Of a DNA stretch of 48,363 nucleotides, positions 1 to 48,363 are shown in pieces (positions within the stretch are counted from its first letter, which is position 1; each line of letters begins with the position of its first letter). The notes under the pieces were generated by a model. That model did no database searches, was not told where the DNA came from, and saw only the letters and a program-made list of their open reading frames with translations. Location of the stretch: positions 1 through 48,363 of the forward strand of contig DASXVO010000074.1 in the NCBI GenBank assembly GCA_036504215.1. Reading direction: 5' to 3'. Both the position numbers and the translations under genes were made by a program. This stretch comes from Vicinamibacterales bacterium. GTDB taxonomy: Bacteria > Acidobacteriota > Vicinamibacteria > Vicinamibacterales > Fen-181.

Positions 1-1313
1 AGGTAGTCGGCCAGTATCCGGTGCGGGCTCGGTCCGGACAGGTCGCTGAAGATACGGACGGCTCGGACGGTGTCCGCCACGTTGCTCGCGCCCCACGCCA
101 CGAAGACGGCGAGCGCGATCCCCCGCAGCCGACGGGACGGCTCGCGGACCATGAACGCCGCCAGACAGGCGATCGGCATCAGAAGCGGAAGATGAAGATA
201 TCGCACCATGGGCGGGACGCCCGTGGTGAGCATGCACGCGAGCGTGTAGGACGCCAGGCCGAAGGCGCCGACCAGCATGAGGAACGCCGCCACGTCGGTC
301 CGGCCGTCGTCCCTGCGCCACGTCCAGGCCAGCCTGGCGAGCATCACCGACAACGTGGGGAACAGAACCCAGCCGAGGGCCGGAGAGCCGACGATCTTCG
401 CTCCTCCCGTGTAGAGCCCGATCCGGTAGGTTCCGAAGAGGACAGGCAGACAATCGGTGAACAGGTACACGATGCGCGGCCAGAGATCGCCAGCGCGGAA
501 GCAGGTGTTGACCGCCAGCATCCGGACCTGCATGAAGAGCGACGTGTTGTTCAGGTGGAGATTCAGGTCGTCGATGGCCAGCCAGACGAGGCCGAATCCA
601 GCCGCCATCCGGAGTGCCCTGGTGAGCGACGATCGGCGCCAGAGCGTGCCGGCCGCCGCCTCGACAATCACGAGCGCTGGCAGCACAAACAACGTGAACT
701 CGCGGTGCAGGTAGGCGAGCGCGAACATGGCGCCGAAGGCGAACGGCTTGTTCCGGAGCGCCCACAGGGTCAGCACGTAGAAGTACAGTTCGCCGGCGCC
801 ACAGCCCTGTCCGTCGAGCAGGCTGCCCGCGATGGCGGGAGAAGCCGCGATGAACGGGAGCGCGGCTATCAGCGCCACGGCCGGCCGAAGCCGAAGTTCC
901 CGCCCGAGCGTCCGCATGAGGAACAACGCGGCCGCCACGTTCAGCAGCATGAGCGGAAATCGCAGCGCCGTCACGGACGGTCGGGCCAGCCAGAAGAACG
1001 GCGCAACGATCCAGGCCTGCACGCCGAGCATGTAGCTCTGGCCGTAGAAGAAGAGCGGGAATGCGCGGAACTCGCTCAAGTGCTTCGCCATCAGGCCGAT
1101 GACTGCCTGGTCCGAGTCGAAGCGTGTGCTCTCCCACAGCACCCACGGCGCGGCACGCAAGGCCACCAGGGCCGAGGTGATCAGCACGGCGGCCCACCAC
1201 TCGCGCCGACCGCCGTCCAGGATGGCGAGCACACGACAGCGGACAGCCAGCCATTCGACGAGGGACGCCTCAGACGACGACTGCGAATTGGCGGAGACGA
1301 CGTTAGTCTTCAT
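1..1313 (-). CDS. GT-C-like polytopic membrane glycosyltransferase, 3' end outside window
   Basis: The minus strand is open from an ATG at 1313 to the window edge, about 437 codons, so the C-terminus is missing. After a hydrophilic N-terminus of about 35 residues the product is a string of hydrophobic segments. The first extracytoplasmic loop reads TRFDSDQAVIGLMAKHL, the Asp-rich first loop typical of GT-C enzymes that use lipid-linked sugars; it is followed by FPLFFYGQSYMLG. An in-frame ATG at 1352 also exists, but it overlaps a TGCTAGCAT extended -10 (1351-1358), so 1313 is preferred. No good ribosome site precedes either start. The long plus-strand open frame over this stretch is an antisense shadow. 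Donor and acceptor are unknown; the neighbours suggest surface-glycan work. Confidence 0.75.
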   Translation of the reverse strand, partial: MKTNVVSANSQSSSEASLVEWLAVRCRVLAILDGGRREWWAAVLITSALVALRAAPWVLWESTRFDSDQAVIGLMAKHLSEFRAFPLFFYGQSYMLGVQAWIVAPFFWLARPSVTALRFPLMLLNVAAALFLMRTLGRELRLRPAVALIAALPFIAASPAIAGSLLDGQGCGAGELYFYVLTLWALRNKPFAFGAMFALAYLHREFTLFVLPALVIVEAAAGTLWRRSSLTRALRMAAGFGLVWLAIDDLNLHLNNTSLFMQVRMLAVNTCFRAGDLWPRIVYLFTDCLPVLFGTYRIGLYTGGAKIVGSPALGWVLFPTLSVMLARLAWTWRRDDGRTDVAAFLMLVGAFGLASYTLACMLTTGVPPMVRYLHLPLLMPIACLAAFMVREPSRRLRGIALAVFVAWGASNVADTVRAVRIFSDLSGPSPHRILADY

Positions 1314-1463
1314 GGCCGTGGAGTGGGCGTGCAGCCGGTGACGGAAGGCCATGCTAGCACGCTTCAGTCACCTCGAGGCGCGCCGTCGCTCCTCGTCACG
1401 ATCTGGCGCCGCGTGTCCGCGTCGTTGTTCCCCGGCGGGGCAATCAGCTATCATTCCGGCCCA

Positions 1464-3503
1464 ATGGACCGTCGGTCAGCGCCCGGATCCCGTGCAGTAC
1501 CCGTCCTCTGGGTCATCCTGCTCTACGCGCTGCTCGAGGTCGCATTCGCGTACCCGCTCTCGATGCATCCCTGGGACACCGCGCTGCGCATCGGATCCGA
1601 CACGGATCTGTACACCTGGACGCTGGCCTGGGACGCCCACGCCTTCCTGCACCGCCCGCTCTCGATCTTCGACGCGAACATCTTCTACCCTGCGCCAAAC
1701 ACGCTCGCCTTCTCGGAGAACCTGATCGGGGCCGCGTTCATCTCGGCACCCGTTCAGTGGATCACCGGCAATCCAGTCCTGGCGTTGAACTTCGCGGCAC
1801 TGAGCTCGGGCGTGCTCTCCGGCCTCGGTGGCTACGTGCTGGGGCGGGCTCTTGGAATGAGCCGGCTGGCCGCCTTCCTGTCGGGCCTCATCTACGCCTT
1901 CGGGCCGCCGCGGTTCCTCCGCCTCGGACAACTCCATCTGACCACGGTCCAGTGGATTCCATTCGGCCTCGCGTCGCTGCACCGATACCTGGACGGCGGG
2001 CGCCGCCGCGATCTCTGGATGGCCGTCGGGTTCTTCACGCTGCAGGTGCTGTCGAGCGGCCATGGCGCGGCGTTCATGGCAGTCGCCTACGTGGCCCTCC
2101 TCATCTACCGTGTCGCTCTCGGAGACGAGGTTGCGCCGTTCAGGCGGCTGCGCGACTTCGGCATGCCCGGCCTCCTGCTGGTACTACCCATCGTCTTTGC
2201 CGTGCTGCCGTATCGGAGCGTCCAGCAGGAGGGGCTTCGACGGACGCTGGACGACTGGACGGCCACCTTCGAGAGCCTGCTCGCTTCCCCGTCACATCTG
2301 CACCAGTACCTCATCTCGCTCGTGCCGGGCCTGAGAATCAACCAGCGAGGGAAGGCGTACCTCTTCCCCGGCGTGCTGCCTGTCCTGCTCGCGGCAATCG
2401 CGCTGTGGCCACGCTGGCGTCGGGCACCAGTCGAGGCGATCGTGGCCGGGACCACGAGTGTTGTGGCGGTGCGTGCCAGTTGGCGTGAGCGGTGCCAACG
2501 CGGGATGGCGGTCGTGCTCGACCTCATCGCGCTCGTCAGCCTGGTAACGGGCGTCTTTGTCGCGATCGGTGGGCCGCTCAGGATCCGGTGGGCGGGCGCC
2601 CCGGTCTTCTCGGCGGCCGGGCCGTGGCGGCTGTGGCTGGCGGCGTCCGCGGCCCTCGGAATCCGTCTCGGCATCCGCCGATGGGTCCCGCTCGACCCGC
2701 ACCAACCCGTGGTCGTGATGAAGCGCCTCCAGGTGATCTGGCGTGCCGTGGTGCTTCGAGTGCAGGCGTGGCGGGCCACGCATCGACAGTCACCGTCCCT
2801 CTTCTACGGCCTGCTCGCACTCATCGCCTTTCTGATGACCACCCCCCGGCCGTTGACGCTGTGGCCCTACGTCTACTCCTGGCCCGGCTTCAACTTCATC
2901 CGGGTTCCGTCGCGGTTTGCGATGCTGGGGCTGATGTGCGTCGGCGTGCTGGCGGGGCTCGGGTTCGACAGGTTGTTCGCCCGGCGCCGGCGGGCCTGGC
3001 GCGCCGTCGCCGCCGGGCTGGCCGCGGGCGTGCTCGTGGCCGAGTATGCGACGATGCCGCTCACGAACACGTTGCCGTATACGATCGATATCCCCGCGAT
3101 CGACCAGTGGCTCGACACCAGGCCCAAGCCCTTCTCGGTGGCCGAAGTGCCGGTCCTGCCGCACGTGCGTGAGTCCGACGCGGCCCGGTACGAGAAGCGG
3201 CAGTCGGTCTACATGACGCACTCGATGGCCCACTGGCAGAAGACGATCCACGGGTCCAGCGGTTTTCGGCTGCTGCTCCACGACCGGCTCAACGCCGAGC
3301 TCAGCACGTTCCCAAACCGGACCGCGCTCGAGAGCCTGGTCCAAATCCACGTCACCTACCTCGTGGTTCACACCGATCTCTACCAGACCGGCGAATGGGC
3401 CCAAGTGGAGCCGCGCTTCGCCGAGTTTGCGGAATGGATGACGCTCGAGCACGTCGAAGGGGCCGGCCGCGTGTATTCCCTGCATCGCCCGCGGCAGGAG
3501 TAG
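1464..3503 (+). CDS. polytopic membrane protein, GT-C-like paralogue family A, copy 1
   Basis: This 679-residue multi-spanning protein starts with hydrophobic VLWVILLYALLEVAFAYPLSMHP. Its first outer loop holds IGSDTDLYTWTLAWDAHAF and FDANIFYPAPNTLAFSENL, with Asp residues placed as in GT-C transferases. Later landmarks are LQVLSSGHGAAFM, PGFNFIRVPSRFAMLGL and HWQKTIHGSSGFR. The C-terminal part after the last helix is soluble. The gene at 6800-9004 is a clear full-length paralogue and 3549-5213 a more distant one. ATG 1464 is chosen because it follows TATCAT (1449-1454) by nine bases, consistent with a leaderless message, and because the hydrophobic N-terminus begins there. No database family is recognised with certainty; extracytoplasmic sugar transfer is an inference. 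Confidence 0.8.
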   Translation: MDRRSAPGSRAVPVLWVILLYALLEVAFAYPLSMHPWDTALRIGSDTDLYTWTLAWDAHAFLHRPLSIFDANIFYPAPNTLAFSENLIGAAFISAPVQWITGNPVLALNFAALSSGVLSGLGGYVLGRALGMSRLAAFLSGLIYAFGPPRFLRLGQLHLTTVQWIPFGLASLHRYLDGGRRRDLWMAVGFFTLQVLSSGHGAAFMAVAYVALLIYRVALGDEVAPFRRLRDFGMPGLLLVLPIVFAVLPYRSVQQEGLRRTLDDWTATFESLLASPSHLHQYLISLVPGLRINQRGKAYLFPGVLPVLLAAIALWPRWRRAPVEAIVAGTTSVVAVRASWRERCQRGMAVVLDLIALVSLVTGVFVAIGGPLRIRWAGAPVFSAAGPWRLWLAASAALGIRLGIRRWVPLDPHQPVVVMKRLQVIWRAVVLRVQAWRATHRQSPSLFYGLLALIAFLMTTPRPLTLWPYVYSWPGFNFIRVPSRFAMLGLMCVGVLAGLGFDRLFARRRRAWRAVAAGLAAGVLVAEYATMPLTNTLPYTIDIPAIDQWLDTRPKPFSVAEVPVLPHVRESDAARYEKRQSVYMTHSMAHWQKTIHGSSGFRLLLHDRLNAELSTFPNRTALESLVQIHVTYLVVHTDLYQTGEWAQVEPRFAEFAEWMTLEHVEGAGRVYSLHRPRQE

Positions 3504-3548
3504 GGCAGCCGTGTGTCGGCCGAGGAGTCGGTGGGTCGAGAGGAGCAC

Positions 3549-5213
3549 ATGTTCAACTGGTCGTCATCCACGGCTTCGGTGACCGGGGAGGGCGCGGCGC
3601 GGCCCGGCGCGCGCCGGATCGCGTGGGGCCGGGAACTCGTGACGCTGGCGCTGTTCGTGTTGCTGGCCGTGGCGCACACCTGGCCCCTGGCCAGCGCGCC
3701 GAATACGTGGTGTCGCAACGACAATGGGGACGCCGGCCTCAACGAGTGGGCACTCGCGTGGGTGGCGCACCAGGTGGTCCGGGATCCGGTGCACCTGTTC
3801 GACGCGAACATCTTCTATCCCGAACGACGCACGCTGGCGTTCTCCGAGCATCTGCTGCCGGAGGCCGCGCTCGTGGCTCCGCTGCTGTGGGGCGGTGGGT
3901 CGCCAGTGCTCGCCCACAACGTTGCCCTGCTGGCGGGATTCGTGTTGACGGGCTGGGCGATGTGCTTCGTCGTCCGGCGGTGGACTGGCAGCCTGGCGGC
4001 GGGGCTCGTGGCGGGGTCGCTCGCGGCCTTCAACGCGCACACTCTGACGCGCCTGGCAAATCTCCAGGCGCAGCACGTCCAGTACCTGCCCCTGGCCCTT
4101 CTGGCGCTCGATCGGCTGCTCGACTCCCCGCGCGTACGACACGCCCTGGCCCTGGCCGCGTACGTGACGCTGCAGGTCCTGTCGTCCAGCTACTTCCTGC
4201 TCTTCACCGTGGTGACCGTCGCCGCGTCCAGCCTCGTTCGACCCGGCGACTGGCTTGGCGCCCGCTTTCGACGAGTGGCTCCCCTGCTGCTGCTTGCCGT
4301 GCTCGTCGCGGTGCTCGCGCTCCTGCCGGTGATCGCCACCTATTGGCTGGTGCGCCAGGAGCAGGGGTTCGTGCGCACGATGAAGGACGTTCGAACCTAC
4401 TCCGCCATCTGGACCGACTACCTCGCGACCGGGGCGCTCGTGCACTGGGGCTGGAGCGGGCGCTTCTTCCGGGGGAACGGTTACTTTCAGGGATTCACGG
4501 CGCTTGGCCTGGCCGGGCTGTGCCTGGTGACGGGAACCGCGCTGAAGGACCGCCGGGCCAGGATGTGCCTGGCCGCCGCGCTCGCGGCCTTCGTGCTGTC
4601 GTTCGGCTCGCAGTTGCCGTTCTACGAGTTCCTCTTCAATCACGTCCCGCTATTCGATACGGTCCGGTCGGTCGATCGCTTCGCGCAGGTGACGATCCTC
4701 GGCGTGGCCGCGCTCGCAGGCTTCGGCGTCGCGTGGTGTCTGAGGAAGGCAACCAGTCGGCGCCAGGCCCTGATCCTGGCGTTCGTGTTGCTGGCGGCGG
4801 TCAACATCGAGGCGTGGCGAGGGCCGCTGACCTATACGAGGTTCGAGGGGCTTCCGCGGGTTCTCAGGAGCCTGGCCGGGGCACCTGGCGCCGTGGTCGT
4901 CTACTTTCCCTACTACCACCGCGGCGGCGAGGCCGGCCTCAATTCCCGATTCATGTTGTGGTCCACGCTGAACTGGCGCCCGATGCTGAACGGGTACTCG
5001 GGATTCATGCCCGCCAGCTTCCACCGGACCGCGGATGCCGTGGGTCGGTTCCCGGACGCCGCAAGCCTCGGCTACCTGCAGAGCGTCGGCGTCACGCACA
5101 TCGTGGTGGACGGGGCCAATATGAACAAGCCCCAATTCCACCAAGTGACCGAGGCCGAGGGATTGAAGCTGTGGGCGAGCGACGGGACGGTCTTCATCTA
5201 CACGATTCGCTGA
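3549..5213 (+). CDS. polytopic membrane protein, GT-C-like paralogue family A, copy 2 (divergent)
   Basis: This 554-residue multi-spanning protein lies 45 bp after its paralogue and was probably co-transcribed with it. Shared landmarks are NDNGDAGLNEWALAWVAHQV in the first loop, FDANIFYPERRTLAFSEHLL, LQVLSSSYFLLFT, VRSVDRFAQV and NWRPMLNGYSGF near the C-terminus. It is about 125 residues shorter than copy 1 because the long middle cytoplasmic segment is absent. ATG 3549 has an AGGAG five bases upstream; an in-frame GTG at 3513 has no ribosome site. The repeated AWxxH plus FDANIxYP pattern argues for a shared substrate class. Function is inferred only from the fold-like features. Confidence 0.78.
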   Translation: MFNWSSSTASVTGEGAARPGARRIAWGRELVTLALFVLLAVAHTWPLASAPNTWCRNDNGDAGLNEWALAWVAHQVVRDPVHLFDANIFYPERRTLAFSEHLLPEAALVAPLLWGGGSPVLAHNVALLAGFVLTGWAMCFVVRRWTGSLAAGLVAGSLAAFNAHTLTRLANLQAQHVQYLPLALLALDRLLDSPRVRHALALAAYVTLQVLSSSYFLLFTVVTVAASSLVRPGDWLGARFRRVAPLLLLAVLVAVLALLPVIATYWLVRQEQGFVRTMKDVRTYSAIWTDYLATGALVHWGWSGRFFRGNGYFQGFTALGLAGLCLVTGTALKDRRARMCLAAALAAFVLSFGSQLPFYEFLFNHVPLFDTVRSVDRFAQVTILGVAALAGFGVAWCLRKATSRRQALILAFVLLAAVNIEAWRGPLTYTRFEGLPRVLRSLAGAPGAVVVYFPYYHRGGEAGLNSRFMLWSTLNWRPMLNGYSGFMPASFHRTADAVGRFPDAASLGYLQSVGVTHIVVDGANMNKPQFHQVTEAEGLKLWASDGTVFIYTIR

Positions 5214-5252
5214 TGACCCGGTCCGACGGCGCCCGTTTCGCCCGCGTCCGGT

Positions 5253-6674
5253 TCAGGCGGCGCCGGTCGAATCGCGCCCGGTCGCGCGCACCGGCCACGA
5301 ACGCGCGAGGGCTATGCCCGCGACCAGGATGAGGGCGACGGTCAGCATGGCCGCGAGGTTCGGGACGTACGTCCAGTAGCTCGAAAAATCCCAGAAGTAG
5401 AACGAGGGGAGCAGGCCGCGGATTCCCAGCGGGAAGAGGCTGTCCCGCTCGGCGATCTTCTCCGACAGGTAGGGGAACAGCACATCCGGCGTTCTGAGCC
5501 ATCGGACGGCGAGCGCCGCCTGGTAGACCAGCGCCACGACCGTCGCGGCCGGCAGGTATCGGCGCAGACGCGGGTATGCCGCCAGGCCGGTCACCATCGG
5601 CACGGCCCAGAGCCACATCGCGGGCCAGGCAAAGCGCGACGTTGGCGCGCCGCCGCCGTACCGCGCGAGCTCGAGGGAATTCGGTCCGATCAGGGACAGG
5701 TAGAGCAGTCCCCAAAACGCCGCCTGCGCCGGTTGGCGGCGGAAGAAGAGGGGCAGGAACAGGACGCCGGCGAGTAACAGCGGATTCCGCACGAACATCC
5801 CCTGGCTCTGATCGAGATGCAGGCCAAGGAAGATCTCCGCGGCCCTCGAAGGCACCGACGCCACCTCCGCGATGAAGCGGCCGCCAGTGAGGTTGTCGTA
5901 GGCCCAGACGTTGAACGCCACCAGTCCGAGCGGACCGACCACGAGGCACCCGGCGCTCATGAGCGCCATTCGTGCGGTCGCGGGTCTTGCCGTCCGGGAC
6001 GCGTGCCACGCGACGCCCAGCAGGCCGGCCAGGAAGACTCCAGACGTGGCGACGAACTTCACGTTGAGCCAGGTGAGCAGCCCCATCGCGAGGCCCGCTC
6101 CGGCCCATGCCAGCGGCCTGGCGTCATCCTCCTCGCGGTTCAGCAGCCACAGCGCGAGCGCCGTCGCGAACACGCCCGCCGGCAGGTCGGGAAAGATCCG
6201 CGATCCGCCGAAGCACGCCGGGCTGCACACGACGACTCCAAGCGTCAGCCAGGCGGCGTCGGCGGGCGTCAGCCGGGCGCGGGTCCACCGGACGATCGAC
6301 CACGGCAGCAGCGCCATCAGGAGGCACAGCCAGATCCTGACAGCGGCTTGGCCCTGGAGCCAGAAGGGGAGCGCGATCAGGATGGACATCCCGGGCGTAT
6401 GGAACGGCATCCACCGATGCTGGACGAAGACCATGTGCGGCGGGACCGGCCCGAAGATGGCGGCGGTCTGCGCATCGCGCGCATAGGCGGGGCGGAGGTC
6501 GAAGCTGGCGTCGGTGACCAGGCTGTCGGCCATGATCAGGTAGTGGGGCTCGTCGCCGTTGGTGCCCGCCTTCCCGATGGTCAGCGCGCAGACGATCAGC
6601 GCGAGGATGGTCGGCAAGAGCACGACGGCCAGGAGCGTCCGGCGCGATCGGGCGGTCAGTGTCGGGAGCGTCAT
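5253..6674 (-). CDS. polytopic membrane protein with GDEPHY loop, GT-C/PMT-like
   Basis: The 473-residue product begins with one hydrophobic helix (LLAVVLLPTILALIVCAL) followed by a loop TNGDEPHYLIMADSL. An acidic G-D-E-P-H-Y motif in the first outer loop is characteristic of bacterial mannosyl/arabinosyl-transferase-like GT-C proteins. About ten further hydrophobic segments follow, with RFAWPAMWLWAVP late in the chain. It is not a close relative of its two plus-strand neighbours. The gene converges with 3549-5213 and diverges from 6800-9004. TATACT (6684-6689) ends nine bases before the ATG, suggesting a leaderless message. The N-terminal loop makes a lipid-linked sugar transferase plausible; the substrate is unknown. 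Confidence 0.75.
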   Translation of the reverse strand: MTLPTLTARSRRTLLAVVLLPTILALIVCALTIGKAGTNGDEPHYLIMADSLVTDASFDLRPAYARDAQTAAIFGPVPPHMVFVQHRWMPFHTPGMSILIALPFWLQGQAAVRIWLCLLMALLPWSIVRWTRARLTPADAAWLTLGVVVCSPACFGGSRIFPDLPAGVFATALALWLLNREEDDARPLAWAGAGLAMGLLTWLNVKFVATSGVFLAGLLGVAWHASRTARPATARMALMSAGCLVVGPLGLVAFNVWAYDNLTGGRFIAEVASVPSRAAEIFLGLHLDQSQGMFVRNPLLLAGVLFLPLFFRRQPAQAAFWGLLYLSLIGPNSLELARYGGGAPTSRFAWPAMWLWAVPMVTGLAAYPRLRRYLPAATVVALVYQAALAVRWLRTPDVLFPYLSEKIAERDSLFPLGIRGLLPSFYFWDFSSYWTYVPNLAAMLTVALILVAGIALARSWPVRATGRDSTGAA

Positions 6675-6799
6675 CGGTCGGAGAGTATACCCCAGCAGCC
6701 CGGCGGCCGACGCCGCGTGCCGGGCGGCGTGCCGGGCGGCGTCTGGCGCGGGCGGCTCCGCGCGGAAGGGGCGGGACCACAGTGCTACAATCGGGCCCC

Positions 6800-9004
6800 G
6801 TGGGTCGTGACCTTGGCGCTCCGTCCGTCCGGATCTCTCTCTTGTCCCGCGAGACGTGGCTGGTCGTGCTCTTGTACGTGGCGCTCACGCTGCTTCTGGC
6901 GTATCCGATCTCGATGCACCCCTCGACGCTCAGATTCCCGACGGGGCCGGACGGGGACCTGGGCATGTATCTCCTGGGATGGAATACCCACGCGTTCCTC
7001 GACAAGCCCTGGGCGATCTTCGACGCGAACATCTACTATCCGCAGCGCCTGACGCTCGCGTACGGCGAGAACGTGATCGGAATCTCGCTGTTCGCCGCGC
7101 CGGTCATCTGGATCACCGACGATCTCCTGCTGGCCGCCAACTTCGTGGCCCTGCTGTCGTGCGTCCTGTGCGGGCTCGGGGCGTACGTGCTCGCCCGGCG
7201 CCTCGGACTCAGCGTCGCGGCAGCCGTGCTGTGCGGGGTCATCTTCGAGTGCTCGCCGCCACGGTTCTTCCGCGTGACCCAGATGAACCTGTCGTCCGTG
7301 CAGTGGATCCCGTTCGCGTTGGCTTCACTGCACGCCTACCTCGACGAAGGGCGGAAGCGGGACCTTCGCGTTGCGGCGGGGTTCTTCTCGCTGCAGGCGC
7401 TCTCCAGCGGCCACGGTGCGGTGTTCATGAGCGTGACGCTCGCCCTGTTCGGGGCGTACCGCATTCTGCTCGGCGAACCCCTCCGCCTGTTCCGGCGCGT
7501 GCGTGACCTCGGGGTGACGGGCGTCCTGCTGCTCGCACCGGCCGTCCTGGTGTTCCTGCCCTACCTGGCGGTGCAGGACGACGTTGGCCTGAGGCGCGGC
7601 CTGGGGAGCTGGACCCAGGACCTCACGTCGTTTCTCGCGTCGCCGTCGCACGTGCACGCCTTCCTGTTGTCGGCTGTCGGCGCGGCTCGCGTCAACCAAA
7701 CCGCCCAAGCGTACCTGTTCCCAGGGTATGTGCCGCTTCTGCTCGCGCTGGTTGCGCTGGCCTGGCCCCGGCTCGGGCGTTCCCGGCGCGAGACGCCGCC
7801 ACTGGCCATCGATCGCGGGCCCACCGGGCCGGGCGACGGGTCCGCCGATCCGGTCGTTGCCGATGTGGATGGCGCGACGAGACCCGAGCGCGGCGTCGGC
7901 ACGCCGGGCGCATGGACGCGCGTCGCCCTCCTCGCCGACCTCGGCGCGGTGGCGTCTGCAGTACTCGGCCTCGTGGTGATCTACGCGGGGTCGATCAGGT
8001 GGAAGGTGGGACCCGTCGTGATCTTGACGGCCCGGGACGCGTTTCGCCCCTGGATGTTCTTCGCGATCTGCGTGATCGCCAGGCTGGCCATTCTCCGGCG
8101 CGCGCCCCTCCATGCCCGACGCCGCCTGTTCACATGGTGGTCGGCGGTGGCCCCCCTGGCCCGGGGAGGCTGGAAGGCGTGGCGACCCGCGATGGCGAGC
8201 GTCGTGCGACTGCCGGCGGTGACCGTTCGCCTCGCCCGGCTCGCATGGGTCCGGCTGGGGCCGGTGCGGCGATGGGCGAGCGTGCAGAGAACGGACGCGA
8301 CCGGCTTCTACGGCGTGCTCACCGCGGTGATGTTTGGACTCGCGCTCGGACCACCCTACGGACTCTGGCGGTACGTGTACTCGTTGCCCGGGTTCAACTT
8401 CATTCGCGTGTCATCCCGCTTCTCGATTGTCCTCGTGCTCGGCCTGGCGGTCCTCGCGGCAATTGGCTTCGACAGGCTCACGGCCGGCCGAACGCGGAGG
8501 ATACGCACGCGGCTCGCGGTGATCGTCGGGGCGCTCCTGGTCGCGGAGTTTGCAGCCATGCCCATGCGCGCCGTCCCGAGCAACCTCGAGGTACCCGCCA
8601 TCGATCGCTGGCTCGACACGAAGGCGAAGCCGTTCGTCATCGCCGAACTGCCGTTGCCGAGCTACGACTACGCGGGGGCCTTCGAGCGACAGCAGGTCGC
8701 CTACATGATTCACTCGACGGCGCACTGGCAGAAGACCATTCACGGGTATAGCGGCTGGCGGACTGCGCAGCACATGGACCTGTACAAGAGCCTGGAAGGT
8801 TTTCCAGACGAGACGAGCCTGCGGAACCTGGCGGAGATCGGCGTCACCGATCTCGTGGTCCACACCGACCGGTATCCGTCCACCGAGTGGCCGAAGATCG
8901 AGGAACGGATCGGGCACTTCCAGGCCTGGCTCACGCTCGAGCACGTCGAGGGGGGTGGGCGAGTCTACTCGCTGCGGGCGCCGCGCGCCGCCACGTCCCG
9001 CTGA
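6800..9004 (+). CDS. polytopic membrane protein, GT-C-like paralogue family A, copy 3
   Basis: The 734-residue product matches the protein at 1464-3503 along its whole length: LVVLLYVALTLLLAYPISMHP, a first loop PTGPDGDLGMYLLGWNTHAF, FDANIYYPQRLTLAYGENV, LQALSSGHGAVFM, PGFNFIRVSSRFSIV and HWQKTIHGYSGWR. It is longer because of a Gly/Pro/Arg-rich middle segment around residues 325-375. The start is GTG 6800, eight bases after an extended -10 TGCTACAAT; an in-frame TTG at 6842 is the alternative and sits closer to the first helix. The high similarity of copies 1 and 3, with two unrelated or divergent membrane genes between, points to duplication inside the locus. An extracytoplasmic glycosyl-transfer role is inferred. 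Confidence 0.8.
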   Translation: MGRDLGAPSVRISLLSRETWLVVLLYVALTLLLAYPISMHPSTLRFPTGPDGDLGMYLLGWNTHAFLDKPWAIFDANIYYPQRLTLAYGENVIGISLFAAPVIWITDDLLLAANFVALLSCVLCGLGAYVLARRLGLSVAAAVLCGVIFECSPPRFFRVTQMNLSSVQWIPFALASLHAYLDEGRKRDLRVAAGFFSLQALSSGHGAVFMSVTLALFGAYRILLGEPLRLFRRVRDLGVTGVLLLAPAVLVFLPYLAVQDDVGLRRGLGSWTQDLTSFLASPSHVHAFLLSAVGAARVNQTAQAYLFPGYVPLLLALVALAWPRLGRSRRETPPLAIDRGPTGPGDGSADPVVADVDGATRPERGVGTPGAWTRVALLADLGAVASAVLGLVVIYAGSIRWKVGPVVILTARDAFRPWMFFAICVIARLAILRRAPLHARRRLFTWWSAVAPLARGGWKAWRPAMASVVRLPAVTVRLARLAWVRLGPVRRWASVQRTDATGFYGVLTAVMFGLALGPPYGLWRYVYSLPGFNFIRVSSRFSIVLVLGLAVLAAIGFDRLTAGRTRRIRTRLAVIVGALLVAEFAAMPMRAVPSNLEVPAIDRWLDTKAKPFVIAELPLPSYDYAGAFERQQVAYMIHSTAHWQKTIHGYSGWRTAQHMDLYKSLEGFPDETSLRNLAEIGVTDLVVHTDRYPSTEWPKIEERIGHFQAWLTLEHVEGGGRVYSLRAPRAATSR

Positions 9005-9013
9005 CGGGTGAGA

Positions 9014-10069
9014 TCAGTACTTCAGCGCCAGCTCGATGGCGTCCAGCTTGTGCCGTGAGATCAACCCGTACCACTCGGCGACGCTGATGCTCCGCGTATT
9101 GCGGATGTGTCGCCGCCTCCTGAGCATCGTCGGCAGGCGCCAGAGCGCGGCGAGGCGAGCCTGGATCAACAGGACGAAGAGCCGCATCACCGAGTACTCC
9201 TTCACGAACTGCGAGGACAGCCCCTGGTGCGTGTAGGCGGCGTACGCCTGCATGGCGTAGCGGTTCATCGTGAAGAGCGGCGATGCCAGGACGAGAAAGC
9301 GCGGCATCCACTTCCACAGGCAGTAGATGCGGTTGCGCTCGACATGGAAGGCCTTGAAGACCGAGTAGTTGCCGGCTGTCGCCGACTTCTTGTGCCGCAC
9401 CCGCGCGGTCGGGACGTACCAGCACTTCCATCCCGCGAGCTGTCCCCGCACGCCGAGATCGAGGTCCTCGAGGTAGCAGAAGAAGTCCTCGTCGAAGTCC
9501 CCGATTTGGTCGAGCATGGCCTTTCGAAGCGCACACGCGCACCCGTGAGGGGCCAGCACCTCTTCGGCGCGATCGTATTGTCCCTGGTCCTTCTCGTCCC
9601 ATCCTCTCGACCGGCAGACGCCATCCGGATAGACCAGCAGCCCCACCGAGTCGAAGAAGATCGGCTGGTCCGCCCGTACGACCCGACACGCGAGCTGGCC
9701 GACATCCGGTCTTTCCGCGGCGAACGCCATCAACTCCGCGATGACATCGGCGTCGCAGATGGCGTCTGAATTCAGCAGGAAGATCCACTCGCCCGTTGCC
9801 ACGCGGAAGCCCGCGTTGTTGCCGGCGGCGAACCCGAGATTCCCGGCGTTCCTCACGACCACCAGGCGGTCACCGAATCGGTCGATCGCGTGATCGACCG
9901 ACGCGTCGGTCGATCCATTGTCCACGAGGACGACCTCGAGTGCCGGCCACGTCTGGGCGAAGAGGGAGGCGAGTGCGTCGAGGAGCATCTCCCCGCCGTT
10001 CCAGTTGACGACGATGGCGCTGACGAGTGGGGTTGCCGCAGGGAGTGAGCGGTCGGCCGACGTGGGCAT
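9014..10069 (-). CDS. family 2 glycosyltransferase, rhamnosyltransferase-like
   Basis: This 351-residue protein has a GT-A nucleotide-binding start LVSAIVVNWNGGEMLLDAL, VDNGSTD, a donor/metal motif LLNSDA near residue 115 and EDLDLGVR in the acceptor/base region; these mark a WcaE/RfbN-type GT2 enzyme that adds sugars to cell-surface polysaccharide. The C-terminal third has basic and hydrophobic stretches that could bind membrane. It follows the methyltransferase at 10079-10705 by nine bases on the same strand and is probably translated from the same message. It ends nine bases from the stop of the convergent membrane gene 6800-9004. Donor sugar cannot be read from the sequence. Confidence 0.88.
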   Translation of the reverse strand: MPTSADRSLPAATPLVSAIVVNWNGGEMLLDALASLFAQTWPALEVVLVDNGSTDASVDHAIDRFGDRLVVVRNAGNLGFAAGNNAGFRVATGEWIFLLNSDAICDADVIAELMAFAAERPDVGQLACRVVRADQPIFFDSVGLLVYPDGVCRSRGWDEKDQGQYDRAEEVLAPHGCACALRKAMLDQIGDFDEDFFCYLEDLDLGVRGQLAGWKCWYVPTARVRHKKSATAGNYSVFKAFHVERNRIYCLWKWMPRFLVLASPLFTMNRYAMQAYAAYTHQGLSSQFVKEYSVMRLFVLLIQARLAALWRLPTMLRRRRHIRNTRSISVAEWYGLISRHKLDAIELALKY

Positions 10070-10078
10070 GGTGGTGGC

Positions 10079-10705
10079 TCAATTCGCCGCGGTTCGTGGG
10101 CCGTCTGCCGACGCGGCCGGCTTCGTGCTCACCACGACGAATTCGTTGTGGGCGAAGAACCTGCCGGCCCATCGCGGAAGCGGAAAGGAGAACGACCGGT
10201 CCGGTCGGCAGCCCACGCATGCCGCAATACGAGCGAGTTTCCCGAAGTCCACGAACTCCACGTGTGTGGGATCGCTCGCCTGCCCGGCTTCTTGCGGGGT
10301 GATCAGGATGACCTGGCCGTTGTCTCGGACGAGACCGGCGTAGCGGGCGAGTAGCGAGACGGTCTCGTCCACTCCCAGGTGTTCCGCCACGTGGGCCAGC
10401 AGGAGAGAATCGAAACGTCCGGGTGCGTGGTAATCGACGGAGCGCTCGAACTCGTCCGGCGTGAAGACCACGAACCCCCGATCGCGGGCGACGCGCAGAC
10501 AGTGCTCGTTGACGTCGATGCCCACCCCGTTTCCGCCAAGGTGGATGAGGTTACGGCCGATGCCGCAACCGATATCGAGGGTGAAGCCCGGGTCGAGTCG
10601 CCGGAGGTTCCAGCGGTAGGGCGCCTGGACATCCAGCCACTGCTTCCATCTCGCGGTCTGGGCACGCACCAGCCGTTCAGCGTACAACCTGCTCTGAACG
10701 TCCAT
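10079..10705 (-). CDS. class I SAM-dependent methyltransferase
   Basis: The product (208 residues from ATG 10705) carries motif I TLDIGCGIGRNLIHLG, the acidic end of strand beta2 in GVGIDVNEHCL, and FDSLLLAHVAEHLG, as in methyltransferases linked to polysaccharide biosynthesis. Two ATGs lie just upstream (10714 and 10717) but overlap a TATGAT hexamer (10713-10718); transcription from it would begin at or next to ATG 10705, so that start is preferred. The following GT2 gene begins nine bases after its stop. Together they may decorate and extend a surface glycan. The substrate is unknown. Confidence 0.82.
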   Translation of the reverse strand: MDVQSRLYAERLVRAQTARWKQWLDVQAPYRWNLRRLDPGFTLDIGCGIGRNLIHLGGNGVGIDVNEHCLRVARDRGFVVFTPDEFERSVDYHAPGRFDSLLLAHVAEHLGVDETVSLLARYAGLVRDNGQVILITPQEAGQASDPTHVEFVDFGKLARIAACVGCRPDRSFSFPLPRWAGRFFAHNEFVVVSTKPAASADGPRTAAN

Positions 10706-10764
10706 CCGGGCCATCATACCCGAGGTGGCGGCCGATCCGGCACCTGGCCGTCCGAGCGCACCGG

Positions 10765-11592
10765 CTAGAACCTGGCGACTCCCATGATGTACGGTCCACT
10801 CAGCTTGAACGAGCCCGTATCCGTCTTCACGCGGTAGGAGACGTCCAGCGAGCGATAGCCGCCCTGCACGCCGACGTTGTTCGTGAAGTTCAACGTCCCG
10901 TAGATATCGAAGTCCACGTAGCGGCCATCGTACCGATTGGCCTTGTCCACGCTGGTCGGCAGCTTGAAGCCGGTGACCTCGCCGGTGATGGCGACGTTCG
11001 CGACGGGGTAGACGCGGACGATGCCGCCGATCGTCGGGATGGGCGCGCGCACCCGGGCGTACTCGGAATCCACCGGGCTCGCGAGGTTGACCTCGACGTC
11101 CGTGTACTTCGCCTCGAGGATCAGGCCAACGAAGCCGCGGTCCCGATAGATGAAGTCGTACTCGTAGCCGAACCGCATCGCCTTCCAGTCGAGGGACGAA
11201 TTCACCGGCATGCCGACGTTGTACGCGATGCCGTTGAACACGATCCGCCGCTTGAGGATGGCCTCGGCACTGTAGTTGATCGGGATGTAGCCGAACCGGA
11301 ACTTGTGCTTCTTGAACGGCCGCAGCACCAGCCTGAATTCCTTGAACGTCGTCTTGCTCATGCCCAGATCGTTGACCCCGTCGATCTGATCGCCGATGAT
11401 GCCCAGGGATTCACTCGACACCAGCATTTCCGGGGTCGGACTGATCAGGCCGACGCCGAACTCCACGTGGTAGGTCTCGCCCGTGGCCGGTTCGTTGATC
11501 GGGGCTTTCCGGTACTGTGCGCTGGCCGACGACGCGCCGAATACGACGGCCACGACCGAGAGGAACACGAGAACACGGGTTATCAGGCGCAT
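10765..11592 (-). CDS. outer-membrane beta-barrel protein
   Basis: This 275-residue protein has a clear signal peptide, RLITRVLVFLSVVAVVFG then SASAQ, cleaved near residue 26. The mature part alternates polar and aromatic/hydrophobic residues in strand-sized blocks (FEFRLV-type, FRFGYIPI, MRFGYEYDF, GGYRSLDVSYRV) and ends in a terminal aromatic, GVARF, as outer-membrane barrels do for BAM recognition. No enzymatic motif is visible. An AAGGA site lies shortly before ATG 11592. It follows cstA by 50 bases on the same strand, so it may share that transcript, but a functional link is not evident. It is probably a porin-like or structural barrel protein of unknown role. Confidence 0.75.
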   Translation of the reverse strand: MRLITRVLVFLSVVAVVFGASSASAQYRKAPINEPATGETYHVEFGVGLISPTPEMLVSSESLGIIGDQIDGVNDLGMSKTTFKEFRLVLRPFKKHKFRFGYIPINYSAEAILKRRIVFNGIAYNVGMPVNSSLDWKAMRFGYEYDFIYRDRGFVGLILEAKYTDVEVNLASPVDSEYARVRAPIPTIGGIVRVYPVANVAITGEVTGFKLPTSVDKANRYDGRYVDFDIYGTLNFTNNVGVQGGYRSLDVSYRVKTDTGSFKLSGPYIMGVARF

Positions 11593-11642
11593 GGTCCTTC
11601 CTTGTGCGTGGGGCACGGTGGGCGCACTTCTCCCTGTTGCCC

Positions 11643-13454
11643 TTATCGGCCGGAGCCCAGTCGGACTGTAGCCCCTCGACCGACCTGAATCCACCGGCGT
11701 ACCGACGAGACGAGGATGATGATGACGCACGCCATCATGACGACCGTGAGAACCGAGTTCAGGTAGCCCTGCACGTGCATCGCGGGGTCGGTTCCGACAG
11801 CCATCGGCCAGAAGTTGTCCCTCACGCTCATCCATCCGGCGGTCAGCGTCGTCGTCGACAGGAAGACGAGCGGGACGACCGTGACCCAGCAGTAGCGCGC
11901 ACGGCCGAGATTGATCAGGATGGTCGTGCCGATGAGGAGGGCGATCACCGCCAGGAGCTGGTTGCTGATGCCAAACATCGGCCAGATCGTGCCGATGCTG
12001 CCGGTCCAGATGAAGTAGCCCCATCCGAGGACGACCAGCCCGGTGGAGATCACCGTGCCGGGCATCCAGTCGGTTCGGGCGAACGGCTTGTAGAAGCGGC
12101 CGAAGAACTCCTGCACGAGGAAGCGGGCCACCCGCGTGCCGGCGTCGATGGTCGTGAGGATGAAGAGCGCCTCGAACATGATGGCGAAGTGGTACCAGTA
12201 GTCCATCAGGCCCTTCATGCCGGGGAGACCGCTGAAGATCTGGGCCATGCCGACCGCCAGCGACACCGCGCCGCCCGTCCGACCCGTGACGGTCTCGCCG
12301 ACCGCCTGTTCGAGCGCGTGGAGGTTGACCGCCGGGATGCCGAGCGACGCGAAGACCGCGGGCGGCACGTTGATGGCGAAGTAGTCGCCGGGATAGAGCG
12401 ACGTGGCGGCCAGCAGCGCCACGATCCCCACGAGGCCCTCGATGAGCATGGCGCCGTAGCCGATCGGCCGGATGTCGGATTCCTTGTCGATCATCTTCGG
12501 CGTGGTCCCCGAGCCGATGAGGGCGTGGAATCCCGAGATGGCGCCGCAGGCAATCGTGATGAAGACGAAGGGGAACAGCGGCCCCTTGATGATCGGCCCG
12601 CCGCCCGCGACAAACCGCGTGACGGCCGGCATGTGCAGTTCCGGGTTGACGATCATCACGCCAAAGACCAGCAGCGCGATGGTGCCGATCTTCATGAACG
12701 AGCTCAGGTAGTCGCGGGGCGCGAGCAGCATCCAGACCGGCAACACGGAGGCGACGAAGCCGTAGACGGCCATCGCGACGATGAGTTGATTGTGCGAGAG
12801 GAGGAAGATCTGCCCGAAGGCCGACGCGGCGAGCGGTTTGCCGAAGGCCACGGCGCACAGCAGGCCGATGACGCCGATCACGGTCGCTTCCGCGATCTTC
12901 CCCTTGCGGAAACGGTACATGTAGAAGCCCATGAACAGGGCGAGCGGGATGGTCGAGCCGATCGTGAAGGTGCCCCAGGCGCTCTCGCTGAGGGCGTTGA
13001 CGACGACGAGGCCGAGGCCCGCCAGCGCGATGATGACGATGAAGAGGACGGCCACGCCGGCGGTGATGCCGGCGACGGTGCCGATCTCCTCGTGCGCGAT
13101 CTCGGCCAGCGAACGACCGCCGCGCCGGGTGGACGCCCAGAGGATGATCAGGTCGTGCACGGCGCCGGCGAGGACGACGCCGGTGACGAGCCAGATGAGT
13201 CCGGGCGCGTAGCCGAATTGTGCCGCGAGCACGGGACCAACCAGCGGACCGGCTCCGGTGATGGCTGCGAAGTGATGGCCGAACAGCACCCAGCGGGTCG
13301 TCGGGTAGTAGTTGTGACCGTCGTATTGAGTGTGCGACGGCGTCGTGCGAGTGTCGTCCAGCACGAGCAGGCGCGCCGCGATGAAGCCGCTGTAGAACCG
13401 GTAGGCGATGACGAGAATGCAGAGAATGGGAACGATGAGATACAGCGCATGCAT
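11643..13454 (-). CDS. cstA: carbon starvation protein CstA, peptide/pyruvate-type transporter
   Basis: The 603-residue polytopic protein follows the CstA pattern: N-terminal [18 protein letters not shown], then [29 protein letters not shown]-type core ([16 protein letters not shown]), and later [15 protein letters not shown] with [17 protein letters not shown]. CstA proteins import peptides or pyruvate across the inner membrane when carbon is scarce. The length is at the short end of the family, which reaches about 700 residues. TAAAAT (13461-13466) ends six bases before the ATG, so the message may be leaderless. It diverges from the ABC exporter genes starting at 13528, with 73 bp between. 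The beta-barrel gene follows on the same strand. Confidence 0.93.
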
Positions 13455-13527
13455 GGCGGGATTTTATGCGAGAAACGAGAATTGGAACATGAGGAATGGA
13501 GGTTGGGCGGTGTGATACGTTTATGAG

Positions 13528-15282
13528 ATGCTTCCGGCAGTCCGACGCCTCCTGCCCTATCTCCTGCGCTACCGGCGTCAGTTCCTGCTCGGTCTCGCCT
13601 TGGTCGGCGTCACGACCGGTGTCTCGCTCGTGACGCCCTGGGTGCTCAAGCTCGCGATCGACGATCTCTACCGCGGCGTCACCCGAGGCAAGCTCGGTTA
13701 CTACTCGCTGCTGCTGCTCTCGATTGCGGTGACCGGCGCGACGTTCCGCTTCCTGATGCGCCGCATCATCATCGGGGTGTCGCGCAACATCGAGTACGAC
13801 CTCCGCAACGACTTCTTCGCGACCCTCCAACGGTTTCCGCTGCTGTACTTCCAGTCGCGGCGCACGGGCGACCTGATGTCGCGGGCGACCAACGACCTCA
13901 ATGCGGTCCGGATGACGGTCGGCCCGGCGATCATGTACTCGGCGAACACGGCCATCCTGTTCGTCATCGCCATCGTGATGATGCTCTCCCTCGACGCGCG
14001 CCTGACGCTGGTCGCGCTGATCCCGCTGCCGTTCGTGTCCATTGCGGTCCGCTATTTCGGTGCGGCGATCCACCGGCGGTTCGAGCGCATCCAGGCACAG
14101 CTCTCGGACCTCAGCGCCGTCACGCAGGAGGCGCTCTCCGGCGTGCGCGTGGTCCGGGCGTACGGCCAGGAGCGTGCGGAGATGGAACGCTTCGGCCAGG
14201 CGAACCGCGAGTACCTCGAGCGCAACCGGCGGCTCGTCCGGCTCCAGGGGTTCTTCTATCCGACGATGTCGCTGTTCCTCGGCCTGGGATCCCTGCTGGT
14301 GCTGTGGCTGGGGAGCCGGGAGGTCATCCTCGGCCGCATCACGATCGGCGAGTTCGTCGCGTTCAACGCGTACCTCGTGATGCTGTCGTGGCCGATGATC
14401 GCGTTCGGCTGGGTCACCAACATGGTGCAGCGCGGGATGGCCTCATGGAAGCGGATGCTGGAGGTCTTCGACACCGAGGCGGCGATCGGCGATCCGCCCG
14501 AGGACCGCCGTGTGGTGCTGTCGGAGGTGAAAGGCGCCATCGAGTTCCGCGACCTGACGTTCCGCTACGGGGACCGGCCGGTCCTCGAACACGTCTCGCT
14601 GCTCATCGAGCCGGGCCAGACGGTCGCACTGGTTGGTCCGACCGGCTCTGGAAAGTCGACGTTGATCAGCCTGCTGCCCCGGCTGTTCGATCCGCCGCCG
14701 GGCACGGTGTTCATCGACGGCGTCGATGTCCGAGACCTGTCGCTGGCGCAGCTTCGCGGAGTGATCGGCTTCGTGCCCCAGGAGGCCTTCCTGTTCTCCG
14801 AGTCGGTGGCCGACAACATCGCGTTTGGCGTGGCGGGTTCCGGCGGGGCCGACCGCGACCGCGTCGCGTGGGCGGCCGGCGTCGCGCGCCTCGACACGGA
14901 CCGGACGGAATTCCCGCACGGGATCGACACGATGGTGGGCGAGCGGGGCATCACGTTGTCGGGCGGCCAGAAGCAGCGCGCGGCGATCGCGCGCGCCGTG
15001 ATGACCGACCCGCGCATCCTGGTGCTCGACGATGCGCTGTCGGCGGTGGACACGTACACCGAGGAGGAAATCCTCGCGAGACTCCGTGGCGTGATGCGGC
15101 AGCGCACCTCAATCCTCGTCTCACACCGGATCTCGACCGTGCGGGATGCCGATCTGATTCTCGTGCTCGAGCAGGGCCGCATCATCGAACGCGGGCACCA
15201 CGACGATCTCGTGCGACGCGACGGATTCTACGCGGAGTTGTACCGGAAGCAGTTGCTCGAAGAGGAACTGGCGGCATCGTGA
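13528..15282 (+). CDS. ABC exporter half-transporter with degenerate ATPase site (subunit 1)
   Basis: The 584-residue protein has an N-terminal six-helix exporter domain (about 1-310) and a nucleotide-binding domain with Walker A GPTGSGKSTL, Q-loop FVPQEAFLF, signature LSGGQKQR, Walker B ILVLDDALSAVD and H-loop VSHR. The usual catalytic Glu after Walker B is Asp (LDD). This is the pattern of the degenerate subunit in heterodimeric multidrug exporters such as TM287/288 and BmrCD. The start follows TACGTT (13516-13521) by six bases. The partner gene follows 101 bp downstream. Substrate is unknown: drugs, lipids or surface precursors are all possible. Confidence 0.92.
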   Translation: MLPAVRRLLPYLLRYRRQFLLGLALVGVTTGVSLVTPWVLKLAIDDLYRGVTRGKLGYYSLLLLSIAVTGATFRFLMRRIIIGVSRNIEYDLRNDFFATLQRFPLLYFQSRRTGDLMSRATNDLNAVRMTVGPAIMYSANTAILFVIAIVMMLSLDARLTLVALIPLPFVSIAVRYFGAAIHRRFERIQAQLSDLSAVTQEALSGVRVVRAYGQERAEMERFGQANREYLERNRRLVRLQGFFYPTMSLFLGLGSLLVLWLGSREVILGRITIGEFVAFNAYLVMLSWPMIAFGWVTNMVQRGMASWKRMLEVFDTEAAIGDPPEDRRVVLSEVKGAIEFRDLTFRYGDRPVLEHVSLLIEPGQTVALVGPTGSGKSTLISLLPRLFDPPPGTVFIDGVDVRDLSLAQLRGVIGFVPQEAFLFSESVADNIAFGVAGSGGADRDRVAWAAGVARLDTDRTEFPHGIDTMVGERGITLSGGQKQRAAIARAVMTDPRILVLDDALSAVDTYTEEEILARLRGVMRQRTSILVSHRISTVRDADLILVLEQGRIIERGHHDDLVRRDGFYAELYRKQLLEEELAAS

Positions 15283-15383
15283 GGCGGACGGCAGGGCGGC
15301 TTGCCCCGAGCGAGCGGAGCGAGTTGAGGGGACGGGTGGCGAGGGGACCGAGCGCCCAGCGCCCAGAGACCAGAGTCGAGTGC

Positions 15384-17165
15384 ATGTCCATCCAGGAAGA
15401 GGAAGTTCTCGGCAAGTCCTATGACGCCCGGCTGATGCGGCGGCTGCTGGGATACCTGCGTCCTTATCGGCCGCAGGTGGCGGGCGCGCTGGCGGCCATC
15501 ATCGGGGGCGCCGCGCTCCAACTCGGGCAGCCCTACCTGTTGAAGGTCGCGATCGACCGGTACATTGCGCAACACGACCTGGCCGGTCTGAACCTGATCG
15601 CGGTCGGCTTCCTGGGCATCCTCGTCGGCTCGTTCGTGCTGGAGTACATCCAGACGTACGTCCTGCAGTACGTCGGACAGCGGATCATGTACGACATGCG
15701 AATGCAGATCTACGGGCACCTGCAGCGCGTGGACGTCCAGTACTACGACCGCAACCCGGTCGGCCGGCTCATGACTCGGGTGACGACCGACGTGGACGTG
15801 CTGAACGACCTGTTCGCGTCCGGCGTCATCACCGTATTCGGCGACGTGTTCGCACTGGCCGGGATCATGGGCGCCCTGCTGGTCATGAACTGGCGGCTCG
15901 CGCTCGTGACCTTCTCCGTTCTCCCGATCATCGTCTTCATCACGCAGTGGTTCCGCCGCAACGTCCGGGAGTCGTACCGGACGGTGCGGACGTGGATCGC
16001 GAAGATCAACGCCTTCCTGCAGGAGAACATCAGCGGGATGTCGACGGTGCAGCTCTTCCGCCGCGAGGCCGAGAACTTCCGCCGCTTCGACGCGATCGAC
16101 CGGGGCCACCGCGACGCCAACATCGAATCGGTCTTCTACTACGCCGTCTTCTATCCGGCCATCGAGGTGACGAGCTCGATCGCGATTGCGCTCATCATCT
16201 GGTACGGCGGCGGGCTCGTGATCGCGAGTGCGTTGACGCTGGGCTCGCTGGTGGCCTTCATTCAGTACTCGCAGCGGTTCTTCCGCCCGATCAGCGACAT
16301 CTCGGAGAAGTTCAACCTGCTCCAGTCGGCGATGGCCTCGTCCGAGCGGATCTTCAAGCTGCTCGACACGGAGGTGAAGATCCGGGATGGAGAGGTTCAG
16401 GCCGCCGGGCGTGCCCCGGTGGGCCACCTCGTCTTCGACCACGTCTGGTTCGCCTACAACGGCGAGGAGTACGTCCTGCGCGACGTGTCGTTCGAGGTGC
16501 GGCCGGGACAGCGCGTCGGCGTGGTGGGGGCGACCGGGGCCGGCAAGTCCACGCTCATCAACCTGCTCATGCGGTTCTACGACGTGAGCCGTGGCCGCAT
16601 CCTGATCGACGGCGTGGACATCCGGGAGATGCGAATCGCCGATGTCCGGTCGCGGTTCGGTCTCGTGCTCCAGGACGTTCAGTTGTTCTCGGGCACCATC
16701 GCCAGCAACATCAGGCTGGGTTCGGCCGACATCTCCGACGACGACGTGCGGCGCGCGGCGGCGGCGGTGCACGCGGACGCATTCATCGATCGGCTGCCCG
16801 CCGGGCTGTCGAGCCCGGTGGGCGAGCGCGGGGCGAGCCTGTCGGTCGGCCAGAAGCAACTGCTGTCGTTCGCCCGCGCCCTCGCATTCAACCCGCGCGT
16901 GCTGATTCTCGACGAGGCGACGTCGAGCGTCGATACCGAGACCGAGCTCCTGATCCGGGACGCCCTGACGGTCCTCATGGCGGGCCGGACGACAATCGCC
17001 GTCGCCCACCGGCTCTCCACCATCCAGGACATGGACGCCATCCTGGTGTTCCACAAGGGCGAACTCCGCGAGGCGGGTGCCCATCAGCAACTTCTGGCCA
17101 CGCGCGGCATCTACTACCGCCTGTATCAGCTGCGGTACAAAGACCAGGAAGCGCGGGTCGGCTAG
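15384..17165 (+). CDS. ABC exporter half-transporter with canonical Walker B (subunit 2)
   Basis: This 593-residue protein pairs with the upstream gene. It has a six-helix domain (about 20-330), Walker A GATGAGKSTL, signature LSVGQKQ, Walker B ILILDEATSSVD with the catalytic Glu, and H-loop VAHR. The signature has Val in place of the first Gly. Together with the Asp-for-Glu change in subunit 1 this predicts one consensus and one degenerate ATP site, as known for BmrCD/LmrCD-type exporters. ATG 15384 is the first start that keeps the conserved ARLMRRLLGYLRPYR entry. The stop TAG overlaps, on opposite strands, the stop of the 3D-domain gene (both within CTAG, 17162-17165). Confidence 0.92.
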   Translation: MSIQEEEVLGKSYDARLMRRLLGYLRPYRPQVAGALAAIIGGAALQLGQPYLLKVAIDRYIAQHDLAGLNLIAVGFLGILVGSFVLEYIQTYVLQYVGQRIMYDMRMQIYGHLQRVDVQYYDRNPVGRLMTRVTTDVDVLNDLFASGVITVFGDVFALAGIMGALLVMNWRLALVTFSVLPIIVFITQWFRRNVRESYRTVRTWIAKINAFLQENISGMSTVQLFRREAENFRRFDAIDRGHRDANIESVFYYAVFYPAIEVTSSIAIALIIWYGGGLVIASALTLGSLVAFIQYSQRFFRPISDISEKFNLLQSAMASSERIFKLLDTEVKIRDGEVQAAGRAPVGHLVFDHVWFAYNGEEYVLRDVSFEVRPGQRVGVVGATGAGKSTLINLLMRFYDVSRGRILIDGVDIREMRIADVRSRFGLVLQDVQLFSGTIASNIRLGSADISDDDVRRAAAAVHADAFIDRLPAGLSSPVGERGASLSVGQKQLLSFARALAFNPRVLILDEATSSVDTETELLIRDALTVLMAGRTTIAVAHRLSTIQDMDAILVFHKGELREAGAHQQLLATRGIYYRLYQLRYKDQEARVG

Positions 17166-17731
17166 CGCTGGGGGAACTGCGGCAGGTCGGTCGATGGCGA
17201 CGGCCGGCGGGAGGCCGGCGCAGCCTGTTTCGCCTTCGACTTGTCGCGCCAGGGTAGCAGCGTGTCGAGCAGGCTCGGGCCCGATGCCGACGGGTTCCAA
17301 CCCAGACGCAGGACGAACACCTGGACCGCGCGGCGGCCGAATCGCGTGGCCTCGCTGCAGTTGCGCGTGTAGATGTCGAGTGTCCGGCCGCGGACGACAG
17401 GCCCGGTGTCCATGATGGTGTAGATGCCGTCGTACGGGGCGCCAAGCTTCGAGATCTGGATGATCGAACCGGTCGGCAGGACGTCAGGGTCGGCGGCCGC
17501 GATGCCAGTGCGCGGGGCCAGGCCCGACGCCGTCACGTCCCCGGTGCAGTAGGCGCTGGCGGTGAAACGCAGGCGGGTGCCCGGCCCGGGGTCGGCCTTG
17601 TCTTCCCGAAGCAGCGCCTGCCGGGCCGCGTACTTCGAGTCGAGGATCGTCGCCTGGTAGACCAGGACGAATCCGCCCGCCGCGAACAGCGTGACCACCA
17701 GCTTGCGCCAGAGGGAATGGGAGATGCGCAT
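17162..17731 (-). CDS. secreted or membrane-anchored 3D-domain protein (MltA-like beta-barrel)
   Basis: The 189-residue protein has an N-terminal signal anchor (KLVVTLFAAGGFVLVYQ) and a 3D domain: FTASAYCTG, GIAAADPDVLPTGSIIQI and YTIMDTGPVVRGRTLDIY supply the three conserved Asp. The 3D fold is the double-psi barrel at the end of lytic transglycosylase MltA and in Rpf/Sps-type wall proteins, so a peptidoglycan-related role is likely. The tail is Lys/Pro/Ser-rich. Its ATG shares one base with the DUF2062 stop (TGATG), indicating coupled translation, and its stop overlaps the convergent ABC gene. No catalytic transglycosylase domain is attached. Confidence 0.82.
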   Translation of the reverse strand: MRISHSLWRKLVVTLFAAGGFVLVYQATILDSKYAARQALLREDKADPGPGTRLRFTASAYCTGDVTASGLAPRTGIAAADPDVLPTGSIIQISKLGAPYDGIYTIMDTGPVVRGRTLDIYTRNCSEATRFGRRAVQVFVLRLGWNPSASGPSLLDTLLPWRDKSKAKQAAPASRRPSPSTDLPQFPQR

Positions 17732-18240
17732 CAGTGCTTCGTCCTGAGCCGTGCCTCCTGCATGTGCTTGTACCGCGCCTCGATGAACCCGCGAGTCAGC
17801 CAGTACGCGACGATGGACAGGAGCGCCGCGCCGAGGAGCGATCCGACGAAGTACGGCCAGAACAGCGGGCGCATCTGGTGCGCCAGCTGGCTCCAGAAAT
17901 CCGCCTGGAACAACGACAGCTCGAACAGGTGGCGAACGCCGTCGCCAAACCCCTCCGGCAGCTTCGTGCCCAGCAGCCACGCCCCCGCGGCGGTTGTCAC
18001 CGCGTACCACGCGGCGATGATCCACGGCAGGTTCGAGTACACGCCAATCAGGACCGCCACGCGGTTCAGGTTGAAGACGAACGCCACGCCGAGCGCCAGG
18101 ACCGTGTGCAGCCCCAGGAACGGTGAGAACCCGAAGAACACGCCGACGGCGAAGGCCGCCGCCGTGCGCCGCGGCGTATCGTGTATGTGCAGCAGCGCCT
18201 CGGTCCACTTGCGGAGGAGGGCGCGCGTGATGGCAATCAT
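17731..18240 (-). CDS. DUF2062 membrane protein
   Basis: This 169-residue protein matches DUF2062: DTPRRTAAAFAVGVFFGFSP, FLGLHTVLALGVAFVFNLN and VYSNLPWIIAAWYA, with three or four membrane helices and a basic tail. Members of this family are conserved inner-membrane proteins of unknown function, often near lipid or wall genes. The start ATG overlaps the thiL stop as ATGA, and its own stop overlaps the next start as TGATG, so the three genes form a tightly coupled operon. Nothing in the protein indicates a catalytic role. Confidence 0.87.
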   Translation of the reverse strand: MIAITRALLRKWTEALLHIHDTPRRTAAAFAVGVFFGFSPFLGLHTVLALGVAFVFNLNRVAVLIGVYSNLPWIIAAWYAVTTAAGAWLLGTKLPEGFGDGVRHLFELSLFQADFWSQLAHQMRPLFWPYFVGSLLGAALLSIVAYWLTRGFIEARYKHMQEARLRTKH

Positions 18241-19283
18241 CGAAAGTGTGCGAACCCTTGGGGTAGTGGAAGCGCTCCGCCGTCTCGCCGCAGCAGCACG
18301 TCTCGCCCCGTCGTCACCATGCCGATATGGGTGCAGGGCACGTCGCCGGCCAGCTTCATCACCGCCGCGAGTGCCCGCCGGCGCCTGGGCGGGACGGTGA
18401 AGAGCAACTCGTAGTCTTCGCCGCCAGACACCGCCGCATCGATGGGATCCACGCTCCCGTGCTCGACGAACCAGCGGCGAGCCGCGTCCGGTATGGGAAG
18501 CGGGCCGCCGTCGATCGTCATGCCGACGCCGCTGGCGCCCGCGACCTGGTGCACCGCATCGGCCAGTCCGTCACTGAGATCCATGCACGACGAGGCGACG
18601 CGATTGCGCGCGAGCAGCAATCCCAGCCGAACCCGCGGCTCCGGGGTCAGGAACCGCGCCTCGCATGCCGCGAGGTCTCCGTTCGGGACCACCGACCGCT
18701 CGCCCCCCGGCGAGGCCCGATGGCGGCACGCCAGAAAGCCGGCATAGGCCGTCCCAACGGTACCGCTGACGTACACGCGCTCGCCAGCCCTGGCGCCGCC
18801 ACGGCGCATGACGCGCCGCGGCTTGATCGATCCGAACGCCGTCACGTCGATGACGAGCGGGCCCGGAGAACGCGCGATGTTCCCGCCGATCAACACCACG
18901 TCGTACCGCGCCGCGAGCGCGAGCCAGCCATCGAGGATCGCGTCCAGATCCGCGACGGGGAAATCGCCAGGCAGCACGAGCGACAGGACGGCGGCCCGCG
19001 GCTCGGCACCCATCGCGGCCAGATCGCTGAGGTTGGCCGCAAGGGCCTTGTGGCCGATCGCGGCGGGCGGGACGTATCGGCGGTCGAAGTGGACGCCCTC
19101 CACCAGCGAGTCGGTGGTGACGACCTCTGCGCGGTTCCGCGCCGGCTCGATCACCGCGGCATCGTCGCCGATGCCGACCGACACCCAAGGCGGCGTCCCG
19201 GGCAACCTGGCCCGGATCCGCTCGATCATCGCACGCTCGCCGACCTCGGCCACGGTCGCGGTCGAGGTGCCGTTCGGATACAT
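18237..19283 (-). CDS. thiL: thiamine-monophosphate kinase
   Basis: ThiL phosphorylates thiamine monophosphate to the cofactor thiamine diphosphate, using ATP and Mg. The 348-residue product shows the family order: GIGDDAAVIEP near the N-terminus, TTDSLVEGVHFDRRY, GHKALAANLSDLAAMGAEP, a central CMDLSDGLADAVHQVA and SGGEDYELLFTVP near the end. ATG 19283 is chosen: TATGCT (19290-19295) ends six bases before it, and upstream sequence in frame is not conserved-looking. No other thiamine genes are nearby. It leads the operon with DUF2062 and the 3D-domain gene. Confidence 0.93.
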   Translation of the reverse strand: MYPNGTSTATVAEVGERAMIERIRARLPGTPPWVSVGIGDDAAVIEPARNRAEVVTTDSLVEGVHFDRRYVPPAAIGHKALAANLSDLAAMGAEPRAAVLSLVLPGDFPVADLDAILDGWLALAARYDVVLIGGNIARSPGPLVIDVTAFGSIKPRRVMRRGGARAGERVYVSGTVGTAYAGFLACRHRASPGGERSVVPNGDLAACEARFLTPEPRVRLGLLLARNRVASSCMDLSDGLADAVHQVAGASGVGMTIDGGPLPIPDAARRWFVEHGSVDPIDAAVSGGEDYELLFTVPPRRRRALAAVMKLAGDVPCTHIGMVTTGRDVLLRRDGGALPLPQGFAHFR

Positions 19284-19353
19284 CCGAACAGCATACCTCA
19301 GGTTGTGCAGGGCCAGGCCTGAAACCGACGGTCTGGCGGGCACCAGGCCGCTC

Positions 19354-20928
19354 CTACTTGGCGTACTCGACGGCCCGTGTCTCGCGAATCACCGTGACCT
19401 TGATCTGCCCCGGGTACTCCAGCTCGCTCTCGATTCGGCGGGCGATGTCCTTCGAGAGCCACACCGCCTCTTCGTCGCTGATCTTCTCGCTCTCGACCAG
19501 GATGCGGATCTCGCGCCCCGCCTGGAGCGCGAAGGCTTTCGAGACGCCTTTGAACGAGTCGGCGATTCCCTCGAGCTTCTCGAGCCGCTTCACGTAGGAC
19601 TCGAGGATGTCGCGCCGCGCGCCCGGCCGCGCCGCGGAGATGGCGTCGGCCGCCTGCACGAGCATGGCCTCGATTGACGGCCAGTCGATGTCCATGTGGT
19701 GCGCGGCGACGATCTGCGTGACGGCTTCCGACTCGCCGTGCTTCCGCAGGAAGTCGACGCCGATCTCCAGATGCGTGCCCTGCAGCTCGCGGTCGATGGC
19801 CTTGCCGATGTCGTGAAGGAACGCCGCGCGGACCGTGAGGTGCGAATCGAGGCCGAGTTCCCTCGCCATCAGGCCGGCGAGATACGCCACTTCCTTGCAG
19901 TGGTTCAGGACGTTCTGACCATAGCTCGTCCTGAACCTGAGCCGGCCCATCAGGCTGTGGACCTCCGGGTCGAGGTCGTGCAGGCCCAGCTCGAACGCGG
20001 CCGCTTCGCCTTCTTTGCGAACCGTCTCCTCGAGCTCTGCGCGGACCTTCTCCACCACTTCCTCGATGCGCGCCGGGTGGATGCGGCCGTCCGAGATGAG
20101 CCGCTCGATTGCCTGCTTGGCGATCTCCCGCCGGTAGGGATCGAAGCCCGACAGGATGATGGCGCCCGGCGTATCGTCGACGATCAGGTCGACGCCCGTC
20201 GCAATCTCGAGTGCCCGGATGTTGCGACCCTCGCGGCCGATGATCCGTCCCTTCAGGTCGTCGCTGGGCAGGTCGACCACCGACACCGTGGTCTCGATCG
20301 CGTGGTCGGGCGCGCTGCGCTGGATCGCTTCGGTCACGAGCTGTTTGGCGCGTGCCGCGGCGGTCTCGCGCGCTTCCGATTCGAGGCGCTTGACGAGGTT
20401 GGCCCCATCGCGCCGGGCGTCCGATTCGATCTGCTTGAGCAGCAGTTCCTTGGCCTCGTCGGTCGTCAGCCGCGCGACCCGCTGGAGTTCCTGCTGCTGA
20501 TCGGCCACGAGCTGCTCGTAGCGCGACGCGCTGGCGGCGGTTGCCCGCTCCCGGTCGCGGATTGCCTGCTCACGGGTCCGCAGGTCCTTCTCGTGCTGCT
20601 CGGCGGCCGCGAGCCGCTCGGTGAGCTTCTCCTCCTTCTTCGTCAGGACCTGCTCGAGCCGCGCCGCCTGCTGGCGGCGATCCTCGCTCAGGCGATCCGT
20701 CTCCATGACGATCTGGTGGGCCTTCTCCTTCGCTTCGAACAGCGCTTCCTTCTTGCGGTTCTCGGCCTCGCGCTCCGCCTCGCGCAGCAGCGTCCGGGCC
20801 TGTTCCTCGGCTCGGCCGATCGTTTCAGCGGCGATCCGTTTACGGGAGGCGGCCCAGTAGAGGAAGACACCAACGGCCGTCAGGGCGGCCGCAAGGGACA
20901 GGATCAGATATACGTACTCAGCGGGCAT
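19354..20928 (-). CDS. rny: ribonuclease Y
   Basis: RNase Y is a membrane-anchored endoribonuclease that starts mRNA decay. The 524-residue protein has one N-terminal transmembrane helix (YVYLILSLAAALTAVGVFLYW), a long Glu/Arg/Ala coiled coil to about residue 200, a KH RNA-binding motif GRIIGREGRNIRALE and an HD phosphohydrolase domain with HDIGKAIDRE and a downstream AAHH. Length is typical. AAAGGA lies six bases before the ATG. The 6S RNA gene is just upstream on the same strand, with a strong hairpin (20983-21003) between them; rny may be transcribed by read-through from the 6S promoter. Confidence 0.96.
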   Translation of the reverse strand: MPAEYVYLILSLAAALTAVGVFLYWAASRKRIAAETIGRAEEQARTLLREAEREAENRKKEALFEAKEKAHQIVMETDRLSEDRRQQAARLEQVLTKKEEKLTERLAAAEQHEKDLRTREQAIRDRERATAASASRYEQLVADQQQELQRVARLTTDEAKELLLKQIESDARRDGANLVKRLESEARETAAARAKQLVTEAIQRSAPDHAIETTVSVVDLPSDDLKGRIIGREGRNIRALEIATGVDLIVDDTPGAIILSGFDPYRREIAKQAIERLISDGRIHPARIEEVVEKVRAELEETVRKEGEAAAFELGLHDLDPEVHSLMGRLRFRTSYGQNVLNHCKEVAYLAGLMARELGLDSHLTVRAAFLHDIGKAIDRELQGTHLEIGVDFLRKHGESEAVTQIVAAHHMDIDWPSIEAMLVQAADAISAARPGARRDILESYVKRLEKLEGIADSFKGVSKAFALQAGREIRILVESEKISDEEAVWLSKDIARRIESELEYPGQIKVTVIRETRAVEYAK

Positions 20929-20982
20929 GCCGCGTCCTTTTCACTACCCCTCAGTCGGGATACCGCGGGGTTCGGCAGAGGA

Positions 20983-21003
20983 GCGGGGGCCCGCGGCCCC
21001 CGC
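20983..21003 (-). terminator. GC-rich hairpin between 6S RNA and rny
   Basis: Perfect 9-bp arms (gcgggggcc / ggcccccgc) enclose a three-base loop. No U-run follows in the rny direction, so this is either the end of the 6S precursor, a Rho-assisted terminator, or a structure in the rny leader that limits read-through. It lies 54 bases before the rny start. Confidence 0.45.
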
Positions 21004-21034
21004 GTTCAACGGAGATGAGGAGAGGACGGAAGAA

Positions 21035-21225
21035 AATCCCCGCTTTGCCGTGTGGGGAGGTCGCATGAACCTGCATGAAGCAGGTGGAACCGCTTTTTCG
21101 ATCGCGCGTCAGGCTTCCTCGCGCGGAGGCATGCACACGGCGCGACCTTGCAGCTCGCTTAGTGGTACTGTTGGCTCAAGCGAGCCTCCAGAACCATCAC
21201 GCACAAAGCAGGGAACCCAAATTCT
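21035..21225 (-). ncRNA. ssrS: 6S RNA
   Basis: 6S RNA mimics an open promoter and sequesters the housekeeping RNA polymerase. On the minus strand the transcript contains CTTGAGCCAACA, matching the conserved CCUGAGCC segment, then the diagnostic GTGCATGCCTCCGCGCGAGG followed by AAGCCTGA; this equals the E. coli GCAUGCUCGG..CCGAGAAGCCU element with a compensated stem. The ends pair as a closing stem (CCCTGCTTTG near 21213 with CAAAGCGGGG near 21038). Length, about 180-190 nt, fits. The 5' end is placed from the promoter at 21232-21260; both ends are approximate. A location near zapA or rny is typical of several phyla. Confidence 0.85.
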
Positions 21226-21231
21226 GCGACG

Positions 21232-21260
21232 ATCTTAGACCGCCGCCCCGCGACGGTCAA
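21232..21260 (-). promoter_or_regulatory. sigma-70 type promoter of 6S RNA
   Basis: On the minus strand TTGACC (21255-21260) and TAAGAT (21232-21237) are separated by exactly 17 bases. The predicted start is near 21225, just before the closing stem of 6S RNA. Confidence 0.75.
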
Positions 21261-21329
21261 GGCGAAACCCCGGTGCCGCAGACCCGTCCGATTCCTCATC
21301 CAACCCGTCTGTTCAGTCCCTCAGGCGCG

Positions 21330-21806
21330 TCACGCGCCGGGAATCGGTGGCGGCATCGGTGGCAGCGGCGCCAGGTCCGTGCCCACCAGTGCCTTCAGCT
21401 GCGACATCTTTACCAGGAACAGGATCATGAACACGAGCGAGGCCAGGCACGACAGCATGCCAATCACCGGGATCAATCCGCACACCATCGTAATCGCCCA
21501 ACCCAGCCCAACCGCGTAGCCACAGTCGCCCACGTCCGTCCGTTGTTGTGCCGCGAAGTACTCCTTGAACGACTCCGACAGCTTGATGACCACGAAGAAG
21601 ACCCAGACGAAGTTCAGCAGCGGAACCAGCAAGAGAAAGATCGAGCCGGGTGCCAGTTTCCGGTACTGCGCCGGCAGACGCGACGCCGCTTGGTACAACT
21701 GGTAACAGACGAAGAGCCCGATCGCGAGGCCGACCGCCAAGACGACCAAGAACACGAGCACTCCGGCGCCACAGCCGATGAGGGCCGGAAGATCGGGTCT
21801 GTCCAT
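21330..21806 (-). CDS. small four-helix membrane protein, unknown function
   Basis: The 158-residue protein has about four hydrophobic segments (LVFLVVLAVGLAIGLFVCYQLY, IFLLLVPLLNFVWVFFVV, ITMVCGLIPVIGMLSCLASLVFMILFLV split by a short turn) and ends in a Pro-rich tail, LAPLPPMPPPIPGA. A loop holds QRTDVGDCGY. I do not recognise a named family with certainty. AAAGGAG lies nine bases before the ATG. A promoter with a palindromic spacer lies about 75 bases upstream. With the C10 peptidase gene it separates 6S RNA from zapA. Confidence 0.7.
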   Translation of the reverse strand: MDRPDLPALIGCGAGVLVFLVVLAVGLAIGLFVCYQLYQAASRLPAQYRKLAPGSIFLLLVPLLNFVWVFFVVIKLSESFKEYFAAQQRTDVGDCGYAVGLGWAITMVCGLIPVIGMLSCLASLVFMILFLVKMSQLKALVGTDLAPLPPMPPPIPGA

Positions 21807-21881
21807 CGGGGACGTCTCCTTTCAGAGAAGCTGGGGAAGATGAGCGGGCCGCGCGCCACCGCGCCGATCCCCGCCGGCCGA

Positions 21882-21911
21882 ATCATACTCTGCCGTTCCG
21901 CAGAGTGACAA
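21882..21911 (-). promoter_or_regulatory. promoter with palindromic operator-like spacer
   Basis: On the minus strand TTGTCA (21906-21911) and TATGAT (21882-21887) are 18 bases apart. The spacer is a perfect inverted repeat ACTCTGC - six bases - GCAGAGT (21887-21893 and 21900-21906). A protein bound there would block polymerase, so this is a candidate operator for the gene ending at 21330. Confidence 0.55.
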
Positions 21912-21983
21912 GAAACCGTGACGGTCAGGCGAGGTGCGTTTTCGATACGGAACGGGTCGACCCCGTCTCCGCCCTTTCGGCCG

Positions 21984-24404
21984 TCACCACAAGGATTTCA
22001 GGGCCGTCCTCAGTTCCGCGATCTGCGTGGCCGCAATGACCGTGTGGCTGCCGACGATGGTCGGGTCCGTGTAGGTGGGAGGCCTCTGGACCGCGGCGGA
22101 GAAGACCTCGTCAAGCGCGGCGCGGAGCTCCGTCAGGTGCGCGGCCTTCACACTCGTCACTCCCGGCGTCAGCAACGGGTCCGTCCAGGCCACCGCCGCC
22201 AGGCCGTAGCGGACCCTGAGCATGTCGATCGCGTCCCGCAATTCCCGCACATGGACTGCCTTGACCGTCGTCCCCGCCGCGAGAGGATCGTCGGTCAGCA
22301 GCAGTGTCGCGGGCTGGATGACGAGCGTATCGACCCACGCCGTGTCACTTCCGTGAGAGACCGCCGTATCTTTCGTATATTGCCAGCGCACGACATGGGA
22401 CCCGGCGGGCACGGAGATCTGGACCCTGGCCCAGTCCACTTCGCCACTGATTCCCGCCGCCGCCCCGCCCTGCTCGATGCCGTCGACGCGCAGCGAGAGG
22501 ATGTCGAAGCCGGCCTCCGACGACACCTTCCAGTAGAAGCTGACCCACGCCGGGCCGACGACCGTCGTCTCGAACGCGCTGAACTGGCTGTCCAGGATGC
22601 GCCCGGCCTTGGCCGCCGAGCCTCCGGTGCGCCAGAGTCCGTCCTGGCCGTGCCACGGCTGCGAGCCGGCGGTCGCGAACGTGCGCGTCGGCTGGTCCAC
22701 CGCGTCCGCCAGCGGGATATCGGGCCCCGGCTCGAACCTCGCCGTACACGAGCGATCGGCACCGAGCGTCACGGTGCCGGCGACTCCACAGTCGCCGCCC
22801 CATCCGTAGAAGCGAGAACCGGCGTCAGGGTCGGCAATCAGCGTTGCCGTGGCGCCCTGCGCGAAGAGCGCGGCACAGCCGGCGCCGCAGTTGATGCCGT
22901 CGCTGCTGCTCGAGATGCGGCCGGAGCCCGATCCGGATTTCGACACGGTCAGGCGCGTCCGCGTGGGATCCGGTTCGATGCCCGTATAGATCCGCTGGGT
23001 CGATGCGACCCAGTTGTAGGTCGCGGTCCAGTTGTTGTCGACGTCGTACCAGCCCTTGTATCCGCCGATGGTGGTACCGGCCTCGAATGCCGCTCCCCAT
23101 CCGAGGTTCACGTGGACATACTCGGGCGTGCCGGTCTGGTACCCGTCGAGGACGACCGAGTGGCCATTGACGCCGTCGGTCATCGCCATCAGGACCGGCC
23201 GTGGTGGTGCGGCGTCGAGTTCCTGCTGGATGCGGGTGAAGAACTCGCCGGCGCCCAGCCCCACGACATTCACGCAGCCCTGTGTCGGGTCGGTGGTCCG
23301 GCAGAACGGGCCGGTCGTCGGTTTGTAGCCGAAATGGGCGGGCAGCACGCTGGCCGCGGCGTCGGACGTGTAGGCACTCGACGAGCTGCAGCCGAACTGC
23401 ATTTCGACGCCGACCGCGACATCGGCGATCAGTCGTGCGGTCGCTTCCACTTCGGCGGCCGTGCTCGACCCGGTCAGCGCGCCCGGCATCTGCGTCCAGT
23501 CGTAGGTGTGATCGAACGACGCCGTCAGTGTCTGGCTGAGCGTCTGGCCCGTCCAGACGTACGAATGGCCGCCCACGCCAGTCGAGCGCGCGCCCCGCTC
23601 CAGCCAGTACCGCATCAACTGCGCGGCCGCAACGGCCACGCATCCGGCCTGCGTGTGGGTGCAGGCTCCGTCGGCGGGCGTGTAGTTGTTGTAGGAGGCT
23701 CCCTGCGCCCATGACGTGGTCAGCAACGGGCCGACGAAGGCCGGGGCCGCCTCCGGTGGCCCCGCGGCCTGGGCGCCGGGGGGCTGCGACGTGGTTGATG
23801 CCGCCTGCGTGGCGCCAACGCTCGCTTCGCCGCCCACCTTCCGAGCCGGCCGTCCCGGGATCGGCGTGAACGCGGAACCAGGGACGGCAAACCGGTTCCA
23901 GGCCCCCGGGATGCGGCCCTCGATCCATTCCCTGGGCCGCTCACCGACCGGGCGCGTGCGTCTCAGTTCACGGAGCGCCGCGTAGATGCTCCGTATCTCG
24001 GGCACGATCCACGATTCGACCGCGTTCGGTTCGGTGGCACGCGCGGCCTCGAACGTCGAGGTGTCCGAATAGAGCAGCACGGGGCTGAACTCATCGTCTG
24101 CCGCAACCAGGACGTGGCCGCTGGGACGAATGGCCACGTTGTATGCGAGACGGTCGGCGCCGGACTCGACGATCTCGATGCGCCCGACCACGGGGTTGGT
24201 GGCGCCGCCCCACGATCCGAAGGTGGCAACGTGTTGGCGAATCGTGTTCTCGGCGACGAGGCGCGCGGCGCGCGTGGTGACCGGCAGTGCACCCACCGGT
24301 GTCGCGGACGCGAGGATCCAGACCACTCCAAGCAACAGGAGCAGCACTGGTTGCGGCCGGCGTGCGACGGCGCCGCGGGACGGGCGCGGGTCAGAACGGG
24401 TCAT
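21984..24404 (-). CDS. secreted C10-family (streptopain-like) cysteine peptidase with C-terminal repeats
   Basis: This 806-residue precursor has a basic n-region and signal helix (PVLLLLLGVVWILASATPVGA), a Spi-like propeptide (about 45-185, with GHVLVAADDEFSPVLLYS), and a C10 catalytic domain with nucleophile Cys255 in QAGCVAVAAAQLMRYW and His415 in GHSVVLDGY, followed by NLGWG. A Cys-containing beta-repeat (about 475-550), a MAM-like jelly-roll segment and three C-terminal repeats of the form VKAxHhxELRxAl complete it. The catalytic pair is intact, so it should be an active extracellular protease. Its promoter lies upstream at 24492-24520, separate from zapA. Confidence 0.85.
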   Translation of the reverse strand: MTRSDPRPSRGAVARRPQPVLLLLLGVVWILASATPVGALPVTTRAARLVAENTIRQHVATFGSWGGATNPVVGRIEIVESGADRLAYNVAIRPSGHVLVAADDEFSPVLLYSDTSTFEAARATEPNAVESWIVPEIRSIYAALRELRRTRPVGERPREWIEGRIPGAWNRFAVPGSAFTPIPGRPARKVGGEASVGATQAASTTSQPPGAQAAGPPEAAPAFVGPLLTTSWAQGASYNNYTPADGACTHTQAGCVAVAAAQLMRYWLERGARSTGVGGHSYVWTGQTLSQTLTASFDHTYDWTQMPGALTGSSTAAEVEATARLIADVAVGVEMQFGCSSSSAYTSDAAASVLPAHFGYKPTTGPFCRTTDPTQGCVNVVGLGAGEFFTRIQQELDAAPPRPVLMAMTDGVNGHSVVLDGYQTGTPEYVHVNLGWGAAFEAGTTIGGYKGWYDVDNNWTATYNWVASTQRIYTGIEPDPTRTRLTVSKSGSGSGRISSSSDGINCGAGCAALFAQGATATLIADPDAGSRFYGWGGDCGVAGTVTLGADRSCTARFEPGPDIPLADAVDQPTRTFATAGSQPWHGQDGLWRTGGSAAKAGRILDSQFSAFETTVVGPAWVSFYWKVSSEAGFDILSLRVDGIEQGGAAAGISGEVDWARVQISVPAGSHVVRWQYTKDTAVSHGSDTAWVDTLVIQPATLLLTDDPLAAGTTVKAVHVRELRDAIDMLRVRYGLAAVAWTDPLLTPGVTSVKAAHLTELRAALDEVFSAAVQRPPTYTDPTIVGSHTVIAATQIAELRTALKSLW

Positions 24405-24491
24405 GCGGCACTACACGTCTGGACGTCCGGCGCTCGGCGACAGTCCGGAGCGCCCACAGCCGAGCCAGCAACTGCTGTGGAGGCCGCATCT

Positions 24492-24520
24492 AGAGTAACA
24501 GGGTCCGGATGGGGACTCAA
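24492..24520 (-). promoter_or_regulatory. promoter of the C10 peptidase gene
   Basis: TTGAGT (24515-24520) and TACTCT (24492-24497) on the minus strand are 17 bases apart. The 5' leader would be about 80 nt. The site lies after the zapA stop, so the peptidase can be expressed independently of the translation/division operon. Confidence 0.5.
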
Positions 24521-24550
24521 CGATAGGACAGGTGCTGGAGGTGCCAGGGA

Positions 24551-24856
24551 CTACAGTCGAGGGCCCTGCCCGAGCGTCTCGTCGATGAGCCGTTCGAGAC
24601 GGTCCAGACGGTCACGGAGCAGTTCCCCGGCTCCGGTATCATCGCTCGAGGCGTGGAAGCACTCGTCGGCGATATTGAGCGCCGCGATGACGACGAGGCG
24701 GACGGTGTCGGTGGTGGGCGTAATGTCGGCGGCGGAGCGAATCTTCTCGTCCACGTACGAGGCAAGCCGCGCCACGTACGCTTCATCGAGCGTGCTGCGA
24801 ATCGGGTACTGCTGGCCCAGGATCTCGACCGAGACGACGCGCGCACTCTGGTTCAC
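24551..24856 (-). CDS. zapA: cell division protein ZapA
   Basis: ZapA binds and bundles FtsZ filaments. The 101-residue product has the ZapA opening VVSVEILGQQYPIRSTLDEAYV, then ARLASYVDEKI, RLVVIAALNIADE and a C-terminal coiled coil (LLRDRLDRLERLIDETL). GTG 24856 is preferred over an in-frame TTG at 24871 because AGAGG lies a few bases upstream. It follows the small coiled-coil gene on the same strand, as in many genomes with pheT nearby. A short GC-rich palindrome lies just upstream, in the gap between the two. Confidence 0.9.
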   Translation of the reverse strand: MNQSARVVSVEILGQQYPIRSTLDEAYVARLASYVDEKIRSAADITPTTDTVRLVVIAALNIADECFHASSDDTGAGELLRDRLDRLERLIDETLGQGPRL

Positions 24857-24872
24857 GGGACCTCTTGGCAAG

Positions 24873-24892
24873 GCAGGAGCCTTGCCCTACCG
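24873..24892. repeat. short palindrome between zapA and the coiled-coil gene
   Basis: ggcaagg and ccttgcc arms around a short loop sit in the 57-bp gap before zapA (approximate ends). It belongs to the general class of GC-rich intergenic hairpins seen through this window. Confidence 0.45.
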
Positions 24893-24913
24893 CGTCCTGG
24901 CTCCTAGCTCCCC

Positions 24914-25189
24914 TTAGACGTCGAGCGCCTCGAGTTGTTCGAGGATGTCCGCGACACGCGAACGGACCTGGTCGCGCTCCTGGCGCAGCACGGTCATCTC
25001 GGCCGTGGCGCTCTCGGCCTCGACCAGGCGCGCGCGCACGTCGTCCAGTTCGCCGGTCAGCCGGCGGTTCTCTTCGACCTGGTGCGAGTGCTCGGCGCGA
25101 AGCTTGCCGATCTCGACGACCAGCAGCCTCACCTTCTGCTCCAGGCGGTCGAGCGTTTCCAGATCAGCGGGGGTCGTCGTCTTCGCCAC
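24914..25189 (-). CDS. small coiled-coil protein, ZapB-like
   Basis: This 91-residue protein is almost entirely a heptad coiled coil (LDRLEQKVRLLVVEIGKLRAE, ENRRLTGELDDVRARL, LRQERDQVRSRVADILEQLEAL). Small coiled-coil genes immediately before zapA are common and probably act in Z-ring assembly like ZapB, but sequence alone cannot prove that. The start is GTG 25189 with GAGG seven bases upstream. It lies 72 bp after the pheT stop on the same strand. Confidence 0.75.
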   Translation of the reverse strand: MAKTTTPADLETLDRLEQKVRLLVVEIGKLRAEHSHQVEENRRLTGELDDVRARLVEAESATAEMTVLRQERDQVRSRVADILEQLEALDV

Positions 25190-25261
25190 AGCGGAACCTC
25201 ACTAGGAACGACACGCAAGCTGCCTATCTTGGGCCGGCACGGAGGCCCGCCACTCAATCGC

Positions 25262-27355
25262 CTATCTCTGCACCGCGCCGTGATGGCGGGAGAGCGAGTC
25301 GACGATCAGTTCCATCGCCTGCTGCACTTCGGAGTCGGTCAGCGTGCGATCGGGCGAGCGGAACGTCAAGCGCAACGACAGGCTGTAGTGTCCGTCGGGA
25401 ATTCCCTTGCCCCTGTAGCGGTCGAACTCGCGCACGCGCACGAGCGTCGCGGGGGCGGCGCTACGAATGGTCGCGCGAACCTGCTCGGAACGCAACCCCC
25501 CGTCCACGACGATCGAGATGTCACGCACGATTGACGGGAAGCGGGGAAGCGGCTCCGCCTGGATGTCAGCCGACGGGACCAGCCGATCGATGGCGTCGAG
25601 GTCGAGTTCGGCCACGTAGATCTCGTCGCCGACGGGCAGGTCGCGAGCCGCGGCCTCCGCCGGGAGCAGTTGACCGACCACGCCGATCGCCACGTCGCCC
25701 ACAAACACCGAGGCCGTCCGCCCGGGCGCGAGGTACGACCGCGTCGCCACAAAGAACTCCAGCCGGAGGCGGAGCGCCTCGCCGATCCGTTCGATCACAC
25801 CCTTCGCGTCGAAGAAATCCACGTTGCGCTGACCGCCGGTCCAGTGCTCGGGCACGGCCGCGCCGGTCCAGGCGAACGCCACACGAGGCTGCTCGCCCGC
25901 CGCGCGCGAGAAGCACGACCCAATCTCGAAGAGCGCGACGTCACGGCACTCGCGCCGCCGGTTGTGGGCCACCGCATCGACGAGGCCGGGCAGCAGCGAC
26001 GGACGGAGCACGGCCATCTTCTCGGACAGCGGGTAGGCGAGGGCGACCTGGTCCACGGGCGGGACGCCCGCGCCACTCGGCCCTGCCGAAAACTGCTGTG
26101 CCGCAGAATCTTCGATGAAGCTGTAGCCGATCGCCTCTGAGAAGCCGGCGGCCGTCAGTACGTGCCGGAGCAGCGTCTTCTGCGCAAGGCGCGGTTCCGG
26201 ACGAGGCGGCATCGCGCGCAGCGCCGGGAACGTCGTGGGCACCAGGTCATAGCCGTGATGGCGCGCGACTTCTTCGATCAGGTCGGCTTCGCGCGCGATA
26301 TCGACGCGCATCGTCGGCACCGTCAGACGCCAGCCGTCCCCGGTGCGTTCGATGCCGAAACCGAGACCGCCGAAGATCTCGACCACCTCGCCGTCCGCCA
26401 CCGTCGTGCCGAGCAGACGCGCGATGCGATCGCGGCGCAGGCTCACCTGGATCGGACCGCGCGGAGCCGGGTAGCAGTCGAGCACGGTGCTCACGACGCG
26501 GCCCGCGCCAATCCGCTCGAGCAACGCGCAGGCGCGTTCGAGCGCCGCCACGGGTGCGTTGATGTCGGTGCCGCGTTCGAACCGTGAGGAGGCCTCGGAT
26601 TTCAACCCCAGACGCTTGCTCGTCCGCCGCACGGACGCGGGTTTGAAGTACGCGCTTTCGAATGCGACCAGGCGCGTGCCCGACCACACCTCCGAGGCGG
26701 CGCCGCCCATCACGCCGGCGACGGCCTGGGGCGACACGGCGTCGGCGATCACCAGCATGCCGGCCTCGAGCGCACGAGCCTCGCCGTCCAGCGTCCGGAT
26801 CCGCTCGCCGGCGCGGGCGGGGCGGGCGCGCAGTTGCCGCCCCTGGAGGCGCTCGAGGTCGAACGCGTGGAGGGGGTGGCCCACCTCGAGGAGAACGTAG
26901 TTGGTGACGTCCACGACGTTGTTGATCGGGCGGACGCCGGCGGCATCGAGACGACGTGCCAGCCAGTCGGGCGAAGGTTCGATCTTCACCTCGGCAATCG
27001 CTGCCGCATATCGCGGGCACAGGTCGGCATCCTCGATGGTGACGTCGAAGCCCTCGACCGCGACGTGTGCCGATGATGGAGCTGGAACCGGACGCGCGGT
27101 GCTGATCGGACGGCCCTGCGGATCCCACGGCAGGTGCAGTTGCAGGCGACACGCGGTCGCCGCCTCTCGCGCCAGGCCGATCACGCTGAGGCAGTCGGGA
27201 CGGTTGGCGGTGATCTCGAAGTCGATCACCGCGTCCTGGTCCAGGGCCTCCACCGACGCCACCTCGAAGCCGCGCATCGACAGCAGCGAGGCCAGCTCGG
27301 CGGCCGGCAGGGGAACGTCGACGAACTCACGGAGCCACGAAGTCAGGATTCTCAA
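25262..27355 (-). CDS. pheT: phenylalanine-tRNA ligase beta subunit, lacking the EMAP tRNA-binding domain
   Basis: PheT forms the alpha2-beta2 enzyme with PheS. The 697-residue protein is about 100 shorter than usual. MRILTSWLREFVDVPL and MRGFEVASVEAL are followed at once by VIDFEITANRPDCLSVIGLARE (residues 44-64), which in E. coli lies after residue 160, so the N-terminal EMAP/OB domain is absent. The B3/4 editing region, the B5 domain, the synthetase-like core (AYPLSEKMAVLRPSLLPGL) and the C-terminal anticodon-binding domain (FPSIVRDISIVVD) are present. The start is TTG 27355, overlapping the pheS stop as TTGA. Positions 26054-26080 of the gene match an intergenic repeat. Confidence 0.95.
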   Translation of the reverse strand: MRILTSWLREFVDVPLPAAELASLLSMRGFEVASVEALDQDAVIDFEITANRPDCLSVIGLAREAATACRLQLHLPWDPQGRPISTARPVPAPSSAHVAVEGFDVTIEDADLCPRYAAAIAEVKIEPSPDWLARRLDAAGVRPINNVVDVTNYVLLEVGHPLHAFDLERLQGRQLRARPARAGERIRTLDGEARALEAGMLVIADAVSPQAVAGVMGGAASEVWSGTRLVAFESAYFKPASVRRTSKRLGLKSEASSRFERGTDINAPVAALERACALLERIGAGRVVSTVLDCYPAPRGPIQVSLRRDRIARLLGTTVADGEVVEIFGGLGFGIERTGDGWRLTVPTMRVDIAREADLIEEVARHHGYDLVPTTFPALRAMPPRPEPRLAQKTLLRHVLTAAGFSEAIGYSFIEDSAAQQFSAGPSGAGVPPVDQVALAYPLSEKMAVLRPSLLPGLVDAVAHNRRRECRDVALFEIGSCFSRAAGEQPRVAFAWTGAAVPEHWTGGQRNVDFFDAKGVIERIGEALRLRLEFFVATRSYLAPGRTASVFVGDVAIGVVGQLLPAEAAARDLPVGDEIYVAELDLDAIDRLVPSADIQAEPLPRFPSIVRDISIVVDGGLRSEQVRATIRSAAPATLVRVREFDRYRGKGIPDGHYSLSLRLTFRSPDRTLTDSEVQQAMELIVDSLSRHHGAVQR
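26054..26080. repeat. palindromic repeat copy inside pheT
   Basis: This 27-base stretch (cacgggcgggacgcccg core) matches 25 of 27 positions of the tandem repeat at 28989-29052. In pheT it encodes the linker SGAGVPPV between FSAGP and DQVALAYPL. Confidence 0.65.
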
Positions 27356-28446
27356 AAGGAAAACTGCTCCAGGAAACGCTGGTCGCTCTCGTAGAACAAC
27401 CGGATGTCATCCACGCCGTACTTGAGCATCGCGACACGCTCGATCCCGGTCCCGAAGGCGAACCCGGTGTAGCGCTCGGGATCGTAGCCCACCGCCTCGA
27501 ACACCGCCGGGTGCACCATGCCGCTGCCGAGGATTTCCAGCCAGCCCGTCCGCTTGCACACCGGGCAGCCCGACCCCGCGCAGAACACGCAGCCGATGAA
27601 CATCTCGGCGCTCGGCTCCGTGTAGGGGAAGAAGGACGGGCGGAACATCACCTTGGTTTCGGGGGCGAAGATCTCGCGCACGAATGCGGTGAGCGTGCCC
27701 TTCAGGTCGGCGAACGTCACGTCCTCGCCGACCATCAGTCCTTCGAACTGATGGAACATCGGCGTGTGCGTGAGATCGGGATTGTCACGGCGGTACACCT
27801 TGCCGATGGCGACGATCCGCACCGGGGGCTCGTGGGCCTCCATGTAGCGGACCTGCATGGCCGACGTGTGCGTGCGCAGGAGCACCGCGGCGCGATCTGG
27901 CGGCGCGGGGCGCGTGCTGACACGCATGCCGGGCGATCCGAGGCCGCGCTGCGGCACCGGGTCGGCCAGGAAGAACGTGTCCTGCATGTCGCGAGCCGGA
28001 TGCTCGGGCGGCATGTTGAGGGCTTCGAAGGTGTGGTAGTCGTCCTCGATCTCCGGTCCCTCGAGCACTTCGTAGCCCATGCGTCCGAAGATGGCTTCGA
28101 CCTGGTTGCGCACGAGCGTGAGGGGATGGAGGTGGCCGAGCGGCGTCTTGCGGCCAGGCAGCGAGACGTCCACGCTGCCCGCGATCGGGCGGCCGGCCTC
28201 GAGCGCCGCGCGCTGCCCGTCGAGGCGCGCTTCGACCTCGACCTTGAACTGGTTGGCGAGCTTGCCGAGGACCGGGCGTTCGGCCGGGGAGGCGCCGGCG
28301 ACGGCCTTCATCAGCGAGGCAATGACGCCGCCCTTCCGCCCGAGGTACTGATCGCGTACCGCGCGCAAGGCCTGGTCTGTCACCGCCGCAGCAAGCGCGG
28401 CCTGGAACTCCGCCCGGAGGCGTTCGATCTCGGCAGCGTCGGGCAT
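27352..28446 (-). CDS. pheS: phenylalanine-tRNA ligase alpha subunit
   Basis: PheS holds the catalytic site that charges tRNA-Phe. The 364-residue product has an N-terminal coiled coil (about 1-85), motif 2 in HTSAMQVRYM...VYRRDNPDLTHTPMFHQFEGL, a Cys pair region CVFCAGSGCPVCKRTGWLEI as in many bacterial PheS, and motif 3 GFAFGTGIERVAML. ATG 28446 gives the expected N-terminus. The stop overlaps pheT by four bases. A GGCGGGTC/GACCCGCC hairpin (28518-28537) lies in the 118-bp gap after rplT and may attenuate transcription. No Phe-rich leader peptide was seen. Confidence 0.96.
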   Translation of the reverse strand: MPDAAEIERLRAEFQAALAAAVTDQALRAVRDQYLGRKGGVIASLMKAVAGASPAERPVLGKLANQFKVEVEARLDGQRAALEAGRPIAGSVDVSLPGRKTPLGHLHPLTLVRNQVEAIFGRMGYEVLEGPEIEDDYHTFEALNMPPEHPARDMQDTFFLADPVPQRGLGSPGMRVSTRPAPPDRAAVLLRTHTSAMQVRYMEAHEPPVRIVAIGKVYRRDNPDLTHTPMFHQFEGLMVGEDVTFADLKGTLTAFVREIFAPETKVMFRPSFFPYTEPSAEMFIGCVFCAGSGCPVCKRTGWLEILGSGMVHPAVFEAVGYDPERYTGFAFGTGIERVAMLKYGVDDIRLFYESDQRFLEQFSF

Positions 28447-28517
28447 CGGAACCTGCTGGAGTAGAGCAGTGGGTAGTTGTTCGTCAACGGACGGTGACTG
28501 CACCGTGAGGGCGCGAA

Positions 28518-28537
28518 GGCGGGTCAGAAGACCCGCC
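28518..28537. repeat. palindrome between rplT and pheS
   Basis: Perfect 8-bp arms (ggcgggtc / gacccgcc) with loop agaa lie about 28 bases after the rplT stop. It is not followed by a T-run on the minus strand, so it is either a weak terminator/attenuator or another of the window's repetitive palindromes. Confidence 0.55.
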
Positions 28538-28564
28538 CCATCTCGTCGTGGAACCCGGCGCCCC

Positions 28565-28936
28565 CTACACGGCGGCCGGTGTGGCGAGCGCCTGCTTCGC
28601 CTGACCCGCGATCTTCGCAAAGGCGGCGGGTTCCTTGACGGCCATGTCGGCCAGGACCTTCCGGTCGAGCGCGATGCCCGCCAGCTTGAGGCCGCGGATC
28701 AGCTGGCCGTAGGTGATGTCCTGCTGGCGTGCAGCCGCGTTGATCCGCACGATCCACAGGCGGCGGAACTCCCGCTTCTTGTCCCGGCGACCGACGAACG
28801 CGTACTTCAACGCGGTGTCGACCGCCTCCTTGGCGGAACGATACAGCTTGCTCTTCCTGGCGTAGTAGCCCTTGGCCAGGCCGAGCAGCTTCTTTCGCTT
28901 CGCGCGCCGCACGGTTCCGCGTTTGACTCGAGGCAT
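28565..28936 (-). CDS. rplT: 50S ribosomal protein L20
   Basis: L20 binds 23S rRNA early in large-subunit assembly. The 123-residue product starts [18 protein letters not shown] and continues [24 protein letters not shown] and [14 protein letters not shown], all standard. An in-frame upstream ATG is less likely because conserved sequence begins at 28936 and AAAGGA sits nine bases before it. It follows rpmI after a 187-bp spacer packed with palindromic repeats, unusually long for this pair. Confidence 0.97.
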
Positions 28937-28954
28937 GGTCGATCGTCCTTTCAT

Positions 28955-28974
28955 CGCGGGACTGAAGTCCCGCG
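28955..28974. repeat. TGAA-loop palindrome upstream of rplT
   Basis: Perfect arms cgcgggac / gtcccgcg enclose loop tgaa. The same loop with different stems occurs at 45727-45744 and, as ctgaa, at 35118-35146. Confidence 0.6.
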
Positions 28975-28984
28975 CTCAATCACT

Positions 28985-29095
28985 GTCTCACGGGCGGGAC
29001 GCCCGTGCCACTCTGTCTGCCGTCTCACGGGCGGGACGCCCGTGCCACTCTGTCCGCCGTCCGGGCGAAATGCCCGTGCCGGTCGCTCCGCTTGC
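28985..29095. repeat. tandem 37-bp palindromic repeat, about three copies
   Basis: Copies at 28985-29021 and 29022-29058 differ at one base; a third, at 29059 to about 29095, is diverged. Each holds cacgggcg-gga-cgcccgtg, a strong hairpin, followed by ccactctgtc. The array fills most of the gap between rpmI and rplT and will be transcribed within the operon. Confidence 0.85.
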
Positions 29096-29123
29096 CGGGT
29101 CCGCCGCCTGACCGCCCTCCCGC

Positions 29124-29321
29124 CTATTTGTACGGCAGCATCCGCTTGATCTTCGCGGCGTCGGCGTCGGACACCACGACGCTGCCGGAGAGGTGCCGCT
29201 TCTCCTTGGTGGTCTTGCTCGACAGCAGATGGCGCTTGAACGCCTGGGCGCGCGTGAACTTCCCGGTACCCGTCTTCTTGAAGCGCTTGGCAGCGCCCCG
29301 ATGCGTCTTCAGTTTCGGCAT
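29124..29321 (-). CDS. rpmI: 50S ribosomal protein L35
   Basis: The 65-residue product starts [20 protein letters not shown] and has [16 protein letters not shown] and KIKRMLPYK, the full L35 pattern at normal length. It lies 39 bp after infC in the conserved infC-rpmI-rplT order. Confidence 0.97.
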
Positions 29322-29360
29322 GTCAGTCTCTCGATTCCCGAACCGTGATCGACTTGGCTG

Positions 29361-29969
29361 TTACGAACCGCTCTGCTCGGGCGCGGCCGGAGGCGCCTGC
29401 GAGGCCGCGGGCTTCGGTGCCGGCGGTCTGCTGCCCGGTTTGTGGGTGAGGATGGTGTGCATCGTGTTGCCTTCCATCCGGGGGAAGGATTCCGGCACCG
29501 CCACCTCGGCTAACTCCTGGATCAAACGCTCGAGGATCCGCCGGCCGATATCCGGGTGCGCAATCTCGCGGCCGCGGAAGAAGATTGTCGCCTTCACCTT
29601 GTCGCCGTCGGCCAGGAACCGCTCGATGTGGCTCTTCTTGAACTGGTAGTCGTGTTCATCCACCTTCGGGCGGAACTTGATCTCCTTGACCTCGATGACC
29701 TTCTGGTGTTTCCGCGCTTCGCGCGCCCGCTTCTGCTCCTGGTACTGGTACTTGCCGAAGTCCATGATTCGGCACACCGGGGGTTGCGCCATGGGCGCAA
29801 CTTCCACCAGGTCGAGGGCCTTCTGCCGGGCTATCGCCAGCGCCTGCTGCGGGGACATGATGCCCAGCTGCTGGCCGGCGTCATCAATGACTCGGACTTC
29901 CCGCACGCGGATGCGTTCGTTGATCCGGGTGCGGTCGTCACGACGTGGTGCGGAGCGATCGAAAGCGAT
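29361..29969 (-). CDS. infC: translation initiation factor IF-3, ATC start codon
   Basis: IF-3 checks start-codon pairing on the 30S subunit. Read from ATC 29969 the 202-residue product begins with [11 protein letters not shown] and then the conserved [23 protein letters not shown] lies five bases before the ATC, and no ATG, GTG or TTG in frame precedes the conserved region except a GTG at 29906 that would remove RINERI. Non-standard AUU/AUC starts are a known feature of infC and allow autoregulation. The N- and C-domains are complete; a Pro/Ala-rich tail (about 175-202) is extra. Confidence 0.95.
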
Positions 29970-29974
29970 ATGGA

Positions 29975-29980
29975 CCTCCT
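29975..29980 (-). promoter_or_regulatory. strong ribosome binding site setting the infC ATC start
   Basis: AGGAGG on the minus strand ends five bases before ATC 29969. Its strength and position decide the start of infC in the absence of a standard start codon. Confidence 0.85.
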
Positions 29981-30087
29981 CTGCGTACCGAATGCAAACT
30001 ACACGGTGAGGACTGGAGAATGCTCCGTGGAATTGATTCTACATTTTCCGTCCTGCATTCTGCATTTTGCATTCAGGCTCCCGCCTG

Positions 30088-32001
30088 TCAGTGTCCCTTC
30101 CGCGCGATCTCGTCCCGTGCCGCGGCGATGAATTCGTCCACCGCACGCGACCCCTGGTCGCCGCCGGCCCGGCTGCGCACCGACACGGTTCCCTGCTCGG
30201 CCTCGCGATCGCCGACGACGAGCATGTAGGGGACTTTCTGCAATTGCGCTTCCCGGATCTTGTACCCGATCTTCTCCTGCCGATCGTCGAGTTCCACGAA
30301 GAGCCCGGCGGCCGCCAACTGGTCGCGCACCGACGCCGCATACATCAGGTGGCGATCCGCAATCGGCAGCACGATGGCCTGCACCGGCGCGAACCACAAC
30401 GGCAGCGCGCCGGCGTAGTGCTCGAGCAGCAGGGCAATGAACCGCTCCACGCTCCCGAAGATGGCCCGGTGCACGACGACGGGGGTGTGCTCGGTGTTGT
30501 CCGCCCCGACGTAGGTCAGCTTGAAGCGCTGCGGCAACTGGTAGTCCAGCTGGATCGTCGCGCACTGCCACTTGCGGCCGATCGCATCGGTGACGGCGAA
30601 GTCGATCTTCGGCCCGTAGAACGCGCCGTCGCCTTCGTTCACCGCGTAGGGCTGTCCCGCGTGTTCGAGCGCCTGCTTGAGCTCGGCCTCGGCATGATCC
30701 CACGCCGCCTTCTCGCCGAGGTACTGCTCGGGCCGCGTCGAGAGCTTCATCTCGGGCGACAGGCCGAAATCGCCGTACACGCGCTGAATCAACCGGAGCA
30801 GCCGCTCCACTTCCTCCGCGATCTGGTGCTCGGTGATGAAGATGTGCGCGTCGTCCATGATGAACTCGCGCACGCGGGTCAGGCCTGAGAGCACGCCCGA
30901 CGCTTCGTACCGATGCAGCACGCTCTGGTCGTGGATGCGATAGGGCAAGTCGCGGTAGCTGCGCATCTCGCTGCCGAACACGAGCATGTGCCCCGGGCAG
31001 TTCATCGGCTTCAGACCGTACGCCTGGTCCTCGGCCTCGAACAGGAACATGTTCTCGCGGTAGTGGTCCCAGTGGCCGGACATCTCCCACAGCGCCTTGT
31101 TGAAGACGAGCGGCGTCCGCATCTCCACGTAGCCTTCGGGCGCCAGCACCGCGCGCATGTAGTTCGTCAGCGTGTTCACCAGGCGGGTGCCCTTCGCGAG
31201 CCAGAACGGCTCGCCAGGCGCCCACGGGTGGAACATGAACAGCCCGAGCTCCTTGCCCAGCTTCCGATGGTCGCGCTTCTTGGCCTCCTCGAGGCGGTCG
31301 AGGTACGCCTTGAGGTCGGACTCGCTGAAGAACGCCGTGCCGTAGATGCGCTGCATCGGCTGGTTCTTCGCGTCGCCCTTCCAGTACGCATTCGACGCCG
31401 ACAGCAGCTTGAACGCCTTGAGCCTGCCGGTGGACGGAACGTGCGGTCCGGTGCAGAAGTCGGTGAAGACGCCGTTGATGTCGTAGCAGGAGACGACCGG
31501 TCCGCCCTTCTCTTCGATGAGCTGCACTTTGAGCGGTTCGCCGCGCTCGTCGAACTGGCGCCTGGCCTCGTCTTTGGCCAGCATCCGGCGCTCGTAGGGA
31601 AGGTCCTGCTTCGCCAGGTCCTTCATCTTCGCTTCGATCGCCGCGAGATCCTCCGGCACGAACGGCCGGGAAACGACGAAGTCGTAGAAGAAGCCGTCGT
31701 CGGTCGACGGGCCGATGCCGCACTGGGCGCCAGGGAAGAGTGCCACCACCGCCGCCGCCATCAGGTGGGCGGTGCTGTGCCGGTACAGGTCGAGCGCTTC
31801 AGGGGCGTCGGGCGTCACGAGGCGCAGGGTGAGGTCGGCATCGATGGGGTGCGAGAGATCGACGACCTGGTCGTTGAGAACCGCAGCCAGGGCGGACTTC
31901 GCCACCCGCGGCGGGAGGCCGTCCATGAATGCCCGCACGGTCGTCCCCGCGGGGACGCTGCGAGTGGAACCGTCCGGCAACGTAACAGTCACGTGAGTCA
32001 T
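30088..32001 (-). CDS. thrS: threonine-tRNA ligase
   Basis: ThrRS charges tRNA-Thr and edits mischarged Ser. The 637-residue protein has an N-terminal TGS domain (1-62), the editing domain with HxxxH at His75/His79 and Cys183/His187 (FCTGPHVP), the class II core with MNCPGHM, HRYEASG and VVVHRAIFGSVERFIALLLEH, and the anticodon-binding domain from about 535. Zn ligands Cys and His are present. ATG 32001 fits the family start although no ribosome site is obvious. It begins the thrS-infC-rpmI-rplT-pheST order and lies about 100 bp after tRNA-Val. Confidence 0.97.
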   Translation of the reverse strand: MTHVTVTLPDGSTRSVPAGTTVRAFMDGLPPRVAKSALAAVLNDQVVDLSHPIDADLTLRLVTPDAPEALDLYRHSTAHLMAAAVVALFPGAQCGIGPSTDDGFFYDFVVSRPFVPEDLAAIEAKMKDLAKQDLPYERRMLAKDEARRQFDERGEPLKVQLIEEKGGPVVSCYDINGVFTDFCTGPHVPSTGRLKAFKLLSASNAYWKGDAKNQPMQRIYGTAFFSESDLKAYLDRLEEAKKRDHRKLGKELGLFMFHPWAPGEPFWLAKGTRLVNTLTNYMRAVLAPEGYVEMRTPLVFNKALWEMSGHWDHYRENMFLFEAEDQAYGLKPMNCPGHMLVFGSEMRSYRDLPYRIHDQSVLHRYEASGVLSGLTRVREFIMDDAHIFITEHQIAEEVERLLRLIQRVYGDFGLSPEMKLSTRPEQYLGEKAAWDHAEAELKQALEHAGQPYAVNEGDGAFYGPKIDFAVTDAIGRKWQCATIQLDYQLPQRFKLTYVGADNTEHTPVVVHRAIFGSVERFIALLLEHYAGALPLWFAPVQAIVLPIADRHLMYAASVRDQLAAAGLFVELDDRQEKIGYKIREAQLQKVPYMLVVGDREAEQGTVSVRSRAGGDQGSRAVDEFIAAARDEIARKGH

Positions 32002-32042
32002 CCGGGTGTTCAGAAGCCGAGGAAGGCGTCTTCAGCCATCAG

Positions 32043-32069
32043 AAAAACCAGCCACTCGCATCCAGGCTG
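32043..32069 (-). terminator. Rho-independent terminator after tRNA-Val
   Basis: On the minus strand CAGCC and GGCTG arms with an 11-base loop are followed by a TTTTT run (32043-32047). It lies between tRNA-Val and thrS and could end the tRNA transcript or reduce read-through into thrS. The stem is short. Confidence 0.45.
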
Positions 32070-32103
32070 ACAGCCGATTGCTCCGGCGCAGAACGGAATC
32101 GAG

Positions 32104-32181
32104 GTGGTAGGCACGGGCGGACTCGAACCGCCGACCTCCTGCGTGTCAAGCAGGCGCTCTAACCATCTGAGCTACGCGCCT
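32104..32181 (-). tRNA. tRNA-Val(GAC), CCA encoded
   Basis: The minus strand folds as a cloverleaf: acceptor AGGCGCG pairs with CGTGCCT, D arm GCTC/GAGC, anticodon stem CCTGC/GCAGG with loop TTGACAC (anticodon GAC, valine), and T arm GGCGG/CCGCC around TTCGAGT. Discriminator A and CCA are in the DNA. Ends are accurate to about one base. Confidence 0.95.
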
Positions 32182-32215
32182 ATGTCAAGAAAAGCCGGGA
32201 CTTACAGAAGTAGTT

Positions 32216-32245
32216 AGTATAGCAATGGCTGGAAGGGTGAGTCAA
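32216..32245 (-). promoter_or_regulatory. promoter of tRNA-Val
   Basis: On the minus strand TTGACT (32240-32245) and TATACT (32216-32221) are 18 bases apart and the -10 is extended (TGC). The start would lie near 32209, about 28 bases before the tRNA. Confidence 0.75.
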
Positions 32246-32264
32246 CGCGCGACAAGAAACGCAG

Positions 32265-32360
32265 GTCAGAGGCTCGTGCCACAAGGCAAACCTTGCAGCG
32301 TCGGCCCCCGCCAGCCAGGAGGCCCGCGCCACAAGGTTCTTGCAGTGCAAGCCTCTTGAC
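32265..32360. repeat. imperfect direct repeats between hup and tRNA-Val
   Basis: Two related segments (gaggctcgtgccacaagg near 32271 and gaggcccgcgccacaagg near 32318) each lead into an aaggc..ccttgc-like inverted repeat. They fill the spacer between the hup stop and the tRNA promoter. No gene is visible here. Confidence 0.5.
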
Positions 32361-32376
32361 TTGCGGCTGACGTCGT

Positions 32377-32649
32377 CTAGCGGATGGCTTCCTTCAACGC
32401 TTTGCCGGCGGTGAACCGCACGACGCGCCGCTTCGGGATCTTGATCGCCGCCCCGGTCTGCGGGTTCCGCGCCGTCCGCGCCTTCCGGACGGATGTCTTG
32501 AAAGTGCCGAACCCGACGAACGTGATCGGGTCGCCCTTCTTGAGCGAGCGAGTGATGCCATCGAGGGCCGATTCGAGTGCGGCCGCCGCGTGCGTCTTCG
32601 GAACGCCGGTGTCCTTCGCGATCTTGGCGATGAGTTCCTGCTTGTTCAT
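32377..32649 (-). CDS. hup: HU-family DNA-binding protein
   Basis: HU bends and compacts DNA as a dimer. The 90-residue product has MNKQELIAKIAKDTGVPK, VGFGTFKTSVRKARTARNP with the DNA-arm signature RNPQTGAAIKIP, and FTAGKALKEAI at the end; length is typical. AGGAGG precedes the ATG and a near-consensus promoter lies 70 bp upstream, consistent with high expression. It is transcribed alone, between tRNA-Val and the S41 gene. Confidence 0.96.
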   Translation of the reverse strand: MNKQELIAKIAKDTGVPKTHAAAALESALDGITRSLKKGDPITFVGFGTFKTSVRKARTARNPQTGAAIKIPKRRVVRFTAGKALKEAIR

Positions 32650-32718
32650 GAAACCTCCTGGCGGCCTACTGGAGTAACACGTCGCGATACTGGTCGCAGT
32701 CGGGTGGGCGCCTCAGCG

Positions 32719-32747
32719 GTTATACGCGACCGATCGGAGGGTGTCAA
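32719..32747 (-). promoter_or_regulatory. strong sigma-70 type promoter of hup
   Basis: On the minus strand TTGACA (32742-32747) and TATAAC (32719-32724) are 17 bases apart. The start is expected near 32712, giving a leader of about 60 nt with an AGGAGG site. Confidence 0.85.
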
Positions 32748-32789
32748 GGGGGAACACCTCGAAACGGGAGATGGAAAGTGGACGTTGTG

Positions 32790-33941
32790 TCACTTGCGCA
32801 ACGTCTCGAGTGCCTTCTGCAGGATCGGATCGCCCGGCGGCGGCGTCGCGCCAAACTCCACGTCGGGCACGTCGACGGCGATCGAGGGCGTCAGTCCCTT
32901 CTCGTGGATCTGCGCGCCGGCTGGTGTCAAGTACCAGCCGTTCGACACGAGCATCGCGCTGCCGTCGGGCAACCGCACGAACTTCTGGACGGCGGCGCGT
33001 CCCTGGGTGTGTTCACCAACGAGTTGCGCGCGCTTGTTGTCGGCCAGCGCTGCGGCGAACAGTTCCGACGCACCCGAGGTGCCGTCGTCGACCAGCACCA
33101 CGGCGGGCAGCTTGACGACGCCGTCACCGGCCGCGGCCGCGACCTGCTGGCGCGCTGCGCCACGCATCTGCTTGACGCTGATCGTGCCGCTCGGCACGAA
33201 CAGGCGCGCGATGGCGATCCCGGCATCGTACGCGCCAGTGGCCGTGTCGCGCACGTCGACGACCAGGCCCGTCGCGCCGTTGCGGGCCAACTCCGCCGCC
33301 TGGCTCGCCACGGCGGCGGCGGCGGTCGGACCGAACGCGCTGATGCGGATGATGCCGGCCTGGCCATCGAGGCGTGACGTCACCTCGGCGCCGCCGAGGG
33401 TCTCGCGCGTGACCTCGACGGCGTGCGGGTCGGCGGCGTTGCCGCGGATGACGAGCAACGTCACCTTCGTGCCGGGGGCGCCGCGCAGCAGGCGGCGTCC
33501 TTCGACCACCGACATCTCCCGCGTGGGCTTGTTGTTGATCGCCCGCAGGAAGTCGCCGGCATGCAGGCCGGCCCGGGCCGCTGGCGAGTTGTCGCGGGTC
33601 GCAATGATGCGCAGGTAGTAATTCCGCGTCAACTCGATGCCGGTCTCACCGGTGGCCGTCTTGTCGCCACTCTCGAACAGCTGTACTTCGTCCGGTGGCA
33701 GGTATGCACTGTCGGCATCGAGTCCCTCTGCCAGGCCCCGCATCGCACCGCGCATCACGCGGCTCAGATTCGCCTCTTCGACGTAATTGCTCGAGATGAG
33801 CGACAGGACGTCCTCGAAGATGCGGAGGTGCGGATAGGCGTCCTGTCGCGCCGACACTCGGCCAAGCATGCCGCCGACCACCACGAAGGCAAGGATCGGG
33901 GCCGACACGAACAGGACAATCAGTCGAGTGCGGACAGTCAT
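32790..33941 (-). CDS. S41 tail-specific protease homologue with substituted catalytic dyad
   Basis: The 383-residue protein has an N-terminal signal anchor (LIVLFVSAPILAFVVVGGML), a PDZ domain (about 95-170) and an S41 fold. In CtpB and Prc the Ser nucleophile and Lys lie 25 residues apart in SASASE and GKGxVQ. Here the aligned stretch is DDGTSGASELFAAALADNKRA then HTQGRAAVQ, which puts Gly290 at the Ser position and Arg315 at the Lys position; Ser289 and Ser292 flank. It may be inactive, or use a shifted Ser. It follows the EnvC-like gene by 51 bp, the usual envC-ctp order, so a cell-wall role is likely. Confidence 0.85.
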   Translation of the reverse strand: MTVRTRLIVLFVSAPILAFVVVGGMLGRVSARQDAYPHLRIFEDVLSLISSNYVEEANLSRVMRGAMRGLAEGLDADSAYLPPDEVQLFESGDKTATGETGIELTRNYYLRIIATRDNSPAARAGLHAGDFLRAINNKPTREMSVVEGRRLLRGAPGTKVTLLVIRGNAADPHAVEVTRETLGGAEVTSRLDGQAGIIRISAFGPTAAAAVASQAAELARNGATGLVVDVRDTATGAYDAGIAIARLFVPSGTISVKQMRGAARQQVAAAAGDGVVKLPAVVLVDDGTSGASELFAAALADNKRAQLVGEHTQGRAAVQKFVRLPDGSAMLVSNGWYLTPAGAQIHEKGLTPSIAVDVPDVEFGATPPPGDPILQKALETLRK

Positions 33942-33992
33942 TCTGGGCTCTGGGTTCTGGACGCTGGACTCCGGGTGGCAGGCTTCGGCCGC

Positions 33993-35162
33993 CTACCGCC
34001 GCTCCTTCAGCCATTGTAAGGGATCGACCGGTTTACCGTCGATTCGCAACTCGAAGTACACGGCCGGGGTGCCGGCAGGACCGGCGCCCGCGGTGCCGAT
34101 GGGTTGGCCGGCGATCACGGTGGCGCCCTTCTGCACGCCGAGCGATCCGAGATAGCCGTAGAGGGAGAATGCCAGGTTGCCGTGATCGACGATGACGAGT
34201 TGGCCGAATCCGGTGAAGACGTCGGCAAAGGCCACGCGTCCCTCGTGGACGGCCCGCACGGGCGCGCCATCGGCGGAGGCAATCTCGATCCCGCTCTGGA
34301 TCGTCGAGGTTCCGAAACGCGGGTTGCGATGTCGGCCGAAGCGGGAGGTCACCGCTCCCAGGGCGGGCCACTCGATCTCGCCGCGGAACGGACGGATCGG
34401 GAGCATCACTGGCTCGGCCGCCGACGCCGCGCCGACGGCGGCGACGGTCTGTTCGACCTTCTGCCGTGCGGACTCCAACTCGCCAACCATCTGGGCCGCC
34501 AGGTCGCGGCGGGCGTCGATCTCACGCACCATCTCGGCACGTGCCTCGGCCGCCTGGGTGGCGCGTGCCGCCGCGCGTGCCGCATCGGCCTGCAGTGCCT
34601 TCAGCCGCGCCGACTGTTCGTCGAGCGCCGTTCTGGCTTTCCCAAGCTCCGCGAGCGACGCCGCGAACTGCGCGACGCGTCGCTGGTCCATCGCCGCCAG
34701 GGCCGAGACCATGCGCGCCGCGCGGCCGGCGTCCTGTACGTTGTCGATGCCCAGCAGCACCCGGGCGTAGCCGGGGCGCCCGAGCTTGTAGACGTCGACC
34801 ATGCGGGCGTCGAGACCAGGGCGTGCGGCGTCGATGGTCTGCTCGACGGTGCGGATCCGGACGGTCGCGTCCTGGATCTGCGCGGTGACGCGTGCGGCGT
34901 CGGCATCCAGCCTGCGGGCTTCCTCGACGCGCAGGTCGCGCTCGATCTCGAGCTTCCGCAGGTCGCCGAGCAGCGTGCGTTCCTGTCCGGCGAGCGCGTC
35001 GGCCTCACGCTGCAGGGCACGAATGCGATCGGCCGCCCGCGACGCGGTGTCGAGCGAGGAGGGCTGCTGCGCGGCAAGGATGGCGCCGAACGCGATCGCA
35101 ATGACGGCGGCGCAGGTGTTGGGGCGGGTCTGAAACCCGCCCCAACGTGTCTGGTGGTTCAG
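33993..35162 (-). CDS. EnvC-like murein hydrolase activator, degenerate LytM domain, no standard start codon
   Basis: From CTG 35162 the product is 389 residues: a possible signal helix AAVIAIAFGAILAAQQ, long coiled coils (about 35-240) and a C-terminal LytM domain. The domain resembles E. coli EnvC (SLYGYLGSLGVQKGATVIAGQPIG, YFELRIDGKPVDPLQWL) and lacks zinc ligands: HxGxD is QSGIE and the last His is Tyr, so it probably activates amidases rather than cutting wall. The first ATG (34802) would discard the signal peptide and much of the coil. No ATG, GTG or TTG occurs in frame back to the stop at 35199. CTG 35162 has GGAG seven bases upstream. A palindrome (35118-35146) encodes part of the N-terminus. 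Confidence 0.8.
   Translation of the reverse strand: MNHQTRWGGFQTRPNTCAAVIAIAFGAILAAQQPSSLDTASRAADRIRALQREADALAGQERTLLGDLRKLEIERDLRVEEARRLDADAARVTAQIQDATVRIRTVEQTIDAARPGLDARMVDVYKLGRPGYARVLLGIDNVQDAGRAARMVSALAAMDQRRVAQFAASLAELGKARTALDEQSARLKALQADAARAAARATQAAEARAEMVREIDARRDLAAQMVGELESARQKVEQTVAAVGAASAAEPVMLPIRPFRGEIEWPALGAVTSRFGRHRNPRFGTSTIQSGIEIASADGAPVRAVHEGRVAFADVFTGFGQLVIVDHGNLAFSLYGYLGSLGVQKGATVIAGQPIGTAGAGPAGTPAVYFELRIDGKPVDPLQWLKERR
35118..35146. repeat. perfect palindrome at the 5' end of the EnvC-like gene
   Basis: Arms gttggggcgggt and acccgccccaac surround loop ctgaa. If the CTG 35162 start is right, it encodes RWGGFQTRPN of the n-region; otherwise it lies in the leader. Confidence 0.75.
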
Positions 35163-35174
35163 GGTCGGTCTCCA

Positions 35175-35196
35175 GGGGCGGTTTTCAACCCGCCCC
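35175..35196. repeat. imperfect palindrome after the lipoprotein gene
   Basis: ggggcgg and cccgcccc arms around ttttcaa start two bases after the stop of the gene at 35199. It could protect or end that transcript; it resembles the palindrome at 35118-35146. Confidence 0.5.
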
Positions 35197-35198
35197 GA

Positions 35199-37256
35199 CT
35201 AGAACAACGGCTTGCCGTCGATTTCCTTCGGGATACCGACCCCAAAGTACTTCAGAACGGTTGGAGCGATATCGATGATGCGCGCCTGATCGGCGGTCAG
35301 CCTGCGGTTCGACAGCAGCGAGCCGGGGATCGTCTGGTAGTCGAACGAGCAGTGGTCGCCGCTCCACTTCTTCATGTTCGGGTAGAGCAGGCCGGCCGGC
35401 GAGCCGCCGAGCGAGGTTTGCCACGACACTCGGTAGCCGTCGACGAAGCCCACCTGCAGGTCCGGGGCGTTCGCGATGTACGGGCCGGCATACACATCGT
35501 CCCGCTTGTAGACGTTGCTGACGATACGCTGGCCGGTTTTCGGGTCCGTCATCGTGAGCAGCCGGGCGGAGAGCTCGTCGGCGAGGCGCTTGTAGTCCTC
35601 GCCCGGGTTCACGATCCCCTGGCCTTCGCGCCCCTTCATGTTGAAGTAGATCTGCCCGAGGCCCAGCGAGTAGGCGCGAGTGCGGGTCCAGTCCACGTTT
35701 TCCCAGAACTGGCCGCCGCCGCCGAACATGTCGTTCAGGTTCTTCGCGCCGACCTCCCTCCCGGGCCGCGCGATGTAGCCGTTCTCCACGAGCCACGTGT
35801 TCAGGTTCACGCCGTACTTGAACGAGTGGAAGCCGTGGTCGGACATGACGAAGACGAGCGTGTCGGGTTCGATGCGCGCGAGCACATCGCCCAGCAGTTG
35901 ATCGCACCGACGGTAGACGCGCTCGATCGAGTCGCCGTACTTCGCCGCGAGCGCCGGGTCGTACATCGGGTGCGTGGGGTCGATGAAGCGCCAGAACATG
36001 TGTTGTACGCGGTCGGTCGATTCGAGCACGCCGATGACGAGGTCGAACTTCTTCGAGTCGACCTCGTGCAGGATGACCTGCGCCCGGTCGTCGAACGCGC
36101 GGAACAGGTCGTCCATGAACGTCTTCTCGTCGATCCGGTCCTCGTTGAGCGGCCACGTGGCCTCGGCCCAGCCCAGCGTTCGGTACGTGCCGAGCCGTTC
36201 GTAGAGATCCTTCGAGAGGGACGCGGGCGACGAGATCGGCATGACCGGCGATTCCGGCCGCCAGTTGACGGGGGACATGTAGAGTTGCAGCTCGCCGTTT
36301 GCGCGCACGAGGAAGAACTGCGTCATGCCGTACAGACGGATCAGGAAGTTGACCCGGAACTCGAGCGGCACCCACTTGCTCCACTGGCTCTCGTTCAGGT
36401 GCACGGTGGTGCCCTGCACCTCGATGGTCGCGCTCTTGGCCTCGCGATTCCAGCGGATGCCGAACGGAACCCGCACGTCGCGCTTGGCCTCGAGGTCCAC
36501 CATCCTGGCGTGGTCGGCGTCGCCGAGGGTCGCGCCCTTCTTGCGCAGCTCTGCCATCTGCGCCTGGATGATCGGATTCGGCGCGCCCACGATCTCGCTC
36601 TGCGCCGTGTCGCCTTCGAAGACGAGCCGCTTGAGGATGCCGCCCTGCTCGGTGTTGCCCTCTTCGTAGCGGCTCAGGTCGGTGGCGAAGTAGGAGAAGG
36701 TGCCGACCGTGCCGCGAATGTCGGGCAGCGGAAGGCCGGAGAGCAGTTCGCCGGCGGGCACGTCTTCGGGCGGGAACGTGATGGGCACCGTCAGAATCGC
36801 CGACCGCACGCCAGCCTGGCCGGCGGTGACCCAGAACGACGTGCCGCCACGCAGCGTCGTGATCTTCGGGCGCCCGAGCGGAACGTAGTTCAGGAAGAAC
36901 TCCGGCATCTCCCGGCGCACCATCCCGAGGTCGGGCACGTACGTCTTCACGTCGCGCACGAGGAAGTCGAAGATGTTGTGCTTGGCCGCGTTGCCGCCGA
37001 TGGCGAACGACGCCCACGACGTCGGGGACTCCGGCGAGGTCGAGGTCTGGAGGCGGTAGAAACCACCTTGGCTGGCCAGTTTCTGGAAGTTGGGCAGCTT
37101 GCCCTCGCCCATCCACTTCTCGACGAGACGGGGATCCATGCCATCGAAGCCGAGGATCACCATCTTCTGTTTGAACTTGGCCGGGGCAGGCGTCGAACCG
37201 CAGGCGGCGGCAAGCACCAGCGCCAGCAGCGTGAGCACAAGACGTCGTGTGTTCAT
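35199..37256 (-). CDS. alkaline-phosphatase-superfamily (type I phosphodiesterase) lipoprotein
   Basis: The 685-residue precursor has a lipoprotein signal RLVLTLLALVLAAAC with the acylated Cys near residue 19. The mature part opens with VILGFDGMDPRLVEKWM and SPESPTSWASFAIG, giving the metal-binding Asp and the Thr/Ser nucleophile of phosphodiesterase/nucleotide pyrophosphatase enzymes, and continues with LVFVMSDHGFHSF for the second metal site. Such proteins hydrolyse phosphodiesters or transfer phospho-groups outside the cytoplasm; the substrate is not readable. An extended -10 (TGCTATACT) lies about 35 bases upstream within a palindrome. The EnvC-like gene follows 36 bp after its stop. Confidence 0.88.
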   Translation of the reverse strand: MNTRRLVLTLLALVLAAACGSTPAPAKFKQKMVILGFDGMDPRLVEKWMGEGKLPNFQKLASQGGFYRLQTSTSPESPTSWASFAIGGNAAKHNIFDFLVRDVKTYVPDLGMVRREMPEFFLNYVPLGRPKITTLRGGTSFWVTAGQAGVRSAILTVPITFPPEDVPAGELLSGLPLPDIRGTVGTFSYFATDLSRYEEGNTEQGGILKRLVFEGDTAQSEIVGAPNPIIQAQMAELRKKGATLGDADHARMVDLEAKRDVRVPFGIRWNREAKSATIEVQGTTVHLNESQWSKWVPLEFRVNFLIRLYGMTQFFLVRANGELQLYMSPVNWRPESPVMPISSPASLSKDLYERLGTYRTLGWAEATWPLNEDRIDEKTFMDDLFRAFDDRAQVILHEVDSKKFDLVIGVLESTDRVQHMFWRFIDPTHPMYDPALAAKYGDSIERVYRRCDQLLGDVLARIEPDTLVFVMSDHGFHSFKYGVNLNTWLVENGYIARPGREVGAKNLNDMFGGGGQFWENVDWTRTRAYSLGLGQIYFNMKGREGQGIVNPGEDYKRLADELSARLLTMTDPKTGQRIVSNVYKRDDVYAGPYIANAPDLQVGFVDGYRVSWQTSLGGSPAGLLYPNMKKWSGDHCSFDYQTIPGSLLSNRRLTADQARIIDIAPTVLKYFGVGIPKEIDGKPLF

Positions 37257-37276
37257 GTGAAACTCGGACCAGGAAG

Positions 37277-37300
37277 GTGCTATATCGAAAAGTATAGCAC
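37277..37300. promoter_or_regulatory. symmetrical TATA palindrome between divergent genes
   Basis: gtgctata and tatagcac form a perfect inverted repeat around eight bases. On the minus strand it supplies the extended -10 TGCTATACT (37291-37299) of the lipoprotein gene; on the plus strand it presents TGCTATAT. It could be a bidirectional promoter core or an operator. Confidence 0.55.
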
Positions 37301-37339
37301 GCGTTGAGGTTGCCCTTGCCGCCCCCGCCGGCCACCGGG

Positions 37340-37345
37340 TACCAT
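37340..37345 (+). promoter_or_regulatory. -10 element of ruvX, six bases before the start codon
   Basis: TACCAT with TTGCCG 18 bases upstream predicts a transcription start at or next to GTG 37352. It is the best example, with a -35, of the leaderless arrangement in this window. Confidence 0.55.
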
Positions 37346-37351
37346 TCCCGC

Positions 37352-37774
37352 GTGCGGGTGCTCGCCATTGACCTCGGTCGCCGTCGGATTGGGTTCGCCG
37401 TCAGCGACCCGAGCGGGTTGCTGGCGCGGCCGTTGGAGGTGGTGGCGGTCCCCCACGACAACGGACAGATGAGGGCCGTCCTCGAGGTCGTCGGCCGTCT
37501 GGCCGCGGAAGACGACGGGCTGGGCAAGGTGGTCGTGGGATGGCCGCGGCGGTTGGACGGAACGGCGAACGACGAGACGCCGCGCGTCGAGGCGTTTGCC
37601 GAGATGTTGCGGACGCGGATCAGCCAGCCGGTCGTCCTGCAGGACGAGCGGCTCTCGAGCGTCGAGGCGGAGAGTCGACTCGCGGTGCGCGACCGGGACT
37701 GGCGCAGTCGGAAGAAGAAGCTCGACGCCGCCGCCGCCGCGGTGATCCTGCAGGATTATCTGGACGGGCAGTAG
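37352..37774 (+). CDS. ruvX: Holliday junction resolvase-like / pre-16S rRNA nuclease YqgF
   Basis: The 140-residue RNase H-fold protein opens with RVLAIDLGRRRIGFAVSD, the first catalytic Asp region, then VVVGWPRRLDG, VVLQDERLSSVEAE and ends DAAAAAVILQDYLD. YqgF proteins mature the 5' end of 16S rRNA; a junction resolvase role is older and less certain. GTG 37352 is chosen since TTGCCG (37316-37321), 18 bases, TACCAT (37340-37345) and a six-base gap precede it. mltG follows 120 bp downstream, a common pairing. Confidence 0.92.
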   Translation: MRVLAIDLGRRRIGFAVSDPSGLLARPLEVVAVPHDNGQMRAVLEVVGRLAAEDDGLGKVVVGWPRRLDGTANDETPRVEAFAEMLRTRISQPVVLQDERLSSVEAESRLAVRDRDWRSRKKKLDAAAAAVILQDYLDGQ

Positions 37775-37894
37775 GCAGGTCACGGGTCACACGGAGCCCG
37801 CACGTCGAGCATGGCTTCAGAGCCTGCGCTTCAGGGCGGGACGTGCTGCCTTGGTTCTCTCCGTGGAACTCCGAGTTGATAGCTGGAACGAACC

Positions 37895-38941
37895 GTGGGA
37901 CGTCGAATCATCAGGTTTCTCTTCGTGCTCGTGCTCCTCGTCATCGTCGCGGGGGCGGCGGGGGCGTGGTTCGTCTTCGAGCGCGTGTCGGCGCCGTACC
38001 GAGGCTACGGCGGAGTGGAGCAGTTCGTCGACCTGGTTCCGGGGGACGGGACGCAGGTGATCGGACGGAAGCTCGTGGACGCCGGCGTCGTGCGCGACCG
38101 CTGGGTCTTCCGTCTCGCGCTCTGGCGCTCGAACGCCGCCCGTCGCCTGATGGCCGGGGAGTACAGGTTCGACCGCCCGATGACGCCGCTCGAAGTCGTC
38201 GAGAAGCTGGCTCGAGGCGACGTGTACCTCCGTGCCATCACCTTCCCGGAAGGGCTGAACATCACGGAGATGAGCCGTCTCTTCGAGTCGCACGGGTTTG
38301 GCCCGGCCTCGGACTTCGTCAAGGCTGCGCGCCGCGCCGAACTCATTCACGATCTCGACCCGGCCGCCCGCGATCTCGAAGGCTATCTGTTTCCCGAAAC
38401 CTACACGCTCTCGCGCCGCGCCGGCGCGCCCGAACTCGTGCGCCTGATGGTGGCGCGCTTCCACCAGGTGTTCTCACCCGATCTCGGGCAGGCGGCGGCG
38501 TCTCACGGACTGAGCGTGCGCCAGGCGGTCACCCTGGCGTCGGTCGTCGAGAAGGAGACGGCCAGGCTCGAGGAGCGGCCGACGGTGGCGGGCGTCTACC
38601 TCGAGCGCCTCCGGATCGGCATGGCGCTCCAGTGCGATCCGACGGTCATCTTCGCGCTCCAGATCGCGGGGCGCTACCGCGGCAACCTGACGAAGGACAA
38701 CCTGGCGTTCGATTCACCCTACAACACGTACCGGTACCGCGGCCTGCCGCCCGGTCCCATTGCCGCGCCGAGTCGGACGTCGCTCGAGGCTGCCGCAAGT
38801 CCCGCAGCGACGTCCTACCTGTACTTCGTCAGCCGCAACGACGGCTCGCACGAATTCGCGCGCACCCTCGACGAGCACAATCGGAACGTCTTCAAGTACC
38901 AGGTCCAGTACTTCAGGCAGAAGCGCCAGGGTCAACGGTAG
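37895..38941 (+). CDS. mltG: endolytic murein transglycosylase MltG
   Basis: MltG cuts nascent peptidoglycan strands at the inner membrane. The 348-residue protein has one N-terminal helix (RFLFVLVLLVIVAGAAGAWFVF), a LysM-like region, FPEGLNITEMSRLF, LEGYLFPETYTL and the catalytic Glu in LASVVEKET, then GMALQCDPTVIFAL and NTYRYRGLPPGPI. Length is typical. The start is GTG 37895. It lies downstream of ruvX and converges on nadK with one base between the stops. Confidence 0.95.
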   Translation: MGRRIIRFLFVLVLLVIVAGAAGAWFVFERVSAPYRGYGGVEQFVDLVPGDGTQVIGRKLVDAGVVRDRWVFRLALWRSNAARRLMAGEYRFDRPMTPLEVVEKLARGDVYLRAITFPEGLNITEMSRLFESHGFGPASDFVKAARRAELIHDLDPAARDLEGYLFPETYTLSRRAGAPELVRLMVARFHQVFSPDLGQAAASHGLSVRQAVTLASVVEKETARLEERPTVAGVYLERLRIGMALQCDPTVIFALQIAGRYRGNLTKDNLAFDSPYNTYRYRGLPPGPIAAPSRTSLEAAASPAATSYLYFVSRNDGSHEFARTLDEHNRNVFKYQVQYFRQKRQGQR

Positions 38942-38942
38942 G

Positions 38943-39821
38943 TCATCTCTCGGCCCACTTGAGTTTCTCCCGCAGCACGCTGAAGTAGCTGTGGGAGGCG
39001 GACTGGACGAGGCGGACCGGCGTCTGGTTTCGCGCCACGCGGATCGTGTCGCCCGGGCGCAGGCCGACGCCGCTCTGTCCATCGAGCGTGAGGAACACCT
39101 CCTGGGTCGGGTCGTGGACCGTCGGGATGACGGAGACGGACTCCGAGGCGGGGATGACCACGGGCCGGTTGCTGAGCGTGTGCGGCGCAATCGGCGTCAG
39201 CACCAGCGCGTCCACGGCCGGATGGAGGATCGGGCCGCCGGCCGACAAGTTGTACGCCGTGGAGCCGGTGGGGCTCGCGATGATGAGACCGTCCCCGTTG
39301 AAGGCCGCGACGAACTCGCCGCCGACCGACACCGACAGTTCGATGATGCGTGACAGCGCACCGCGCGTGACGACGACGTCGTTGAGGGCCATGTGCTCGG
39401 CAACGCACTGCCCGTCGCGGACGACGCCGGCGCGGAGCACCATCCGCTCGTCGAGGGCGGCCGTCTCGGCGATGGCCGCCTCGAGCGAGGCGTACAGCTC
39501 GGGCAACGCGATCTCGGTGAGGAAGCCGAGGTGGCCGAAGTTGACGCCGAGGATCGGAATGTCGCGTCCGGCCTGGCTCACGCGGTCGGCCATCGCGAGC
39601 AGCGTGCCGTCCCCGCCGAGGACCAGCAGGAGGTCGGCCAGGCGCGGTAACTCGTCGCGCGTCGCGGTTCGGTGCGCGCACAGCGACGGGGCGAGTTGGG
39701 CCGTGTCGACCTCGAAGATCGGTTCGACACCCCGCGCATCCAACCAGGCGGCGATCTCCACGAGGTGGCTGGCGACCGACTCCAGCCGGATCTTCGCCAC
39801 GACGCCGACACGCTTGACCAT
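38943..39821 (-). CDS. nadK: NAD kinase
   Basis: NadK makes NADP from NAD and ATP. The 292-residue protein has the GGDGTLL signature (residues about 70-76), ILGVNFGHLGFLTEI, MALNDVVVTRG and the SPTGSTAYNLSAGGPI loop for NAD binding. GAGG precedes the ATG. It follows tlyA by ten bases in the conserved tlyA-nadK order; recN, often next, is not here, since mltG converges. Confidence 0.96.
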   Translation of the reverse strand: MVKRVGVVAKIRLESVASHLVEIAAWLDARGVEPIFEVDTAQLAPSLCAHRTATRDELPRLADLLLVLGGDGTLLAMADRVSQAGRDIPILGVNFGHLGFLTEIALPELYASLEAAIAETAALDERMVLRAGVVRDGQCVAEHMALNDVVVTRGALSRIIELSVSVGGEFVAAFNGDGLIIASPTGSTAYNLSAGGPILHPAVDALVLTPIAPHTLSNRPVVIPASESVSVIPTVHDPTQEVFLTLDGQSGVGLRPGDTIRVARNQTPVRLVQSASHSYFSVLREKLKWAER

Positions 39822-39831
39822 GATGCCCTCG

Positions 39832-40566
39832 CTACCTTCGTCTCAGATGCAGCAGGAACTCCCGATTGCCCTCGGCCCCCGTGATGGGCGAAGGCGTCAT
39901 CGCGAGCCGCGCCAGTCCGGCGACCGCTGCCGCCTCGGTGACCCGTTCGACGGCGCGCGCCTGCACGTCCGGATCCCTCACGATGCCCTTCTTCCCGACC
40001 TCGCCGCGTCCGGCTTCGAACTGCGGCTTCACGAGCGCGATCACGTCGCCGCCGGGCCGCAGAACGCCTGGCACCTGAGGCAGGATCTGGGCCAGCGAGA
40101 TGAACGACACGTCGACCGTGACGAGATCGACCAACCCCGGCAGGTCGGAGGGCCCGAGGCGTCTCGCGTTGAATCCCTCGATGACGACCACGCGCGGATC
40201 ATTGCGCAGCGTCCAGTCGAGTTGCCCATGCCCGACGTCGAGCGCGATCACCCGGACGGCCCCCCGTTTCAGCATCACGTCGGTGAAGCCGCCGGTGGAG
40301 GCGCCGATGTCGAGCGCCTCGCGGCCCGCGACCGCCACGTTAAAGGTGTCGAGCGCGTGCGCGAGTTTCAGGCCACCACGTCCGACGTACGGATGATCGG
40401 GTTGAACGAGCGCCAGATCCGCGTCGAGCGCCACTGGCGTGCCCGCCTTCGACACGACCGCGCCACCCACCGTCACCTGCCCGGCGAGGATCAACGCCCG
40501 CGCCCGCTCGCGCGAGGGCGCCAGCCCGCGTTCGGCAACGAGCAGATCGAGGCGCGTCCGCTTCAT
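39832..40566 (-). CDS. tlyA: TlyA-family rRNA 2'-O-methyltransferase
   Basis: TlyA methylates ribose of 16S and/or 23S rRNA; some homologues act as hemolysins. The 244-residue protein has an N-terminal S4 RNA-binding domain (RLDLLVAERGLAPSRERA) and an FtsJ-type fold with ALDIGASTGGFTDVML. The K-D-K-E tetrad is visible in YVGRGGLKL, VDVSFISL, VKPQFEAGR and NREFLLHL. It lies between the prenyltransferase gene and nadK. A 142-bp gap (40567-40708) precedes it; dxs, usually there, is absent and nothing coding is seen. Confidence 0.93.
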   Translation of the reverse strand: MKRTRLDLLVAERGLAPSRERARALILAGQVTVGGAVVSKAGTPVALDADLALVQPDHPYVGRGGLKLAHALDTFNVAVAGREALDIGASTGGFTDVMLKRGAVRVIALDVGHGQLDWTLRNDPRVVVIEGFNARRLGPSDLPGLVDLVTVDVSFISLAQILPQVPGVLRPGGDVIALVKPQFEAGRGEVGKKGIVRDPDVQARAVERVTEAAAVAGLARLAMTPSPITGAEGNREFLLHLRRR

Positions 40567-40708
40567 TCAGATCTTCAACCGAGAGCCTCCGGTCTCCATG
40601 CCGAGGAGCAGGCCTGACGGTCCGTCCCGGACACTCCGGACTGCGCTGCGCCCTCTTCGTGCGCTGTGTCACCCGTGATCCGCCTACGTCCCTGGCCGCG
40701 GTTGATCG

Positions 40709-41686
40709 CTAGTTTCGTCGTTCCACGACCCAGTCGGCAATCTCGTCCAGCCGCCCACGTTCGAGACCCGCGGCACGAAGCGCCGCCAGGGCCTCGTTGT
40801 AGGCGACCTGCGCCAGTTCGCGCGACCGCTCGAGGCCGAGGAGGGAGGGGTAGGTCGGCTTGCCCGCGGCGGCATCCTTGCCCGCGGTCTTCCCAAGGTC
40901 CTCGGTCGTCCCCTCGACGTCCAGGATGTCGTCCACGATCTGGAACGCGAGGCCGAGGTTCCGCGCATAGATCCTGACCCCGTCGATCGCGCGCTCGTGC
41001 GCGCCGGCCATGATGGCCCCGGCGACCGCGGACGCGCGGATCATCGCGCCGGTCTTGCAGGCATGCATCACGCGCAGCGCGTCGAGGCTGAACTCCGGGT
41101 TGCGGCCTTCGCGCTCGGCTTCGAGCGCGGCCTGCAGGTCCAGCGCCTGTCCGCCCACCATCCCCGTGGCGCCCGCCGCCACCGCGATCTCGCCGCCGGC
41201 GCGCATCCGGCGTTCGAGGATGTCAGGACGATTGGACGCGGGTTCGCGCGCGAGCAATGCGAACGCCTCGGTCAGCAGACCATCACCGGCCAGGATCGCC
41301 ATGCCCTCGCCGTGTACGACGTGGTTGGTCGGCCGCCCGCGGCGCAACGTGTCATCGTCCATCGCGGGGAGGTCGTCGTGGATCAGGGAATAGGTGTGTA
41401 TCATCTCGAGCGCACTCGCGGCTGGCAACGCCAACTCGAGGGCCTCCGCGATCGAGGTGCCGGCGTCGGGTCGTTGGAGGGCGCGGTTCGCGCCAATCGC
41501 CTCGGCAGATGCCAGGACCAGAATGGGCCTGAAGCGCTTGCCGCCGGCGAGCAGACTGTAGCGCATTGCGCTGCTGATGACGGCCGGGCACTCGGGCGGC
41601 GCGGGCAGGTACCGCTCGAGGGCCTGATCCACGCGCTCGCGGTGGGCGCGCAGGTACTCCTTCAGAGGGACGGTGGCGAGCGTCAC
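40709..41686 (-). CDS. ispA: polyprenyl diphosphate synthase (farnesyl/geranylgeranyl type)
   Basis: The enzyme condenses isopentenyl and allylic diphosphates. The 325-residue protein has the first Asp-rich motif [30 protein letters not shown], and the second motif [12 protein letters not shown]. Position between xseB and tlyA supports ispA. Chain length (C15 or C20) cannot be fixed from motifs alone. The GTG start overlaps the xseB stop as GTGA. Confidence 0.93.
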
Positions 41687-41973
41687 CGGGCTCTCTCCTT
41701 GCCGAGAGGATCTGGCCCCGTGGACGGCCGGCCGGGGTCATCCGCCACCGCCGAGAGCGATCCCGGCGCGGGAGACAATTCGCCGCGTTCGTCGAGGATC
41801 TCGATCCGCCGCTCCGCTTCTTCGAGCCGCGTGTGGCAGAAGCGGGAGAGTTGCACGCCCCGCTCGTACATCTCGAGCGATTTCTCGAGGGCGAGGTCCC
41901 CTTCCTCGAGTCGCTTCACGATGCTCTCCAGTTCGGTGAGGGCCGCCTCGAAGTCCTTGATCGTCGATTCCAT
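41683..41973 (-). CDS. xseB: exodeoxyribonuclease VII small subunit
   Basis: XseB is the small coiled-coil subunit of the nuclease that degrades single-stranded DNA with XseA. The 96-residue product has [37 protein letters not shown] and [11 protein letters not shown], all diagnostic. A Pro/Gly-rich tail extends it. It lies 35 bp after xseA and overlaps ispA by four bases. Confidence 0.95.
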
Positions 41974-41984
41974 CTTGAAATCAC

Positions 41985-42007
41985 TCCGGGCGGGCTCCAG
42001 GCCCGTC
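41985..42007. repeat. imperfect palindrome between xseA and xseB
   Basis: gggcgggc and gcccgtccc-type arms around ctcca/tggag occupy the short gap immediately after the xseA stop. It resembles other GC-rich palindromes in this window. Confidence 0.4.
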
Positions 42008-42008
42008 C

Positions 42009-43412
42009 CTACTCCGATTTGCGCTCGACCCGGCAGCCAAGTTCGCCGCGATGGAGTGTGACGCGAACGGCGTCACCCTCGGTGACCGCGTCCACGTCGC
42101 GGATGATTCGCGTGCGGGATGCGTCCCAGCAGACCGCGTAGCCACGTCCGAGCACGGCCAGCGGGCTGAGGCTCTCGAGGTGCGCCGCCTGGCCCCGGAA
42201 CCTGGCATCGGCGCGGTGGTGTGCACGCACGATACCGGCGCGGAGCGCGGCCTCGACGCCAGACAATCGGCCTCGCACGACGCCGAGCCGCCGCCGCAAG
42301 TCGAACAGATCGAGCGTGCGGCGCAGTTCATGATACCGGCGCAGGCGTCGCGTCACCAGTTCCCGACCCGCACGGCCGAGCTGATGTGTCAGTTCCGAGA
42401 CGTGACGACCACGGAGCGCGAGCCGTCCCGGCCACCCGGCCAGCCCCGGACGGCCCTCCAGGCGATGCACCTGCCCTCGCAGCCGCTCCACGCGGCGCCG
42501 CTCGGCGTTGGACAGCCTGCCGTGCAGCCGGTCGATGCGCGCAAAGAACTCGTCCTTGCCGGCAACGACGATTTCCGCGCCGGCCGACGGGGTCGGCGCC
42601 CGCACGTCCGCCACGAAGTCCGCGATCGTCACGTCGGTCTCGTGTCCCACCGCTGAGATGACGGGCACGGGCGACTGGCTGATCGCGCGCGCCACCACCT
42701 CCTCGTTGAAGGCCCAGAGGTCTTCGATCGACCCGCCGCCGCGGCCGACGATGATGACGTCCACGCCCGGTACCCGCCCGATCTGCTGCAAGGCTCGCGC
42801 GACATCTGCGGCGGCGCCCTCGCCCTGGACGCGCGCGGGCCGTATCACGAGATGCGAGTTCGGATGCCGCCTGGAGATGACCTTGATGATGTCGCGGATG
42901 GCCGCGCCGTCCAGCGAGGTGACGATGCCGATCTTGCGGGGGAGCGCAGGGAGCGGCCGCTTGCGTTCGACGGCGAAGAGACCCTCCGACTGCAGGCGCT
43001 TCTTCAACTGATCGAACGCGACCTGGAGCGCACCCACGCCTTGCGGCTCCATATGTTCGCAGACCAGTTGGTACTCGCCCTTGGGATCGTAGACGCCGAC
43101 ACGTCCGCGCGCGACCACGTGCAGCCCGTCTTCAGGCTTGAAGCGCAGCGCCCGCAGCGCCGAGCGAAACATCACACCTTTGATCTGTGCGCCGGCGTCC
43201 TTGAGCGTGAAGTACAGGTGTCCCGTGTTCCAGAGGCGGCAGTTGGAGATCTCACCCTCCAGCCAGATCTCCGCGAAGCGGCTCTCGAGTGTGTCCCGGA
43301 TGGCCGCCGTCAGCTCCGACACGCTCCAGACGTGCCGACTGGGCGGAGGAGGTGGGACCGGCTCGGGCTCCGGCTCGGGCTCCTCGAACGGCAGGTCGAA
43401 GAGATCGTTCAT
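42009..43412 (-). CDS. xseA: exodeoxyribonuclease VII large subunit
   Basis: XseA carries the nuclease site. From ATG 43412 it has 467 residues: an acidic/Pro-rich lead ([15 protein letters not shown]), an OB fold ([39 protein letters not shown]), then [37 protein letters not shown] and [21 protein letters not shown], the core motifs. A C-terminal coiled coil binds XseB. An in-frame TTG at 43439 is an alternative start; neither has a clear ribosome site. It follows the YmdB-type gene by about 37 bp. Confidence 0.95.
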
Positions 43413-43449
43413 CAGCTGCAGGCAGCGGGCCGTCGGCAATCGGCGACCA

Positions 43450-44268
43450 TCATCTCATCGTCGGTTCGACGTCCATCTTCTCGAGGTCGGTGAGCGAATA
43501 GTCGAGGCGCGTGAACTTGCTGGCCCGCCCGGTCGCCTCGTCCACGGTGAGGACGACGCCGTGGAGTCGCGGGTTGCCGCTGGCCGGCTCGAAGCGCGAG
43601 GGCATCCCGGTCAGGAACCGGGCCAGCGCCGGTTCGCGCTCCGTGCCGATGATTGAATCGTGCGGACCGGTCATCCCGGCGTCGGTGATGTACGCCGTGC
43701 CCTTTGGCAGAATCCGTTCATCCGCCGTCTGCACGTGCGTGTGCGTGCCGATCACGGCGCTGACGCGGCCGTCGAGATGCCACCCCATCGCGATCTTCTC
43801 GGACGTGGCCTCGGCGTGGAAGTCGACGAGGATGACGCGCGTCTGGCCCGAGAAGTTCTCGATCTCGCGGAGCACGACCGCGAACGGATCGTCGATCGGG
43901 TGCATGAAGACGCGCCCCATCACGTTGATGATGCCGATCGGCCGACCGGTGTCGGTGCGCGCGAGGATCGATCCACGGCCGGGCGCGCCGGGAGGGTAGT
44001 TCGCGGGCCGCAGCAGCCTCGGTTCCGCGGCGACATAGTCGAGCGCTTCCTTCTTGTCCCAGATGTGGTTGCCCGACGTCAGCACGTCCACGCCGCAGGC
44101 CAGCAGGCTGTCGCCGATCTCACGGGTGATGCCAAACCCGCCGGCCGAGTTCTCCCCGTTGGCGACGACGAAATCGACACCGAAACGATCCACGAGCACG
44201 CGCATCCCCTTGCGGACGAGATCGCGTCCCGGCCGCCCGAACACATCGCCGATGAAGAGGATGTTCAT
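43450..44268 (-). CDS. YmdB-family metallophosphoesterase (cyclic nucleotide phosphodiesterase-like)
   Basis: The 272-residue protein follows the TIGR00282/YmdB family: MNILFIGDVFGRPGRDLV, VANGENSAGGFG, LTSGNHIWDKKEA, VDFHAEATSEKIAMG and GTHTHVQTADERILPKGTAYITDAGMTGP-type ends (shown in parts: IGTHTHVQTAD, AYITDAGMTG). B. subtilis YmdB hydrolyses cyclic nucleotides and affects biofilm genes. The gene is commonly next to rny; here it is 23 kb away. Its ATG overlaps the Hsp20 stop as ATGA. Confidence 0.93.
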   Translation of the reverse strand: MNILFIGDVFGRPGRDLVRKGMRVLVDRFGVDFVVANGENSAGGFGITREIGDSLLACGVDVLTSGNHIWDKKEALDYVAAEPRLLRPANYPPGAPGRGSILARTDTGRPIGIINVMGRVFMHPIDDPFAVVLREIENFSGQTRVILVDFHAEATSEKIAMGWHLDGRVSAVIGTHTHVQTADERILPKGTAYITDAGMTGPHDSIIGTEREPALARFLTGMPSRFEPASGNPRLHGVVLTVDEATGRASKFTRLDYSLTDLEKMDVEPTMR

Positions 44269-44729
44269 GAGGTGACGATTGGCACGCTGATTTCCTGGCC
44301 ACGGCGTTCGGCCAGCCTGGGGATGACCACGCGCAGCTCGCCGCCCTGCAGGACGGCACGCGTCCGGTTCCCGTCGAATGCACCTTGCAGCTGGACCGCG
44401 CGGGCGAACCGGCCGAATCCACGCTCGACCAGGTGGAACGATCCGACCCGCACGCCGGCGCCGGCGTAGGGCGACACCTTGAGACCCGCGATCACCAGGA
44501 CGCCGCCCTTGAGGAGCACGCGGACGCTCTCGGGCACGACGCCCGGGAGGTCGACGACCACCTCGACCGTGGCCTCGGTTTCGAGCACGTCGAGCGCCGG
44601 CGTGCAGTGGCCCGCGGACGCGGGCTGGCCGGCGGCGACCTGACGATCCAGATCCTCGAAGAGCCGCCCGACCTCGTCGGCCAGTTCGTGCACTTCGGAC
44701 GAGAGCAGGATGCGGTGGAAGTCACGCAT
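44265..44729 (-). CDS. small heat-shock protein, Hsp20/alpha-crystallin family
   Basis: sHsps hold unfolding proteins in solution. The 154-residue product has a helical N-terminus (ELADEVGRLFEDLDRQV), then an alpha-crystallin domain starting TPALDVLETEATVEVVVDLPGV with SVRVLLKGGVLVIAG, FHLVERGFGRFARAVQL and a terminal GGELRVVIPRL. The A-x-x-x-n-G-v-L signature is present as RAVLQGGELRVVIP. A weak TATGGA lies seven bases before the ATG. Its stop overlaps the next gene, coupling it to a phosphoesterase, which is an unusual partner. Confidence 0.88.
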   Translation of the reverse strand: MRDFHRILLSSEVHELADEVGRLFEDLDRQVAAGQPASAGHCTPALDVLETEATVEVVVDLPGVVPESVRVLLKGGVLVIAGLKVSPYAGAGVRVGSFHLVERGFGRFARAVQLQGAFDGNRTRAVLQGGELRVVIPRLAERRGQEISVPIVTS

Positions 44730-44803
44730 GTGTCAGTCCATAATCGCACAGTCGTGCGGTTCATCGCTACGGGGCGGGCCGGAGGGAATGGCGCCGGGCG
44801 GGA

Positions 44804-45736
44804 ATGCCACAGACCGGAGGGGTGACGGGCTTGAACGATCAGGTGCGTAGAGCGGTCGAAAGCCTGACGGGCGACACGACGTCAGGGGCGTCCGAACTCC
44901 TGCGCCGTGGCATCGACGTGGTGCGGTCCGCGCTCGTCAGCGACCGGTCGGCGCTCGTGGAGGTCGCGCGAGCGCTCGGGGACGCGCAGCCGAGCATGGC
45001 GTCGTTCTGGAATCTGGGGCTGGCCGCGTTGCGAGAGCTGGACGAACCGGGCGCGGTCGAGCGGTTTGCAGAGCGCCAGCAGCGGGCCGGCGCCGCGCTC
45101 GTGCGCGTGGCGCTCGAGGTCCTGACGCCCGCCGACGGCCCGTCCTTGCGTCTCGCCACCGCGTCGTTCAGCGGGTCGGTACTCGCGGTGTTGCTCGCCC
45201 TGGCGCGTCGAACGGATCTGACCGTGGACTGCGGCGAAGGACGGCCGCATCTCGAGGGGCGCCGCCTCGCGGCGGCGCTCGCCGACGCCGGCATCGCGGT
45301 GGCCCTGCGCTCGGATGCGGCGCTCGGAGCGCTCGTGTTCTCTCGCTCGGTCGACGCAGTGATCGTCGGTGCCGATGCCGTCACACCCTCGACGCTCGTC
45401 AACAAGATCGGGACCGGTCCGCTCGCGGCGACCGCGCTCTACGCGGGCACTCCGCTATTCGTCCTCGCCAGCCGGGACAAGTTCCTGGATGAGCGGTCGG
45501 CCGGATTGCTGCGGATCGAGGAGCACGATCCCGCGGAGATTTGGCGGGACGGACCCGGCGGCGTGGCCATTCGCAACCCCTACTTCGAGCGGGTTTCGCT
45601 CGATGTGGTGACCGCGACGATCACCGACGCAGGCGTGTTGGCCGGCGAGATGGTCGCCGAGGCGTGCCGCGCCGCGTCGGTGGGGGCGACCGACCAGATG
45701 ATCGCCGCGCTCCAGGTGGCTCCAGAGCACGGCTGA
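44804..45736 (+). CDS. eIF-2B/MtnA-like sugar-phosphate isomerase family protein
   Basis: The 310-residue protein has an N-terminal helical region and a C-terminal IF-2B fold with VFSRSVDAVIVGADAVTPSTLVNKIGT, ATALYAGTPLFVLASRDKF and AIRNPYFERVSLDVVTATITDAG-type segments. Bacterial and archaeal relatives isomerise methylthioribose-1-phosphate or ribose-1,5-bisphosphate; the motifs do not decide which. ATG 44804 is used, but TTG 44831 has GGAGGGG about eight bases upstream and may be the true start. The stop codon lies in the loop of a palindrome (45727-45744). Confidence 0.82.
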   Translation: MPQTGGVTGLNDQVRRAVESLTGDTTSGASELLRRGIDVVRSALVSDRSALVEVARALGDAQPSMASFWNLGLAALRELDEPGAVERFAERQQRAGAALVRVALEVLTPADGPSLRLATASFSGSVLAVLLALARRTDLTVDCGEGRPHLEGRRLAAALADAGIAVALRSDAALGALVFSRSVDAVIVGADAVTPSTLVNKIGTGPLAATALYAGTPLFVLASRDKFLDERSAGLLRIEEHDPAEIWRDGPGGVAIRNPYFERVSLDVVTATITDAGVLAGEMVAEACRAASVGATDQMIAALQVAPEHG

Positions 45737-45744
45737 AGCCGTGC
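45727..45744. repeat. TGAA-loop palindrome spanning a stop codon
   Basis: Perfect arms gcacggc and gccgtgc with loop tgaa. The TGA stop (45734-45736) of the eIF-2B-like gene is the loop. Lying between convergent genes, it may act as a two-way terminator. Confidence 0.65.
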
Positions 45745-45751
45745 CTTTCTC

Positions 45752-46945
45752 CTACACCACTTTCCGGGCCTTCAGCGACGCGATCTGCTCGTCCGTGTAG
45801 CCCAACTGCTTCAGGATCGGTTCGGTGTGGGCCGAGAGCCGCGGCGGCGGCGAGTCGAGGCTGGCCGGCGTCTCCGAGAACTTCGCGCTGAGATTGAACA
45901 GCTTGAGCGGGCCGATTCCGGGTTCCTCGATCGTCGCGATCGTTCCGCGGTGCGCGATCTGCGGCTGCGCGAGCGCGTCCTGCAGCGAGAGGATGTCGCC
46001 GGACGGAATCCCCTTCGCGTTCAGCGCCGTCGTCCAACTGGCCGTCGGTCTTTCGGTGAGCTTTGCTTCAATCAGCGGCGTCAGGGCCTTCCGATTCGCC
46101 TTTCGCACGTCGCGCTTCTGGAACCGCTCGTCTGTCTTCAATTCCGGCAGACCGAGGACGTCGCAGAGGTTCTCCCACTGCTTCTGCTCGTTGGCGGCGA
46201 TGTTGATGTAGCCGTCCGACGTCTTGAACGTGCCCGACGGCGCAGCGGTCATGTTGTCGTTGCCGAGGAGCTGCGGTGGCTTGCCGCCGATGAGCCAGTT
46301 GGCCGCAACCCAGCCGAGCAGCGGCATGATCGAGTCGATCATCGCGACGTCGATCGCCTGCCCGCGGCCCGTGCGCTCGCGGCAGTACAGCGCGCCCATG
46401 ATGGCGAACGCCGCGTTCAGGCCGCCGACCGTATCGCAGACCGGGAAGCCGGCGCGCAGCGGATTGAGGCGGTCGTCGCCGTTGATGGCCATCACACCGC
46501 TCAGCCCCTGGATGATCTGGTCGTAGGCCGGCTTGTCCGCATCGGGACCGGTCTGGCCGAAGCCGGAAATCGCGCAGTAGATCAGCCGGGGATTCAGCTG
46601 GTGCATGGCCTCCCAGGAGAACCCGAGGCGGGTCAACACCCCCGGGCGGAAGTTCTCCACCAGCACATCGCTCGTGGCGATGAGCTTGCGGAAGATCTCC
46701 TTCGCGTCGGCCTCCTTGAGGTTGAGCGTCAACGATTTCTTGTTGGTGTTCTGCGCGAGGAACGACGTGCCCATCAACTGCTGGTTCAACTCGGGCACGT
46801 TGCCGAGCTTCCTGGCGAGGTCACCGCCTTCCGGATTCTCGATCTTGATCACCTCGGCGCCGGCCAGCGCGAGGTGAAGGGTGGCGAACGGGCCTGCGAG
46901 GACATTCGTCATGTCCAGCACGCGGATGCCTTCGAGCAGCTTCAT
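45752..46945 (-). CDS. CaiB/BaiF (family III) CoA-transferase
   Basis: Family III enzymes move CoA between carboxylic acids. The 397-residue protein opens LLEGIRVLDMTNVLAGPFATLHLA and AGAEVIKIENPEGGD, then LVENFRPGVLTRLGF, AISGFGQTGP, RAGFPVCDTVGG and GRGQAIDVAMIDS, where the Asp near residue 205 aligns with the catalytic Asp of formyl-CoA transferase. GGAGG precedes the ATG. It follows the HMG-CoA lyase gene by 23 bp, so both likely act in one acyl-CoA pathway, such as breakdown of a branched or hydroxylated dicarboxylate. Confidence 0.92.
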   Translation of the reverse strand: MKLLEGIRVLDMTNVLAGPFATLHLALAGAEVIKIENPEGGDLARKLGNVPELNQQLMGTSFLAQNTNKKSLTLNLKEADAKEIFRKLIATSDVLVENFRPGVLTRLGFSWEAMHQLNPRLIYCAISGFGQTGPDADKPAYDQIIQGLSGVMAINGDDRLNPLRAGFPVCDTVGGLNAAFAIMGALYCRERTGRGQAIDVAMIDSIMPLLGWVAANWLIGGKPPQLLGNDNMTAAPSGTFKTSDGYINIAANEQKQWENLCDVLGLPELKTDERFQKRDVRKANRKALTPLIEAKLTERPTASWTTALNAKGIPSGDILSLQDALAQPQIAHRGTIATIEEPGIGPLKLFNLSAKFSETPASLDSPPPRLSAHTEPILKQLGYTDEQIASLKARKVV

Positions 46946-46968
46946 AAGTCCTCCAGGGGGCGTGCCTG

Positions 46969-47892
46969 CTAGTTGGTCCCGACCCCGATTTCGGGGATCG
47001 GGCCGGTGCGCCACAGACGTCCGGCCATGTCGCGGCCGAAGAAGCGGCCCGCGTCCTTCGCCAGAGCGATGAGGACGTCCAGCTTGATGTCCTCGCGGTG
47101 TCCCATCCGCTGCAGCATGTGCACGAGGTCCTCCGTGCACACGTTGCCGCCGGTGACCGCGGTGAACGGGCACCCGCCCAGACCGGCGAAGGCCGATTCG
47201 AAGTACGTCACGCCGGCCCGCAGCGCCGCGTAGGCGTTGGCGAGGCCGAAGCCGTAGGTGTCGTGGAGATGGCACGCGCACCCGATGGCCGGATCGAGCG
47301 CGAGGACGGCGGAGAAGAGCCGGTCCACCTGCGCGGGGTTCGCGTGACCCGCCGTGTCCGCCAGGCTGATCGTGCGGAGCCCGGCATCCACGAACCGCCT
47401 GACGATGTCGAGCACGCGCACCTCGGGCACCAGGCCCTCGAACCCGCAGCCGAACGCCGATTGCACCGAGACCTGGACGGTGGCGCCCGCGTCGCCCGCC
47501 GCCTTCGCCATGGCGATGATGCGGTCGGTGGCTTCGACGGTGCTCATCCCGGTGTTCTTCCGACTGTGGGTGTCGGAGGCCGACACGCCCATGCAGAAAT
47601 AGGTCACGCCGCATTTGAAGCCGCGCTCCATCCCCTTCTCGTTGAGCACGAGCCCCGACAGGCGCGCGTGCGCCGGCTTGTGCGCGGGCTCCGAGAAGTA
47701 GGTGAAGAGCACGTCGGTGTCGGCCATCTGCGGCACCTTCTGCTGGTGCACGAACGAGCCGACCTGGATGACGTCGATGCCGGACGCGATGAGTGATTCG
47801 ATCCACGCGATCTTCTGCTCGGTCGGGACCGTCGTCTTCTCGATCTGGAGCCCGTCGCGCGGACCCACTTCGTGAATGATGATGTCGGACAT
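46969..47892 (-). CDS. hydroxymethylglutaryl-CoA lyase family enzyme
   Basis: HMG-CoA lyases split 3-hydroxy-acyl-CoAs to acetyl-CoA and a ketoacid. The 307-residue TIM-barrel protein has IIIHEVGPRDGLQIEK with the active Arg/Asp, GVSASDTHSRKN, CACHLHDTYGFGLANAY for the metal His pair, and the signature GLGGCPFTAVTGGNVCTEDLV with the catalytic Cys. ATG 47892 is chosen over an upstream in-frame start that lacks conserved sequence. TATAAT (47965-47970) lies about 75 bases upstream. With the CoA-transferase next door, substrates related to HMG-CoA, such as citramalyl-CoA, are possible. Confidence 0.9.
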   Translation of the reverse strand: MSDIIIHEVGPRDGLQIEKTTVPTEQKIAWIESLIASGIDVIQVGSFVHQQKVPQMADTDVLFTYFSEPAHKPAHARLSGLVLNEKGMERGFKCGVTYFCMGVSASDTHSRKNTGMSTVEATDRIIAMAKAAGDAGATVQVSVQSAFGCGFEGLVPEVRVLDIVRRFVDAGLRTISLADTAGHANPAQVDRLFSAVLALDPAIGCACHLHDTYGFGLANAYAALRAGVTYFESAFAGLGGCPFTAVTGGNVCTEDLVHMLQRMGHREDIKLDVLIALAKDAGRFFGRDMAGRLWRTGPIPEIGVGTN

Positions 47893-48115
47893 GGAGAGGA
47901 TGCCCCCTGCGCGCTGCCACACGCCACGATCAACGGTTCATGATGCCCCGCCGCACCAACACAGATTATACCGGACCGAGAAACGGGACCAGGGCTGAAA
48001 AGTCTTTTGGATTGAAGCTGACTTACTGTCTAAAAACTTGGCGAGTGTCAGGTTCGCAGTCAATCTTCCAGATTACCGGCTCGACGCTCATCGTGCGGGG
48101 ACGAGGGGGGAGCTC
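47893..48115. other. divergent intergenic region, left part
   Basis: This non-coding stretch between the lyase gene and dnaK holds TATAAT (47965-47970, minus strand) for the lyase gene and a more AT-rich segment (about 47996-48060) without visible gene or recognised RNA fold. Confidence 0.5.
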
Positions 48116-48149
48116 TAATCTGAGAGATGAGTTGTAAGGACTCAGATTA
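48116..48149. promoter_or_regulatory. inverted repeat upstream of the dnaK promoter, candidate operator
   Basis: TAATCTGAG (48116-48124) and CTCAGATTA (48141-48149) form a perfect 9-bp inverted repeat with a 16-base spacer, ending five bases before the -35 box. It is neither CIRCE nor the HspR HAIR element. It may bind a regulator of dnaK. Confidence 0.5.
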
Positions 48150-48154
48150 TATGC

Positions 48155-48183
48155 TTGACAACCGCTCATGCTGCTCGTATATT
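48155..48183 (+). promoter_or_regulatory. consensus sigma-70 promoter of dnaK
   Basis: TTGACA (48155-48160) and TATATT (48178-48183) are 17 bases apart. The start is expected near 48190, just before an in-frame ATG at 48193 and 33 bases before the annotated ATG 48223. Confidence 0.8.
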
Positions 48184-48186
48184 TGA

Positions 48187-48363
<177 letters not shown>

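Follow-up and report, generated by a model that had tools for sequence, protein, structure and literature searches.

A conserved chromosomal site in a Vicinamibacterales bacterium carries divergent paralogues of probable GT-C_A glycosyltransferases

Acidobacteriota are an abundant phylum whose members are difficult to cultivate, and to our knowledge little is known about their envelope glycans. At one locus of a Vicinamibacterales bacterium (assembly GCA_036504215.1), several genes for GT-C-like membrane proteins stand side by side, which raises the question of what kind of enzyme they encode, what they may transfer, and whether they form a class of their own. The window is the whole of contig DASXVO010000074.1 (C74; 48,363 nucleotides). 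On the forward strand it carries C1 (1464..3503; 679 aa) and C3 (6800..9004, start approximate; its reading frame is open from 6659 and the protein was modelled from 6833), both gamma-clade GT-C_A-like glycosyltransferases, and between them C2 (3549..5213; 554 aa), a beta-clade relative. Two further GT-C-like membrane proteins, A (3..1352) and B (5253..6674), are encoded on the reverse strand, as are a GT2 glycosyltransferase (9014..10069; Pfam PF00535, E 5.7e-25) and a SAM-dependent methyltransferase (MT; 10079..10717; PF08242, E 2.5e-8), whose Pfam matches bear out an earlier note that had placed two such enzymes here. The locus runs past base 1: C74 adjoins contig C87 by a 14-bp overlap, which completes the truncated gene A as a protein of 529 aa (stop at position 252 of C87). 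The joined locus holds five family members, C1-C3 and two on C87, together with A and B.

The earlier note had grouped C1-C3 as an unnamed paralogous family in which copies 1 and 3 are alike from end to end and copy 2 is shorter and divergent. The reading frames are found where it placed them, and the alignments agree: C1 and C3 share 44.7% identity over 703 aligned columns (523 bits), and C2 shares 36.0% with C1 over 283 columns and 31.5% with C3 over 260 columns, each at 99.8 bits. The likeness of C1 and C2 is not due to chance, because the best of 60 shuffles of C1 against C2 reached 25.8 bits. The sequence landmarks hold to different degrees. FDANI[FY]YP is present in all three proteins, the AWxxH-like motif reads AWDAH, AWVAH and GWNTH across C1-C3, and the late motif takes the proposed forms in C2 (NGYSG) and C3 (HGYSG) but reads HGSSG in C1. 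A recent triplication can be rejected, since C2 sits in an ancient clade separate from that of C1 and C3 in a quick LG+G4 tree without a mixture model. As judged from the sequences, the three copies belong to two ancient clades, beta and gamma, and not to one recent family.

The GT-C fold, which had been read from the letters alone, stands up to structure prediction and fold search. Both AlphaFold (AF2) models, of C2 (pLDDT 94.6, pTM 0.93) and of C3 (pLDDT 86.0), align with GT-C enzymes from end to end, and C1 is assigned to the fold by homology to these two proteins. For C2, Foldseek returns 23 matches at E<=0.001: STT3 chains of oligosaccharyltransferase (OST), alone or in translocon complexes, DPY19, AglB, AftA, PglB, ArnT, ALG12 and Pmt4. 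The 50 VIA-align matches listed for the same model (Z 8.5-24.0) are all GT-C enzymes or fold relatives from the GPI transamidase, with Z values of 24.0 for STT3, 21.8 for AftD, 20.7 for PglB, 20.1 for Pmt4, 19.8 for AftA and 19.5 for ArnT; C3 matches the same enzyme families. A viral fold library gave one match at E<=0.001 (TM 0.33), with no name attached. The proteins are predicted to have 11 membrane helices, or 13 with a hairpin modelled in C3. The helices of C2 (19-43, 60-78, 103-114, 119-146 and onwards) follow the TM1-JM1-JM2-TM2 order of the GT-C_A core, which comprises TM1-7 and in which two juxtamembrane helices lie within the first extracytoplasmic loop. The density of Lys and Arg is 0.15-0.29 in the N-terminus and five inside loops, and 0.00-0.10 in five outside loops and the C-terminal domain.

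According to a passage of the AftB paper (PMC12041299), an essential Asp at the JM1 tip is common to all GT-CA enzymes, and part of the TMTC paper (PMC7801869) describes an Arg just before TM10 that, in OST structures, is in contact with the phosphate of the lipid. Candidates for both were located by sequence position and helix limits. An Asp occupies the JM1 tip in 74/74 aligned family rows: D46 in C1 (codon 1599-1601), D61 in C2 (3729-3731; the second residue of helix 60-78) and D40 in C3, counted from 6833 (6950-6952). A conserved acidic residue stands just before the second juxtamembrane helix (C1 E85, 1716-1718; C2 E100, 3846-3848; C3 E, 7067-7069), and two Arg ahead of TM10 are again invariant in 74/74 rows; in C2 these are R373 and R377 (4665-4667 and 4677-4679), which flank the start of helix 375-399, and their codons lie at 2901-2903 and 2913-2915 in C1 and at 8405-8407 and 8417-8419 in C3. 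The Asp of the FDANI motif varies across the family (D in 52/74 rows); the invariant Asp is the earlier one. Helix order and positive-inside charge place this predicted catalytic residue outside the cytoplasm. The Asp and the Arg pair thus stand at the positions that mark GT-C_A enzymes, and their roles are predicted accordingly from position. Because the fold matches over its full length and the Asp/Arg hallmarks are kept on the extracytoplasmic side, C1-C3 very probably are functional GT-C_A glycosyltransferases that draw on polyprenyl-linked sugars. Neither of the outcomes that the earlier note had named as refuting its proposal, folds unlike GT-C or conserved Asp residues on the cytoplasmic side, was observed.

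Whether they also form an undescribed class of enzyme, as had been suggested, is a different matter. C1-C3 match no Pfam or NCBIfam model, and neither PF10131 (PTPS_related) nor PF09586 (YfhO) matches them at E<=1. The paralogues bridge this gap. One of those on C87 passes the PTPS_related cut-off (34.0 bits against 26.4), at least 8 of the 10 PF10131 matches in 40 genomes coincide with family matches, and two gamma-like relatives match the same model below its cut-off (E 5.8e-4 and 1.5e-4). With YfhO, one relative (G017) scores above the cut-off over the N-terminal portion of the model, and a further five match below cut-off at family-match places among the matches listed; most above-cut-off YfhO matches in the 40 genomes are other genes, which cover only the last ~80 positions of the model. 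Because paralogues pass the PTPS_related or YfhO cut-offs, C1-C3 are to be seen as a large divergent branch of the known GT-C superfamily. Of the earlier proposal, the GT-C fold, the extracytoplasmic Asp and the lack of a model for C1-C3 remain; the new class does not. The branch is widespread, being present in 35/40 near relatives, often in several copies, and in 97/199 sampled Acidobacteriota genomes (E<=0.001). The window's own genome has six members. Judged by search scores, gamma copies are missing from the six nearest genomes, four of whose assemblies are 77-91% complete.

Several known systems come close to C1-C3. ArnT and STT3/PglB share with them the TM1-JM1-JM2-TM2 core, the Asp at the JM1 tip and the Arg before TM10 that is seen in OST structures, but the identity to C2 and C3 is ~9-14% and the C-terminal domain, of ~130 residues, is different. 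The mycobacterial arabinofuranosyltransferase AftD (6w98) matches C2 over its full length (Z 21.8, rmsd 4.5, 471 residues) at 16% identity, the highest among the matches listed. F5/8-type C C-terminal domains in 5/21 family members and weak CBM_AftD matches in 3/21 add to this likeness; however, the AftD chain of 1312 residues is far longer than C1-C3, which have no C-terminal sugar-binding domains, and the fold match has no counterpart in profile matches to PDB sequences. Searches of PDB sequences, by profile and by single sequence, gave chance matches or none. Part of the TMTC paper lists PTPS_related as a GT-C clan member of unknown function (PMC7801869), a family that a C87 paralogue joins above cut-off and C1-C3 do not match at E<=1. 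YfhO, which part of another source describes as a GT-C enzyme of LTA/WTA glycosylation in Bacillus, Staphylococcus and Listeria (PMC8035078), is the same kind of enzyme by fold class; C1-C3 have neither a YfhO match nor a linked GtrA.

The claim of five GT-C-like genes in the window is upheld by fold for C2 and C3 and by homology for C1, and less firmly for the other two. B matches PMT_2 (E 8.6e-4) and the NCBIfam model LA3751_2_3, 'putative glycosyltransferase' (E 1.4e-8), each below cut-off, and is distantly related both to LA_3751/LA_3752-type putative glycosyltransferases and to LA917, a gene of the syntenic block described below. A has no Pfam match, and its GT-C likeness comes from the first loop, where an FD[AS]DQA-like stretch is conserved across seven aligned sequences.

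Taken as a whole, the best explanation, to which we give a probability of about 0.75, is that C1-C3 and the two relatives on C87 are inner-membrane GT-C_A glycosyltransferases. That C1-C3 are GT-C glycosyltransferases is very probable, the donor is probably a monosaccharide polyprenyl phosphate, and an envelope glycan has about even odds of being the acceptor; the cassette's glycan genes make action on a surface glycan plausible. In this scheme an ArnC/DPM-like synthase, whose gene lies elsewhere, would make the polyprenyl-phosphate sugar in the cytoplasm, a carrier would flip it, and the donor would enter the enzyme from the membrane. The Arg pair may hold the donor phosphate, with the Asp activating either acceptor or donor, and the sugar would pass in the periplasm to an envelope glycan that is still growing or already finished. 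With several paralogues at one locus, each might contribute its own sugar or its own linkage. The fold leaves donor, acceptor and linkage unfixed, and oligosaccharyltransferases have the highest Z among the matches listed.

It is this ranking, with STT3 and PglB/AglB chains at or near the top among the matches listed, that lends some weight to an enzyme transferring a whole oligosaccharide from polyprenyl pyrophosphate to protein or glycan, as does the Arg before TM10, the one described for OST structures. WWD is the signature of STT3, and no WWD stretch appears on reading the C1-C3 translations; moreover, both models align with AftD at a lower rmsd than with STT3, C2 also at a higher identity, and six members in one genome would suit monosaccharide transferases better, which makes oligosaccharide transfer unlikely. 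Slightly less likely still is a three-component system of the YfhO/Gtr type, in which an enzyme that decorates a finished polymer depends on an Und-P-sugar synthase of its own and on a GtrA flippase. Relatives do pass YfhO or PTPS_related cut-offs, and the genome encodes two ArnC-like proteins (E 1.7e-62 and 1.3e-45, below the model's own cut-off), but the genes for these two, the strongest ArnC-like matches, are on contigs other than those of the locus, and GtrA has no match in the window's genome. Among the relatives, GtrA has 21 matches in 19/40 genomes, none of which, read by eye, shares a contig with one of the listed family matches at a distance of 100 kb or less. A GtrA-dependent unit is rejected on these searches. 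No donor synthase or flippase linked to family genes was found, and a fixed operon partner is likewise rejected, with no Pfam family in more than 3/70 or 2/67 of the neighbour genes scanned (137 of 163 picked; the 26 left out were mostly short).

Some GT-C-fold proteins are inactive, PIG-U being an example given in part of the TMTC paper (PMC7801869), and the fold matches include U chains of the GPI transamidase, at Z 11-12. A scaffold or lipid-binding protein of this sort would hardly be expected to keep all four hallmark residues together in 74/74 rows and in the two C87 copies, and the sixth paralogue of the genome keeps them too, with D in place of E100; a non-catalytic role is very improbable.

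The genes lie at a chromosomal site that relatives share. In these relatives, whose genes were called by our own ORF and GC3 scoring, the order is Slt-family genes-LA917-OMP-CstA, and two genomes of the same genus (L153 and L159) have LA917 there; the regions were chosen for holding family members, often in tandem, and such counts do not describe a random sample. Here the position of LA917 is taken by the seven-gene cassette A-C1-C2-B-C3-GT2-MT. The right anchors are a YfaZ-like outer-membrane protein (OMP; 10765..11592, reverse strand; start taken, on our own reading, as the first plausible Met), 58.8% identical to its relative in L030 and with a relative in L146 that matches YfaZ below cut-off (E 3.4e-4), and CstA (11643..13454, reverse strand), 79% identical to the L030 gene and with an L146 homologue that matches Pfam CstA. 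The cassette does not have a foreign base composition (GC 67.8% over 1-10717, 67.4% over 13455-48363), nor has LA917 been relocated within the genome, where its sole match is weak and partial (contig C28, E 8.1e-5). A conserved site with a variable middle fits a locus of surface-glycan diversification.

A second variable element lies between TM8 and TM9. C3 has an insert there (7760..8305) of helices, a beta hairpin and helices, C1 has one (2406..2801) at the place where the C3 model shows a two-helix hairpin with a beta hairpin, and C2 has none. In a quick mixture-model tree the insert comes and goes at least 6 times across the family; a profile of the hairpin matched no non-family gene among those called. 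Tentatively, and on balance doubtfully, the alpha, beta and gamma proteins may constitute a GT-C family that is new at CAZy level, and the Slt-...-OMP-CstA site may be a surface-glycan diversity locus of this order, with flanks and an alpha-beta pair conserved and the middle exchanged between species; the TM8-TM9 hairpin would then be a module open to exchange, by which the choice of acceptor or partner is tuned.

A literature search, which had most subscription papers outside its reach, found no paper describing the family. The kind of enzyme is known; the family, the exchanged cassette and the target are undescribed, and new here are the contig join, the cassette in place of LA917 and the repeatedly gained and lost insert. 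Knowledge of GT-C chemistry is unchanged by the family. What a widespread, multi-copy family with no model for C1-C3 represents is a sizeable piece of unassigned acidobacterial envelope biology, and a conserved site with an exchangeable middle is a concrete place in which to seek glycan variation between species.

The proteins C1 (1464-3503, forward strand), C2 (3549-5213, forward) and C3 (about 6800-9004, forward) are encoded by long, open reading frames on C74, one of 90 contigs in a genome of 5.9 Mb. The earlier note took them for an unnamed paralogous family, which the comparisons bear out: C1 and C3 align with 523 bits and C2 with either of them with 99.8 bits, whereas 60 shuffled versions of C1 reached at most 25.8 bits with C2, and Pfam and NCBIfam scans of the three matched no model beyond chance. 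C1 and C3 are indeed collinear end to end, and C2, the shorter copy, is missing a stretch present in both between TM8 and TM9. A 1166-aa open frame (3-3503, forward) runs antisense to gene A and continues into C1; in its first part it resembles the shadow frames that high GC content produces rather than a gene.

The proposed GT-C fold is recovered in the predicted models of C2 (pLDDT 94.6, pTM 0.93) and C3 (pLDDT 86.0, pTM 0.81), both of which match GT-C enzymes along their length in fold searches; for C2, the top Z among these matches belongs to STT3, and AftD combines the highest identity (16%) with a low rmsd. With TM numbers assigned by reading of the model, the C2 helices run TM1, JM1 (60-78), a short helix, JM2 (103-114) and TM2 through to TM11 (404-422), followed by a periplasmic alpha/beta domain. 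All loops predicted to lie inside are rich in K/R and those outside are poor in them, which together with the helix order puts the conserved Asp on the extracytoplasmic side. Asp61, Glu/Asp100, Arg373 and Arg377 (C2 numbering) are jointly kept in all 74 aligned rows; the two copies on contig C87 retain the same four residues, and the copy on contig C35 has D in place of E100.

Active-site residues were placed by sequence position rather than by superposed coordinates. Asp61 sits at the beginning of JM1, where all GT-CA enzymes keep an essential Asp according to an excerpt of the AftB paper (PMC12041299). In OST structures, an excerpt of PMC7801869 reports, an Arg contacts the lipid phosphate, and the pair Arg373/Arg377 occupies that position. 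The same excerpt describes ArnT E84 as metal-near; Glu100, directly before JM2, may be its counterpart.

The suggestion of an undescribed transferase class stands in part: C1-C3 have no model of their own, but the class itself is ordinary. Searching 40 genomes with PF10131 turned up ten matches, of which at least eight coincide with family matches found with C1 as query, and one C87 copy exceeds the PF10131 cut-off; with PF09586 (YfhO), six family places showed N-terminal matches, one of them above cut-off. Because members match both models, the family is a divergent group within the GT-C clan beside PF10131 and PF09586 rather than an independent invention. A C-terminal F5/8 type C domain (PF00754), reminiscent of sugar-binding modules described for other GT-C enzymes in an excerpt of PMC11127046, occurs in 5 of 21 members scanned, unlike C1-C3, which lack it. 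Members at L017, L019, L022, L023 and L025 have a C-terminal stretch resembling F5/8 type C (discoidin-like) domains.

The search across Acidobacteriota proposed earlier found the family widely: C1 detects it in 35 of 40 near relatives, and a 74-row profile (E ≤ 0.001) in 97 of 199 genomes sampled across the phylum, the weakest matches being only loosely related. All six candidates scored in the window's genome are members (three in the window, two on C87, one on C35). Among 76 family loci fetched from named public contigs, Acidobacteriota form the majority; further titles include Nitrospirae, Nitrospinae, Deltaproteobacteria, Chloroflexota or Anaerolineae, Thermodesulfobacteriota, candidate phyla, WOR-3, the PVC group and a few more. 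Some MAG titles seem wrong (L059 "Cyanobacteria", L057 "Acidimicrobiia", versus the window's own order or genus).

The tree contains three ancient clades: alpha (18 rows, SH-aLRT 100, with both C87 copies), beta (19 rows, SH-aLRT 99, with C2) and gamma (13 rows, SH-aLRT 100, with C1 and C3). Gamma copies seem absent from the window's nearest relatives, because in the six nearest genomes (G001-G006) C1 finds nothing better than 2.3e-36, or no match at all, whereas it reaches 1.6e-91 or better in seven genomes from other families of the order (G032, G023, G024, G020, G030, G036 and G026). This pattern is as compatible with transfer as with loss.

The TM8-TM9 insert spans 2406-2801 in C1 and 7760-8305 in C3, where it is modelled as two helices with a connecting beta hairpin, then more helices, both edges having low confidence. 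More than 60 residues separate TM8 and TM9 in 31 of 74 aligned members. A profile built from 15 gamma inserts was compared with 16 non-gamma inserts: it matched six at E ≤ 0.001 (one each in L085, L083, L080 and L098, two in L073), another two at E 0.016-0.03 and a further two at about 0.5, and the remaining six had no match at E ≤ 1. On a tree computed without insert columns, the insert state changes at least 13 times, six of these forced by well-supported branches. The simplest reading is an old hairpin lost repeatedly; some non-gamma inserts may be unrelated to it.

The window opens with 14 bases that, reverse-complemented, also open C87, an end match expected about 1e-4 times by chance over all contig ends. 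C74 and C87 adjoin through this 14-bp overlap, and gene A (3-1352, reverse strand) is divided between the two contigs. Across the join, A reads through to 529 aa, its new C-terminus resembling by eye that of a relative at L131, and the order becomes Slt, a 458-aa gene, alpha, alpha, A, C1, C2, B, C3, GT2, MT, OMP, CstA. The locus is therefore larger than the window.

Markers were sought in 33 loci: the window, L030, L094 and 30 regions selected for carrying family members. Family genes lie between Slt and OMP (YfaZ-like; 10765-11592, reverse, in the window) or CstA (11643-13454, reverse, in the window) in ten (L140, L144, L146, L148, L149, L150, L153, L154, L159, L163), each from a different genome and together covering seven genera in six families of the order; five have one flank only (the window, L138, L030, L094, L156) and 18 none. 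Most two-sided loci pair a single alpha gene with a single beta gene. LA917, a long membrane protein and distant relative of B (5253-6674, reverse), stands between family genes and OMP in eight of these ten loci, and the methyltransferase MT148 in three. Both same-genus genomes having the site (L153, L159) carry LA917; in the window's genome a search for it gave only one weak partial match, elsewhere, and its place is taken by A, C1, C2, B, C3, GT2 and MT. The window's genus has two alpha genes instead of one, and the window's beta gene, C2, sits inside the cassette. In base composition the cassette does not stand out. The seven genes in place of LA917 suggest cassette exchange at a conserved site, for which O-antigen loci offer a comparison.

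The enzymes would most plausibly act at the outer face of the inner membrane, by polyprenyl-phosphate-sugar-dependent transfer. Donors could come from two ArnC-like proteins of the genome; a search of the window's genome found no GtrA-family flippase. On contig C28 (100258-105391), the genome's strongest ArnC-like (Und-P-sugar synthase) gene has a weak LA917-like match about 4 kb away, and the region is a possible donor locus. As GT2 (9014-10069, reverse) and the methyltransferase MT (10079-10717, reverse) are present and the site is variable, we infer an envelope glycan as acceptor. The feature is real and the earlier note's reading of it sound, its enzyme class ordinary and its branch unnamed and widespread; the conserved site with its cassette replacement was unexpected, and is worth a survey.

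Follow-up and report, generated by a model that had tools for sequence, protein, structure and literature searches.

A REP-like palindrome doublet and a candidate CTG start at the beginning of an EnvC-like gene without a standard start codon

Three genes follow one another on the minus strand of the window (the whole 48,363-nt stretch of Vicinamibacterales DNA that was analysed): a phosphodiesterase-family, lipoprotein-like gene, an EnvC-like gene and, in the same run, a gene for an S41 (Ctp-like) peptidase (Table 1). The EnvC-like protein resembles EnvC, a murein hydrolase activator, in its signal helix, its coiled coil and its C-terminal LytM/M23 domain (Pfam, structure match), and the closest solved structure is an EnvC-type chain (8i6o_E, E 9.7e-26). 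Its LytM domain appears to be without the usual metal ligands, as in EnvC: in the alignment, SGIEI and VYFELR occupy what we take to be the places of His in active M23 enzymes. Against the NCBIfam EnvC model the protein scores 97.7 bits, under the curated equivalog cut-off of 270, and we therefore call it EnvC-like; besides this score, its phosphodiesterase and S41 peptidase neighbours set it apart from EnvC.

Table 1 Features of the EnvC-like gene and its junction with the upstream gene
Feature	Coordinates	Strand	Evidence
Phosphodiesterase-family lipoprotein-like gene, upstream	35199..37256	-	Pfam PF01663, E 5.9e-35
REP-like palindrome P1, imperfect, directly after the upstream stop	35175..35196	-	GGGGCGGGTTGAAAACCGCCCC, 3 mismatches to the pattern
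GGAG, Shine-Dalgarno-like	35170..35173	-	7 nt before CTG
Candidate start codon CTG	35160..35162	-	Only near-cognate codon between upstream stop and helix
REP-like palindrome P2, encodes RWGGFQTRPN (basic n-region)	35118..35146	-	GTTGGGGCGGGTTTCAGACCCGCCCCAAC, perfect 12-bp arms; family members in G000, G001, G002
Hydrophobic core of signal helix, CAAVIAIAFGAILAA	35070..35114	-	Translation
92 codons above the first ATG, conserved in relatives	34803..35078	-	61% aa identity to G001
First standard start (ATG), internal to the conserved gene	34800..34802	-	Direct reading, ORF listing
EnvC-like gene read from CTG, 389 aa (signal helix, coiled coil, degenerate LytM/M23 domain)	33993..35162	-	Pfam PF01551, E 1.2e-22
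S41 (Ctp-like) peptidase gene, downstream, same run	32790..33941	-	Pfam PF03572, E 3.7e-34

Read directly and by ORF listing, the reading frame of the EnvC-like gene runs unbroken from the TAG at 35201-35199 to its own stop at 33993, and no ATG, GTG or TTG occurs in it between that TAG and the ATG at 34802, which agrees with the 120 N-terminal codons devoid of these starts reported by the first-pass annotation. The TAG is the stop of the upstream gene, which shares the frame of the EnvC-like gene, a point that the annotation had missed. Readthrough of this TAG (35199-35201) would join the upstream lipoprotein, which has its own export signal, and the EnvC-like protein in one exported fusion. 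We consider this highly improbable, since two genes share a frame by chance in one case out of three, orthologs show other frames and separate starts, and no special readthrough context was seen.

The genome is a 90-contig draft, and the 448 kb of it sampled for an ORF survey show no general habit of non-standard starts. There, only two others among 340 coding-like ORFs had a late first start (>50 codons); both were rejected as second cases, one being antisense to an etfB/etfA-like pair and the other a merA-like gene broken by deletion, which leaves the EnvC-like gene as the sole credible missing-start case in the sample. The merA-like gene (L161:5587-6918, on G000:C59) carries its internal deletion and frame break after AVIGSGGGAMAAAL.

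We compared the codons above the ATG at 34802 with those of the nearest relative, which belongs to the same genus (G001). Residue identity above this ATG (Table 1) is close to that of the rest of the protein (67%), and the per-site changes at the first, second and third codon positions are 0.26, 0.15 and 0.51 above it and 0.24, 0.20 and 0.47 below it; the third-position excess recurs, less sharply, in more distant relatives. Because the residues above 34802 are about as constrained as the rest, translation must, by this comparison, begin higher up. A start at 34802 itself, the counter-case that the first-pass annotation had allowed for, is hardly credible: it is the first standard start codon in the frame, but the resulting cytoplasmic fragment would be without conserved sequence, namely the signal helix and a large part of the coiled coil.

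The lack of any standard start in frame could also mark a recent start loss that has left the gene hardly expressed or silent, an early pseudogene, and an ortholog with in-frame stops indicates that loss can occur in the order. This explanation is unlikely in our estimation, as all 389 codons are open, codon use is normal and residues are conserved, and the genome holds no close second copy of the gene (other M23 matches are at most 35% identical). Judged from these sequence features, the EnvC-like gene is a real gene under constraint. The ortholog with stops (L066, G019:C5) has them near its N-terminus and is possibly decaying or frame-shifted.

What is usual at this position can be seen from about 92 orthologs of the order with a readable 5' end, which is cleanly readable in 85 of them. 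A standard start precedes the signal helix in all but two of the ~92, the exceptions being the gene described here and one ortholog in G013, and 83 of the 85 have such a start with a basic n-region between it and the helix. These starts comprise 47 ATG, 29 GTG and 7 TTG, and lie a median of 11 residues from the helix (quartiles 6 and 18); the corresponding distance from the CTG is 16 residues. Several overlap the last codons of the upstream gene (for example GATGGCAAGCCGCTGTTCTGA), so there is often very little space between the two genes. In the G013 ortholog (L020, G013:C230), the start region consists of TATCG/CCATCGTC repeats, and a short way upstream there is an ATG that is out of frame, an arrangement like that of phase-variable starts prone to slippage; slippage is therefore the likely reason for the missing start there.

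At the junction studied here, two palindromes, 28 nt apart, form a doublet that fills the space between the genes. P2 had been recorded by the first-pass annotation, and P1 had been missed. On the minus strand the order is P1, GGAG, CTG, P2 and the hydrophobic stretch. As RNA, P2 would form 12 Watson-Crick pairs and one G-U pair (-25.1 kcal/mol), and it is the longest perfect palindrome among the start regions of 90 orthologs. P1 has a relative with the same GTC flank and nearly equal length on another contig of this genome (G000:C39). Both conform to a REP-like family with the consensus GTAGGGGCGGGTTTCAAACCCGCCCCTAC, which begins with GTAGGGGCGGGT, the GTAG end, and whose GTAG arm is the better conserved; the P2 copy reads GTTG at this end. 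At no more than one mismatch, the family has five sites in this genome (G000), three in G001 and eight in G002, with none for a reversed-pattern control and none in G003-G006; at up to three mismatches there are 28 sites vs 8 for the control. By these matches, the palindrome at the gene start belongs to a REP-like family that is small, dispersed and present in three species of the genus.

The family resembles GTAG-tagged REPs in being made of short palindromes (20-40 bp, as in the GTAG REP/RAYT system) that are dispersed in the genome and, in the consensus, have GTAG at one end. Several copies adjoin gene 3' ends, where their GTAG can provide a TAG stop. GTAG-tagged REP elements likewise lie beside gene 3' ends and in some cases provide the TAG stop; they sometimes occur as dimers, and a number have been reported at ORF N-termini (Di Nocera et al. 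2013, PMC3733652). The family differs from them in three ways: copy number, often over 100 per genome in the GTAG REP/RAYT system, amounts here to 3-8 good copies per genome in the three species; P2 reads GTTG/CAAC; and the repeats beside the RAYT-like gene of this genome are others. That gene, a RAYT-like Y1 transposase gene with several GGCACGGGCG..CGCCCGTG-type palindromes on both flanks (L076, G000:C54:194460-197687), gave the one Y1_Tnp match found in the sampled genome. A cognate RAYT flanked by the P1/P2 repeat was not among the finds in this genome: the flanking palindromes are of the TGGCACGGGCG type, another family, and we rejected the gene as the mover of P1 and P2 on this ground.

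Palindromes with arms of at least 9 were present at this junction in 7 of 90 orthologs vs 1 of 93 coding controls, a weak excess that includes palindromes within the upstream gene, and we did not retain a general enrichment. By eye, a different GTAG...CTAC palindrome lies at the same junction in G004 (L008, G004:C309), a separate species within the genus; in view of it, palindromes may have landed at this junction more than once.

The first-pass annotation had singled out the CTG, with GGAG seven bases upstream, as the best candidate start, and had placed P2 between it and the hydrophobic core as the source of the n-region. Both proposals hold up: no other near-cognate codon precedes the helix, and the P2-encoded RWGGFQTRPN directly precedes CAAVIAIAFGAILAA. 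Initiation at CTG would give a protein starting (M)NHQTRWGGFQTRPNTCAAVIAIAFGAILAAQQP, which is plausible as a signal peptide with its n-region encoded by P2; the coding score of this ORF is highest one codon upstream of the CTG. SD-like motifs are used in this genome (87/257 genes vs 28/257 at a control position; for GGAG at -15 to -5, 60/257 vs 15/257), so the GGAG raises the odds of the CTG about fourfold; its chance rate in that window, about 6% of positions, counts against the CTG reading. In the predicted RNA fold (region z -3.7), P1 (-16.0 kcal/mol alone) and P2 form separate hairpins flanking the candidate start, with GGAG and CTG in a weakly paired stretch between them. Counted from the C of the CTG, the start of P2 is 16 nt away, at the limit of the ribosome footprint.

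ATT serves as a start codon in rare cases (infC, pcnB), and the ATT at 35100-35102 (or the ATC at 35094-35096), inside the helix, is another near-cognate candidate whose position relative to the helix is near that of the ATG in G001. We regard it as improbable, because it stands four residues into the hydrophobic stretch, has no SD-like sequence and would leave the protein without the basic n-region present in 83 of 85 orthologs.

CUG accounts for 0.024% of bacterial starts, with an output of 0.86% of that of AUG in E. coli (PMC11497404), and reconstructed switches from a standard start to CUG number about 3e-5 to 4e-4 per start (PMC5622118). Given the 0.024% share, use of the CTG is a priori unlikely, which leaves room for an assembly error or poor expression. 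Like the rare bacterial genes initiated at CUG, the EnvC-like gene joins a near-cognate codon and an SD-like sequence to constraint and the absence of a standard start, with the difference that the CTG here is a candidate only. An error, for instance a one-base indel between or just after the repeats, could conceal a standard start in another frame: a one-base shift would bring either of two TTG codons into frame, at 35185-35187 (on P1) or at 35142-35144 (on P2), the assembly is at draft stage, and hairpins are difficult to sequence. Few genes in the 448 kb are broken, however, and the perfectly complementary arms of P2 and the near-equal length of P1 and its C39 relative make an indel inside the arms unlikely. 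This symmetry argues against an indel inside the arms and not against one between or after the palindromes, and we rate an error overall as unlikely while granting it some weight.

The reading we favour, tentatively and with a little less than even confidence, is that the doublet displaced the original start, that translation proceeds from the CTG and that P2 encodes the basic n-region. The doublet of REP-like palindromes would have arrived by insertion at the phosphodiesterase/EnvC-like junction and taken the position of the relatives' start codon, removing the old start. Translation would then begin at the CTG behind GGAG, in the 28-nt gap between the hairpins, probably at low efficiency, and the P2 codons would provide the n-region of the signal peptide. 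As a guess, ribosomes ending the upstream gene 37 nt earlier perhaps help initiation at the CTG; equally speculatively, a low dose may be sufficient for an activator protein. The first-pass annotation's claim that an insertion moved or destroyed the start stands in part. The dispersed nature of the repeat and the relatives' standard starts close before the helix speak for it, whereas the alignment of this 5' region with relatives lacking the palindrome, which it had proposed as a check, yielded no flank-matched empty site: the junction is unalignable and completely different in every relative examined. Because no relative has an empty site with matching flanks, such an insertion is the likeliest history only.

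Repeats at ORF N-termini and rare non-standard starts are already known, and the EnvC-like case is a variant of these. In Rickettsia palindromic elements (RPE), palindromes are translated in frame within proteins, N-termini included (PMC3733652). The present repeat, read from the CTG, would likewise contribute in-frame residues to a protein; the difference is that it stands at the start of a secreted protein, together with the absence of any standard start. A literature search on repeats at gene starts with signal peptides returned nothing direct.

Elsewhere in the order, two orthologs (L019 in G011, L023 in G029) have SGFSR as the n-region of their signal peptide, encoded by the palindrome GTCCGGCTTCAGCCGGA(C). 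Sites of GTCCGGCTTCAGCCGGA at up to one mismatch number about 421 in G011 (both strands), 167 in G082, 39 in G076 and 4 in G029, and at two loci of G082 (L184, L190) the palindrome lies in frame (SGFSRT) within apparent longer coding frames, like translated insertions. Of 30 sites inspected, no more than a few suit an n-region, and we rejected the idea that n-regions generally derive from SGFSR-type repeats. The broader proposition, that mobile palindromes arriving at junctions in this order recurrently become translated starts of secreted proteins and furnish their basic n-region (in the EnvC-like gene, and as SGFSR in the G011 and G029 orthologs), and that the weak CTG here reduces or adjusts how much of a cell-division factor is made, seems doubtful to us.

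The cell probably either starts the EnvC-like protein at the CTG or makes little of it. Standard annotation would cut the protein short by 120 residues and label it cytoplasmic. If the favoured reading is true, a conserved cell-division gene runs on a start codon that gene finders ignore, and the locus would show cleanly how, in nature, a dispersed repeat can rewrite the beginning of a protein.
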